From the IMG/VR virus record IMGVR_UViG_3300010396_000076, positions 1 to 35,729 of that record: a stretch of DNA of 35,729 nucleotides, one strand, 5' to 3'. The DNA is from a virus. A model generated the notes under the pieces. It saw only the letters and a program-made list of their open reading frames with translations. It made no database searches and was not told the DNA's origin. Position numbers and translations under genes: made by a program. Shown one piece after another: positions 1 to 35,729 of the stretch. Within the stretch, counting starts at the first letter, position 1; each line of letters begins with the position of its first letter.

Positions 1-1
1 C

Positions 2-205
2 GCCAATAAAATTACTAATATATTAAATGAAGAATTAAAGAAGTTTCCTAATTTGTGTCATTTTGAATCTTCATTCAATATAAGCATACGATTAGTTTCA
101 AATGTTATTTTGACAATTAATAAAGTAGCGGAAAAACCTATTTTAAATTTTATTAGTCAGTTTACAGATGCTTTGTTAGATGCAACTACAATCGCAGTTC
201 CTTAA
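2..205 (+). CDS. 3' end of an unidentified gene (partial)
   Basis: An open frame enters from the left window edge and runs 67 codons to a TAA at 203-205. It has no stop before that and its composition matches the coding genes that follow, so it is read as the C-terminal part of a gene beginning outside the window. The visible residues are mixed hydrophobic and polar, ending in TTIAVP. No family is recognised. It lies 14 nt before the next start, so it probably belongs to the same plus-strand operon. Confidence 0.6.
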   Translation, partial: ANKITNILNEELKKFPNLCHFESSFNISIRLVSNVILTINKVAEKPILNFISQFTDALLDATTIAVP

Positions 206-219
206 GAGAGACGAATATA

Positions 220-429
220 ATGAAACCAATTTTCGAAAACAGAAACAAAGCTGGAAGTGAAAGAGAAAAGTTTTTTAATGGTATAAAGGAAATGATTACA
301 CATTTTTCGCAACAAGACTTGGAAAGATTCCGTACCATTATTTTCAATGAGATTCACATGCGCCGTACTGGCAAAGAGAAATCTAAAGGAAAATTAATCT
401 TGCCGTCGGGCGTAGTGGGGAAAACATGA
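220..429 (+). CDS. Small hypothetical protein, 69 aa
   Basis: Charged small protein beginning MKPIFENRNKAG, with a predicted helical middle (about residues 15-50) and a basic segment RRTGKEKSKGK near the C-terminus. A purine-rich AGAGAGA stretch precedes the ATG. Its last codons overlap the next gene by ATGA, the usual sign of translational coupling in this operon. No family is recognised and no catalytic motif is visible. Confidence 0.6.
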   Translation: MKPIFENRNKAGSEREKFFNGIKEMITHFSQQDLERFRTIIFNEIHMRRTGKEKSKGKLILPSGVVGKT

Positions 430-629
430 GATTTAAGTGCAGAATATTAAAAGAACCTGGAGATTCATATTTCAAAATACAGTTTAAAATATTAGGTTTT
501 TGGAGTTTTTTAAGATCATGGCATCATGCAGCTTATGTTCATGGAACATTAGACGAAGCCATTCAAAAAGCTAATGAAATGTTAATGGATAATGAAAGAG
601 CAGCAGACGTGGGAGAAATCAGTCTGTGA
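426..629 (+). CDS. Small hypothetical protein, 67 aa
   Basis: Starts inside the stop of the previous gene (ATGA) and ends in a GTGA overlap with the next. The sequence has a basic, aromatic N-terminal half (FKIQFKILGFWSFLRSW) and an acidic helical C-terminal half, consistent with a small alpha/beta fold. No family assignment. The tight coupling on both sides supports it being real. Confidence 0.6.
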   Translation: MRFKCRILKEPGDSYFKIQFKILGFWSFLRSWHHAAYVHGTLDEAIQKANEMLMDNERAADVGEISL

Positions 630-718
630 ATGTCCATTGCCCAGATTGCACCGAAATAGATGGAACGTGCGACAAGTGCGCGTTTCACGAAGATTACCAT
701 TATGATGAGGAAAATTAA
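626..718 (+). CDS. Cys-pair micropeptide, 30 aa (zinc-knuckle-like)
   Basis: A 31-codon frame starts with GTG overlapping the previous stop (GTGA) and ends 1 nt before the next ATG, so it exactly fills the space between two genes. It contains CPDC near residue 5 and CDKC near residue 15, a two-pair pattern typical of a single zinc-binding knuckle, followed by an acidic His/Tyr-rich tail (FHEDYHYDEEN). The exact packing between neighbours and the paired cysteines argue that it is translated. The role is unknown; it could bind nucleic acid or a host protein. Confidence 0.5.
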   Translation: MNVHCPDCTEIDGTCDKCAFHEDYHYDEEN

Positions 719-928
719 ATGTCAGAAGAAAATAAACCTGAGATTGTCGATACTGAAAAAGCCGCTGAATTGATTAAGCATCTTAATGGAATGAGCCCTA
801 ATGAATTAGGATTTGCTTTTGAGAATATGAATTATGATGGTCTATTAGAGATCAATCGCATTTTAGCTCATGCTCTTGTTGCGATTGCCAATGATGTTAA
901 GAGTAAAATTAATAATAGGAGCAATTAA
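719..928 (+). CDS. Small acidic helical protein, 69 aa
   Basis: Starts immediately after the preceding stop and overlaps the next gene by TAATG. The protein (MSEENKPEIVDTEKAAEL...) is predicted almost entirely helical, with an acidic N-terminus and a hydrophobic C-terminal helix containing LAHALVAIANDV. No family is recognised. Its position in the coupled train suggests early or accessory expression. Confidence 0.6.
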   Translation: MSEENKPEIVDTEKAAELIKHLNGMSPNELGFAFENMNYDGLLEINRILAHALVAIANDVKSKINNRSN

Positions 929-1152
929 TGAAGTTGCCTAATTATATAACTTTCAATAACAGAATAATTCCTCTTCATACTATTGATGGATTTGAAATCA
1001 ATGAGGGAGAAGCTGAAACTGCAACCGTTAGTTGTGAATTTCACGTAAACCAAGATTTTAGAATCATAACTGAAGAATTTAGAACTTATGAAGAAGCAGA
1101 ATTGAGATTCACTAAATTACAAATAATTTTAGGAGCCGACCGTGGAGAATGA
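928..1152 (+). CDS. Small hypothetical protein, 74 aa
   Basis: Overlaps its upstream neighbour by TAATG and its downstream neighbour (a GTG start) by 11 nt. Alternating hydrophobic residues suggest a small beta-sheet protein with a C-terminal helix (TYEEAELRFTKLQIILG), the layout of many small phage accessory proteins. No family or active-site motif is recognised. Confidence 0.6.
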   Translation: MKLPNYITFNNRIIPLHTIDGFEINEGEAETATVSCEFHVNQDFRIITEEFRTYEEAELRFTKLQIILGADRGE

Positions 1153-1438
1153 AAAAGAATATACCGAAGAAGAGAAGCGGGAAGTCTGGAATGATTTTAG
1201 AGAGAAAAAGCGCCAAGTAATGGAGCAGCGCGAAGAGATTATGACAGCTTTCTTTGCTAAATACCAATGCGAGCCTGAAGATATGGTTCAGATTGAAGAG
1301 AAGCTATCAGCGACACAGGCGGCATGGTATGTAGTGCATAAGAAGCATGTGATATTTTGCCAGCGCTGTAAGGATGTAATAGCCAATGGAATGAAGGAAT
1401 CAGCCAATGACAAATCAATTAACGAAGATCAAGCATGA
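1142..1438 (+). CDS. Charged helical protein, 98 aa
   Basis: Starts at GTG 1142 inside the end of the previous frame. About a third of the residues are Glu or Lys/Arg, giving a long helix (EEEKREVWNDFREKKRQVMEQ), and a C-terminal pair CQRC lies around residues 74-77. The first part looks like a coiled coil. No family is recognised. It overlaps the next gene by 32 nt in another frame. Confidence 0.55.
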   Translation: MENEKEYTEEEKREVWNDFREKKRQVMEQREEIMTAFFAKYQCEPEDMVQIEEKLSATQAAWYVVHKKHVIFCQRCKDVIANGMKESANDKSINEDQA

Positions 1439-1577
1439 AGATATTTGTGAATGCCGTAAAAAAATAAATGAGTTTAGACAAGAAGTAAATCGCCAGAGAA
1501 CCACTTTTGGAAAAAAGTGGTGGCGTATTTCTTACGACACAATTAAAGCTATTGAGAAAAAATTAAATGACAAATGA
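1407..1577 (+). CDS. Small basic protein, 56 aa
   Basis: ATG at 1407 lies inside the end of the preceding gene and the TGA at 1575-1577 overlaps the start of the following one. The product is basic and helical, with CEC near residue 15 and a conserved-looking KKWWRISYDTI segment. The start context ATGACAAAT is the same as that of the next gene at 1567. No family assignment. Confidence 0.5.
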   Translation: MTNQLTKIKHEDICECRKKINEFRQEVNRQRTTFGKKWWRISYDTIKAIEKKLNDK

Positions 1578-1686
1578 ACTAATAGTACAAATTTGCGAGT
1601 TATGCTTTTTAATTCCATTCTGCATGGGATTGGGAGCTTTATCGGTGTGTATTGTATATGTTATCGTGCAGAGTATCTGCGAATGA
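1567..1686 (+). CDS. Single-membrane-segment peptide, 39 aa
   Basis: A 39-residue peptide with one long hydrophobic stretch rich in Cys (CFLIPFCMGLGALSVCIVYV), flanked by a short polar N-terminus. It overlaps the previous gene by 11 nt and the next by ATGA, filling the interval exactly. It is likely an inner-membrane peptide. Function is unknown; small phage membrane peptides often modify host membrane proteins or exclude superinfecting phage, but nothing here shows that directly. Confidence 0.5.
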   Translation: MTNELIVQICELCFLIPFCMGLGALSVCIVYVIVQSICE

Positions 1687-1865
1687 GATGCTATAAAGAC
1701 AGAACATACTGCGCTAGTCCAGAATGCAAAAATGAATGCGGGAGAAAGCTATCGAAAGAAGAGGAAGAATCAACAAGAGGCAAGAATGTTTATATTGCAT
1801 ATTCTTATTTTTGTGGTGCGCCAAAATCTAAAAATATGGAAGATATATCAGCAGAGGCTTGGTGA
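1683..1865 (+). CDS. Cys-rich small protein, 60 aa
   Basis: The frame is open upstream to 1593, but ATG 1683 overlaps the membrane peptide's stop by ATGA and is the likelier start. The N-terminal half has cysteines at about residues 3, 10, 15 and 19 (MRCYKDRTYCASPECKNECG), a pattern I recognise from small Cys-rich phage proteins that probably bind zinc. A fifth Cys follows in YFCGAP. Function is unknown. Confidence 0.6.
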   Translation: MRCYKDRTYCASPECKNECGRKLSKEEEESTRGKNVYIAYSYFCGAPKSKNMEDISAEAW

Positions 1866-1867
1866 TT

Positions 1868-2002
1868 ATGTTAAATAAAATAAAATGTTTTTTAGGTTTT
1901 CACGATAATAAATATTGGCAAGATGAAACAACAATAAGCATGTTTATATGGCGCAAGAAATGCAAGCGGTGCGGAAAGACAGGATTATTTTATAATGGAT
2001 AA
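1868..2002 (+). CDS. Small protein resembling DUF1660, 44 aa
   Basis: The 44-residue product starts MLNKIKCFLGFH and ends with CKRCGKTGLFYNG. The arrangement of an N-terminal Cys-x-x-Gly-[FH]-H segment and a C-terminal CxRCG knuckle resembles the small prophage family DUF1660. It begins 2 nt after the preceding stop. The family match is by pattern only. A zinc-binding accessory role is plausible but not demonstrated. Confidence 0.5.
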   Translation: MLNKIKCFLGFHDNKYWQDETTISMFIWRKKCKRCGKTGLFYNG

Positions 2003-2019
2003 TACAAGGAACCCCGCAA

Positions 2020-2151
2020 ATGACAGACAAAGAATTATTTAGCCGCTTATCTTTAGCTGAAGAAGAAATGTTTTTTCTCATTCAGAAATTACGCGATAGG
2101 ATTGTAGAACTTTCTGAAACAGAACAAAAACACAAGGAACTCTGCAAATGA
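2020..2151 (+). CDS. Small helical protein, 43 aa
   Basis: Charged helical peptide (MTDKELFSRLSLAEEEMFF...). Its start region ACAAGGAACCCCGCAAATGAC is repeated almost exactly before the next gene at 2148, giving each an AAGGA ribosome site 8 nt upstream of ATG. It overlaps that next gene by ATGA. No family assignment. Confidence 0.5.
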   Translation: MTDKELFSRLSLAEEEMFFLIQKLRDRIVELSETEQKHKELCK

Positions 2152-2297
2152 CCGAATCACTAACACCATTCGAGATAGGCTTTCTCCTAGGCTGCTTACT
2201 AGAGCACAAGCACCGTGACGGCCTAGAGAAAGACCTGCAAAACAGAATACAAGAGAAGTTATTAAAGATGGCTAAATATCACGGAGTGAAAGGATGA
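2148..2297 (+). CDS. Small helical protein, 49 aa
   Basis: The product begins MTESLTPFEIGFLLGCLLEH, an amphipathic helix, followed by a basic helix to the C-terminus. It starts in an ATGA overlap and ends in another. The AAGGAACTCTGCAA leader duplicates that of the previous gene. No family is recognised. Confidence 0.5.
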   Translation: MTESLTPFEIGFLLGCLLEHKHRDGLEKDLQNRIQEKLLKMAKYHGVKG

Positions 2298-2419
2298 GTG
2301 AAAACGATAATGAAATTAATTGTGACCAATGTGGAAGCCTTTGCAAATTAGATGATACGTACCTAGAGACAAACTCTGGCGAACGTATTTGTGAAATGTG
2401 CTATCAAATATTAAATTAA
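2294..2419 (+). CDS. Zinc-ribbon-like micropeptide, 41 aa
   Basis: Contains CDQCGSLC around residues 10-17 and CEMC around residues 33-36, a treble-clef or zinc-ribbon pattern (two CxxC pairs about 20 residues apart). The start overlaps the previous stop by ATGA. It resembles the many stand-alone zinc-ribbon peptides of phage accessory operons. Function is unknown. Confidence 0.55.
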   Translation: MSENDNEINCDQCGSLCKLDDTYLETNSGERICEMCYQILN

Positions 2420-2442
2420 GAATAACCAACAGCGAGCCCAAT

Positions 2443-2610
2443 ATGCAAACTAGAGAAATACAATTTTGCAATGATTGCTACGAACTAAAAGGCGATATGT
2501 GCCATACATCTGAATGTGTTTTCTGTCGAAAAACCATGAAAGAAGTCGGACAAATACTTCATGACTTGTGCATTCGTCCAGTGGTTGATGGCGAGAGATT
2601 AAAATTATAA
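2443..2610 (+). CDS. Cys-rich small protein, 55 aa
   Basis: The frame is open from 2398, but ATG 2443 carries the repeated AACAGCGAG leader and is preferred. The product has CNDC near residue 9, then CHTSECVFC around residues 20-28, another compact zinc-binding arrangement, followed by a helix ending in GERLKL. It probably belongs to the same class as the other zinc-knuckle peptides of this operon. Role unknown. Confidence 0.55.
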   Translation: MQTREIQFCNDCYELKGDMCHTSECVFCRKTMKEVGQILHDLCIRPVVDGERLKL

Positions 2611-2627
2611 CAAACAGCGAGACCAAT

Positions 2628-2786
2628 ATGAAAACATCTAAACAAATACAGATTTATATCCTAAAACAAATAACTGCGTACAAACACCGGAGAGAGCAAA
2701 CAAAAACTCCAGAAAAAGTTAGATCTTATACTGACAAAATAGTTGTCTTAAATGATCTCTTAGAATGGATGAATGAAGATAATTAA
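2628..2786 (+). CDS. Small basic protein, 52 aa
   Basis: Starts at the second copy of the repeated leader. The peptide is basic at the N-terminus (MKTSKQIQIYILKQ) and acidic at the C-terminus (LEWMNEDN), predicted to be two helices. No family is recognised; support comes from the leader and from tight spacing to its neighbours. Confidence 0.5.
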   Translation: MKTSKQIQIYILKQITAYKHRREQTKTPEKVRSYTDKIVVLNDLLEWMNEDN

Positions 2787-2803
2787 TCAACAGCGAGAGC
2801 GAT

Positions 2804-2911
2804 ATGTCAAAATTAACAGACGGGGACTTAGATGCATGGTTGGAATTAGGATTTTGGATAATATTTTTAGTAATAGCCGATCTTGCAATTATATTTTATA
2901 TTTTTAGATAA
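2804..2911 (+). CDS. Single-membrane-segment peptide, 35 aa
   Basis: Starts at the third copy of the repeated leader. After an acidic N-terminus (MSKLTDGDLDAW) it has one hydrophobic segment (FWIIFLVIADLAIIFYIF) and ends with a single Arg, so it is almost certainly membrane-inserted. This is the second single-pass peptide of the operon. Role unknown. Confidence 0.5.
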   Translation: MSKLTDGDLDAWLELGFWIIFLVIADLAIIFYIFR

Positions 2912-2920
2912 GAAACAACA

Positions 2921-3100
2921 ATGCACCGAGAAATAATTGAATATAAAACCGTTTCCAAACCTAATAACAAAGATCTTGATAAGAAAGTTAATAAATTATT
3001 AAAAGAAGGTTATCAATTATATGGGAATCCTTATGCTTTAGATTTTGATTATTCGTTTGAATATTATCAAGCCATGGTCAAATACAAGGAAACAGAATGA
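2921..3100 (+). CDS. DUF1737-like small protein, 59 aa
   Basis: The product has the layout of DUF1737: an N-terminal strand EYKTVS, a helix DLDKKVNKLLKEGYQLYG and the terminal FEYYQAMVKY, matching the family pattern of a Tyr/Val start, a Gly-Tyr/Trp turn and an ending QAMVK. It overlaps the methyltransferase gene by ATGA, so the two are probably translated together. The family has no known biochemical function. Confidence 0.65.
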   Translation: MHREIIEYKTVSKPNNKDLDKKVNKLLKEGYQLYGNPYALDFDYSFEYYQAMVKYKETE

Positions 3101-4005
3101 AGCACATGGATTTATTCAGTGGTATTGGTGGCTTTGCACTAGCAGCGAAGTGGGCTGGATTTGAAACAACTTCGTTTTGTGAAATAGATCCATTTTGCAG
3201 AAAAGTTTTACATAAGCACTGGCCAGGTGTTTTGAAATATAAAGATATTCGAGACATAGCTAATCCCGATCACGTAGATCTATTAACAGGTGGTTTTCCA
3301 TGCCAGCCTTTCAGTGTAGCAGGAAAACAAAAAGGAATTAAAGATGATAGATACCTCTGGCCAGAAATGCTCAGAATTATTCGATTGTGCCGGCCAACTT
3401 GGGTTATTGCAGAAAATGTGCCAGGAATTATACCCCACCTTGACCCCATCCTTGAAAGTCTGGAAGAACAAGGTTACTACTGGCGGGCGTATCTTATACC
3501 GGCTAGTACAACCGGCGCACCGCATAAAAGGGAGCGACTATGGATTATTGCCAACACCCACAGCAACAGATGCGAGAGCGGGAGCGATCATCGGCAAAAA
3601 CGATACGTTCAAGCTGACATCGACAGGCACCTTAAGACGCTATACGCAGAATGGCAACAATTCATCCCTGAGTCTTGGAAGGCTTTTAACGCTCAAGATT
3701 GGCTTGTGTCTTCTCCCAACTCCAACAGCTCAGAATGCGTTGAAGGAAAGACGGATAATGCTACCTTCACCCAGCGATCCGAATGGCCGCAGCCTACCGC
3801 AGAGATTGTCACACATGACTCCAGATTTAATTGGCAAAAAGATCAACCCCCAGTTCCTGGAATGGATGATGGGCTATCCGAAAGACTGGACAGAAATAAA
3901 TCCCTAGGCAATGCAATAGTGCCACAAGTTATTTACCCAATGATGAAATTAATTTATGAAATAGAAATAGAATATGTCAATCATGTGGAGGATTTGGGCA
4001 AGTAG
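3097..4005 (+). CDS. DNA (cytosine-5-)-methyltransferase, Dcm-like
   Basis: A 302-residue C5-methyltransferase that would transfer a methyl group from S-adenosylmethionine to cytosine in DNA. Motif I is DLFSGIGGFALA (5-16), motif IV GGFPCQPFS (65-73) with catalytic Cys69, motif VI ENVPG (106-110), motif VIII HKRERLW (143-149) and motif X LGNAIVPQV (270-278). All core motifs are present, so it should be active. The stretch between VIII and X, where target recognition normally lies, is only about 120 residues and low in recognisable structure. The same DNA also encodes a second long frame (3344-3907). No partner restriction enzyme is visible, so self-protection of phage DNA against host restriction is more likely than a complete restriction-modification system. 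Confidence 0.93.
   Translation: MKHMDLFSGIGGFALAAKWAGFETTSFCEIDPFCRKVLHKHWPGVLKYKDIRDIANPDHVDLLTGGFPCQPFSVAGKQKGIKDDRYLWPEMLRIIRLCRPTWVIAENVPGIIPHLDPILESLEEQGYYWRAYLIPASTTGAPHKRERLWIIANTHSNRCESGSDHRQKRYVQADIDRHLKTLYAEWQQFIPESWKAFNAQDWLVSSPNSNSSECVEGKTDNATFTQRSEWPQPTAEIVTHDSRFNWQKDQPPVPGMDDGLSERLDRNKSLGNAIVPQVIYPMMKLIYEIEIEYVNHVEDLGK
3344..3907 (+). CDS. Overprinted frame inside the methyltransferase gene, 187 aa
   Basis: An open frame of 187 codons lies fully inside the methyltransferase gene in the +1 frame. It carries motifs I recognise from phage proteins usually annotated near or as methyltransferases: SLKVWKNKV, GLLPTPTATDA (repeated later as LLPTPTAQNA) and a terminal NPQFLEWMMGYPKDWTEI. 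The DNA that reads RLWIIANTHSN in the methylase frame reads GLLPTPTATDA here, and DGLSERLDRNKSLG reads MGYPKDWTEINP. Because both frames look like conserved protein, this is kept as a candidate gene and not discarded as a shadow. Expression could be by internal ATG 3344 or by frameshift; neither is shown. Confidence 0.5.
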   Translation: MIDTSGQKCSELFDCAGQLGLLQKMCQELYPTLTPSLKVWKNKVTTGGRILYRLVQPAHRIKGSDYGLLPTPTATDARAGAIIGKNDTFKLTSTGTLRRYTQNGNNSSLSLGRLLTLKIGLCLLPTPTAQNALKERRIMLPSPSDPNGRSLPQRLSHMTPDLIGKKINPQFLEWMMGYPKDWTEINP

Positions 4006-4087
4006 GAATAGCTGATATAACGATTGAAAGAAAAATCGAGGACTTCAAGTGACCCAAAAAGATGTCAAAAATATTGTATATCATAAA

Positions 4088-4107
4088 CCCCGCCATTTCT
4101 GACGGGG
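4088..4107 (-). terminator. Intergenic stem-loop between convergent genes
   Basis: Read on the minus strand, CCCCGTC and GGCGGGG pair (7 bp including one G-T) around AGAAAT, followed by TTTATG. It sits between the convergent methyltransferase and collagen-like genes. The T-run is short, so termination may be partial; the plus-strand version has a mismatch. Confidence 0.5.
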
Positions 4108-4114
4108 AATAAGA

Positions 4115-4972
4115 TTAATCTGCTTTCAGTAAAACCATTTTAAACGTCACACTATTTGGCTCAGAATTCAAACCGATTGTTGGAGAGTTCAAGAACAATT
4201 GATTGGTGCTTGTGTTTGCAATTGTAAATACATCGCCCGCGTCTGCATGAACAAAAACATCTGTCACAGTTTCATTGGATTGCTGTTCGGGCGATAAGGT
4301 TTGATTTGAAAATGAAGAGCCTGGAACGATGATTCCATTTTTAAATAGTGAAACAGTCCAATTAGGCAACGGCGCAGGAATTGGGTTTAAATATCCTGTG
4401 ACGCCTACTGTTACATCATACCAGCCTGCTTTATTTACTTTAATTTGACCTGTCGAAGCTGCTGCACTGATGTCGATGTTTGAAGTCGCTACGATACTTT
4501 GCTCCATGAGAGCCACACCACCAGCAAGATCTGTTCCAGGAGAGGCAAACAAAGTTTGTGGCTCTATTGAGTAAGTTTCAGCAAATTCAGGTTCTGGGCA
4601 ATGACATGGACATTCTACACAATCGCCTGGCAAGCCCATTGGACCTTGTGGTCCGACAACACCCTGTGGACCTGCTGGTCCAGTTGATCCATTTTGTCCT
4701 GGCACACCTTGCTCCCCATGTGGTCCGATTGGTCCTTGTGGCCCCATTGGTCCTTGAGAGCCGTTTTGTCCTGCTTGTCCTGGCTGACCTTGCGGCCCTA
4801 CGACACCTTGAGCGCCTTGTTCACCGCTTGGGCCTTGTGGCCCTATCTGCCCTGCTGCCCCTTGTGCGCCTGGCACACCTTGCAAACCTTGCGGGCCTTG
4901 TGGGCCTTGAGGGCCAACAGGGCCAGGACAGCATTTGTTGCAATCACACGGTTTATGTTGTTCGTGAGACAT
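4115..4972 (-). CDS. Collagen-like protein with C-terminal beta domain, 285 aa
   Basis: The frame is open to 5068, but ATG 4972 has a GGAG site 9 nt upstream and is preferred. The product begins with a Cys-rich leader (PCDCNKCC), then has 33 uninterrupted Gly-X-Y triplets (about residues 17-115) rich in GPQ, then CPCHCPEPE, then a roughly 150-residue beta-rich C-terminal region ([39 protein letters not shown]). That order matches BclA-like and C1q/TNF-like trimeric proteins, in which the collagen stalk separates a base from a trimerising head. In phages such proteins are usually virion fibres. Here it lies beyond the lysis genes, so it could be a head decoration, a fibre, or a protein placed on the host surface. 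The terminal Cys clusters could cross-link the triple helix. Confidence 0.85.
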
Positions 4973-5099
4973 ATTCGTTGCTCCAATAATTATGAGAAGC
5001 AAATATGTTAAGAACAATTTTATTTGAAGAAAATAATTATCAATAAAAAGTGTGTAAATAAATGGCACTTTCCCTAATAGAATTTAGGTAGAAAATAAT

Positions 5100-5342
5100 T
5101 TAATCTAATTGTTTTTTTACAATTTCGCACCAAGCCTTGTAACTTGAAAGATCAGCATAATAGGCTTTAACAACTTCGTCAGGCCTAGATTTTTGGGTAA
5201 GTTTAGAAGTATATTCCTTTGGCTCTTTCGGGAGCTGGATATTTGGGCATTGATACACAACGGGAATGGGTTTGACCGCACAGCTTGCAGTAACTGACAT
5301 TAAACACATTCCCAATATTATCTTGTCATAGAAATTCTTCAC
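5100..5342 (-). CDS. Rz1-like outer-membrane spanin lipoprotein, 80 aa
   Basis: GTG 5342 overlaps the Rz stop as GTGA and gives an N-terminus KNFYDK followed by a hydrophobic core (IILGMCLMSVTA) and Cys in VTASC, a plausible lipobox. The mature part contains Pro-rich KPIPVV and QLPKEPK, as is typical of outer spanins. The final helix carries AYYADLSSYKAWCEIVKKQ, a motif common in Rz1-like proteins of this layout. It would sit in the inner leaflet of the outer membrane and pair with Rz to fuse the membranes in the last lysis step. An alternative start further upstream (5372) would hide the signal sequence. Confidence 0.8.
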   Translation of the reverse strand: MKNFYDKIILGMCLMSVTASCAVKPIPVVYQCPNIQLPKEPKEYTSKLTQKSRPDEVVKAYYADLSSYKAWCEIVKKQLD

Positions 5343-5653
5343 GCAGAATGTTCCGCTTTTTGGATAGCCCAAGCAATTGCTTTGTCACAGTCATGCGGCA
5401 CCTTCTGTTTCATTATTTGTGAGGATTTGGCGTTTGCTAGCTGCATAGTTTTGTTCGCTTCCAGCCATGCTTTACGGGCGTCTGATTCAGCCTTGAGAGC
5501 ATCGATATGAAGCTGGTCGATTTGCTCTTTGTACTGATCCACTTGCCGCTGATATTTTAGAGATTCTTGATGTTCATAAATGGCGTCAATGATGAAAATG
5601 AGCAAGCAACCCGTTAAGACTGCAAAAATAATTTCGTTTAATAAACTGTTCAT
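5339..5653 (-). CDS. Rz-like inner-membrane spanin, 104 aa
   Basis: ATG 5653 overlaps the holin stop as ATGA, so it is preferred over 5692. The product has an N-terminal membrane anchor (EIIFAVLTGCLLIFIIDAIY) followed by a long periplasmic coiled coil rich in Gln, Lys and Ala (YQRQVDQYKEQIDQLHIDALKAE). That is the standard shape of an i-spanin. The C-terminal region (DCDKAIAWAIQKAEHSA) would contact the outer-membrane spanin encoded immediately downstream. The pair is diagnostic of a Gram-negative host. Confidence 0.85.
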   Translation of the reverse strand: MNSLLNEIIFAVLTGCLLIFIIDAIYEHQESLKYQRQVDQYKEQIDQLHIDALKAESDARKAWLEANKTMQLANAKSSQIMKQKVPHDCDKAIAWAIQKAEHSA

Positions 5654-5877
5654 TTTTGTTCGGTGTCCTTTTTTATGTAAGCGCCACCGCAAATTGCTAC
5701 GAGTGTCGCGGCATAGCCGCTAGCGAACGCGACAGGTTCGAATTTGTGATTGATTATAAAATCAGCAAGACCAACGGCACAATATAGAACCGTGAAAGCG
5801 AATCCGCTTACTCTGGCGTGGCAAAAAGTTGAACCATCAGCATTGGTAAGGATGTCTCGAAGTAATTTTAAGATCAT
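5650..5877 (-). CDS. Holin-like membrane protein, 75 aa
   Basis: Two hydrophobic segments, about residues 23-42 (VSGFAFTVLYCAVGLADFII) and 49-67 (VAFASGYAATLVAICGGAY), joined by a short polar turn and ended by the charged tail KKDTEQK. The N-terminus MILKLLRDILTNADGSTF is the form seen in many small phage membrane proteins located between endolysin and spanins. Position and topology suggest a class II-type holin that releases or activates the endolysin. It overlaps both neighbours by ATGA. Function is inferred from context. Confidence 0.7.
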   Translation of the reverse strand: MILKLLRDILTNADGSTFCHARVSGFAFTVLYCAVGLADFIINHKFEPVAFASGYAATLVAICGGAYIKKDTEQK

Positions 5878-6395
5878 GTTGATTTCGCCCGATTCAACCA
5901 GCCGTTAAGGAAGATTTTCTGAGAAGGATCACGTTCGACTATTCTCTCATAGAACCATGCTCTTTCATTGCGCAGTGCAGCGAGTAGCTGGGTTGAATCG
6001 AGGGTATTTACAACTTTAAGAGTGGTCTTTCCCAACTTTCCATCGACAATAAGTTGTAAATCCGGCTTTAAAAGCCCGTTAGCGGCTCTCTGGAGAAGTT
6101 TAACGCCTTGGCTGAGCCCTGAGTTGACGCCAGCGTCAAAACAGCTTGTGGCGATTCTCATGGAATTGATTTCTTCGAATGGGGCTTTATCCCAGAATTC
6201 CTGCTTGTATATTAATTTGGCATGTGGCTTTGTGAGATTCCGCAGCTCATCCAGAGTGGCATCAGGATAGATTGATTTAAACAGTTTCCAAGTGATTCCA
6301 TATTTTGTGGCGCCCCCGTGATCTCCGAGGATTTGTGTAAACTCCGAGCCTTCATTGTCTATCACGACATCGATTGCATAATCCGAATGGCTCAT
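5874..6395 (-). CDS. Endolysin, GH108-type N-acetylmuramidase, 173 aa
   Basis: ATG 6395 has AGGA upstream and overlaps the previous stop by ATGA. The N-terminal domain has a catalytic-type IDNEG (Glu15) followed by LGDHGGATKYGIT and a later FDAGVNSG, the signature order of glycoside hydrolase family 108. The C-terminal half (VKLLQRAANGLLKPDLQLIVDGKLGKTT) is a peptidoglycan-binding domain of the PG_binding_3 kind. It should cleave the glycan backbone of host peptidoglycan at lysis. No signal peptide is visible, so it needs the adjacent holin for access. Confidence 0.9.
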   Translation of the reverse strand: MSHSDYAIDVVIDNEGSEFTQILGDHGGATKYGITWKLFKSIYPDATLDELRNLTKPHAKLIYKQEFWDKAPFEEINSMRIATSCFDAGVNSGLSQGVKLLQRAANGLLKPDLQLIVDGKLGKTTLKVVNTLDSTQLLAALRNERAWFYERIVERDPSQKIFLNGWLNRAKST

Positions 6396-6592
6396 AATTT
6401 CTTTTCCTGTTCTTTTAACCACCATATCTTCAGAGGCGATTCAAGGGGCGCTGTGGGCTTGTAGCTTTTAGATGCGCCTTTCCACCAAGGAGCTGTAGAA
6501 CGCTTCTCAGGGGCTCTCTCTGGGGATGTATAGCCCAAATCTTCCCGAATGTCTTTCTTGAAGTCCACAACAACCCCCATTCTAGGTTTCAT
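6392..6592 (-). CDS. Hypothetical protein, 66 aa
   Basis: Basic, Pro- and Trp-containing small protein (MKPRMGVVVDFKKDIREDLGY) coupled by ATGA to the endolysin gene and by overlap to the gene before it. The N-terminal VVDFKKDIREDLG followed by a low-complexity middle suggests a short partly disordered protein. No family is recognised. It may simply couple translation into the lysis genes. Confidence 0.55.
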   Translation of the reverse strand: MKPRMGVVVDFKKDIREDLGYTSPERAPEKRSTAPWWKGASKSYKPTAPLESPLKIWWLKEQEKKL

Positions 6593-6753
6593 CGTTTATT
6601 CTTCCGCGCTTCGTTCTTTTTGTCTCGTTCAATAATTATACGCAAACATTCACCGATAGGGATAGAGGGATTTTGTTCGTGCATCTGTCGCGCTTTCTCG
6701 ATGAAGATTTTGCTTTGTTCAGACGCTGGTGGTGATATTTGAATTCCTGGCAT
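6589..6753 (-). CDS. Hypothetical protein, 54 aa
   Basis: The frame is open to 6816, but starts at 6753 (MPGIQISPPASEQ) or 6765 fit better because the upstream gene ends at 6719. The product is a short amphipathic helix region (SKIFIEKARQMHEQNPSIPIGECLRIIIERDKK) with a basic tail, which could be a small DNA- or protein-binding helix. No family is recognised, and the start remains uncertain. Confidence 0.5.
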   Translation of the reverse strand: MPGIQISPPASEQSKIFIEKARQMHEQNPSIPIGECLRIIIERDKKNEARKNKR

Positions 6754-7033
6754 CGTGCGAATCATCCGAATGAAAATAAGTTTCAGGATTAGCTTTATAA
6801 AAAACTTTATCCTCAATATTTAATTGATGAATTAAATCCAATCCTTCCAAGTATCGAATAGATTTTTTTGTAAACGATATTGAAAACTCAAAATGCTTTG
6901 ATATTTCCAGCATCGTCAATGGTCTATCTAAGGATGCGGCATACACCCATATTATCCCCGCTTTTAAATCCTTAATTTTATCGTATGCCTCATTTGAAAA
7001 GTATAAAAATTGTTTCTTGTTTGAGTTATCCAC
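6719..7033 (-). CDS. Winged-helix DNA-binding protein, 104 aa
   Basis: GTG 7033 is chosen because the sequence AAGGAGG lies 8 nt upstream, a near-perfect ribosome site; TTG 7087 and ATG 7066 have none. Residues 35-80 (PLTMLEISKHFEFSISFTKKSIRYLEGLDLIH) form a clear helix-turn-helix with the wing following (QLNIEDKVFYKANPET). It lies downstream of the O-like gene and of the iterons at 7093-7170, so it could act in replication or regulate this operon. The specific family is not identified. Confidence 0.7.
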   Translation of the reverse strand: MDNSNKKQFLYFSNEAYDKIKDLKAGIIWVYAASLDRPLTMLEISKHFEFSISFTKKSIRYLEGLDLIHQLNIEDKVFYKANPETYFHSDDSHDARNSNITTSV

Positions 7034-7092
7034 AGATTTTCCCTCCTTAAGATTAAAGCTTTTCATATTGTTATTTACATAAATCAAATTCG

Positions 7093-7170
7093 AGGGGGGG
7101 TAGACCCCCCTGCTTTTCTAAAACTAGGGGGGGTAGACCCCCCTAGTCACTAGGGGGGGTAGACCCCCCT
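7093..7170. repeat. Three 19-bp palindromic iterons, candidate origin or operator
   Basis: The unit AGGGGGGGTAGACCCCCCT occurs at 7093-7111, 7126-7144 and 7152-7170, three identical copies spaced 33 and 26 bp. Each is a dyad of a G-run and a C-run around TAGA. The third lies inside the 3' end of the O-like gene and the second spans its stop codon. Directly repeated dyads in or beside a phage O gene are the arrangement of the lambda origin. They could equally be operators. Confidence 0.7.
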
Positions 7171-7535
7171 ACTTTTCTTGGTCCTGCTTTTTTATCCACA
7201 TCTTTTTTTCTATAAATATCTTCATCTGCAATGAATGGAACATTCCATTGATATTTATTTCTAGTTCCTTTTTTAACCGTAATAATAATCAGATTTAATG
7301 CTTCCAGGTCGCGCAAATGATCTCGCAAAGTGTCTCGATCAGTTAAACCTGTATAATCGTGTAAAGAAGCATATGAAGGATTGCATTCATCCTTGTAATA
7401 ACAGTAGCTTGCTAGGCTATGCAAAATTAAGCGCTTTGTGGAACATAGAGGATAAGTTTTGGCTTCGTCACTACGGAGAAAATTATTGAGTTTTTGCTGG
7501 GCGGTTTGCTTGCGAGATTTATTATCCAAATCCAT
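7143..7535 (-). CDS. O-like replication/regulatory protein with HTH_36-type domain, 130 aa
   Basis: Residues 30-95 read as a helix-turn-helix of the HTH_36 type: KRLILHSLASYCYYKDECNPSYASLHDYTGLTDRDTLRDHLRDLEALNLI, in which a helix is followed by a recognition helix after 'SYASLHDYTGL'. This domain is common in phage replication initiators and plasmid-type regulators. The C-terminal tail GPRKVGGSTPPSD is encoded by the iteron DNA, so the protein carries its putative binding site in its own gene. At 130 residues it lacks the C-terminal helicase-recruiting part of lambda O, and no helicase loader is adjacent. It is the first gene of the minus-strand operon that continues into the lysis genes. 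A pure transcription regulator is the main alternative. Confidence 0.65.
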   Translation of the reverse strand: MDLDNKSRKQTAQQKLNNFLRSDEAKTYPLCSTKRLILHSLASYCYYKDECNPSYASLHDYTGLTDRDTLRDHLRDLEALNLIIITVKKGTRNKYQWNVPFIADEDIYRKKDVDKKAGPRKVGGSTPPSD

Positions 7536-7561
7536 AAATTTAAGCTATCCATGCGCATAAA

Positions 7562-7591
7562 AGTTGATTGTCATTCCGAATCAACTATAAT
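7562..7591 (+). promoter_or_regulatory. Promoter with overlapping inverted repeat, probably divergent
   Basis: TTGATT (7564-7569), 16 nt, then TATAAT (7586-7591) is a good sigma70-type promoter reading right. The inverted repeat AGTTGATT/AATCAACT (7562-7569, 7579-7586) covers both elements, so a dimeric regulator could occlude it. The symmetry also creates TTGATT with a weaker TTTTAT 16 nt away on the minus strand, directed at the gene starting at 7535. Confidence 0.65.
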
Positions 7592-7639
7592 GCTTATTGC
7601 AACGTAAGCGGAATATCTGATTCAGAAAGGACTATTTCA

Positions 7640-7657
7640 ATGCGGGTGTTTTACTAG
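7640..7657 (+). other. Five-codon mini-ORF after a good ribosome site
   Basis: AAGGA at 7627-7631 is followed 8 nt later by ATG-CGG-GTG-TTT-TAC-TAG, a five-residue reading frame (MRVFY). It lies about 50 nt downstream of the 7586 promoter. It could be a leader or a minigene; equally it may be chance. Confidence 0.3.
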
Positions 7658-7729
7658 AACGCCCCATCGAGCCATCGAGTCTACCCCACCATAAAGATCT
7701 TTTCTAGCTCAATTCAAAAACTTAAAAAT

Positions 7730-7765
7730 GTTCTACGTAGAACCTGCGTGTTCCACGCGTGGAAC
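7730..7765. promoter_or_regulatory. Two large palindromes, operator- or parS-like
   Basis: GTTCTACGTAGAAC (7730-7743) and GTTCCACGCGTGGAAC (7750-7765) are perfect palindromes of 14 and 16 bp with the same outer arms GTTC/GAAC, separated by 6 nt. The arms and central ACGT resemble parS sites of the ParB family, but no parB gene is visible. They lie in a gene-free control region, so a tandem operator for a dimeric regulator is the simplest reading. Confidence 0.6.
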
Positions 7766-7840
7766 CTAATTCACAATTTCAGTGGATAAGTCTGTGATTA
7801 TCTTTGTATAACCATCTAAAACTCTGATTAAAAGTAATAT

Positions 7841-7880
7841 TTGCGACCTGTTCACATTTTTGCTATAACAACCATGTTAT
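7841..7880 (+). promoter_or_regulatory. Promoter for the Lys-rich micropeptide
   Basis: TTGCGA (7841-7846), 17 nt, then TATAAC (7864-7869) preceded by TG at -14 (extended -10). An inverted repeat ATAACA-ACCA-TGTTAT (7865-7880) overlaps the -10 element. It reads toward the ATG at 7922. Together with 7536-7840 it makes up the gene-free control region; the rest of that region shows no open frame longer than a few codons. Confidence 0.6.
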
Positions 7881-7921
7881 GAGCTGGGAACTTTAACGAT
7901 AACCATTTTGGAGCAATTATC

Positions 7922-7990
7922 ATGGCTAAAGAAAAGAAGAAAGAAGATGACAAAAAAGACATGAAGAAGAAAAAGAAATACTGCGTGTAG
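7922..7990 (+). CDS. Lys-rich micropeptide, 22 aa
   Basis: A 22-residue frame, MAKEKKKEDDKKDMKKKKKY then CV, with GGAG 8 nt before the ATG, a promoter at 7841-7869 and a strong terminator starting 8 nt after the stop. About half the residues are Lys. It is isolated between minus-strand genes, so the unit seems to exist to make this peptide or its short RNA. Possible roles are nucleic-acid or acidic-protein binding; nothing direct supports a specific one. Confidence 0.6.
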   Translation: MAKEKKKEDDKKDMKKKKKYCV

Positions 7991-7997
7991 CAAGAAA

Positions 7998-8019
7998 GCG
8001 GGCATTTTGGGATGCCCGC
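7998..8019. terminator. Bidirectional intrinsic terminator
   Basis: GCGGGCAT-TTTGGG-ATGCCCGC forms a perfect 8-bp stem with a 6-nt loop. On the plus strand it is followed by GATTTTGTT, on the minus strand by TTTCTTG. It separates the micropeptide gene from the convergent minus-strand operon ending at 8031. Confidence 0.85.
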
Positions 8020-8030
8020 GATTTTGTTAA

Positions 8031-8189
8031 TTAACCATCTGAAAAAGTACTCATTACAAATACGCCTGCTGCCGATACTTTAACTTTTTTCAATGCTTCT
8101 TCGATATCCTGCACAATAGAATCAGTATCATTACTTCTTCCACCTGACATATAACCTGCTAGCCAATATACAAATTGTTCTGGATTCAT
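8031..8189 (-). CDS. Small hypothetical protein, 52 aa
   Basis: Starts in an ATGA overlap with the stop of the NAMPT-like gene and is the last gene of that operon before the terminator. The product MNPEQFVYWLAGYMSGGRSN followed by an amphipathic helix (DTDSIVQDIEEALKKVKV) resembles the short 'F-x-Y-W-L-x-G' proteins common in phage operons. No function is known for them. Coupling to the NAD-related genes could be significant or coincidental. Confidence 0.6.
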   Translation of the reverse strand: MNPEQFVYWLAGYMSGGRSNDTDSIVQDIEEALKKVKVSAAGVFVMSTFSDG

Positions 8190-9835
8190 AATATCTCTCC
8201 GTCCTTATAAACTAATTTCAGCTCATTATCTGACTGCCTGAATTGATCCCAAGTTTGATTCTGTAATACTGTGAGAGAATCCCCATCCTTAACAACTTTG
8301 AGAATCCCTGAGTGGCTTTTCTTCGTGCCGTCATCAGTGATCGGATCTTTTGTGATCGCCTTACCTATGTCGTTTATTTCGCAATAAGTGGCCTTCATTG
8401 CCCAGCCAAGCGTATCTCTTGTGTTATATTGATAAGTGTATGAACCAATTCCAAATACGACATTCGTAGAAGCAAAACCTTTAGCTCTAAGTCTCTCGCA
8501 GATGTCACCGCATCTTTCCAATGTAATGGAATCTCCATAGATAACCCCGATATGCTCATCCAATTGTTTAAACCCTTTTGAATTGATTTTTCCACCGAAG
8601 ATTTCCCAGAGGAGTTCGACGACGCCTTTTTGTTGCGGTGTTAAAGTTATTTCTTTGGTTTCTTTATGATTGCACGAATCTACAACATAAAAGCGCTTGT
8701 CAAATCGATCATGAGCAATCTCAAAAGTTATCTCATAAACTCTAGTACCGACTTTAACAATGCGAGTTATTTCATCATCGCCAAACATATCTTCGCCACA
8801 TTCATCAGAGGCTTGATCATGTGCATTATCTTGCGCCCATCCAAGAGCATTTTCTAGCGCATCAAATTCTCGCACGGGGATACCGCAGAGGATATCAGCA
8901 GGATCACCAGAGTCAGGGCGAATAACAAGCTTACCATCACGAGAAAGTATTTCTGTTCGCAATATAGGCAAAGTATTAGTAATGACATGCCACAAATCCC
9001 AAGTATCGCTGACGATAGAAAGAATGCCACGAGGGTAAATTTCAGTAAGTAAACGGCGATAAGTTCCCAGCTCATCTTCTTTTCCTCCTGCTGACATTAC
9101 TGAATGTTCGGTTGCTGGAACCGATGCTATGTGAAAATCTTTACCATAATATTCTTTATTGAAAAATAAAGCTGGAATCGTATCCGTACCTTTAAAATAC
9201 TGAAGATGAGCCATGCCGCTGATGCAAGCTGATTCCACCGAGTTCATACCACGGAAAGAAAAATCATGCGCTTGATAATCAACGAACTCTGGCATATCAG
9301 AAGTTTCTTGCGCGTACTTTTCAAGTAATATGCGGTACTCTCGGGCAATAGTCGCAGAAGTACAGGCACCCCAAAGCGTACAGCTCATAAGAGTTTCTAA
9401 GTAATTCGGCAACCAGTAAAAATCAGGATGAGTGTTAAACATAACCAGCGCTGGAGTTCCACATGGAACAATCGAGCCTTCTGGAAGTGCATAAATTTCA
9501 ATCGGTAGATATCCTAATTCATGCAGTTTTGCAATGTGCTCGCAGTGCCTATGATCACCAAGAGTTTGTCGCATCAATTCTTGATATCCGTAACCTTCAT
9601 TGGTATGGACTTTATCGTGATTTAATTCAAGCCGATGGAAAAAATCAAGCGTGAAGCTTTCATGCAGATATTTTTTAAGGAAATATTGCAAACCAAAAAA
9701 TACTGAGTGATTAACTCTAGGCATTCGAGATTTGCGCGGCGTGAAGTTACTGAATATTAAATTTGTACCTTCTGGGTACATACGGTGATGTGAAGTTTTG
9801 TAAAAGTCAGCCAAGTAAATAGGATTAATTTGCAT
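8186..9835 (-). CDS. NAMPT-family transferase (NadV- or Namat-like), 549 aa
   Basis: Nicotinamide phosphoribosyltransferase family. Family residues are all present: D10-x-Y12-K-x-x-H (substrate-entry motif), R195 in FRGMNS, D218 in GTDT, catalytic His244 in VPATEHS, D277 in VSDTWD, R306 and D308 in IRPDSGDP, and D435 in IYGDS, then FGIGSYTYQYNTRD. It is longer than human NAMPT (491 aa) mainly because of a roughly 75-residue insertion (about 325-400) between IRPDSGDP and the IYGDS segment. A classical enzyme joins nicotinamide to PRPP to make NMN. The homologue Namat of the phage NARP1 pathway instead joins nicotinamide to ADP-ribose pyrophosphate, giving NAD+ directly. The gene overlaps the Prs-like gene by 11 nt and no NMN adenylyltransferase is in the window, which favours the NARP1 reading without proving it. 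Confidence 0.92.
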   Translation of the reverse strand: MQINPIYLADFYKTSHHRMYPEGTNLIFSNFTPRKSRMPRVNHSVFFGLQYFLKKYLHESFTLDFFHRLELNHDKVHTNEGYGYQELMRQTLGDHRHCEHIAKLHELGYLPIEIYALPEGSIVPCGTPALVMFNTHPDFYWLPNYLETLMSCTLWGACTSATIAREYRILLEKYAQETSDMPEFVDYQAHDFSFRGMNSVESACISGMAHLQYFKGTDTIPALFFNKEYYGKDFHIASVPATEHSVMSAGGKEDELGTYRRLLTEIYPRGILSIVSDTWDLWHVITNTLPILRTEILSRDGKLVIRPDSGDPADILCGIPVREFDALENALGWAQDNAHDQASDECGEDMFGDDEITRIVKVGTRVYEITFEIAHDRFDKRFYVVDSCNHKETKEITLTPQQKGVVELLWEIFGGKINSKGFKQLDEHIGVIYGDSITLERCGDICERLRAKGFASTNVVFGIGSYTYQYNTRDTLGWAMKATYCEINDIGKAITKDPITDDGTKKSHSGILKVVKDGDSLTVLQNQTWDQFRQSDNELKLVYKDGEIL

Positions 9836-10655
9836 ATACGTCTGAGACCTCTAATTTTCTATTTGGTAAGTAAGAAAGATTTTGATAGGAATTTGTGGTT
9901 ATTATTTTATCGAAATATTCATAAATTGGTGCTAAGCCTTTTGTGAATAAACCGTGCGTGACAATAAGATGAAGTGGATTTTTCACATTCAAAATATCTC
10001 TCAAATATTGAGCTTCAGCAATGAAAGTACCACCTCCATCACAGAGATCATCATAGATAATGATAGGGTGATCTTCTGGGATTGACTTGATTAATTTTTG
10101 GCAACCTTCATCTAATGAAATATTAAAAGATCCATTCTTTCTTTTTTTGGAAAATGCTGCATGATGTCGTTGAAGAAAATCATATCCTTCCAGTTCCAGA
10201 ATAGACTTATCACCGGCCACTAAAGCACTATCAATAGACGTGGTCATAACTAAATTCTGCAACATGCTATAAGACGTTGCACCACAATAACCAGCAGAAA
10301 TATAGTTGTGCGCCTGCATAATTTGAACTGTAGGAACTTCAAAAGATTTAATCACCTTTCCTAGGACATCCCGCATGTAGTTAGGTTCGCCAGGATTAAA
10401 TGCCCTATCTGATCTCAAACCAAATAAATATTTGAAATCTATTGACCAAATATCAAAGTCGTTCTTTCTCAATGCAGCAATAAGACAAGCCAATATTTCT
10501 AAATCTATCCAGTTTTTTACGCAGCATTTGATATAGACTTTACTTTTAACATCGAGTTTTTCTAAATCTAACTTAACGGAATGTTGTCCGTCAGGATATT
10601 TGATTATTTCCGCATTAGTAATTATGTCATCTCTAAAAGTTATAAAATTACTCAT
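9825..10655 (-). CDS. Prs-like pyrophosphokinase (PRPP or ADPR-PP synthetase), 276 aa
   Basis: Phosphoribosyltransferase-fold protein of the ribose-phosphate pyrophosphokinase (Prs) family. A PRPP-loop-type motif IIYDDLCDGGGTFI lies at residues 199-212, FGLRSDRAFNPGEPNYMRDV (78-97) matches the ATP-binding flexible region in which Prs has 'RQDR', and KKRKNGSF (170-177) replaces the canonical KRR segment. QAHNY (114-118) stands where Prs has DLHA. At 276 aa it is shorter than typical Prs (about 310). In NARP1 this family member (Adps) converts ADP-ribose and ATP into ADP-ribose pyrophosphate; a canonical Prs would make PRPP from ribose-5-phosphate. The 11-nt overlap with the NAMPT-family gene shows they work together. 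The divergent substrate-side motifs are compatible with the larger ADP-ribose substrate. Confidence 0.82.
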   Translation of the reverse strand: MSNFITFRDDIITNAEIIKYPDGQHSVKLDLEKLDVKSKVYIKCCVKNWIDLEILACLIAALRKNDFDIWSIDFKYLFGLRSDRAFNPGEPNYMRDVLGKVIKSFEVPTVQIMQAHNYISAGYCGATSYSMLQNLVMTTSIDSALVAGDKSILELEGYDFLQRHHAAFSKKRKNGSFNISLDEGCQKLIKSIPEDHPIIIYDDLCDGGGTFIAEAQYLRDILNVKNPLHLIVTHGLFTKGLAPIYEYFDKIITTNSYQNLSYLPNRKLEVSDVYAN

Positions 10656-11401
10656 TCCACAATTCTCCAGTTAGTCGCCAATATTTCTTGCTGGTTAGGT
10701 GTCCAAGGATAGAGTTCATCATTGACAGTTCTAACCATTAAGCAAGCTTGACAATCTTTATCTGAGTCTCGTAACCACACATAAATATCATCGCGATGCC
10801 AGCGTCCAATTTTATAACCTTTTCTCATAGCATCAATTGCTTCTCCAAAATTCATATCTATATCTTTTGCTGGTCTTACTTCTTTAAATTCTTTCTCTGA
10901 ACCTTTTAAATCGATGTCAAAACCTTCTACTTTATCTTTTAAATCGCCAAGGTCGGATTGTATCACTTTAATGAGATCAACTAATTGAGCATTTTGTTTA
11001 CTGGTAAAATTAATTTCTTTTAGGAATGCTCTTTCTAAAGATTCTATTCTTTCAGCCCAGTGCGAAGGGATTTGTTCTATTGATTCTCTTTCTAGTTTAT
11101 TAAGCCTTGAAAGCATGTCGACATGAGCTGATTTATGACATTCATTATCCCAATTATATGGTTCTATTTTTTCGATTCTATTTCTCAAATACACAAGCTC
11201 AGTCTGAAGATCTTCTACTAGAGTTTTAACAATTTTATTCTGATTTGAATCAATCGTGCTTTCTAATAATGCTATCCTAGTATTTTGAGCGAAAATTTTA
11301 TTTTCTATTGTACATAAAGAACATTCTTGCAATGCTGGATTAATTCCATGATCACAACTTTGGTCACGAAGCCTTTTACAAATTTGGTTTTCTGTGCTCA
11401 T
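10652..11401 (-). CDS. Tad2-like (DUF2829) domain protein with coiled-coil extension, 249 aa
   Basis: ATG 11401 has AAGGAG 7 nt upstream and is chosen over the longer frame to 11491. Residues 183-249 are a DUF2829 domain, now linked to Thoeris anti-defence 2 (Tad2): MNFGEAIDAMRKGYKIGRW at the start, then IYVWLRD, then WTPNQQEILATNWRIVE. Tad2 proteins are known to bind and sequester cyclic ADP-ribose signal molecules. The N-terminal 180 residues are unusual: a Cys cluster (residues 16-30, CDHG...ECSLC) and several coiled-coil helices, so this protein probably oligomerises or tethers the sponge domain. It ends in an overlap of 4 nt with the Prs-like gene, in one operon with the NAD+-restoring pair. 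Whether it binds a signal nucleotide is inferred; DUF2829 domains of unknown function also occur. Confidence 0.75.
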   Translation of the reverse strand: MSTENQICKRLRDQSCDHGINPALQECSLCTIENKIFAQNTRIALLESTIDSNQNKIVKTLVEDLQTELVYLRNRIEKIEPYNWDNECHKSAHVDMLSRLNKLERESIEQIPSHWAERIESLERAFLKEINFTSKQNAQLVDLIKVIQSDLGDLKDKVEGFDIDLKGSEKEFKEVRPAKDIDMNFGEAIDAMRKGYKIGRWHRDDIYVWLRDSDKDCQACLMVRTVNDELYPWTPNQQEILATNWRIVE

Positions 11402-11402
11402 T

Positions 11403-12485
11403 CTATTCTCCTTTTTCTTCTTCGGAAACTTCAACATCCCTTTGCTCAAAATCAAAAGATAATGCATTTGGTTCAAGATTATGTAGCTCACCCAGAGCCA
11501 TATCTTCTGCTTCCTCTTCTGAACTTGCTAGATAAGATCCGCTGGCGCTAAATATTCCAGATATTTCAACAAAAAAATATTTCTTTCCATCGCTACCCTG
11601 AATGGAATTTTTTTGTTCTATACTTTCCACTGATCGCATTGCAAAGTTTTTATCTTCTTCTGCCCGTTGTTTCTCGATTTCTAGGAGCTTTAAAAAGTTA
11701 ACTCTTTCTCTATCTCGCTCTGCTTTCTCTTGAAATTCTTTCTTCATTTTCAGTTCAAGCTCTAAGTCAGCTAGGGCTTTTGCTTCGGCTTCTAGTCTAT
11801 TTTTCTCTTCCTGTTGTTTTCGAGCAATGTCTGCCAATCTTTCATTTTCTAACTCTTGCTCTCTTCTTTTTTGCTTGATAATTTCTTGCTCGGCTTCACG
11901 TTGCCGCTGTTCTTCCTCGCGTTTCATTTTGGCGTCAAATTCTGCGATTGCTTTTGCTTCTAAATGCTTGGCATATAATTGTGTGAATTCAAGAATATTA
12001 TTCTCAAAATCATCCTCAGACATTTTCTGAAGATTGTCATGAGTTACTAAAAGTGTACAATTTCCATGATCATAATTTGCCTGCCATTGCTTTCCATCAA
12101 ATATGAATTCAAGAGCAATCAATTTATCAATCCGCAATTGTGTTTTGAGCTTTAATTCAGCTATTTTTTCCTGCTTGATCCGTTCTATTTCAGCGTCAAT
12201 TGCTTTTTCTTGGCTATGTAAGTGAGTTTCAATAGGATCAAGTAAGCCTGTTATTCTCTTAGCTTCACTATTAATTTTTTGCTGATGTCGAAGCGCATCC
12301 TCAGTTAATTCTTTACGGCGTTTATCCACTTGTATGCGCAAGGATTTAACGTGCTTCCTGGCTGTTGATACAACTTCGTACCCTTGTTTATCTTTAACGC
12401 CATCAATCTTTAACAGCATATAAGTTTGATTTAGTTCATTTATAGCATTTTCAGTAACACCCCACTCTATAATTTCTTGCGTCAT
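11403..12485 (-). CDS. Coiled-coil protein resembling DUF1351, 360 aa
   Basis: ATG 12485 has GGAG 9 nt upstream; the longer frame to 12587 has a non-coding-like start. The N-terminal 110 residues (KIDGVKDKQGYEVVSTARKHVKSLRIQVDKRRKEL, then AKRITGLLDPIETHL) resemble DUF1351-type phage proteins that accompany RecT or ERF recombination genes. Residues about 190-310 are one long charged coiled coil of Glu, Lys and Arg. The C-terminal 60 residues form a small domain (KKYFFVEISGIFSASGSYLASSEEEAEDMALGEL). It is the first gene of the operon that holds the Tad2-like, Prs-like and NAMPT-like genes, with 1 nt before the next start. RecT is on the divergent operon. Confidence 0.65.
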   Translation of the reverse strand: MTQEIIEWGVTENAINELNQTYMLLKIDGVKDKQGYEVVSTARKHVKSLRIQVDKRRKELTEDALRHQQKINSEAKRITGLLDPIETHLHSQEKAIDAEIERIKQEKIAELKLKTQLRIDKLIALEFIFDGKQWQANYDHGNCTLLVTHDNLQKMSEDDFENNILEFTQLYAKHLEAKAIAEFDAKMKREEEQRQREAEQEIIKQKRREQELENERLADIARKQQEEKNRLEAEAKALADLELELKMKKEFQEKAERDRERVNFLKLLEIEKQRAEEDKNFAMRSVESIEQKNSIQGSDGKKYFFVEISGIFSASGSYLASSEEEAEDMALGELHNLEPNALSFDFEQRDVEVSEEEKGE

Positions 12486-12586
12486 TTTCAATCTCCAAAT
12501 TAAAGCAAGATAATAACAAATAATGGTGTAGTAAACCAGATAATTGTATGCAATAATTCTCTCATTAATTAACAAGGATGTTTCCA

Positions 12587-12667
12587 ATGAAAATTTTATT
12601 GAATTTACTTCTTATGGTATTTATTACTTATGGGATATGGTTTGCGCTCATAATTTTGAGCAATTGA
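12587..12667 (+). CDS. Single-membrane-segment micropeptide, 26 aa
   Basis: The frame MKILLNLLLMVFITYGIWFA followed by LIILSN is almost all hydrophobic, with AAGGATG upstream of the ATG and a stop 8 nt before the next gene. It is probably a membrane peptide translated ahead of the Cro-like gene. A leader-peptide role cannot be excluded. Confidence 0.45.
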   Translation: MKILLNLLLMVFITYGIWFALIILSN

Positions 12668-12675
12668 GAGGCATT

Positions 12676-12921
12676 ATGAAAAGAACCAAAGCAATGAATA
12701 TTCTGGCCGAGTTAATTGGCCAGCATAAATCTATGAAAGAATTCTCAAGCATTATTGGAGAAGATCCTAGTAATGTTTTGAGATGGAAAAAAGGACGCTC
12801 CGCAATCACTCTGCGAGCGGTTATCAATATTTGCAGGAGAAATAAAAATCTACAACCTCACGATTTGAACCCTGAGATCATACCCAGTGATTTAACATTT
12901 ACTTTTATTGAGAAAAAATAA
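12676..12921 (+). CDS. Cro/YdaS-like HTH regulator, 81 aa
   Basis: ATG 12676 has GAGG upstream; the longer frame to 12544 runs through the micropeptide. Residues 8-55 form a helix-turn-helix of the Cro/YdaS kind: an N-terminal helix NILAELIGQ, then SMKEFSSIIGEDPSNVLRWKKG, and a terminal segment LQPHDLNPEII as in YdaS-like proteins ('...HDLRPDI'). Such proteins act as lytic-lysogenic switch regulators in phages. It is the first regulatory gene of the plus-strand recombination operon and lies beside the divergent promoter region 12486-12586, where it could repress either direction. Confidence 0.75.
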   Translation: MKRTKAMNILAELIGQHKSMKEFSSIIGEDPSNVLRWKKGRSAITLRAVINICRRNKNLQPHDLNPEIIPSDLTFTFIEKK

Positions 12922-13454
12922 TGAATTTAGTTATTTTAGATACAGAAACGACCGGATTATATCCAAGCAAAGATTTGACAATTGAAGTCGCAGCTATACT
13001 TTATAATGTAGAGCATGGCCAGATGCTACAATGTTTCTCTACCTTGTTGCCGTGTGTTGAAAACCCAGTGGAGCATATTAACCATATTTCTCCTGCATGG
13101 ACATTGGAAAAATATGATGCTTACCCTTTATTATCTGCCCTTGAAATTATGACTGCAAGATCAGATGCTATTATTGCTCATAATGCTAGTTTTGACAGAG
13201 GATTTATTCATGCAATAGAAGCTTTTGATTCTGAATCACCTCTTTACTCAACACCCTGGATCTGCACAAAGACCGATTTGAAATGGCCTAGCAACCCTTC
13301 ACGGTTACGCTTGCAAGATATCTGCGAATCCTATGGCATCCTATATGCTCACGCTCATCGCGCATTATCTGACTGCAATTTGTTAATGAATTGTTTGCAA
13401 AAAGTCGATAATCTCCAGCCGAGGATTGAAGAAATTTTACAGAGGAAAAATTAA
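12921..13454 (+). CDS. DnaQ-like DEDDh 3'-5' exonuclease, 177 aa
   Basis: ExoI motif LDTETTG (D7, E9), ExoII HNASFDRGF (D92) and ExoIII HAHRALSDC (H146, D151) identify a DEDDh exonuclease of the DnaQ/epsilon type. It should degrade single-stranded DNA or RNA 3' to 5' using two metal ions. It overlaps the regulator and RecT genes by TAATG on each side, so in this phage it probably serves recombination with RecT, or repair of ends, and not polymerase proofreading; no polymerase is visible nearby. Confidence 0.9.
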   Translation: MNLVILDTETTGLYPSKDLTIEVAAILYNVEHGQMLQCFSTLLPCVENPVEHINHISPAWTLEKYDAYPLLSALEIMTARSDAIIAHNASFDRGFIHAIEAFDSESPLYSTPWICTKTDLKWPSNPSRLRLQDICESYGILYAHAHRALSDCNLLMNCLQKVDNLQPRIEEILQRKN

Positions 13455-14329
13455 TGTCGAATGAATTAACACAAGCAAATACTGGTGGTTTCAGTTTAGA
13501 ACCTAGAAACTTTGAAGAAGCTATGAAATATGCAAAATTAATTGCTGATAGTGATTTGGCACCCAAAGATTATAAAGGCAAGCCAGGAAATGTTTTAATC
13601 GCAATACAAATGGGTCAAGAAGTAGGCTTGAAACCAATGCAGGCTATTCAGAATATTGCTGTTATTAATGGTCGCCCAAGCATCTGGGGTGATGCCCTTT
13701 TAGGATTAATAAAAATCCATCCTGAACTTGAATATATTCGAGAAGAGATTGATAGATCAGATCCAAACATGACTGCAATTTGCTATATCAAACGGCGCGG
13801 AGAAGATGAGAGAGAGGATAAATTCAGCATTGAAGATGCCAAGAAAGCCCAACTATGGAATAAAGCGGGCCCCTGGACGCAATACCCAGAAAGAATGCTG
13901 CAAATGCGAGCTAGAAGTTTCTGCATTAGAAATGTCTTTGCTGACGTTCTTAAAGGCTTACACTCAGCAGAAGAAAGCCAAGACATGATTGATGTTACCG
14001 CTGCTAGTGAAGCCACTATAAAGCATCAAGAGCGCCACAAAACTTTCGAAGGAAAGCCATTATCTCAAAGTTTCACAATGGATGCTGATTTGCTTGCTGC
14101 CAATCTCGAAGAAATAGCAAATTGTCCTGATAAAAAATCATTGCATGAGCTTTACAAGAAAGCCAAGGTTGATGCAGAAGGCGATAAAGACGCAAGCAAT
14201 CAAGTCTCTATCGAAACTAAAAAACGTCAGGATTTTCTTAATCAGCTAAAGATAGAAGAAGAGAAGCAAGCTATTACTCAATCTAATGATGACTGGAAGA
14301 AAGATTTTGTAGGACAAGAAAACCAATGA
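13454..14329 (+). CDS. recT: RecT-family single-strand annealing protein, 291 aa
   Basis: The N-terminal core EEAMKYAKLIADSDLAPKDYKG, NVLIAIQMGQEVGLKPMQAIQNIAVINGRPSIWGDALL, and the later KAGPWTQYPERMLQMRARSF match the RecT recombinase family. RecT coats single-stranded DNA and anneals it to complementary strands during phage recombination. The last ~90 residues are charged and helical, as in other RecT proteins. No RecE-like exonuclease of the classical type is adjacent; the DnaQ-like gene may supply that activity. Confidence 0.92.
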   Translation: MSNELTQANTGGFSLEPRNFEEAMKYAKLIADSDLAPKDYKGKPGNVLIAIQMGQEVGLKPMQAIQNIAVINGRPSIWGDALLGLIKIHPELEYIREEIDRSDPNMTAICYIKRRGEDEREDKFSIEDAKKAQLWNKAGPWTQYPERMLQMRARSFCIRNVFADVLKGLHSAEESQDMIDVTAASEATIKHQERHKTFEGKPLSQSFTMDADLLAANLEEIANCPDKKSLHELYKKAKVDAEGDKDASNQVSIETKKRQDFLNQLKIEEEKQAITQSNDDWKKDFVGQENQ

Positions 14330-14517
14330 TAACCGAAATCACTATAACCAGCGCTGATAAATCTAGCGATCACAATGTTTTAAAAATACAGGATGATAAT
14401 GATTCAACTCACTGTGTACATTTAATAATACAGGATGATGATTCAAAAAATACTTCCAGTATTATGGTTGATATCAGTGAATTAAAATTAGCTCTTAAAA
14501 GGATATCTGCGAAATGA
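14326..14517 (+). CDS. Hypothetical protein, 63 aa
   Basis: Small protein overlapping both neighbours by ATGA, located between RecT and the Gp157-like gene. It has an internal near-duplication (LKIQDDNDST and LIIQDDDSKN) in a predicted beta-rich body, ending with a helix DISELKLALKRISAK. No family is recognised. Its position suggests a role linked to recombination. Confidence 0.6.
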   Translation: MITEITITSADKSSDHNVLKIQDDNDSTHCVHLIIQDDDSKNTSSIMVDISELKLALKRISAK

Positions 14518-15002
14518 CAAAAAGTACGTTAAGGCTGTTCAAAATTTCCAATGATTATGTTCAAGCGATGGATCATTTACAGGAAGGTAGCGAAGAATTC
14601 CTTGGTGAATTACAGGATTCTTTCGAGGCGAAATCTATCAACGTAGCAAAATATATACTTACTCTTGAAGCAGAGGCGGTCGCAATCAAAGCCTCTGCCG
14701 ATGCTATGGCTAAGCGTCACAAGAGCGTTTCTAAACATGCTGAATCACTCAGAAACTATCTCAGATTCCATATTGAGAAAACTGGCTTAATAGACCCAAT
14801 TAAATCACCAGAATGCGAAATTAAGCTTGCGTTAAATCCACCTAAACTTGTAATATTCAATCCAGATTTAATCCCTGATTGTTACAAGAAAGTAGTTGAA
14901 ACAATTAAGATAGACGAAGCGGAAATCAAGAAAGATATCAAAGACGGTCTTGATGTAGAAGGATGCAAGCTAGAGCAAGCTACGAGAGTTGTGATTAAAT
15001 AG
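14514..15002 (+). CDS. Siphovirus Gp157-like protein, 162 aa
   Basis: The layout matches the phage Gp157 family: an N-terminal helical region with KYILTLEAEAVAIKASADAMAKRHKSVSKHAESLRNYLRFHI, then a beta region SPECEIKLALNPPKLVIFNPDLIPDCYKK and ETIKIDEAEIKKDIKDG, and the terminal GCKLEQATRVVIK. The family occurs beside recombination genes and has been linked by others to phage resistance in streptococci. Its mechanism is not established. It closes the RecT operon before the tRNA-like region. Confidence 0.85.
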   Translation: MTKSTLRLFKISNDYVQAMDHLQEGSEEFLGELQDSFEAKSINVAKYILTLEAEAVAIKASADAMAKRHKSVSKHAESLRNYLRFHIEKTGLIDPIKSPECEIKLALNPPKLVIFNPDLIPDCYKKVVETIKIDEAEIKKDIKDGLDVEGCKLEQATRVVIK

Positions 15003-15097
15003 TTTTGCTAACGATACTGTTACAAACGGTGAGAGTCCGGCTAAAGAAATCTTGTGATTGGAAAAATAGGCACTATGACACTGGGAAAGACTAGGTA

Positions 15098-15170
15098 AAG
15101 ACTGTGCTCGCAATTGGTCAGCGAACCCCTGTGGATGGGAAGGTTACAGGTTCGATCCCTGTCAGTCTTT
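15098..15170 (+). tRNA. Degenerate tRNA-like cloverleaf, best fit anticodon UGG
   Basis: AAGACTG (15098-15104) pairs perfectly with CAGTCTT (15163-15169). A T-arm ACAGG-TTCGATC-CCTGT (15146-15162) is canonical. The D-arm TCGC/GCGA (15108-15111, 15121-15124) is offset by one nucleotide. The anticodon stem is weak, only three G-C pairs around TGTGGAT, which would place UGG (Pro) after a G at position 33 where U is normal. It may be a decayed or non-translating tRNA. Confidence 0.5.
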
Positions 15171-15179
15171 AAATTTTAT

Positions 15180-15248
15180 GGGTTCAGATAACGTGCAGTG
15201 CGCGACTGCGGGGATTAATCCTTTCCCTAAGGCCGATTGTAACCCACC
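15180..15248 (+). ncRNA. Structured RNA segment, possibly tRNA-derived
   Basis: GGGTT (15180-15184) can pair with AACCC (15241-15245), which is followed by ACC. Inside are a perfect hairpin GCAGT-GCGCG-ACTGC (15195-15209) and GGGGA/TTCCC (15210-15214, 15223-15227). The outline recalls a cloverleaf with D- and anticodon-like arms, but no T-arm can be drawn, so it is called only as structured RNA. Confidence 0.35.
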
Positions 15249-15258
15249 CTCGTTTTAT

Positions 15259-15320
15259 GGCGGTAATCAGGTTTTTTTATCTAACCAGCGTTGGACAACC
15301 CTTTGATGATTACTGCCACC
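15259..15320 (+). ncRNA. Structured RNA segment with 11-bp closing stem
   Basis: GGCGGTAATCA (15259-15269) pairs with TGATTACTGCC (15307-15317), 11 bp with one G-U, then ACC and TTTT. The interior has GGTT/AACC (15270-15273, 15283-15286) and GTT/AAC. The acceptor-like stem followed by ACC recalls a shortened tRNA; it could instead be a terminator-like structure. Confidence 0.35.
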
Positions 15321-15325
15321 TTTTC

Positions 15326-15398
15326 GGAAAGGTAACTCAGTCGGTAGAGTGGAGCACCGAAAATGCTCTGGTCGGTGGTTCGAGTCCATCCCTTTCCA
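15326..15398 (+). tRNA. tRNA-Phe-like (GAA), with C at position 33
   Basis: All four arms fold: acceptor GGAAAGG/CCTTTCC, D-stem ACTC/GAGT with loop AGTCGGTA, anticodon stem GAGCA/TGCTC with loop CCGAAAA, variable TGGTC, T-arm GGTGG-TTCGAGT-CCATC. Total 73 nt, discriminator A, no encoded CCA. The anticodon reads GAA (Phe). The loop has C where nearly all elongator tRNAs have U33, which would weaken the U-turn, so decoding ability is uncertain. Confidence 0.75.
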
Positions 15399-15407
15399 GT
15401 AAAAATT

Positions 15408-15460
15408 GGCGCCGAGCCGATCCTTGATGCACTCGGCTGACGCGGGGGAAAAGTCCCCGT
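15408..15460 (+). ncRNA. Two strong hairpins at the end of the tRNA-like region
   Basis: GCCGAG (15411-15416) pairs with CTCGGC (15432-15437), and CGGGG-GAAAAGT-CCCCG (15443-15459) forms a 5-bp stem with a 7-nt loop. No T-run follows, so it is not a standard terminator. They complete the gene-free stretch 15003-15542; 15003-15097 shows no clear structure, and 15461-15542 shows only the GGAG site of the next gene. Confidence 0.35.
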
Positions 15461-15542
15461 CTACCCTTAAAATTCCCCTACCCCTAGAGCAAAGTTAGAG
15501 CTACAATAGGACAATATTTAATCCTTTTGGAGCGTCCAAAAC

Positions 15543-16232
15543 ATGTCTATTATTGCCATTTCCCGCGATACCCTTACCGAAACCGTTGATATCGTAAGAA
15601 TCATCGCCACTGACTCTCTGGCTGTCATTAACGCTGACGGTTATTTAACATCTCAGATTCTTAATATCCAAGCCCTGAATAATGGTGTTTGGGATTGGCG
15701 TTCTTCTGATGAAGTTTTGATTAATTATGGTGCCACACAAAATGCTGATGGAACTATTACGGGCGGAACTAATAAGTTCTATCAAGTATCTGCTGACTTC
15801 ACATCTTTAGTTCCCAGTTCTCTTGTTTCAACCGCCGCTGTAACACTTACCGCCGCTCAAGTCCTAGCCGCCTATGCAACCCCTCAATTGCTCGTAGCAG
15901 CGCCAGGAGCAGGTAAAATATTGGTTCCTACCTTTAATTCTCTTTACACAAAGGTTGGCACTGTATTTGCGGGTGGTGGTGTCGGCGTAGTGCAGTGGGG
16001 TGCAACGGTTCACGGTGCTGGCACAAACGCTTTAGCGGCTACAATTCCCGCTGCTGAAATTACTGCTGCTGCTAGCCAAATTTATTCATTGAACGGTAAC
16101 ACTGCTAATGCTCTAACAGGCATTACTAATACTGGTCTGTATTTCAGTAACCAAACTGCTGCATTCACCGGCGGTGCAAATTCAACCTTAACATTTAATC
16201 TGTCTTATTTGACAATTAACGGCTTAGTTTAA
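15543..16232 (+). CDS. Virion-associated or fibre-related protein, 229 aa
   Basis: ATG 15543 has GGAG upstream. The first ~95 residues (VDIVRIIATDSLAVINADGYLTSQ, GVWDWRSSDEVLINY, YQVSADFTSLVPSS) are clearly homologous to the N-terminus of the minus-strand fibre protein at 17829-19055. The rest is Ala-, Gly- and Thr-rich beta protein (AAPGAGKILVPTFNSLY, FAGGGVGVVQWGATVHGAG), as in capsid decoration or fibre heads. It may share an attachment site with that fibre. The function is otherwise unassigned; it is separated from the structural module and transcribed in the opposite direction. Confidence 0.75.
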   Translation: MSIIAISRDTLTETVDIVRIIATDSLAVINADGYLTSQILNIQALNNGVWDWRSSDEVLINYGATQNADGTITGGTNKFYQVSADFTSLVPSSLVSTAAVTLTAAQVLAAYATPQLLVAAPGAGKILVPTFNSLYTKVGTVFAGGGVGVVQWGATVHGAGTNALAATIPAAEITAAASQIYSLNGNTANALTGITNTGLYFSNQTAAFTGGANSTLTFNLSYLTINGLV

Positions 16233-16257
16233 TTTTATTAATTGAGAGGATAAAATC

Positions 16258-16491
16258 ATGTCTGAATTCGGAACTGGTGAAGAAGGCCAAGTGGAGAATG
16301 AATCTTATTGCATGAAGAAAAGCGTGGAAGCTAAGAATGTCGATGAAATGAACGCCAAAATGGGTTATCACGACATGGCTGATTTAGCCAATACTAAACG
16401 CCCACCTGTCGAAATGCGAGGCGAAAAGGCCAATAAGCAAGAAGGCCCCAAAGCTTCAGATTCAAAATATAATTACGATAAAAATCGTTAA
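16258..16491 (+). CDS. Hypothetical charged protein, 77 aa
   Basis: AGAGGA lies 7-12 nt upstream of the ATG. The product is polar and probably partly disordered, with a short helix VDEMNAKMGYHDMADL and a Lys/Asp-rich tail ending YNYDKNR. It lies immediately downstream of the fibre-related gene and before a terminator, so the two form one transcription unit. No family is recognised. Confidence 0.55.
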   Translation: MSEFGTGEEGQVENESYCMKKSVEAKNVDEMNAKMGYHDMADLANTKRPPVEMRGEKANKQEGPKASDSKYNYDKNR

Positions 16492-16517
16492 TCGTCTTTT
16501 CGTGAAACGTAGAGTCT

Positions 16518-16544
16518 CTGCCCCTTCATGGGGCAGTTGTTTTT
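16518..16544 (+). terminator. Intrinsic terminator
   Basis: CTGCCCC-TTCAT-GGGGCAG is a perfect 7-bp stem with a 5-nt loop, followed by TTGTTTTT. It ends the unit 15543-16491 and separates it from the accessory cassette that starts at 16557. Confidence 0.85.
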
Positions 16545-16556
16545 CAGGAGGCTATT

Positions 16557-16772
16557 ATGCCTAAAGTTCCGTTGGAAAATGGCTTAAAACCCGCCGTTAT
16601 AAAAATTAAGCTCGACAATGGTATTGAGCCCTCTGGCGCCGATCACGAAGAACAATATGAAGCCCGTGGCGCTGAACCTAGAACCGATACTGGAAATCAA
16701 GGCGGTGATATGGGCACAAAGTTAGATAATGGCATGAACAAAAAATATGGACGACATAAGGAGTATCGCTGA
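16557..16772 (+). CDS. Hypothetical protein, 71 aa
   Basis: AGGAGG lies 6 nt upstream of the ATG, one of the best ribosome sites of the window. The product is Gly-, Asp- and Lys-rich and probably largely disordered (LDNGIEPSGADHEEQYEARG, GTKLDNGMNKKYG), with the phrase LDNG occurring twice. It overlaps the next start (TGATG). First gene of the accessory cassette after the terminator. Unknown function. Confidence 0.6.
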   Translation: MPKVPLENGLKPAVIKIKLDNGIEPSGADHEEQYEARGAEPRTDTGNQGGDMGTKLDNGMNKKYGRHKEYR

Positions 16773-16939
16773 TGCCTTTAAAGCCTGGTAAAAAAAATAT
16801 TGGTTCTAATATAAAAACTGAAATGGAAGCTGGAAAGCCTCAAAAGCAAGCCGAGGCAATTGCATTAAATGTTGCAAGAAAATCAGGTGCAAAAATTCCT
16901 AAACCAGCCGCTAGACACCCAAAACATTCCCGAGGTTAA
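16772..16939 (+). CDS. Small basic phage protein, 55 aa
   Basis: The sequence MPLKPGKKNIGSNIKTEMEA, then GKPQKQAEAIALNVARKSG, belongs to a widespread small phage family that I recognise by the pattern MPLKxGKS...NIxxxMxxGxPxKQAxAIALxxAR. The family is small, very basic and of unknown function. It is often near virion or terminase genes. The frame is too short for many gene callers, and starts on the A of the previous gene's TGATG. Confidence 0.7.
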   Translation: MPLKPGKKNIGSNIKTEMEAGKPQKQAEAIALNVARKSGAKIPKPAARHPKHSRG

Positions 16940-16940
16940 T

Positions 16941-17168
16941 ATGATTGATAACAGATTAGATTACATCGTAAAATTCAAAGAAGGCACCGTGGAAAAAATG
17001 TCAGAATACCGCAAGTTATTCATTGCGCTTGACAGTGAATTAGTTAAACTTGGCGATGATCAACATGGCCATAGAAATCTGGCTATTGCAAGAACCAACC
17101 TAGAGCAAGCACTTATGAATGCAATCAAAGTTATTGCTATTCAAGGCGAAGATAAATCAAAGGAGTAA
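16941..17168 (+). CDS. Acb2/Tad1-like helical-hairpin protein, 75 aa
   Basis: ATG 16941 has GAGG upstream; the longer frame to 16869 overlaps the previous gene. Two helices (VEKMSEYRKLFIALDSELVKLG and NLAIARTNLEQALMNAIKVIAI) are joined by a short polar turn. The second helix carries the pattern LAIARTxLExALMxAIKxIA of the Acb2/Tad1 hairpin family, whose members oligomerise and sequester the cyclic nucleotide signals of CBASS (Acb2) or the ADP-ribose signals of Thoeris (Tad1). The product is of the family's usual size. Assignment is by pattern and fold shape; which signal it binds, if any, cannot be read. Its neighbour at 17172 ends in a similar second helix. Confidence 0.6.
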   Translation: MIDNRLDYIVKFKEGTVEKMSEYRKLFIALDSELVKLGDDQHGHRNLAIARTNLEQALMNAIKVIAIQGEDKSKE

Positions 17169-17171
17169 TTA

Positions 17172-17483
17172 ATGAATAAAGTTAAAAAGACCAGAGCAAA
17201 AAAATCTGCTGCACCGCAACAACCATCTGAAGGTCAATTAAAACTAGTTCGTGACAGTCTAGCAAATGTTCTCAGTTCAAAATATATGGATTTAGTTCAT
17301 TTCATTAAATCACTACCTATTCATCAAGCTGCCTTTTCGCAAGCGTTTCTTTTCCTTGATACGGGTATATTATGGGCAGAAAAAGCACTTGATAGTGGCG
17401 AATTTGTAGCTCCGCATGATGCAGTTGGAGTCAAAAAAACAAGAAAGCCTCGCACTCCAAAAGACAAAAAAGTTAAAAAATAG
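17172..17483 (+). CDS. Lys-rich protein with a central helical hairpin, 103 aa
   Basis: The product has Lys/Pro-rich disordered ends (KVKKTRAKKSAAPQQP and KKTRKPRTPKDKKVKK) and a central helical pair (LVRDSLANVLSSKYMDLVHFIKSLP and AAFSQAFLFLDTGILWAEKAL). The second helix, with a large aliphatic face and a terminal WAEKAL, resembles the second helix of the adjacent Acb2/Tad1-like protein, so this could be a distant paralogue. The basic tails may bind nucleic acid. Spacing to its neighbour is 3 nt. Followed by a strong stem with a T-run. Confidence 0.6.
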   Translation: MNKVKKTRAKKSAAPQQPSEGQLKLVRDSLANVLSSKYMDLVHFIKSLPIHQAAFSQAFLFLDTGILWAEKALDSGEFVAPHDAVGVKKTRKPRTPKDKKVKK

Positions 17484-17491
17484 TTTAGAGT

Positions 17492-17575
17492 AAAGATGAA
17501 AGTGGGTTAAGTGATAAACTATCTTGCAGAACAGGGAAGATGCCAGCACATTAAAACTGGCCTTTCATCTTTTTT
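17492..17575 (+). ncRNA. Terminator or small RNA with 11-bp closing stem
   Basis: AAAGATGAAAG (17492-17502) pairs perfectly with CTTTCATCTTT (17562-17572), followed by TTTA. Inside lies GCCAG/CTGGC (17542-17546, 17557-17561), stacked directly on the closing stem, and a weak GATA/TATC. The whole is about 84 nt and ends in T. The closing stem is far from its partner for a simple terminator, so a small structured RNA that ends in the terminator is possible. Confidence 0.5.
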
Positions 17576-17590
17576 AATTTAGGGAAAAAT

Positions 17591-17812
17591 ATGCGTACAT
17601 GTCTATCTTTATGCTTGTCGTTTTTATTGCTGCTATCTTCTTCTGTTTTTGCTTACGAAGTTAAATGCTATTCTTCAGGAATACTATTTTTTCAAGGATA
17701 TGCTAAAAAAGTCGATGTAAAATATGGATTAGTTATTCTTCACCATAAGAACTATTCAGATTTTTTAATGGCTGATTGTGTCATTAGACATAATCATAAA
17801 AAAGCCCGCTAA
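17591..17812 (+). CDS. Small exported protein with signal peptide, 73 aa
   Basis: The N-terminus MRTCLSLCLSFLLLLSSSVFA is a typical Sec signal peptide with a cleavage site after SVFA, giving a mature periplasmic peptide of about 52 residues beginning YEVKCYSSG. Two Cys (EVKCYS and ADCVIR) could form a disulfide. Small exported proteins in accessory cassettes of phages often alter the host envelope, including superinfection exclusion. This is inference from location and signal only. It is the last plus-strand gene before the bidirectional terminator. Confidence 0.7.
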   Translation: MRTCLSLCLSFLLLLSSSVFAYEVKCYSSGILFFQGYAKKVDVKYGLVILHHKNYSDFLMADCVIRHNHKKAR

Positions 17813-17821
17813 TAGCGGGCT
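17803..17821. terminator. Bidirectional terminator between convergent modules
   Basis: AGCCCGC-TAATA-GCGGGCT is a perfect 7-bp stem. On the minus strand it is followed by TTTTTT, a strong terminator for the structural module; on the plus strand by AATTTTATT. The stem overlaps the stop region of the exported-protein gene. Confidence 0.85.
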
Positions 17822-17828
17822 AATTTTA

Positions 17829-19055
17829 TTAAGAACAATATTGTCTTGCAAAACATACTCCAGGACCACCAAGGCCGCCTCCAGCATCGACTGTCGTAGA
17901 AGTAGCGCCACCACCACCACCACCAAATGTTCCGCAGTTATTACCACCGCCTTGATTAGGCGCAGCACCAGGACCGAACATGCTATTTCCTCCTTGCGTA
18001 GCAAATGCAAAACCTAATGTTCCAAGCACCAATGAACCTACGCAATAATCACCCTGAACATTAAGTGATCCTAAACTGCCAATGCCACCGGCACCATCTG
18101 AAATATTAAAGAACGTGCCAGTTTGATTAGCGCAGCCATTACCGCCAGTTCCACCTGTTGCTTGAATTAAAGTAGCTCCGCCACCTTCATTTGCGACAAC
18201 ATTCGTTGTTCCACCATTACCGCCATTATTATTGCCGGTACTGGCGCCATTACCACGAGCCCCAATATTAACAACGGCAAAAGCACCCGCACCTAATATT
18301 TGTGATCTGGTATAGCAGCCTCTAGAGAAGCCACCGCCAGCACCATTTTCACCACCAGCAGCTCCAGAAACACCACCTTGAGATCCACCACCACCACCAC
18401 CACCGCCGACAACTTCAAATTCAGTGTAAAGCATTGTTGCATCGGGAGTGAAATTTGAAGTGGTAGTAATAACACTATCTAAAACTCTAGTAATTCCGCT
18501 GCCACCAGCGGCAGCCCATTGTGGATTAGCAGATGCACCTTGAGTTTGGAGAAAATTCCCAGATGTTCCAGGAGCCAATACAGACCAAGCTGTTGCACTT
18601 CGATATAATATATCGCCCTGCGTAGAACCAATGGCAGCATCAATAATCGATGTTAAAGTATTAGGAATAGGTGCTGCTGTACCGCCAGTAATATTGGATA
18701 AAATTCTAAGTGTGCCAATATTTGCTAGGGAAATAGTACCAGAATCAGTTATGGGGCCGCCCGTTAATCCAGTTCCAGTATCAACTTCTGTAACAGTACC
18801 AGTTCCCGCTTCCATAAATGGATTTAGAGATGAGAAGTCAGAACTGATTGTAAATAATCCCCATCCATCGCTGGCATAAGCTAAAATGAAATCACTTGGA
18901 ACCCACGCAAAAGTACCACTATTAATTCTTTCGATATTATCTATTTGTGTATTTAAATAACCAGCAGCACTTATCGTAGCAAGAGTGGAATTATCCATAA
19001 TGCGAACGATTGAGACACTACTAGCCCAGTCTCTTAAAATATTCGTAATAGCCAT
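17829..19055 (-). CDS. Tail fibre / receptor-binding protein with Gly-rich domain, 408 aa
   Basis: The N-terminal ~85 residues (VSIVRIMDNSTLATISAAGYLNTQ, FAWVPSDFILAY, FTISSDFSSLNP) match those of the plus-strand protein at 15543. The middle contains TGTVTEVDTGTGLTGGPIT and GDILYRSATAWSVLAPGTSG, repeats found in phage fibre shafts. The C-terminal 190 residues are extraordinarily Gly-rich, with runs GGGGGGGG, GGNGG and GGGG alternating with hydrophobic residues, as in polyglycine-helix receptor-binding tips. This is the last gene of the structural module and probably contacts the host surface. Confidence 0.8.
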   Translation of the reverse strand: MAITNILRDWASSVSIVRIMDNSTLATISAAGYLNTQIDNIERINSGTFAWVPSDFILAYASDGWGLFTISSDFSSLNPFMEAGTGTVTEVDTGTGLTGGPITDSGTISLANIGTLRILSNITGGTAAPIPNTLTSIIDAAIGSTQGDILYRSATAWSVLAPGTSGNFLQTQGASANPQWAAAGGSGITRVLDSVITTTSNFTPDATMLYTEFEVVGGGGGGGGSQGGVSGAAGGENGAGGGFSRGCYTRSQILGAGAFAVVNIGARGNGASTGNNNGGNGGTTNVVANEGGGATLIQATGGTGGNGCANQTGTFFNISDGAGGIGSLGSLNVQGDYCVGSLVLGTLGFAFATQGGNSMFGPGAAPNQGGGNNCGTFGGGGGGATSTTVDAGGGLGGPGVCFARQYCS

Positions 19056-19067
19056 TTTTAAACCCTC

Positions 19068-20222
19068 TTATGCTGCAATAAATTCTGTGATTATTAAAAA
19101 TCCTGCGCCAGAAGACGCTCCGGCTGCTGCGCCATTATTAAAAAAGCATTGAGCGCCATTTCCCCCACAACCATAACCAGAGGGCGCTACGCCATTTCCT
19201 TGGCCTGTTGCAGCTTGACCACCCCAGAAACCTACACCGCCCATTGAGCCAGCAATATTAATCAATGGACTCGTTTGGTTTCCTGCTGTTCCTTGTCCAC
19301 CATTTCCAGGAACTGAAATATCGCCCGTTCCAACACTGCCAGGACCACCGCTAGTTGTTGTTGTGCCAGCCAGACCTCCTGGACATGTAAGTAATGCGCC
19401 GAGACTTGTTGTATTGCCATTGTTTCCGTTATTTGGTCCAGCAGCACCACCTGCTACCGCTGCGCCAATTGTTACTGCTTGGCTTGCTCCAATCTGGACT
19501 GCTGTTAACAAACGTCTAGAGTAAGTTCCAGCGCTTCCTGCGCCTACAATAGCAAAATTTGCAGAGTTTCCTGTACCAGCACCAGAACCCCCAGAACCAA
19601 TTCCTTCAGCTATTGCAAAAACTGTTCCTGGAGTCGGCGTATATGTGCCATTGGATGTAAATTTTTGAACATTAAGCGATCCAATAACACCTAACATCAA
19701 AAGAACTTGTGCTACGCTGAGATCCATCGCATTAGCGAGTAAGCCAGTATTATTTCCCTTCAGTGTAAATGCTGGCATCTTCGCTGCCATAGCATTTGTA
19801 ATGGCATTCGTAGCCACTGCGGTAATATTGGTTTGAACCGCGCTTGGGAGTGTTGAGCTGATGCTCGGAACTCCCAAACTTGAAGTTATTAACACTCCAT
19901 TATTTGAAGTCGATAATCCAGATACCGCATTCCCAGTAGCTTCATAATAAGCTAATTGATTTACCAATCCGTTATTCACCAATCCACCTGAAGATGAAGT
20001 GGTTAATGAAACCCATGCGCTACCATTATAAAACTCGTATAACGAAGTCTGGCTGTTGTAACCTATAATTCCTGCAAACGCCGGAGATGGGCGCGTAGAG
20101 GTTATCCAACTAGGAGTTTTAGGGGATTTTACATTTACTCCACTAGACAATCCTACAAACTCAGTTGAGCTGTCAGAAAGTGAAGCCTCTGTGAATTGTG
20201 AAAACTTTACGGTCGTAACCAT
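19068..20222 (-). CDS. Tail fibre protein with Gly-rich domain, 384 aa
   Basis: Begins TTVKFSQFTEASLSDSSTEF, a phage fibre leader I recognise, and continues with GIIGYNSQTSLYEFYNGSAWVSL, a typical fibre-shaft repeat. The last ~190 residues are Gly-, Asn- and Ala-rich (AGGAAGPNNGNNGNT, GNGGQGTAGNQTSP) and end in FLIITEFIAA. The order of shaft and Gly-rich tip is the same as in the neighbouring fibre gene, so the two are probably alternatives or partners in one fibre, though their N-termini differ. Confidence 0.8.
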   Translation of the reverse strand: MVTTVKFSQFTEASLSDSSTEFVGLSSGVNVKSPKTPSWITSTRPSPAFAGIIGYNSQTSLYEFYNGSAWVSLTTSSSGGLVNNGLVNQLAYYEATGNAVSGLSTSNNGVLITSSLGVPSISSTLPSAVQTNITAVATNAITNAMAAKMPAFTLKGNNTGLLANAMDLSVAQVLLMLGVIGSLNVQKFTSNGTYTPTPGTVFAIAEGIGSGGSGAGTGNSANFAIVGAGSAGTYSRRLLTAVQIGASQAVTIGAAVAGGAAGPNNGNNGNTTSLGALLTCPGGLAGTTTTSGGPGSVGTGDISVPGNGGQGTAGNQTSPLINIAGSMGGVGFWGGQAATGQGNGVAPSGYGCGGNGAQCFFNNGAAAGASSGAGFLIITEFIAA

Positions 20223-20241
20223 CCTGAAACTCCCTTAAAAA

Positions 20242-20595
20242 TTACAATTGACGTGGCAATTCAAGTAATGAAATGCCGACATCTGTAACTTGTGCCGTGC
20301 TGATAAAACTTAAAACATCTCCACCCCTAACATATCTAGCATCACCATCATATTTTCCAGGGTTTAATTCGATGCTGCTATTTTGAGTTAGAGTTCCAAT
20401 TGTCGGCAAGGTTGCAGTGACGTTGTAACCGACCCAAACTTTTGAATCATCTGCGAATGAAAATTTTGCACGGTATTGATGAGAACTATCACCAGGAACC
20501 GTATAGCTCAACGCTGTAAGAGCAGTTAAGCCAAACTGAACTGTTCGATCAGCAAAAGGAAAACTATTTGCGTATGAATTACTATATGCAGTCAT
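20242..20595 (-). CDS. Small beta-rich virion protein, 117 aa
   Basis: The product is beta-rich (QFGLTALTALSYTVPGDSSHQYRAKFSF, KVWVGYNVTATLPTIG, SFISTAQVTDVGISLLE), of the size and look of small phage tail or decoration proteins. It sits between a large tail protein and a fibre gene. No catalytic motif is visible; the name reflects position and composition only. Confidence 0.6.
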   Translation of the reverse strand: MTAYSNSYANSFPFADRTVQFGLTALTALSYTVPGDSSHQYRAKFSFADDSKVWVGYNVTATLPTIGTLTQNSSIELNPGKYDGDARYVRGGDVLSFISTAQVTDVGISLLELPRQL

Positions 20596-20597
20596 GG

Positions 20598-22733
20598 TTA
20601 AACTCCAAGTCTAGCATCACATGAAAAGTGATAATTAATAAAACCTTCTGGGAAATTCTGAACTGCTGTCACATCTCGAAGAAGAGTAGCGGATGCAGTA
20701 TAAGTTACGCCTTTGCTCCCTAAATTAGTTTGAGTCCAAACACTTGATGCGGCATCAGCGGCAGATAATGATGTGCCTGAATTATATAATTGAGCATATA
20801 CACTATTCGCCGTTCCTGAGACATCCGAATATAATATAACGGTCGGAGTAGATATTCTTTTAGCTACGGCAAATTCAAAACCAAAACTTCTAGCTACAAC
20901 TTGGAGCTGTCCACCATTAACAAAAGCCAATTGTGGTGAAAATAATGGGGAATTTCCTGAAGAAGCACTTCCAGCAGGAAGCCCATAGTCATAACTTTTT
21001 TCATAATAAAACTGGCATTCACGCAAACATTGATCGAATGTTTGGGGATGGGTATCAATAGCGAATGGATTGGCAACCAAAGATATTTTATCAAAAATAA
21101 CTGTGTCCAAATGCCCAGAAACCGAACCCAATTGATCCATTGTATAAACTACAATGCCAAGCGTTTGAGCCTGAGTCGCCTGCGCGGGTAATTGAAATTG
21201 ATTAAATGACATTGCCTGAACTTCGCCACTGGTTGCAGAAGATAAGATTGGCGCAGGATCATTTAATGGGGCTATTGCTGTCCATCCAGCGGAGAATACT
21301 GGATCAGCATTAGCCGCCCAACTCGCAATTGGCTCAGCCGCTCCAATAGTCGAGGGTAAAGTATTTCGATAAATCAAACGCATTTTTAATCTAACTTGCG
21401 TTGTATTTCCAGAACCTAGAACAATCTTGGCTCTAGCTAATGACGAAACTATTGCATTCCAGTAAGGCATTACTGAATTTGGGTCCACATATTGAATCAA
21501 TGCAAAACGATTGTCTGTAGAACCTATGACGGCTTGCACGAATAAATCATTATATGGTGTCGTGCCACTGACATTTTGGCCAAATTGCACCTGAGAGGTT
21601 GCATTCTGATAAAGAATAGTTTGATCCGCAATATACGCACATCGATTAGTAGCAACAATCGGTGTGGCACCAAGAACGTTAAATGACCACGGATTAAGTG
21701 GAAAATTCCAGCCAGATAAAATGCTACTTTTAGGCAGCATTATTAGACTATTAGCATAAATATGAAAAGTACTATCAATCTGGCTTTCAATTGTTGTGTC
21801 AGGAGAAGTGGAGAAGGAAGGCGTAGATGTTGATTGCTCCATTACCTGAACGTCGCTGATATCAACAATTCCCAATACTGGGAGAATAATTTGCATATCG
21901 ACATAAGCCACACTATTCAAATCGGTATTTTCGGGAGGAACAGCTACACTCCCCTGAATCAAATCAAATACACCTGAACTTATAGCGCCAGTTGTAATAG
22001 GAACAGAGGCACCTTGGGAAGGTTTATAATTCAAGGTTAAAGATAATCCTGTTCCTGATTCAGACTGAGCCAGAACGGACATAGAAACGAAATTGTTCCC
22101 GAAAATACCACCATTACCACTAAATCGTTGTTGCAATATTGCCGTGGTAAATCCAGTAATATTAAACCGCAGGTAATACGGCGGTACAGGACTGCCAGGC
22201 TGATTCTGGATACCTGTTGAGATTACTTGCGTTACTTTCGCTGAACCAGATCCTGTAAGCACTAAAAACCATCCTGGAGCTATATTATAGCTTCCAGCAG
22301 TTGTATAAGTAATTTGTGGGTTAGGCGCTGAAGTTGGTGACGTAATCGTCACGGGAAAATTAACCAATGCAAACTGAGGATTTGTAATCTGATTGCCTTC
22401 AGTAGGAACCGAGGACGGAATAATATTATCGCCATTAGGAATGTAATTATTAACTACACGAATCAATTGATCAGTAGACAATGGACCCTGTCTGATCTCA
22501 AGACGATAAACCGTATCGGGATCAAAATACATGTTATCTGGCAACGTACCATCAGGATTGAATTGTAATGGATCAGGCCAAACGCCACCCAGCGGACCCT
22601 GGTTTGTTTGATAAATAGGAATCGGCAAATAAGGAAAAACATTAGATAAAAAACTTATCCAATATTGATCATTAAGAGGAAAACCCACTAAATCTGGAAT
22701 CCACCAAATAGGATTAATGCCGCGTACAAACAT
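20598..22733 (-). CDS. Large tail protein (virion), 711 aa
   Basis: Begins MFVRGINPIWWIPDLVGFPLNDQYWISFLSNVFPYLP, a leader I recognise from P22-like and other podoviral tail proteins, with DNMYFDPDTVYRLEIRQGPLS following. The remainder is beta-rich and Gly/Ser/Thr-rich, with regions resembling jelly-roll or carbohydrate-binding folds (VYFDIS, NGGIFGNNFVSMSVLAQ, LRFNITG). It is probably a tail-tip or baseplate-like protein that holds the fibres. No depolymerase active site is visible by eye. Two nucleotides separate it from the ejection protein. Confidence 0.7.
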   Translation of the reverse strand: MFVRGINPIWWIPDLVGFPLNDQYWISFLSNVFPYLPIPIYQTNQGPLGGVWPDPLQFNPDGTLPDNMYFDPDTVYRLEIRQGPLSTDQLIRVVNNYIPNGDNIIPSSVPTEGNQITNPQFALVNFPVTITSPTSAPNPQITYTTAGSYNIAPGWFLVLTGSGSAKVTQVISTGIQNQPGSPVPPYYLRFNITGFTTAILQQRFSGNGGIFGNNFVSMSVLAQSESGTGLSLTLNYKPSQGASVPITTGAISSGVFDLIQGSVAVPPENTDLNSVAYVDMQIILPVLGIVDISDVQVMEQSTSTPSFSTSPDTTIESQIDSTFHIYANSLIMLPKSSILSGWNFPLNPWSFNVLGATPIVATNRCAYIADQTILYQNATSQVQFGQNVSGTTPYNDLFVQAVIGSTDNRFALIQYVDPNSVMPYWNAIVSSLARAKIVLGSGNTTQVRLKMRLIYRNTLPSTIGAAEPIASWAANADPVFSAGWTAIAPLNDPAPILSSATSGEVQAMSFNQFQLPAQATQAQTLGIVVYTMDQLGSVSGHLDTVIFDKISLVANPFAIDTHPQTFDQCLRECQFYYEKSYDYGLPAGSASSGNSPLFSPQLAFVNGGQLQVVARSFGFEFAVAKRISTPTVILYSDVSGTANSVYAQLYNSGTSLSAADAASSVWTQTNLGSKGVTYTASATLLRDVTAVQNFPEGFINYHFSCDARLGV

Positions 22734-22735
22734 AG

Positions 22736-25537
22736 TTATTCCTCAGTTTCTTTATTCATGAATTTACTGAAACCATATAGTCCAAAACCACTTGAAACAA
22801 TTGCAATAACTCTTTTCATCATCCGTGATTCGGCACTGCGTATTTTCTTTAATTTTTCATTGGCTGAATCAGCTTCAGATTTTGCCAATCCTTTTTTGGA
22901 TGCTGCAATCTGTAAACTTTCTCGATCTTTTTGTAATCGAGACAATTCCTCTTGTACCTGCTCAATCTTTTCAATAGTTTCTTGGCGTTTTTTAACTAAA
23001 TTCGCTTTTTCTTTCTCTTTTTTCGCAGTTAATTTCTGCTCGTTCTCCGGTGTTGAAGGTTTTGGTTTAACCTTATCTCGCGCTTCTTCAACTGCCTTTT
23101 GGTGTTCCTCTAATTTCGGAAGACTGTTCTTTATTTTCTCTATTTCTGCATTAATTTTAGCATTTCTTTCGCCTTCTTTGGTCACTTTTTTAACATTATT
23201 TTCAGATTCAGATTTTTTCTCAGAAGACTTTTCTACTTGTTCCTTGAATTTCTGAAGCAGATTAATGCTCTTTTCAGTTTTGTCTTTCTGCTGTTGCAAA
23301 TCTTTCTGTGTAGTGTTGAATTTTTCCACATCTTGAGCGTGCTTTTCTTCTTCTTTGGCATGAATTTTTTGTGCTTTTTCAGCCTCTGATATTCTGCTAG
23401 TTGCTTCTTTATGTGCCATTTTTGCTGATTCAACGGATTGAGTCGCCCTATCTGTGGCGCTCAATGCCTGTTGACGCTGAGACACCAATTTTTGTAACTC
23501 TGGCATTTCATTGGTGTATTCACGTAGCATTTCATTTCTAGGATTATAAACTTCATCTCTTTTTTGTTGCCCAACAATATTTCTCAATGTCTCTGGATTT
23601 CGCTTAGCTATTTCCCGCAACAAAGCTTGACCTTCCTGATCACCAGCTAATTGTTTAGCGATGTCAGAAGATAATGGTTTTCCTTCCATGATACTGGAGG
23701 CAATCCCATTTTCTCGCAGTGGAAAAACTTGCGTCCTATATCCATTATTAATGTATTGATATCGTGATTTATGTTCTCCCAAACCTTCTTCAAGCGCTTC
23801 ATTAATCAATTTCTCGAATGGTTCTAATGCTTGATACGCCCTAAACATCTCAGTTCTTTTAACTGCTGAAGGTTCTGTTTTTGCTGCTTGCAAAAGGTTG
23901 TATCTGGCATCTCTAAAATCTTTCTGCTTAGCCATAAAGTCAGCAGCATTTGTTTCTCCAAATTTTGGAGCATGGCGTAACACTTCAGCAAATTCTCCCG
24001 TAGGATCGCCGCCATATTCTGTTTTCCCATCTTCAATGGCCGCCTGAATTCTTTCTAACCGATCAGGATTTGCTAAGTGAAAATTTGTATCACGCAAATT
24101 TTTCATCAAATCTTTATACTCACCAGACCAATAATTATTTATTGAACTGATATCTTTTTTCATCTCACGAGAAGCTGAAACTTCATGATGTTCACCTTCA
24201 TTTAAATGGCGATCAATCTCATTTTCAGTGCGATCAAGGGCAGATTTTGCTTGTTGGTGCAATTCAACGGCTTGCTCAATATTTTTTTCATGAGGCGCAA
24301 TATTTTCTGGTTCATTCGGCTTTCGTTGCTCGAATTGCGGCGCTTTTTCTTCGAGAGCATTATTTATACTATTGATCTTTTCTTGGTTCTTGTTGATTTT
24401 TAATTGCAAAGCATTAGGCTTCGCTGTGCCAATTTGGCTTTCAGCAGCATTTTTTACTTTTTCATATTCAGCATTCGCTGCATTATATTCATTATGAGCT
24501 GCTGCCACTTCTTCTGGAGAAACTGGCGAACCTTCTTGAATCGATTTATTCAATTCATCCAATTTAGCTTTGCTATTATTAATTCTATTCTGAATGAGAT
24601 CTGGGTTTCCTACTCCAATTTCACGTACTGCTGTGTTTTTAGCAGCATTGTAATTCGCCACAGAATTTTCATGCTCTTGTTTGGCAGCGTTGTATTCTTG
24701 CGTTGCATTCGCCATGCTTTTTTCAGCTTCGAATTTCTGTCTAGGATTGACAGGAGGATTTTCAGATAAAGACTTGTAAAGATTTTGCAAAGTTTCATGC
24801 TTTTCATTTAGATTAGCTAATGCTGCCTCTGGGGTTTTTCCACTTTTTCCAGCTTGAGCTGTAGCCTGCGCTACTTTGTATTCAGTATTAGCAGCTTTGT
24901 AGGCTTCATTGGCCGCTTTTGCTTGCGCTCTGCTTGATGCAGATTCTTGCATTGCCCTAGCATCTCTAGCAGTAGATACGGCTTCACGACCAATCATTTT
25001 TGCTGGTAATGCTAGAGGAGATAGAATTTTTCCGGCTAATGGGGCAAATGGCGCTGCTTGCGGTATTCCTCTTGTCAGAACATCTCCTGCTTGTGGTTCT
25101 CCCATTGCATTGGCTCTGGCAATATCTCCTAGTGTTTCATTCACATGAGTTTGTTCGCCATATTTAGGATTAATTAATCCAAGATGACCCATGTAAGACA
25201 ACATTGCAGAAGGAACATTGGCCGCACCACGAACAGCTTCTCGTGTTCCTGCAATTAAATTCTTTTTAACTCGCTCAGGTTCATTAATAACTTGCCCAGC
25301 AAGCCCACTAATTTCGCTCGGCGCAGCGTTAGCACCAGCGACAAGAGCATTTCCAGCTTTTCCGGGTAATTGGCTAATATCATTCTTAAAAATGTTCCAT
25401 GCGCCTTTGGGCTGCGCCGCAGGCTGATAATTCTGTGATTTTAAATGCTGCGCCACAGTCGATTGAATCTGATCCCGAGTATAATTATCCGGTAATTCCA
25501 TCGTATCGCCATTTGGCAAAGTTACCATATGAGACAT
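22736..25537 (-). CDS. Long coiled-coil ejection protein, 933 aa
   Basis: Begins MVTLPNGDTMELPDNYTRDQIQSTVAQHL, a short N-terminal module common in podoviral internal/ejection proteins. Residues about 190-860 are helical coiled coils with several heptad-rich repeats (EYKVAQATAQAGKSGKTPEA, EKAQKIHAKEEEKHAQ). Near the C-terminus MMKRVIAIVSSGFGLYGFSKFM is a membrane-type segment. That fits a protein packaged in the head and pushed through the tail to cross the host envelope, like P22 gp16 or gp20. The overlap with the preceding gene is TAATG. The high Gln/Lys/Glu content is normal for this class. Confidence 0.75.
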   Translation of the reverse strand: MSHMVTLPNGDTMELPDNYTRDQIQSTVAQHLKSQNYQPAAQPKGAWNIFKNDISQLPGKAGNALVAGANAAPSEISGLAGQVINEPERVKKNLIAGTREAVRGAANVPSAMLSYMGHLGLINPKYGEQTHVNETLGDIARANAMGEPQAGDVLTRGIPQAAPFAPLAGKILSPLALPAKMIGREAVSTARDARAMQESASSRAQAKAANEAYKAANTEYKVAQATAQAGKSGKTPEAALANLNEKHETLQNLYKSLSENPPVNPRQKFEAEKSMANATQEYNAAKQEHENSVANYNAAKNTAVREIGVGNPDLIQNRINNSKAKLDELNKSIQEGSPVSPEEVAAAHNEYNAANAEYEKVKNAAESQIGTAKPNALQLKINKNQEKINSINNALEEKAPQFEQRKPNEPENIAPHEKNIEQAVELHQQAKSALDRTENEIDRHLNEGEHHEVSASREMKKDISSINNYWSGEYKDLMKNLRDTNFHLANPDRLERIQAAIEDGKTEYGGDPTGEFAEVLRHAPKFGETNAADFMAKQKDFRDARYNLLQAAKTEPSAVKRTEMFRAYQALEPFEKLINEALEEGLGEHKSRYQYINNGYRTQVFPLRENGIASSIMEGKPLSSDIAKQLAGDQEGQALLREIAKRNPETLRNIVGQQKRDEVYNPRNEMLREYTNEMPELQKLVSQRQQALSATDRATQSVESAKMAHKEATSRISEAEKAQKIHAKEEEKHAQDVEKFNTTQKDLQQQKDKTEKSINLLQKFKEQVEKSSEKKSESENNVKKVTKEGERNAKINAEIEKIKNSLPKLEEHQKAVEEARDKVKPKPSTPENEQKLTAKKEKEKANLVKKRQETIEKIEQVQEELSRLQKDRESLQIAASKKGLAKSEADSANEKLKKIRSAESRMMKRVIAIVSSGFGLYGFSKFMNKETEE

Positions 25538-26676
25538 TAACTAGACTCCCTGACTTCACCCGTTTGAGGGTCAACTACCCAATGTTTATTTCCACCTGTT
25601 CCTCTAAAATTCGGTTGTTTAACAGGGAATTCCTTGCCGGGATTCATTCTTTCCCAGTCCTCTTTGAGTTTATTGAATTTACTTTCCGTTTCTTCAATAA
25701 GTGCCTGAGCCATGCCTTTATTTACGCTGCTGCTATTGGTTACATCTGGCTTTGTAGTCTTAAAGAAGTTTACAAGTCCTATACCAGCTTTGGAGTTTTC
25801 AGCCTTGGCAAATTGAGCCTGTAACTTTGAAGTCAAAGCAATTAAAGATCCGATATCTTTATTAGATGACTGTGAAGCGGCGCCTGGTATTTTATAACCC
25901 CAGCCAGTCAAATTTTTATTTTTAGGGTTGTTAATAATTTCATTTATTTTTCTCAAAGTTTCAGCGCTATCAGCAATAGCATTTGCTGATTCTTTTATGC
26001 TTTTTGAATCTTTAATGTCAGCTATTTTTTCTTCTTCGGTGAGTTTTTGTTTTATTTCTCGATTGCCTTTTTCTTCTGGGTTCTCACCAATCTGAGTTGA
26101 AGTAACTTTTCCGGTTATTGGATCAACAGAACCAACTTTTCCTTCAGTATTGAAAGTTTGAGCAGGAACACCCAATTTTGCACCGATTACAGCATGACCG
26201 AATCTTTCGCCGCTATCTTCATTGGCTTGTGCCATTGCTGCTGGCGGCATTGTGGTTGGCGCATGAGTATCATCTCCAGATCCTGCGCCTCTAGTGGCAA
26301 TGAAAGGATTGGAAGGCGGTAAATCTTCATTACCTTTTTGTGTAATAGGATTCGGCGCAGCATTGCCTTGCGCGGTAATGCCACCAGTTTGAGGGAAAGT
26401 TCCTGCGGGAGCTGATCCAGTCATAGGTGATTCTTGAGATTGCGCTGGAATGCTTCCACCTAAATTTCCATATTTGTTCAATAGCTGAGAAAACATGTTA
26501 GCTTCAGCGCCTTTTCCTTTTGCTTCCTCAGATTGAGCTTTTAATAACTCAATCTGATAAGGCGTAAGCTTATTTTTCATGAAGCTATCAAACATAGACT
26601 GACTGCTCTGCATACCTTGCATAAAGGCATCCATAGCATTCATGGGCATTGGAATTTGTCCGAAGATACCAGCCAT
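25537..26676 (-). CDS. Internal virion/ejection protein, 379 aa
   Basis: Starts MAGIFGQIPMPMNAMDAFMQG, with repeated helical segments (FDSFMKNKLTPYQIELLKAQ), a low-complexity Pro/Gly middle (about 75-180) and a helical, basic C-terminal region (LNKPDVTNSS, EFPVKQPNFRGTGGNKHWVV). It is located between the gp7-like ejection protein and the long coiled-coil protein, the place of P22-type ejection genes (gp20/gp16). Named by position and composition. Confidence 0.65.
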   Translation of the reverse strand: MAGIFGQIPMPMNAMDAFMQGMQSSQSMFDSFMKNKLTPYQIELLKAQSEEAKGKGAEANMFSQLLNKYGNLGGSIPAQSQESPMTGSAPAGTFPQTGGITAQGNAAPNPITQKGNEDLPPSNPFIATRGAGSGDDTHAPTTMPPAAMAQANEDSGERFGHAVIGAKLGVPAQTFNTEGKVGSVDPITGKVTSTQIGENPEEKGNREIKQKLTEEEKIADIKDSKSIKESANAIADSAETLRKINEIINNPKNKNLTGWGYKIPGAASQSSNKDIGSLIALTSKLQAQFAKAENSKAGIGLVNFFKTTKPDVTNSSSVNKGMAQALIEETESKFNKLKEDWERMNPGKEFPVKQPNFRGTGGNKHWVVDPQTGEVRESS

Positions 26677-27329
26677 TATTTAGCGCTCCCCGTAGCATAA
26701 TTTATCCCAGTGTTTCCCATATTGATTCCTGCACCTGTCATTTGGCCAAATATCTTGCCCCATTGTTCGCCAGGCGCATTTTCTTCGCCATATTTGGCTT
26801 GAGCCATATTCTGCCCCTGCTGCATTGCATTATTGCTCATCTGGCCGGCAGCATTGGCGCCTACTCCATATAAGTTTTGACCGATGCCGACTGATGCCAT
26901 GTATTTCTGCATAAGATCATTCATATAGGATTGGCGGTCATTCTGCATAATATTACCCGCAGAATTTTGAATGTTATTCACAGCCGCGCTACTGCCCATT
27001 AAACCCATGCTACTTGCAGCTCCAAGACCAGATTCTTTGGCTTGTGCTAACTGCTGCTGAGCCTGTGGCGACATTTCATAGCTCTGCGCCCATTTTGCTT
27101 GCAGCGCGGCAGGATCATTAAGTGCATCTGCTTGTCCAGTCAATCGACCAAATTGAGATAGTCCATTTTGATTATAGGGTTTTAGATTTCCTTGGGCATC
27201 ACGATAATAACGCTCCATCTCTTGGCCGGCTTTTCTATAGCCTTCAGATGGATCGTTAAATAAAGCATTTCCGATGCCACCAATGATGCCACCGCCTGCC
27301 ATAAGCATAGAAAGTGTTGCTGGATCCAT
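26676..27329 (-). CDS. gp7-like DNA-ejection protein, 217 aa
   Basis: A helical Met/Gln/Ala/Gly-rich protein with GGIIGGIGNALFNDPSEGYRKAGQ near the start and repeated NMAQAKYGEENAPGEQWGKIFGQMTG. The hydrophobic Gly-rich head and the many Gln-Ala segments (QAQQQLAQAKESGLGAASSMGLMG) are characteristic of podoviral DNA-transfer proteins like P22 gp7, which enters the cell with the DNA. Located immediately downstream of the DNA-stabilization gene, as in P22. Confidence 0.7.
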   Translation of the reverse strand: MDPATLSMLMAGGGIIGGIGNALFNDPSEGYRKAGQEMERYYRDAQGNLKPYNQNGLSQFGRLTGQADALNDPAALQAKWAQSYEMSPQAQQQLAQAKESGLGAASSMGLMGSSAAVNNIQNSAGNIMQNDRQSYMNDLMQKYMASVGIGQNLYGVGANAAGQMSNNAMQQGQNMAQAKYGEENAPGEQWGKIFGQMTGAGINMGNTGINYATGSAK

Positions 27330-27331
27330 TT

Positions 27332-27484
27332 TTAACCTCCCAATGCCACAAGACGAGCATTAATAATCTCAAAAGCACTATTTATCGTATCAACCATATT
27401 TGCCATCCAGAGCACATCAATATGAGCAAATTCTTTTTCATTCTCGATGTACGGGTCAAGATTAGGCGGCACCACCACTGACAT
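27332..27484 (-). CDS. Small hypothetical protein within the structural module, 50 aa
   Basis: A 50-residue frame MSVVVPPNLDPYIENEKEFA then HIDVLWMANMVDTINSAFEI, starting inside the end of the gp10-like gene (23-nt overlap) and stopping 2 nt before the gp7-like gene. A Met-rich amphipathic helix occupies the second half. It fills what would otherwise be an empty gap, which supports it. No family is recognised. Confidence 0.55.
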   Translation of the reverse strand: MSVVVPPNLDPYIENEKEFAHIDVLWMANMVDTINSAFEIINARLVALGG

Positions 27485-29297
27485 TTTCAACCTCCATTGT
27501 GCCACCCAGAATCACGATCGGCGCAGGGCTAACACATACCAATTTATAAACTCTATTACGTGAGCATCCCAGTTGATACCAGCGCATTCGCCATGAATAA
27601 ACACCAAGCATACTAAACTCTAATTGTCCGGCAGATTTGAACGAAATCCCACCATCATCAGAAAATAGTAGTTCAATATTTGGCTTAAACCAATTGAAAT
27701 AAGTCGGAGAATTTTGGACTGGAAAATTACCATCTTCAGTGGTTATGAAATTTCCATCTTCATCCGTAATAAAGATTGGATCACCATTTGAATCTACTTG
27801 TTCACTAACAATGAAAGTAGTATTTGCAAATGGTGAATCTGAGAAAATGAATGTGTCATCACCCCACACAAAATCAATTTCTACATAATTTGTTTTGAAT
27901 TCTGCATAGAATCCTGGGGGATTTAAATTCTCAATCATTCCAGCTACGATAATATTAGTTACGCGCTCATAGCGAAATGGTAAAGCAAAATAAGCATCAT
28001 TAGCCTGTGGATTCGTGGCATCTGGGTTTGTGATTTCATTGTCGTAAAATTGACCAGACATTTCATAGACAGTGTTGTCACCTTGAACTGTGACAAGATG
28101 CCTATTATCTAAAAATACATGCTGTTGAATACGGCAACGTTCGCCATTGGCTTCAATACATCGATGCCATTCTTCAGTTTCAAAATTGAATTCAATGCTA
28201 TTGGATACGCTTATCTGATCAAGCAATTCTGTGCCTATATAATTACCAGCAGATAATCGATAGAAAATAGTATTTTCGTAGTCATACAAGAAAGCATCAC
28301 TAACACCAGTCATAAACGGATTGTTTCGTGCGACATTAGCCTGTCTTTGTAGGAGAACATCAACTGCTTTTGTTGATATGGGTTTCGGCTTGCCGCCAGT
28401 GCTAATCATAGGCTGCACGAGGCCATTTTTATTCTGACCTACCCATGCCATCATTCCAAAATCTACATCAAGCGTATTTACGTTAGCTTGCGATATTCCA
28501 AAGTCAAAGCTATAGCTTGTATTCTTTTTCCAAGGGAATGAAGTCTGTGTGCCGCCTACGGCTATGAATGTCGATGGAATATTAGACCATATACCAGTCG
28601 TATAATCTGTGAAAACGTAGAGAGTATTCTGCAATACTGCCATCTGGCGAATAATGCCTTCTTCTTGTGCGAATACTGCTTGTCCATTAATAGTAAAGAC
28701 TTTCGATAAATCAAATGTCCCACCAGCACCACCAAGCAGATTGATTTCAGATAACGACATTGTAGAACTACCAGCACCAGCAACAGTTATTCGATTTCCA
28801 AATGTGGCAATAGTGCTAGGATTTTTCGGAGTGTTAGGATCAGTAACAATCCCGAAACTATTATCAAGCTCAGAATAAATATAAACATGTTGCCCATCCA
28901 CAAAACAAACATAGGTCGTATTGCCTGGTGTAGCAGGATCACCAACGACAATGAAAGATAAAAAAACATTCCCGTTCATCGTTGTTAATTTAACAGACGC
29001 AGTGATTTCAATTTGATTAAACTCAGCATCTTCTCGATAAATTTTATTACCGACAACGGAATACCAATAGTTTACTGATTTTTCAACATAACGAGGCTCA
29101 GCTTCAAATTGTAACCGATTAACCCCAAGAAAATTAATATGTCGGCGCCCCATGGTAGGATACATAGCGACTTTTTTCTTTCCTAGCTCACTTTGTTGGG
29201 TATACCAGTTAGCCGAATCAGCAGGCCCGAATTGACGGAATCGCTGGCGGTCGAAATATCCGCAAATAGGCAGGTCTGATACGATTGGCATGGACAT
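27462..29297 (-). CDS. Packaged-DNA stabilization protein, P22 gp10-like, 611 aa
   Basis: The start MSMPIVSDLPICGYFDRQRF and the following RQFGPADSANWYTQQS, GKKKVAMYPTMGRR match the P22 gp10 family (packaged DNA stabilization protein), as does the long WD/kelch-like beta body (FRYERVTNIIVAG, WRMRWYQLG). In P22, gp10 is the tail hub that joins gp4 to gp26 and the tailspikes and closes the head after packaging. Length (P22 gp10 is 472 aa) is larger because of the inserted Asp-rich segment (FPVQNSPTYFNW region). It is followed by the small overlapped gene and then the gp7-like gene, an order like P22. Confidence 0.88.
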   Translation of the reverse strand: MSMPIVSDLPICGYFDRQRFRQFGPADSANWYTQQSELGKKKVAMYPTMGRRHINFLGVNRLQFEAEPRYVEKSVNYWYSVVGNKIYREDAEFNQIEITASVKLTTMNGNVFLSFIVVGDPATPGNTTYVCFVDGQHVYIYSELDNSFGIVTDPNTPKNPSTIATFGNRITVAGAGSSTMSLSEINLLGGAGGTFDLSKVFTINGQAVFAQEEGIIRQMAVLQNTLYVFTDYTTGIWSNIPSTFIAVGGTQTSFPWKKNTSYSFDFGISQANVNTLDVDFGMMAWVGQNKNGLVQPMISTGGKPKPISTKAVDVLLQRQANVARNNPFMTGVSDAFLYDYENTIFYRLSAGNYIGTELLDQISVSNSIEFNFETEEWHRCIEANGERCRIQQHVFLDNRHLVTVQGDNTVYEMSGQFYDNEITNPDATNPQANDAYFALPFRYERVTNIIVAGMIENLNPPGFYAEFKTNYVEIDFVWGDDTFIFSDSPFANTTFIVSEQVDSNGDPIFITDEDGNFITTEDGNFPVQNSPTYFNWFKPNIELLFSDDGGISFKSAGQLEFSMLGVYSWRMRWYQLGCSRNRVYKLVCVSPAPIVILGGTMEVENVSGGAA

Positions 29298-29299
29298 GA

Positions 29300-30079
29300 T
29301 TAAATCCCCGCTCTAACACGCCACGATCCATTGAGCATAGAATCTTCATCACTTTGAATATCAAGATTGATGCTAGAGACTGATTCCATATCTTCTTTCG
29401 ATTTTTTATACTCATCCTCAAGTCGATCGGTCCATGCTGACGCACGACCTTTAAAGAATGAAAAATCTTTCGCTAGAGCAAATTTCAGGAATCGATGTGA
29501 ATAGCCTGGAGTTCCTGACATGTCACCATTTTCAGTAACATTAGGAAGCTCAAATTTTGCATATACCGATAAGGAGTATTGCTGAGATGCACTAGGGTAA
29601 ACCCGCATAGTTGTGTAATCGACATTATTGGTTATGATCACAAAACGCGGCAAACCTTGTTGTGGATCAAATTTATAAGATGCAAGAAATACGTTTCGAT
29701 CAACTTGCATCAATGGGTAAGTTAGATTTTCCAATGTTAGCCAAGCATTCTGCAAATTGGAAAGTCTACCTGAAGTCACCACAACTGGTGGAAATGGGTT
29801 TGGTGGAGTCGGGGGTGGAACTGGTGGTATAAGCTGCAATGATGGATAGCTAGGATCGCAGAAAACCACATACTCAACACCAATAGGCAATATAAAATCT
29901 ACTTGCTGCGCCACAGTAGTAAGCAAACCAGTGCCGCTATAAGATCGAATTAACTGATTAAGTAACTTAACCGCATAAAATGTATCACCACCCTGAACGC
30001 TCACGGTTGGGCTGCTAGCACTCACCAACTGAATGGCGTCTGTCACGAACTGTTTGACGCTTTCCGCTGATGCAACCAT
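29300..30079 (-). CDS. gp4-like head-tail accessory factor, 259 aa
   Basis: Contains VKQFVTDAIQLVSASSP, GGDTFYAVKLLNQLIRSYSG and VEYVVFCDPSYPS, typical of the tail accessory factor/head completion family to which P22 gp4 belongs. It is located between the coat gene and the gp10-like gene, as in P22, where gp4 binds the portal ring and stabilises packaged DNA. It ends 2 nt before the gp10-like start. P22 gp4 itself is 166 aa; this version has an extended C-terminus (LEDEYKKSKEDMESVSSINL). Confidence 0.75.
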   Translation of the reverse strand: MVASAESVKQFVTDAIQLVSASSPTVSVQGGDTFYAVKLLNQLIRSYSGTGLLTTVAQQVDFILPIGVEYVVFCDPSYPSLQLIPPVPPPTPPNPFPPVVVTSGRLSNLQNAWLTLENLTYPLMQVDRNVFLASYKFDPQQGLPRFVIITNNVDYTTMRVYPSASQQYSLSVYAKFELPNVTENGDMSGTPGYSHRFLKFALAKDFSFFKGRASAWTDRLEDEYKKSKEDMESVSSINLDIQSDEDSMLNGSWRVRAGI

Positions 30080-30080
30080 T

Positions 30081-30380
30081 TTATTTACCTTGTTTAGCTA
30101 GCGCCCTAAAGTGATTTTTTCTCTCTTTTCGATCCATTTTTAACGAATTTTCGTCATTTTCTTCATTTAAAGGCACTGATTCTGCCGTTAGAATAGCTGT
30201 TTCCGCAGATTTTAATGCAGATTCCCTGCTAGGAAACCATAGTCCAGAACCGATTAAATCTGTAAATTCTTGGTAGTTTTTAGCCAGCTTTTGATCATCT
30301 TTACTATAAACAAAGGCACAAAAATGCTTGGTATCAACCCATCTGCCTAAGTACTCGAATTGATTTGGATGCTCAATCAT
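30081..30380 (-). CDS. Hypothetical structural-module protein, 99 aa
   Basis: Small protein with an N-terminal alpha/beta half (HPNQFEYLGRWVDTKHFCAFVY) and a highly charged C-terminal half (NEENDENSLKMDRKERKNHFRALAKQGK) that could contact DNA or the portal. It lies between the coat gene's terminator and the gp4-like gene. The N-terminal QFEYLGRWVDTKHF and LIGSGLWFPS segments suggest a small compact fold. No family is recognised. Confidence 0.55.
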   Translation of the reverse strand: MIEHPNQFEYLGRWVDTKHFCAFVYSKDDQKLAKNYQEFTDLIGSGLWFPSRESALKSAETAILTAESVPLNEENDENSLKMDRKERKNHFRALAKQGK

Positions 30381-30387
30381 AGAAACC

Positions 30388-30428
30388 TCAAAAAAGTGGG
30401 CAGTAAAATCGTGGGGATTTTACTGCCC
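30388..30428 (-). terminator. Strong terminator after the coat gene
   Basis: On the minus strand GGGCAGTAAAAT-CCCCACG-ATTTTACTGCCC is a perfect 12-bp stem with a 7-nt loop, followed by ACTTTTTT. It lies 7 nt after the coat stop, so coat mRNA can be made in excess over the downstream tail genes. Confidence 0.9.
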
Positions 30429-30434
30429 TACCAA

Positions 30435-31676
30435 TTACGAGCGAACGCGAACCGCAAACTCTGGGTTAATCGCATCACCACAGATAACGTCTAAACGATC
30501 GAGTTGAATGTAGTTTCGTACATCCGCGCCGAGCGTGTAGGTCATTGCCATTTTGTACAAGTCGCTGTACGCCGTGACAACTTCAACACCACCTTTCAGT
30601 TCTTTGATTGGCGGCGCAGCAAATACAACCGATTGGTTGTGATATGCCAATGAAACGTTATGAGATTTAGACAGCCAGATCTGAGCGCCATTAGGAATGG
30701 CGGCAGAGATGTTTTGACGTGCGCCGGAGATCACAATAGTAGGATTGACTGGGATAGAAGCATTACCAGAACCATCTGATGTAACATCCGCAGTAACAAC
30801 AAATTGTGCACGTTGAACTAATGGCTCATAGTTTTCTGGATTTATCATAAACACACCAGCAGCATCATCAATTTCAATGATATCGCCAAGTCTGAATACA
30901 ATAGCACTAGCAGTTACACCCGTAACAACGATTGTGTTGCCGCCTGTAATAGGGCCATTCGTAACTTGTCCACCATCTAAAAAGCCTGTTGGAGGCGTTA
31001 CAATAGAACCACCGACACCCGCGATTTGACGCTTCAGGAAGTTTGTTTTGAAGAAGTCAAAGCCGGATAAGTGACCAATAAAGCCATCCATCAACGCCCC
31101 GCGATTCACGGTCATGTTGAATGAGTCTTTCAGATCTTGCGCAATTACAGACGCACCCCGCGGAGGAACTGCAAAGTATCTGTTTCCGTCTTCTGGAATA
31201 CCGAGCTCGGTCATGTAAGCATCGGTGAGCGTAACCAAATCGAAGTCAATTGGAACGCCTGGTGTACCTGTAGCCTGATAGGTTTGGAGCTGGAAGGTAT
31301 CGGTCGCAATGAATTTCTCAACTTTATTCGCCAATCTCTTAGCGCGTGGATTGAGCATCATGTCCAGGTATGGCTGATCTCGCGCACGGTCGAACGTTAA
31401 TTCAAAACCTGTGAACTCAACCATCGTGTGGAACTGTTTGGTAATGGTCAAAGGACGCAACACTTGAACGCGAGCTTCAGAGGTTGCCGTAGCACCTTCG
31501 CCGCCCAGATATCTTTCTTCTAAACGATAGTTTAATGTTTGACCAGTAGCATACTTGAGGTTCTTATAATCTTCCTCAAGATTGCGATTTGCGACTTTGG
31601 CAAAGTTGAGGTAGTTAACGAACCGTATAAACGTCTCATCGAGCACATATTGCGTAGTTTCAAATATATTAGGCAA
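30435..31676 (-). CDS. Major capsid (coat) protein, P22 gp5-like, 413 aa
   Basis: The start is TTG at 31676 (MPNIFETTQYV), preceded by GGAG with an 8-nt spacer; no ATG is nearby in frame, so a high-output gene uses a weak start codon with a strong ribosome site. The body matches the P22 coat protein family: an N-arm DEITFIRFVNYL-like segment, NLEEDYKNLKYATGQTLNYRLEERYLGG, TITKQFHTMVEFTGFELTFDRARDQPY and the C-terminal HNVSLAYHNQSVVFAAPP and GADVRNYIQLDRLDVICGDAINPEFAVRVRS. Coat proteins of this family form T=7 icosahedra with the HK97 fold plus an I-domain, which fits the length. Confidence 0.9.
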   Translation of the reverse strand: MPNIFETTQYVLDETFIRFVNYLNFAKVANRNLEEDYKNLKYATGQTLNYRLEERYLGGEGATATSEARVQVLRPLTITKQFHTMVEFTGFELTFDRARDQPYLDMMLNPRAKRLANKVEKFIATDTFQLQTYQATGTPGVPIDFDLVTLTDAYMTELGIPEDGNRYFAVPPRGASVIAQDLKDSFNMTVNRGALMDGFIGHLSGFDFFKTNFLKRQIAGVGGSIVTPPTGFLDGGQVTNGPITGGNTIVVTGVTASAIVFRLGDIIEIDDAAGVFMINPENYEPLVQRAQFVVTADVTSDGSGNASIPVNPTIVISGARQNISAAIPNGAQIWLSKSHNVSLAYHNQSVVFAAPPIKELKGGVEVVTAYSDLYKMAMTYTLGADVRNYIQLDRLDVICGDAINPEFAVRVRS

Positions 31677-31846
31677 AGTAGATACTCCAGTGGTACAATG
31701 ATTTAAATTAATGGTCTATTGACCGTTTCTTTAGCATTGCCCGGCGGGAGACATGTACGCGCCTTTTAACAGAAGCGGGGCTGTTCTTTCTACACGCTTG
31801 AGTAAATTATGAACCTAAATTTTAAACAACACAAGGGATAGGATTA

Positions 31847-32554
31847 ATGAAAGACAATATTTGTACAGTTGATGATTGCACTGAAGTTGTTCGAACAAGA
31901 GGATTGTGCAGGAGTCATAATTGGAGAATGAAGGTGCATGGATCTTACGAAAAACCAATCAGATCAAGAAATGGAAATATCTGCAAAGTTTCTGATTGTG
32001 AAAATCCCCGAGACATCAAACAGCGATCTAGCTTATGCACAATGCATCGAGTTAGGGTATCGCGCCACAAATCAACGTCTTTACCAAAATCAACGAAAGA
32101 AATCTTGCCAGAAGGAATAATAAAAATATGCATCCATCATGGAGAATTAAAAGAAAGTGATGTTTACAGAGTAAAAGGAAAATCTTGGATTCAGTGTCGA
32201 ATTTGTAGAGTAGTTCGAAGTGAAAATCTCAGAGATAGCCGACCATCTGGATTCAAACAAACTAGAAATTTCATATTTATTGGAGGAAAAGGAAATTACT
32301 TAAAATTATCTGTCACAGATTATGAGGACATGCTTAAGCAACAAAATGAATTATGCAAAATATGTAAAAAACCTGAAACTATGCTCTCTAATGGAAAAAC
32401 AAAAGTATTAAAAAGACTGGCAATTGATCACTGCCATAAAACTGGAAAAGTAAGAGGCCTATTATGTCATCGCTGCAATACTGGAATAGGTGGATTTTAT
32501 GAATCACCAGAATTATTACAATCAGCAATAGACTATCTAAAGGCCTCGCAATGA
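31847..32554 (+). CDS. Zinc-finger plus endonuclease VII protein, 235 aa
   Basis: The C-terminal ~95 residues are a recombination endonuclease VII (His-Me finger) domain: DYEDMLKQQNELCKICKKP, RLAIDHCHKTGKVRGLLCHRCNTGIGGF, YLKAS. This contains all four zinc Cys (C-x2-C and C-x2-C) and the active-site HCH motif. The N-terminal part carries repeated zinc modules (ICTVDDCTEVVRTRGLCRSH, ICKVSDCENPRDIKQRSSLCTMH) plus a third Cys pair (CRICR). Such genes are mobile homing or accessory endonucleases. It lies on the opposite strand to all of its neighbours, inside the structural module. Confidence 0.85.
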   Translation: MKDNICTVDDCTEVVRTRGLCRSHNWRMKVHGSYEKPIRSRNGNICKVSDCENPRDIKQRSSLCTMHRVRVSRHKSTSLPKSTKEILPEGIIKICIHHGELKESDVYRVKGKSWIQCRICRVVRSENLRDSRPSGFKQTRNFIFIGGKGNYLKLSVTDYEDMLKQQNELCKICKKPETMLSNGKTKVLKRLAIDHCHKTGKVRGLLCHRCNTGIGGFYESPELLQSAIDYLKASQ

Positions 32555-32568
32555 GGCCTTCGGGTTTT
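32540..32568 (+). terminator. Terminator of the endonuclease gene
   Basis: AAGGCCTC-GCAAT-GAGGCCTT is a perfect 8-bp stem with a 5-nt loop, overlapping the stop codon and followed by CGGGTTTT. It insulates the plus-strand gene from the convergent minus-strand gene starting at 32725. Confidence 0.8.
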
Positions 32569-32725
32569 ACTTCTTAAATCCTGATTGATTATATCCATTG
32601 CTATTCCATTTAGCCTTCTCATACGCATTTTCAGCCGGAACGCGATCAGTTGGCACCTCTGAATCTTCATAAACTCCGGACTCTTCGCAGCGTTCTAACA
32701 CTGACTTTTCCATTTGTTTTGGCAT
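32567..32725 (-). CDS. Small hypothetical protein, 52 aa
   Basis: Small charged product MPKQMEKSVLERCEESGVYE followed by PTDRVPAENAYEKAKWNSNG, with acidic and Lys-rich parts and probably mostly disordered. It stops right at the endonuclease terminator and lies 2 nt from the next gene. No family is recognised. Confidence 0.55.
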   Translation of the reverse strand: MPKQMEKSVLERCEESGVYEDSEVPTDRVPAENAYEKAKWNSNGYNQSGFKK

Positions 32726-32727
32726 GA

Positions 32728-32883
32728 TTATACCTTCCCAAAAATAGTATCTTCTTTAGGCTTCGGAGCATCCAGTCGAACTTCTTTCTGCACATCTCCA
32801 CCCTTCTCGGCTACTTCGGTGATTCTTCGGTTTTGGGCATCTCGCTCGGCTTTTGGATTGCCGTTGTCTCCTGGGATTGGCAT
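32728..32883 (-). CDS. Small hypothetical protein, 51 aa
   Basis: ATG 32883 has GAGGAG with an 8-nt spacer, a strong site. The product MPIPGDNGNPKAERDAQNRR then ITEVAEKGGDVQKEVRLDAP is charged and probably disordered. It overlaps the 91-residue gene by 73 nt in a different frame, which is unusual in this otherwise coupled module. No family is recognised. Confidence 0.55.
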   Translation of the reverse strand: MPIPGDNGNPKAERDAQNRRITEVAEKGGDVQKEVRLDAPKPKEDTIFGKV

Positions 32884-33086
32884 ATTGCATACTCCTCTAA
32901 GGATTTTGTTAAAAAGTCTCGTAGTTTAATCACTTGGTTTCTATCAAGTTTTCCAGCTAAACCAGAAAGTGCTTCCACCTCTTCAACACCAAGAGATAAC
33001 CAATTTCTATTGTCCATAAAATCGTTAGCTATGTGAAAATATGGCTTATAATTTCTAATATCCATTGTTACGCTAATATTAATCAT
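32811..33086 (-). CDS. Hypothetical protein of the head module, 91 aa
   Basis: Starts in a TAATG overlap with the scaffold gene. The product has a mixed N-terminal half (INISVTMDIRNYKPYFHIAN), a helix (VEEVEALSGLAGKLDRNQVIKLRDFLTKSLEEYA) and an acidic Pro-rich tail (IQKPSEMPKTEESP). The helix could oligomerise or bind the portal. No family is recognised; it is too small for a decoration protein of the usual type. Confidence 0.6.
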   Translation of the reverse strand: MINISVTMDIRNYKPYFHIANDFMDNRNWLSLGVEEVEALSGLAGKLDRNQVIKLRDFLTKSLEEYAICQSQETTAIQKPSEMPKTEESPK

Positions 33087-33964
33087 TATCTTCTCACAAT
33101 TTTCTGTTTAGCATGTGACTGAATCTTATCATCGATAGAATGAGTGCGTACATACTTCGTGGGCATATCGCCAGTTGTTGGCTTAAGAGGCGCTGCTGCG
33201 CGACTGATGCCCTTAGCTTTCTTCATTCTTTCATCAAGTTGACCTATTGCAGCCGCTTGTTGTAATGGATCAGGCAAGCTAGCAATTCGTTTAACTTCAT
33301 CTGGATGGAATGTAGCAGCAGCCATGAGAAATGTGGCTGGATTCTCGTGACCTCGCAGAGCCATCATCATTGAATTGGTGATTGGCAGTTTACCCACAAC
33401 TTCTGTGAATTTGTCATGCTTCTGCATTCCAGTGGTGAAGCGTGCCTCAAAGTTTGCTTGCACTTCCTGCTCTTTACGTTGGAATTCTTGTTGTTGTGCT
33501 TGCGATTGCTTTGCAGCTAATCGTTGATCGATATGGGCATCAAGCTGCGCTTGCCAGCTATCCTCATTCTCAGGATCAACTTTAAAATCTTGTGCCGCTT
33601 GCTGTACGGCTGCTTGCTGCGCTGGTGGCTGATTGTGATTGCCTCTAGCTAATCGCTCACGCATCATGCGCTGCACTTCTTCCTCGCTATACATGCGAGG
33701 CTTTGGAACTTCCAAGCCATAATCATCTGTCTCCACTACAGGCTCAGATTCCTTGCTATTCGCTTTGGCTGCTTCTCTTGGTTTCTCGCTAACTTGTTCC
33801 TCTTCACTGTTCTCTTCGCCTTCACTTTGGTCTTGTTGTACTTCTTCCAGCGCAGGCGATTCAAGCTCTCCTTGGTTAGGCGCTTCTTTTTCTTCTTGCG
33901 GAGCTGGAGCGGCTGCAATTCCATTTAAAATGTCATCTATTCTGTTAGGTTCTTTGACTGTCAT
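33086..33964 (-). CDS. Scaffolding protein, P22 gp8-like, 292 aa
   Basis: Acidic, helical, Gln/Glu-rich protein (about residues 20-90 almost all acidic) with a basic C-terminal segment THSIDDKIQSHAKQKIVRR, the layout of P22-type scaffolding proteins, in which a C-terminal basic helix-turn-helix binds coat. The length (292; P22 gp8 is 303 aa) and its position between portal and coat support this. It should assemble the procapsid and leave during packaging. It overlaps the portal stop by about 20 nt. Confidence 0.85.
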   Translation of the reverse strand: MTVKEPNRIDDILNGIAAAPAPQEEKEAPNQGELESPALEEVQQDQSEGEENSEEEQVSEKPREAAKANSKESEPVVETDDYGLEVPKPRMYSEEEVQRMMRERLARGNHNQPPAQQAAVQQAAQDFKVDPENEDSWQAQLDAHIDQRLAAKQSQAQQQEFQRKEQEVQANFEARFTTGMQKHDKFTEVVGKLPITNSMMMALRGHENPATFLMAAATFHPDEVKRIASLPDPLQQAAAIGQLDERMKKAKGISRAAAPLKPTTGDMPTKYVRTHSIDDKIQSHAKQKIVRR

Positions 33965-35729
33965 TGGCTTTTTCCTTCTCTGCTTTAAAGTGGTTCGGTT
34001 GGTGGGTTAAAATTCCTTTGATATTGTTTGCGTGACCCATGTGAGTATCAGCTTGAATACGTGCCATCTCAGCCTGATAACTTAACATACGTTCATGCAA
34101 TGCTGCTGCGTTTTCTTGCTCACGCAATTTCAGATCTTGAAGCTTAGAGGCATAATCAACTCCTTTCGAATGGCTTTCCATAATCAGCTTTTGCTCGGCT
34201 AATTGAAGCTCATGCGCCTTGACCTGCATATCCATCTGCGCTTGCATCATTTTCTGCTGAATTTCCATTTTCTTGAGCGCAATCATTGGATCTTCTTGCT
34301 GAGGCTTAGGTGGAATTGGTTGACCTGTTTTTCCTGCTTGAATAATTTCAGGTGGAATCGTAGCCTTGAGTCTGTTTTTCATCTCTAAACTGTTAGCCAT
34401 ATTCAGGTTTTCTACATACAAATCACTGATCATATGGAACGCATCAGGTTGTTTGCTTAGAACCATATCCATCGATTGCAAGTTTTCTGTTTTCTGGCTC
34501 TCAATACTTGTGCCAGGCACCAATCGAATCTTAAACTTGCCCTTTGTCATGTCATTCTTGGTTTCTAAGCCATACTCATCAGATTGATTGAGCGCAACTT
34601 TAGTCATGCCAGTGTCTTTCATTTCGAGATTCATTACGCGTTCTGAATCATAAACATGCGGGATCATTTCATTAATAATTTCACCACCAACAGCAATCGC
34701 TCTGTCTAATGCACTCATTGGAATGTAAGTATTATAGCTGCCACGCTTAATAAGAGCTGTCAGGCCATCGAATGATCTCTCCCCGCCTTCCTTGCCCATC
34801 ATGGCATCAAACATGCCTGTAGTGGCCTGAATATCAAGCTTAGTGAGATTGTACTGGCGTTCTAATGATTCAGATAATTCTGGGGGTGCCAATCGTTCGG
34901 GTTTATTACCATTTGGTGATTCATCATAAAGCAACGCACCCTTAACAGTGAAGGGATCGCGCCATGCCGCAGCGGTATCTGGAGATTTAACATTCTGTTT
35001 GGACGCCATAAACTGATCGTAGCGAGAAATCTTGAGTAAGTATCCAGACTGAGTGCGGATGAAATTAAGAAAGCGCTGGGAGTCTTTGGCATCCTTAAAG
35101 AATGATCGGGTAATCTGCTTGCCCTTTTCATCAAAATAACTGTGTTGATCAACAAACACGATAGGTAAGAGTTTTTTCGTAGGAAACTCTGTGACTTCCA
35201 GCTCATAATCACCCGCCCATTTGCTATGCTCTATTGAATAAACTGTAAGATCGCGCTTGTTTAGGATCGTTACCACTTGGCCTTGATCCATTAACATTTT
35301 CTTGCCATCGATTTTAACTTTCTCTAGCTTCTTGAATTCCTCTTTGAATACTTTACGCATGTTAGAAAGCTGATAGAGAGTTTCTTTGCGTGGTATTCTT
35401 TCATAATGATCGATAATAGTAATAGATGTTTCATCGGCATAACTCATCATTATGTCATCTTCTTCACTAACATCAGTTGTGCTTGATCCGATCTCTTTTT
35501 CTAACGCTCTTCCATAGTCGCCTCTGAATTTCTTGCGTGAGATAGTAGTGCGATAGCCGGAGCACATGCCATCTGTTTTCGATTCTGTTTGTGCGCTGAC
35601 ATCCCAGTAACATTTAGTAGGATCTTTGAAGCCTGCAATCACAATGTGTTGGTCAAAACTGTCATCATCATCATATTCAGTGCCAAATCTGAATGCACCA
35701 AAGCCACCACATGAAGCTTGCTCAAGTGA
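33945..35729 (-). CDS. Portal protein, P22 gp1-like (partial, N-terminus outside window)
   Basis: The open frame continues past the GTG at 35642 without a stop to the right edge (first visible residues SLEQASCGGFGAFRFGTEYD), so the gene is truncated by the window. Family features include the acidic run EYDDDDSFDQ, PTKCYWD, QSGYLLKISRYDQFMAS and the C-terminal Gln-rich coiled coil (MEIQQKMMQAQMDMQVKAHE, AALHERMLSYQAEMARIQ) that forms the barrel. The portal is the 12-fold ring through which DNA is packaged and ejected. The visible part is 594 residues; P22 gp1 is 725 aa, so about 130 residues lie outside the window. The terminase genes should be beyond that edge. Confidence 0.9.
   Translation of the reverse strand, partial: SLEQASCGGFGAFRFGTEYDDDDSFDQHIVIAGFKDPTKCYWDVSAQTESKTDGMCSGYRTTISRKKFRGDYGRALEKEIGSSTTDVSEEDDIMMSYADETSITIIDHYERIPRKETLYQLSNMRKVFKEEFKKLEKVKIDGKKMLMDQGQVVTILNKRDLTVYSIEHSKWAGDYELEVTEFPTKKLLPIVFVDQHSYFDEKGKQITRSFFKDAKDSQRFLNFIRTQSGYLLKISRYDQFMASKQNVKSPDTAAAWRDPFTVKGALLYDESPNGNKPERLAPPELSESLERQYNLTKLDIQATTGMFDAMMGKEGGERSFDGLTALIKRGSYNTYIPMSALDRAIAVGGEIINEMIPHVYDSERVMNLEMKDTGMTKVALNQSDEYGLETKNDMTKGKFKIRLVPGTSIESQKTENLQSMDMVLSKQPDAFHMISDLYVENLNMANSLEMKNRLKATIPPEIIQAGKTGQPIPPKPQQEDPMIALKKMEIQQKMMQAQMDMQVKAHELQLAEQKLIMESHSKGVDYASKLQDLKLREQENAAALHERMLSYQAEMARIQADTHMGHANNIKGILTHQPNHFKAEKEKANDSQRT

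Follow-up and report, generated by a model that had tools for sequence, protein, structure and literature searches.

A Tad2-like domain encoded beside a predicted NAD+-restoring gene pair in an uncultured phage

Thoeris TIR proteins make an ADP-ribose signal from NAD+, switching on an effector. The locus described here raises the question of whether a single phage operon could both remove such a signal and repair the NAD+ pool, as an original prediction had proposed for a gene with a Tad2-like domain and its two NAD+-related neighbours. The DNA analysed (hereafter the window) is one virus record of 35,729 bases, which is without end repeats and probably incomplete, and whose predicted portal, scaffold, major head, head-closure and DNA-ejection proteins suggest an uncultured short-tailed phage. 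The record also carries a tRNA-Phe (GAA) gene at 15326-15398 (+).

On the minus strand, five tightly packed ORFs lie head to tail at 12485-8031 (Table 1), with junctions of, in order, +1, -4, -11 and -4 nt, and by its anatomy this unit is an operon. The gene in question encodes the Tad2-domain protein, P0001. The stop of the 360-aa gene lies 1 nt ahead of its ATG, an AAGGAG motif is found at 11408-11413, 6 nt ahead of that start, and the gene overlaps the Prs-like gene by 4 nt (ATGA), as had been noticed before, suggesting translational coupling. The Prs-like ORF directly adjoins the Namat gene and overlaps it by 11 nt. For the 52-aa ORF that ends the unit a family match was not found, and the ORF upstream of the operon, which is divergently transcribed and repressor-like by eye, gave no Pfam match.

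Table 1. Features of the operon and its surroundings, in window coordinates.
Feature	Position	Strand	Remarks
First operon gene, 360-aa coiled-coil protein, function unassigned	11403..12485	-	phrog_16469/phrog_1376
Tad2-domain protein P0001, 249 aa	10652..11401	-	ATG start at 11401
Helical, partly coiled-coil extension of P0001 (predicted), residues 1-182	10856..11401	-	AF2 and heptad test
C-terminal Tad2-like domain of P0001, residues 183-248	10658..10855	-	PF11195; alpha-beta-beta-beta-beta-alpha-beta fold
Prs-like protein, 276 aa, candidate Adps (first NARP1 enzyme)	9825..10655	-	phrog_619, 99 bits
Namat (nicotinamide ADP-ribose transferase), 549 aa, second NARP1 enzyme	8186..9835	-	phrog_448, 604 bits
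Namat signature GSYTYQYNTRD, residues 464-474	8414..8446	-	exact fit to GSX-phi-X-phi-X-phi-TRD
Small last operon ORF, 52 aa	8031..8189	-	overlaps Namat stop by 4 nt
Terminator-like hairpin GCGGGCATCCCAAAATGCCCGC	7998..8019	-	strong; 3' of last ORF; reads as hairpin on + too

The NAMPT-like protein, which matches PF04095 and PF18127 and has 9w5x/9w5w as its best PDB matches, is a Namat by its signature and contact residues. Namat is defined by the motif GSX-phi-X-phi-X-phi-TRD (2026 structure paper, PMC12774641). In an alignment to 9w5x, the numbering of which is that of PMC12774641, the NAD+-contact residues correspond as follows (solved/window): D13/D10, Y15/Y12, R40/R37, F189/F192, S190/S193, R192/R195, D215/D218, R306/R306, D308/D308, G360/G434, D361/D435, G390/G464, S391/S465, F392/Y466, Y396/Y470, T398/T472, R399/R473 and D400/D474. 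The residues kept contact nicotinamide, ribose-phosphates and adenine in the solved Namat, while the substitutions at contact sites are A362 to S436 and F392 to Y466. Based on the signature and these contacts, the NAMPT-like and Prs-like proteins would be the two NARP1 enzymes, Namat and Adps. Together with the phrog_619 match of the candidate Adps and the tight gene packing, this upholds the claim that P0001 shares an operon with an NAD+-restoring pair. The Adps activity of the Prs-like protein is what we infer from sequence: a phrog_619 gene is present in 18 of the 20 Namat-type records tested, the window protein is only about 25-43% identical to the other Adps found, and the literature yielded no sequence signature for Adps substrate specificity (ADPR versus ribose-5-phosphate). 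When genomes were scanned with the close Namat clade, only three distant matches came back.

Two further features of this gene family were observed. Residues ~319-400 of the window Namat (window about 8630-8880) form an insert of some 80 aa that the protein's nearest relatives do not have; Bacillus phage KLEB27-3, which matches over the full length, suggests that the insert occurs in some distant members. In another locus (L077:9119-9289) Adps looks truncated to 56 aa beside an intact Namat with the signature, perhaps a natural, PRPP-using Namat without Adps.

At the C-terminus of P0001, profile and structure comparisons agree on a Tad2 fold. Residues 183-248 match the Tad2-like family PF11195 at 45.3 bits (E 1.3e-11; 48 bits in a further scan; curated cut-off 25 bits), and the match spans the whole profile (1-73 of 73), so that the domain originally proposed is found where it was predicted. 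A profile built from canonical Tad2 domains of other phages only also recovers the domain, in two blocks (183-211 and 219-248, 26 bits), and the PHROGs matches are two families that both have the Tad2 domain C-terminal. AlphaFold2 modelled the domain alone, from 41 sequences, with a pLDDT of 91 and a pTM of 0.76. When this model was compared by Foldseek, the best 24 PDB matches were all Tad2/AcrIIA7 (E 6e-6 to 8e-4), with a probability of 1.00, a TM of 0.86 and TM by query of up to 0.87 to solved Tad2; they include apo and ligand-bound Tad2 (8wje, 8smf, 8smg, 8v3e, 9eib), and among the nearest are SPO1 Tad2 with gcADPR and ModTad2 with His-ADPR. Tad2 structures were again the leading matches of the full-length model. 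Close relatives of P0001 and P0002 were not found in IMG/VR.

The fold is thus modelled with good agreement, and the question narrows to the ligand pocket, which we judged by sequence against the geometry given in a review (PMC12043709). There, gcADPR is held between two protomers, one contributing the beta1-beta2 loop, the loop beta3-beta4 and strand beta4, and the other the beta1-beta2 loop, the beta4-alpha3 loop and alpha3, while a cyclic-dinucleotide site lies in the beta2-beta5 insertion (PMC12043709). The second half of the pocket is kept in P0001 (RTVNDELYPWTPNQQEILATNW versus KTADNKIHAWVPSQTDVLAEDW in SPO1), with beta4, the PW.PxQ loop and the last helix following RT..(D/E)..PW.PxQ.(E)ILA..W. 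The beta1-beta2 loop is altered, reading R--WHRDDI versus the canonical RxGWNGKxM (RSGWNGKNM in SPO1); GWNGK is present in nearly all aligned canonical members. Also missing is the beta2-beta3 insertion, the cyclic dinucleotide site in some Tad2 members, where about 25 model positions are reduced to 7 residues. The pocket therefore appears only half conserved, and P0001 can accordingly only be presumed to bind an ADP-ribose signal; of the signal removal first proposed, the Tad2 fold stands and the removal step stays presumptive. GWNGK is likewise lost in about half of the Tad2-like proteins of other NARP1 phages (L071, L086, L089, L090, BcoS-136), a shared loss which indicates that a divergent Tad2-like class exists.

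The remaining ~180 residues of P0001 are predicted to be mostly helical, with modest confidence (AF2 helices 3-17, 22-53, 56-79, 87-109 and 113-158; pLDDT about 55-80). The original description as a Cys-containing coiled coil holds for the cysteines (Cys 8, 16, 27, 30 and 88, accompanied by His 18, 89, 93 and 114, with a cluster of C8, C16, H18, C27 and C30), whereas coiled-coil character is statistically backed only in places, the best heptad window being 147-174 (equalled in 4 of 500 shuffles). No homologue of this N-terminus was found by tblastn among the compared loci, and no credible homology was seen to the small coiled-coil proteins upstream of the Adps gene of L002 or to the protein of L071. 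Weak PADLOC matches to IetS and LmuB on the helical part were read as coiled-coil noise.

Known Tad2 proteins had been described as short stand-alone sponges, which proved too narrow. More than 30 extra residues beyond the usual start, counted from first ATG to GWNGK, occur in 19 of 50 complete canonical Tad2 ORFs; coliphage N4 gp49 has 160 aa with the Tad2 domain at its end, and among the BFVD entries are Tad2-like proteins 189-270 aa long. Helix-like stretches precede the Tad2-like domain in L071 (162 aa; a weak 18-bit match, 2 kb after Namat) and in the NARP1 phage G008 (128 aa; 43 bits). N-terminally extended Tad2 proteins are thus common, though a 180-aa helical extension is unusual; the fusion of a long helical N-terminus to a Tad2 domain as in P0001 was found in one genome only.

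The original prediction also implied that other phages would carry these genes side by side, and here the outcome was mixed. Among 158 Namat-family contigs, a set that leaves aside two deliberately chosen named phages, PF11195 exceeded its cut-off in six (G001, G008, G011, G052, G091 and G131; ~4%), usually at least 20 kb from NARP1, so that co-occurrence exists but is low and adjacency rare. Of the six, only G052 (= L181) has its Tad2 close to NARP1: the gene shares a strand with Adps and lies about 3.4 kb upstream of it. L136, which came to light by its Tad2, belongs to the same lineage as L181; this lineage is unrelated to the window phage, and in it Tad2 and Adps-Namat share a strand, with Tad2 lying a few genes upstream. 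In L086 there is a weak Tad2 match of 73 aa roughly 0.7 kb ahead of Adps. In a random control, for which contigs were drawn by an arbitrary 15-mer, 0 of 29 had Tad2, too few to test enrichment, and the six of 158 are therefore no proof of a Tad2-Namat enrichment. A 16.6-bit Tad2 match in G014 was judged unrelated, and a split of NAMPT-family loci into Namat and non-Namat was dropped, as most "non-Namat" loci carry the Namat motif.

G001 (= L002/L168), the nearest phage relative, shares with the window phage 72% identity in the major head protein, 51% in the portal, 50% in head closure and 66-72% in Namat. It carries the NARP1 pair and a canonical Tad2 (86 bits) 23 kb apart, the latter (G001:C1:5779-6033) between the scaffold and head protein genes, and the small genes upstream of Adps differ from those of the window phage. 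Both phages combine the two functions, but with a different gene at a different location.

Several neighbouring genes are worth recording alongside. Canonical Tad2 also lies in a head-gene block near portal/scaffold in G131 (G131:C1:34509-34763), as in G001, a possible insertion hot spot; in the window, an endonuclease VII-type gene (31847-32554, +) separates the scaffold gene from that of the major head protein, inserted in the opposite direction and near the position that Tad2 has in G001. In L181 a NADAR-domain gene (L181:4034-4522, -; PF08719, 161 bits) directly follows Namat and, with Adps and the Tad2 fragment, forms a wider NAD+/ADP-ribose island, and in L136 a DUF4326 gene comes immediately before Tad2. 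RNA ligase genes and a PNKP-type phosphatase (L071:7675-8514, L071:9564-10004, L003:5707-6525, L090:315-1217) lie beside NARP1 or overlap a Tad2-like gene, the phosphatase gene being placed between Adps and Namat; genes for RNA repair and for NAD+ repair appear to be associated.

The combination in one operon had been thought to be without a described counterpart, and in this general form the claim fails. Mycobacteriophage DyoEdafos encodes RyDEP within its NARP1 operon; this enzyme cleaves 2'/3'cADPR, its product feeds Adps-Namat, and it counters Thoeris (PMC13232231). That a single operon can perform both tasks is thus already published. The same authors raise the possibility of enzymes in other sponge families as well (PMC13232231). 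A RyR domain (PF02026) gave no match in the window record, in a search whose control genomes gave none either. In the open-access literature, with its incomplete coverage, we found no paper placing Tad2 in the NARP1 operon slot, and Tad2 on a helical orphan N-terminus in a NARP1 operon appears undescribed in searchable papers. What is new about the window operon is how known parts are combined; the kind of system is not.

The reading we put forward, and regard as evenly poised between right and wrong, is that the operon is a two-layer anti-Thoeris/anti-NADase counter-defence cassette. In the first layer, the Tad2-fold domain of P0001 would capture an ADP-ribose signal of TIR/Thoeris type, so that an NADase or other effector does not fire, with the helical N-terminus probably multimerising or tethering, most likely multimerising the sponge. 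In the second, NAD+ cleavage leaves ADP-ribose, which Adps would phosphorylate to ADPR-PP; Namat would then join this to nicotinamide, rebuilding the NAD+ lost to any NADase still firing. The Tad2 profile and fold, the Namat signature and contacts, the ATGA overlaps and the terminator are consistent with this arrangement, as are the presence of both functions in G001, the position of Tad2 upstream of Adps-Namat in L136/L181 and the RyDEP precedent (PMC13232231). Against it stand the altered beta1-beta2 loop, the loss of the ~25-residue insertion, the co-occurrence in six of 158 contigs with seldom any adjacency, and a fusion seen in a single genome. The two-step counter-defence first proposed is plausible, while a bound signal, its identity and the joint action of the two layers are presumed.

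Other readings fit parts of the same evidence. The P0001 gene could be an independent counter-defence or accessory gene that is co-transcribed with NARP1 by accretion and has no joint function, which is possible but in our view doubtful: the scarcity of Tad2-like genes in Namat-family contigs and their usual distance from NARP1, the different genes upstream of Adps in G001 with its Tad2 in the head-gene block, and the unrelated coiled-coil gene that opens the operon all argue for accretion, while the ATGA overlap with Adps, the retention of both functions by this sister phage and the RyDEP precedent argue against it. It is unlikely, we think, that the Tad2 fold has been retargeted to another small nucleotide or metabolite, such as an ADPR derivative or a NARP1 intermediate, and is no anti-Thoeris sponge of known type. 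The rewritten and shortened GWNGK loop, the lost insertion and the sharing of this loss by about half of the Tad2-like proteins in other NARP1 phages, as a divergent class, would suit such a change, but the well-kept beta4, PW.PxQ loop and last helix of the pocket would not, and the operon context points to ADP-ribose chemistry.

Very improbable, to our minds, is a protein-binding anti-defence factor of the type of AcrIIA7, a family with the Tad2 fold that was deposited as an inhibitor of type II CRISPR; AcrIIA7 (8kbi, 9kzr) does turn up in both the fold and the profile searches with P0001 but scores lowest of the Tad2 matches, and the operon concerns NAD+, with no CRISPR-related neighbour seen. 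Equally a long shot is a more intimate link, in which the helical N-terminus docks the Tad2 domain on Adps/Namat or clusters Tad2 domains, handing captured signals to NARP1, or in which the divergent domain is a hydrolase like RyDEP; we know of no catalytic activity in Tad2.

Should the Tad2 domain be active, the window phage would represent a second, independent phage lineage with signal removal and NAD+ repair on one transcript, as in RyDEP-NARP1, and would support a general rule that phages answer TIR-type defences at the level of the signal as well as of the metabolite. If docking or hydrolysis were true, the phage would turn the host's alarm molecule into NAD+ via a Tad2-derived module. 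Further, the divergent, extended class comprises members of a family annotated wholesale as 'Thoeris anti-defence' and thus bears on the reliability of that label.

Among known systems, the RyDEP-NARP1 operon of DyoEdafos resembles the window in placing an anti-Thoeris signal gene beside Adps and Namat in one operon; its signal gene is a RyR-domain glycosidase turning 2'/3'cADPR into ADPR, a NARP1 substrate, whereas P0001 has a Tad2 domain. The NARP1 of SPbetaL1 and Bas63 (PMC12774641) shares with the window the order of Adps then Namat, their overlap, and the same signature and contacts, and differs in that the window Namat has the extra insert and Adps is divergent. Canonical Tad2 proteins (SPO1 gp34.65, Myroides ModTad2, HgmTad2/AcrIIA7, SptTad2), for which sequestering of a nucleotide immune signal by a homotetramer is a defining property, have the fold and the second domain half in common with P0001, but they are usually stand-alone proteins of ~90 aa with the RxGWNGK loop and the beta2-beta3 insertion, unlike its 67-aa domain, which has neither and ends a 249-aa protein. 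In N4 gp49 and Louie CDS0064 (PHROG 1048, 872), too, Tad2 forms the C-terminal domain of a longer phage protein, with an extension that is usually shorter and of the MTR..YN..RGW..EGYLVEY type, while that of P0001 is long and helical.
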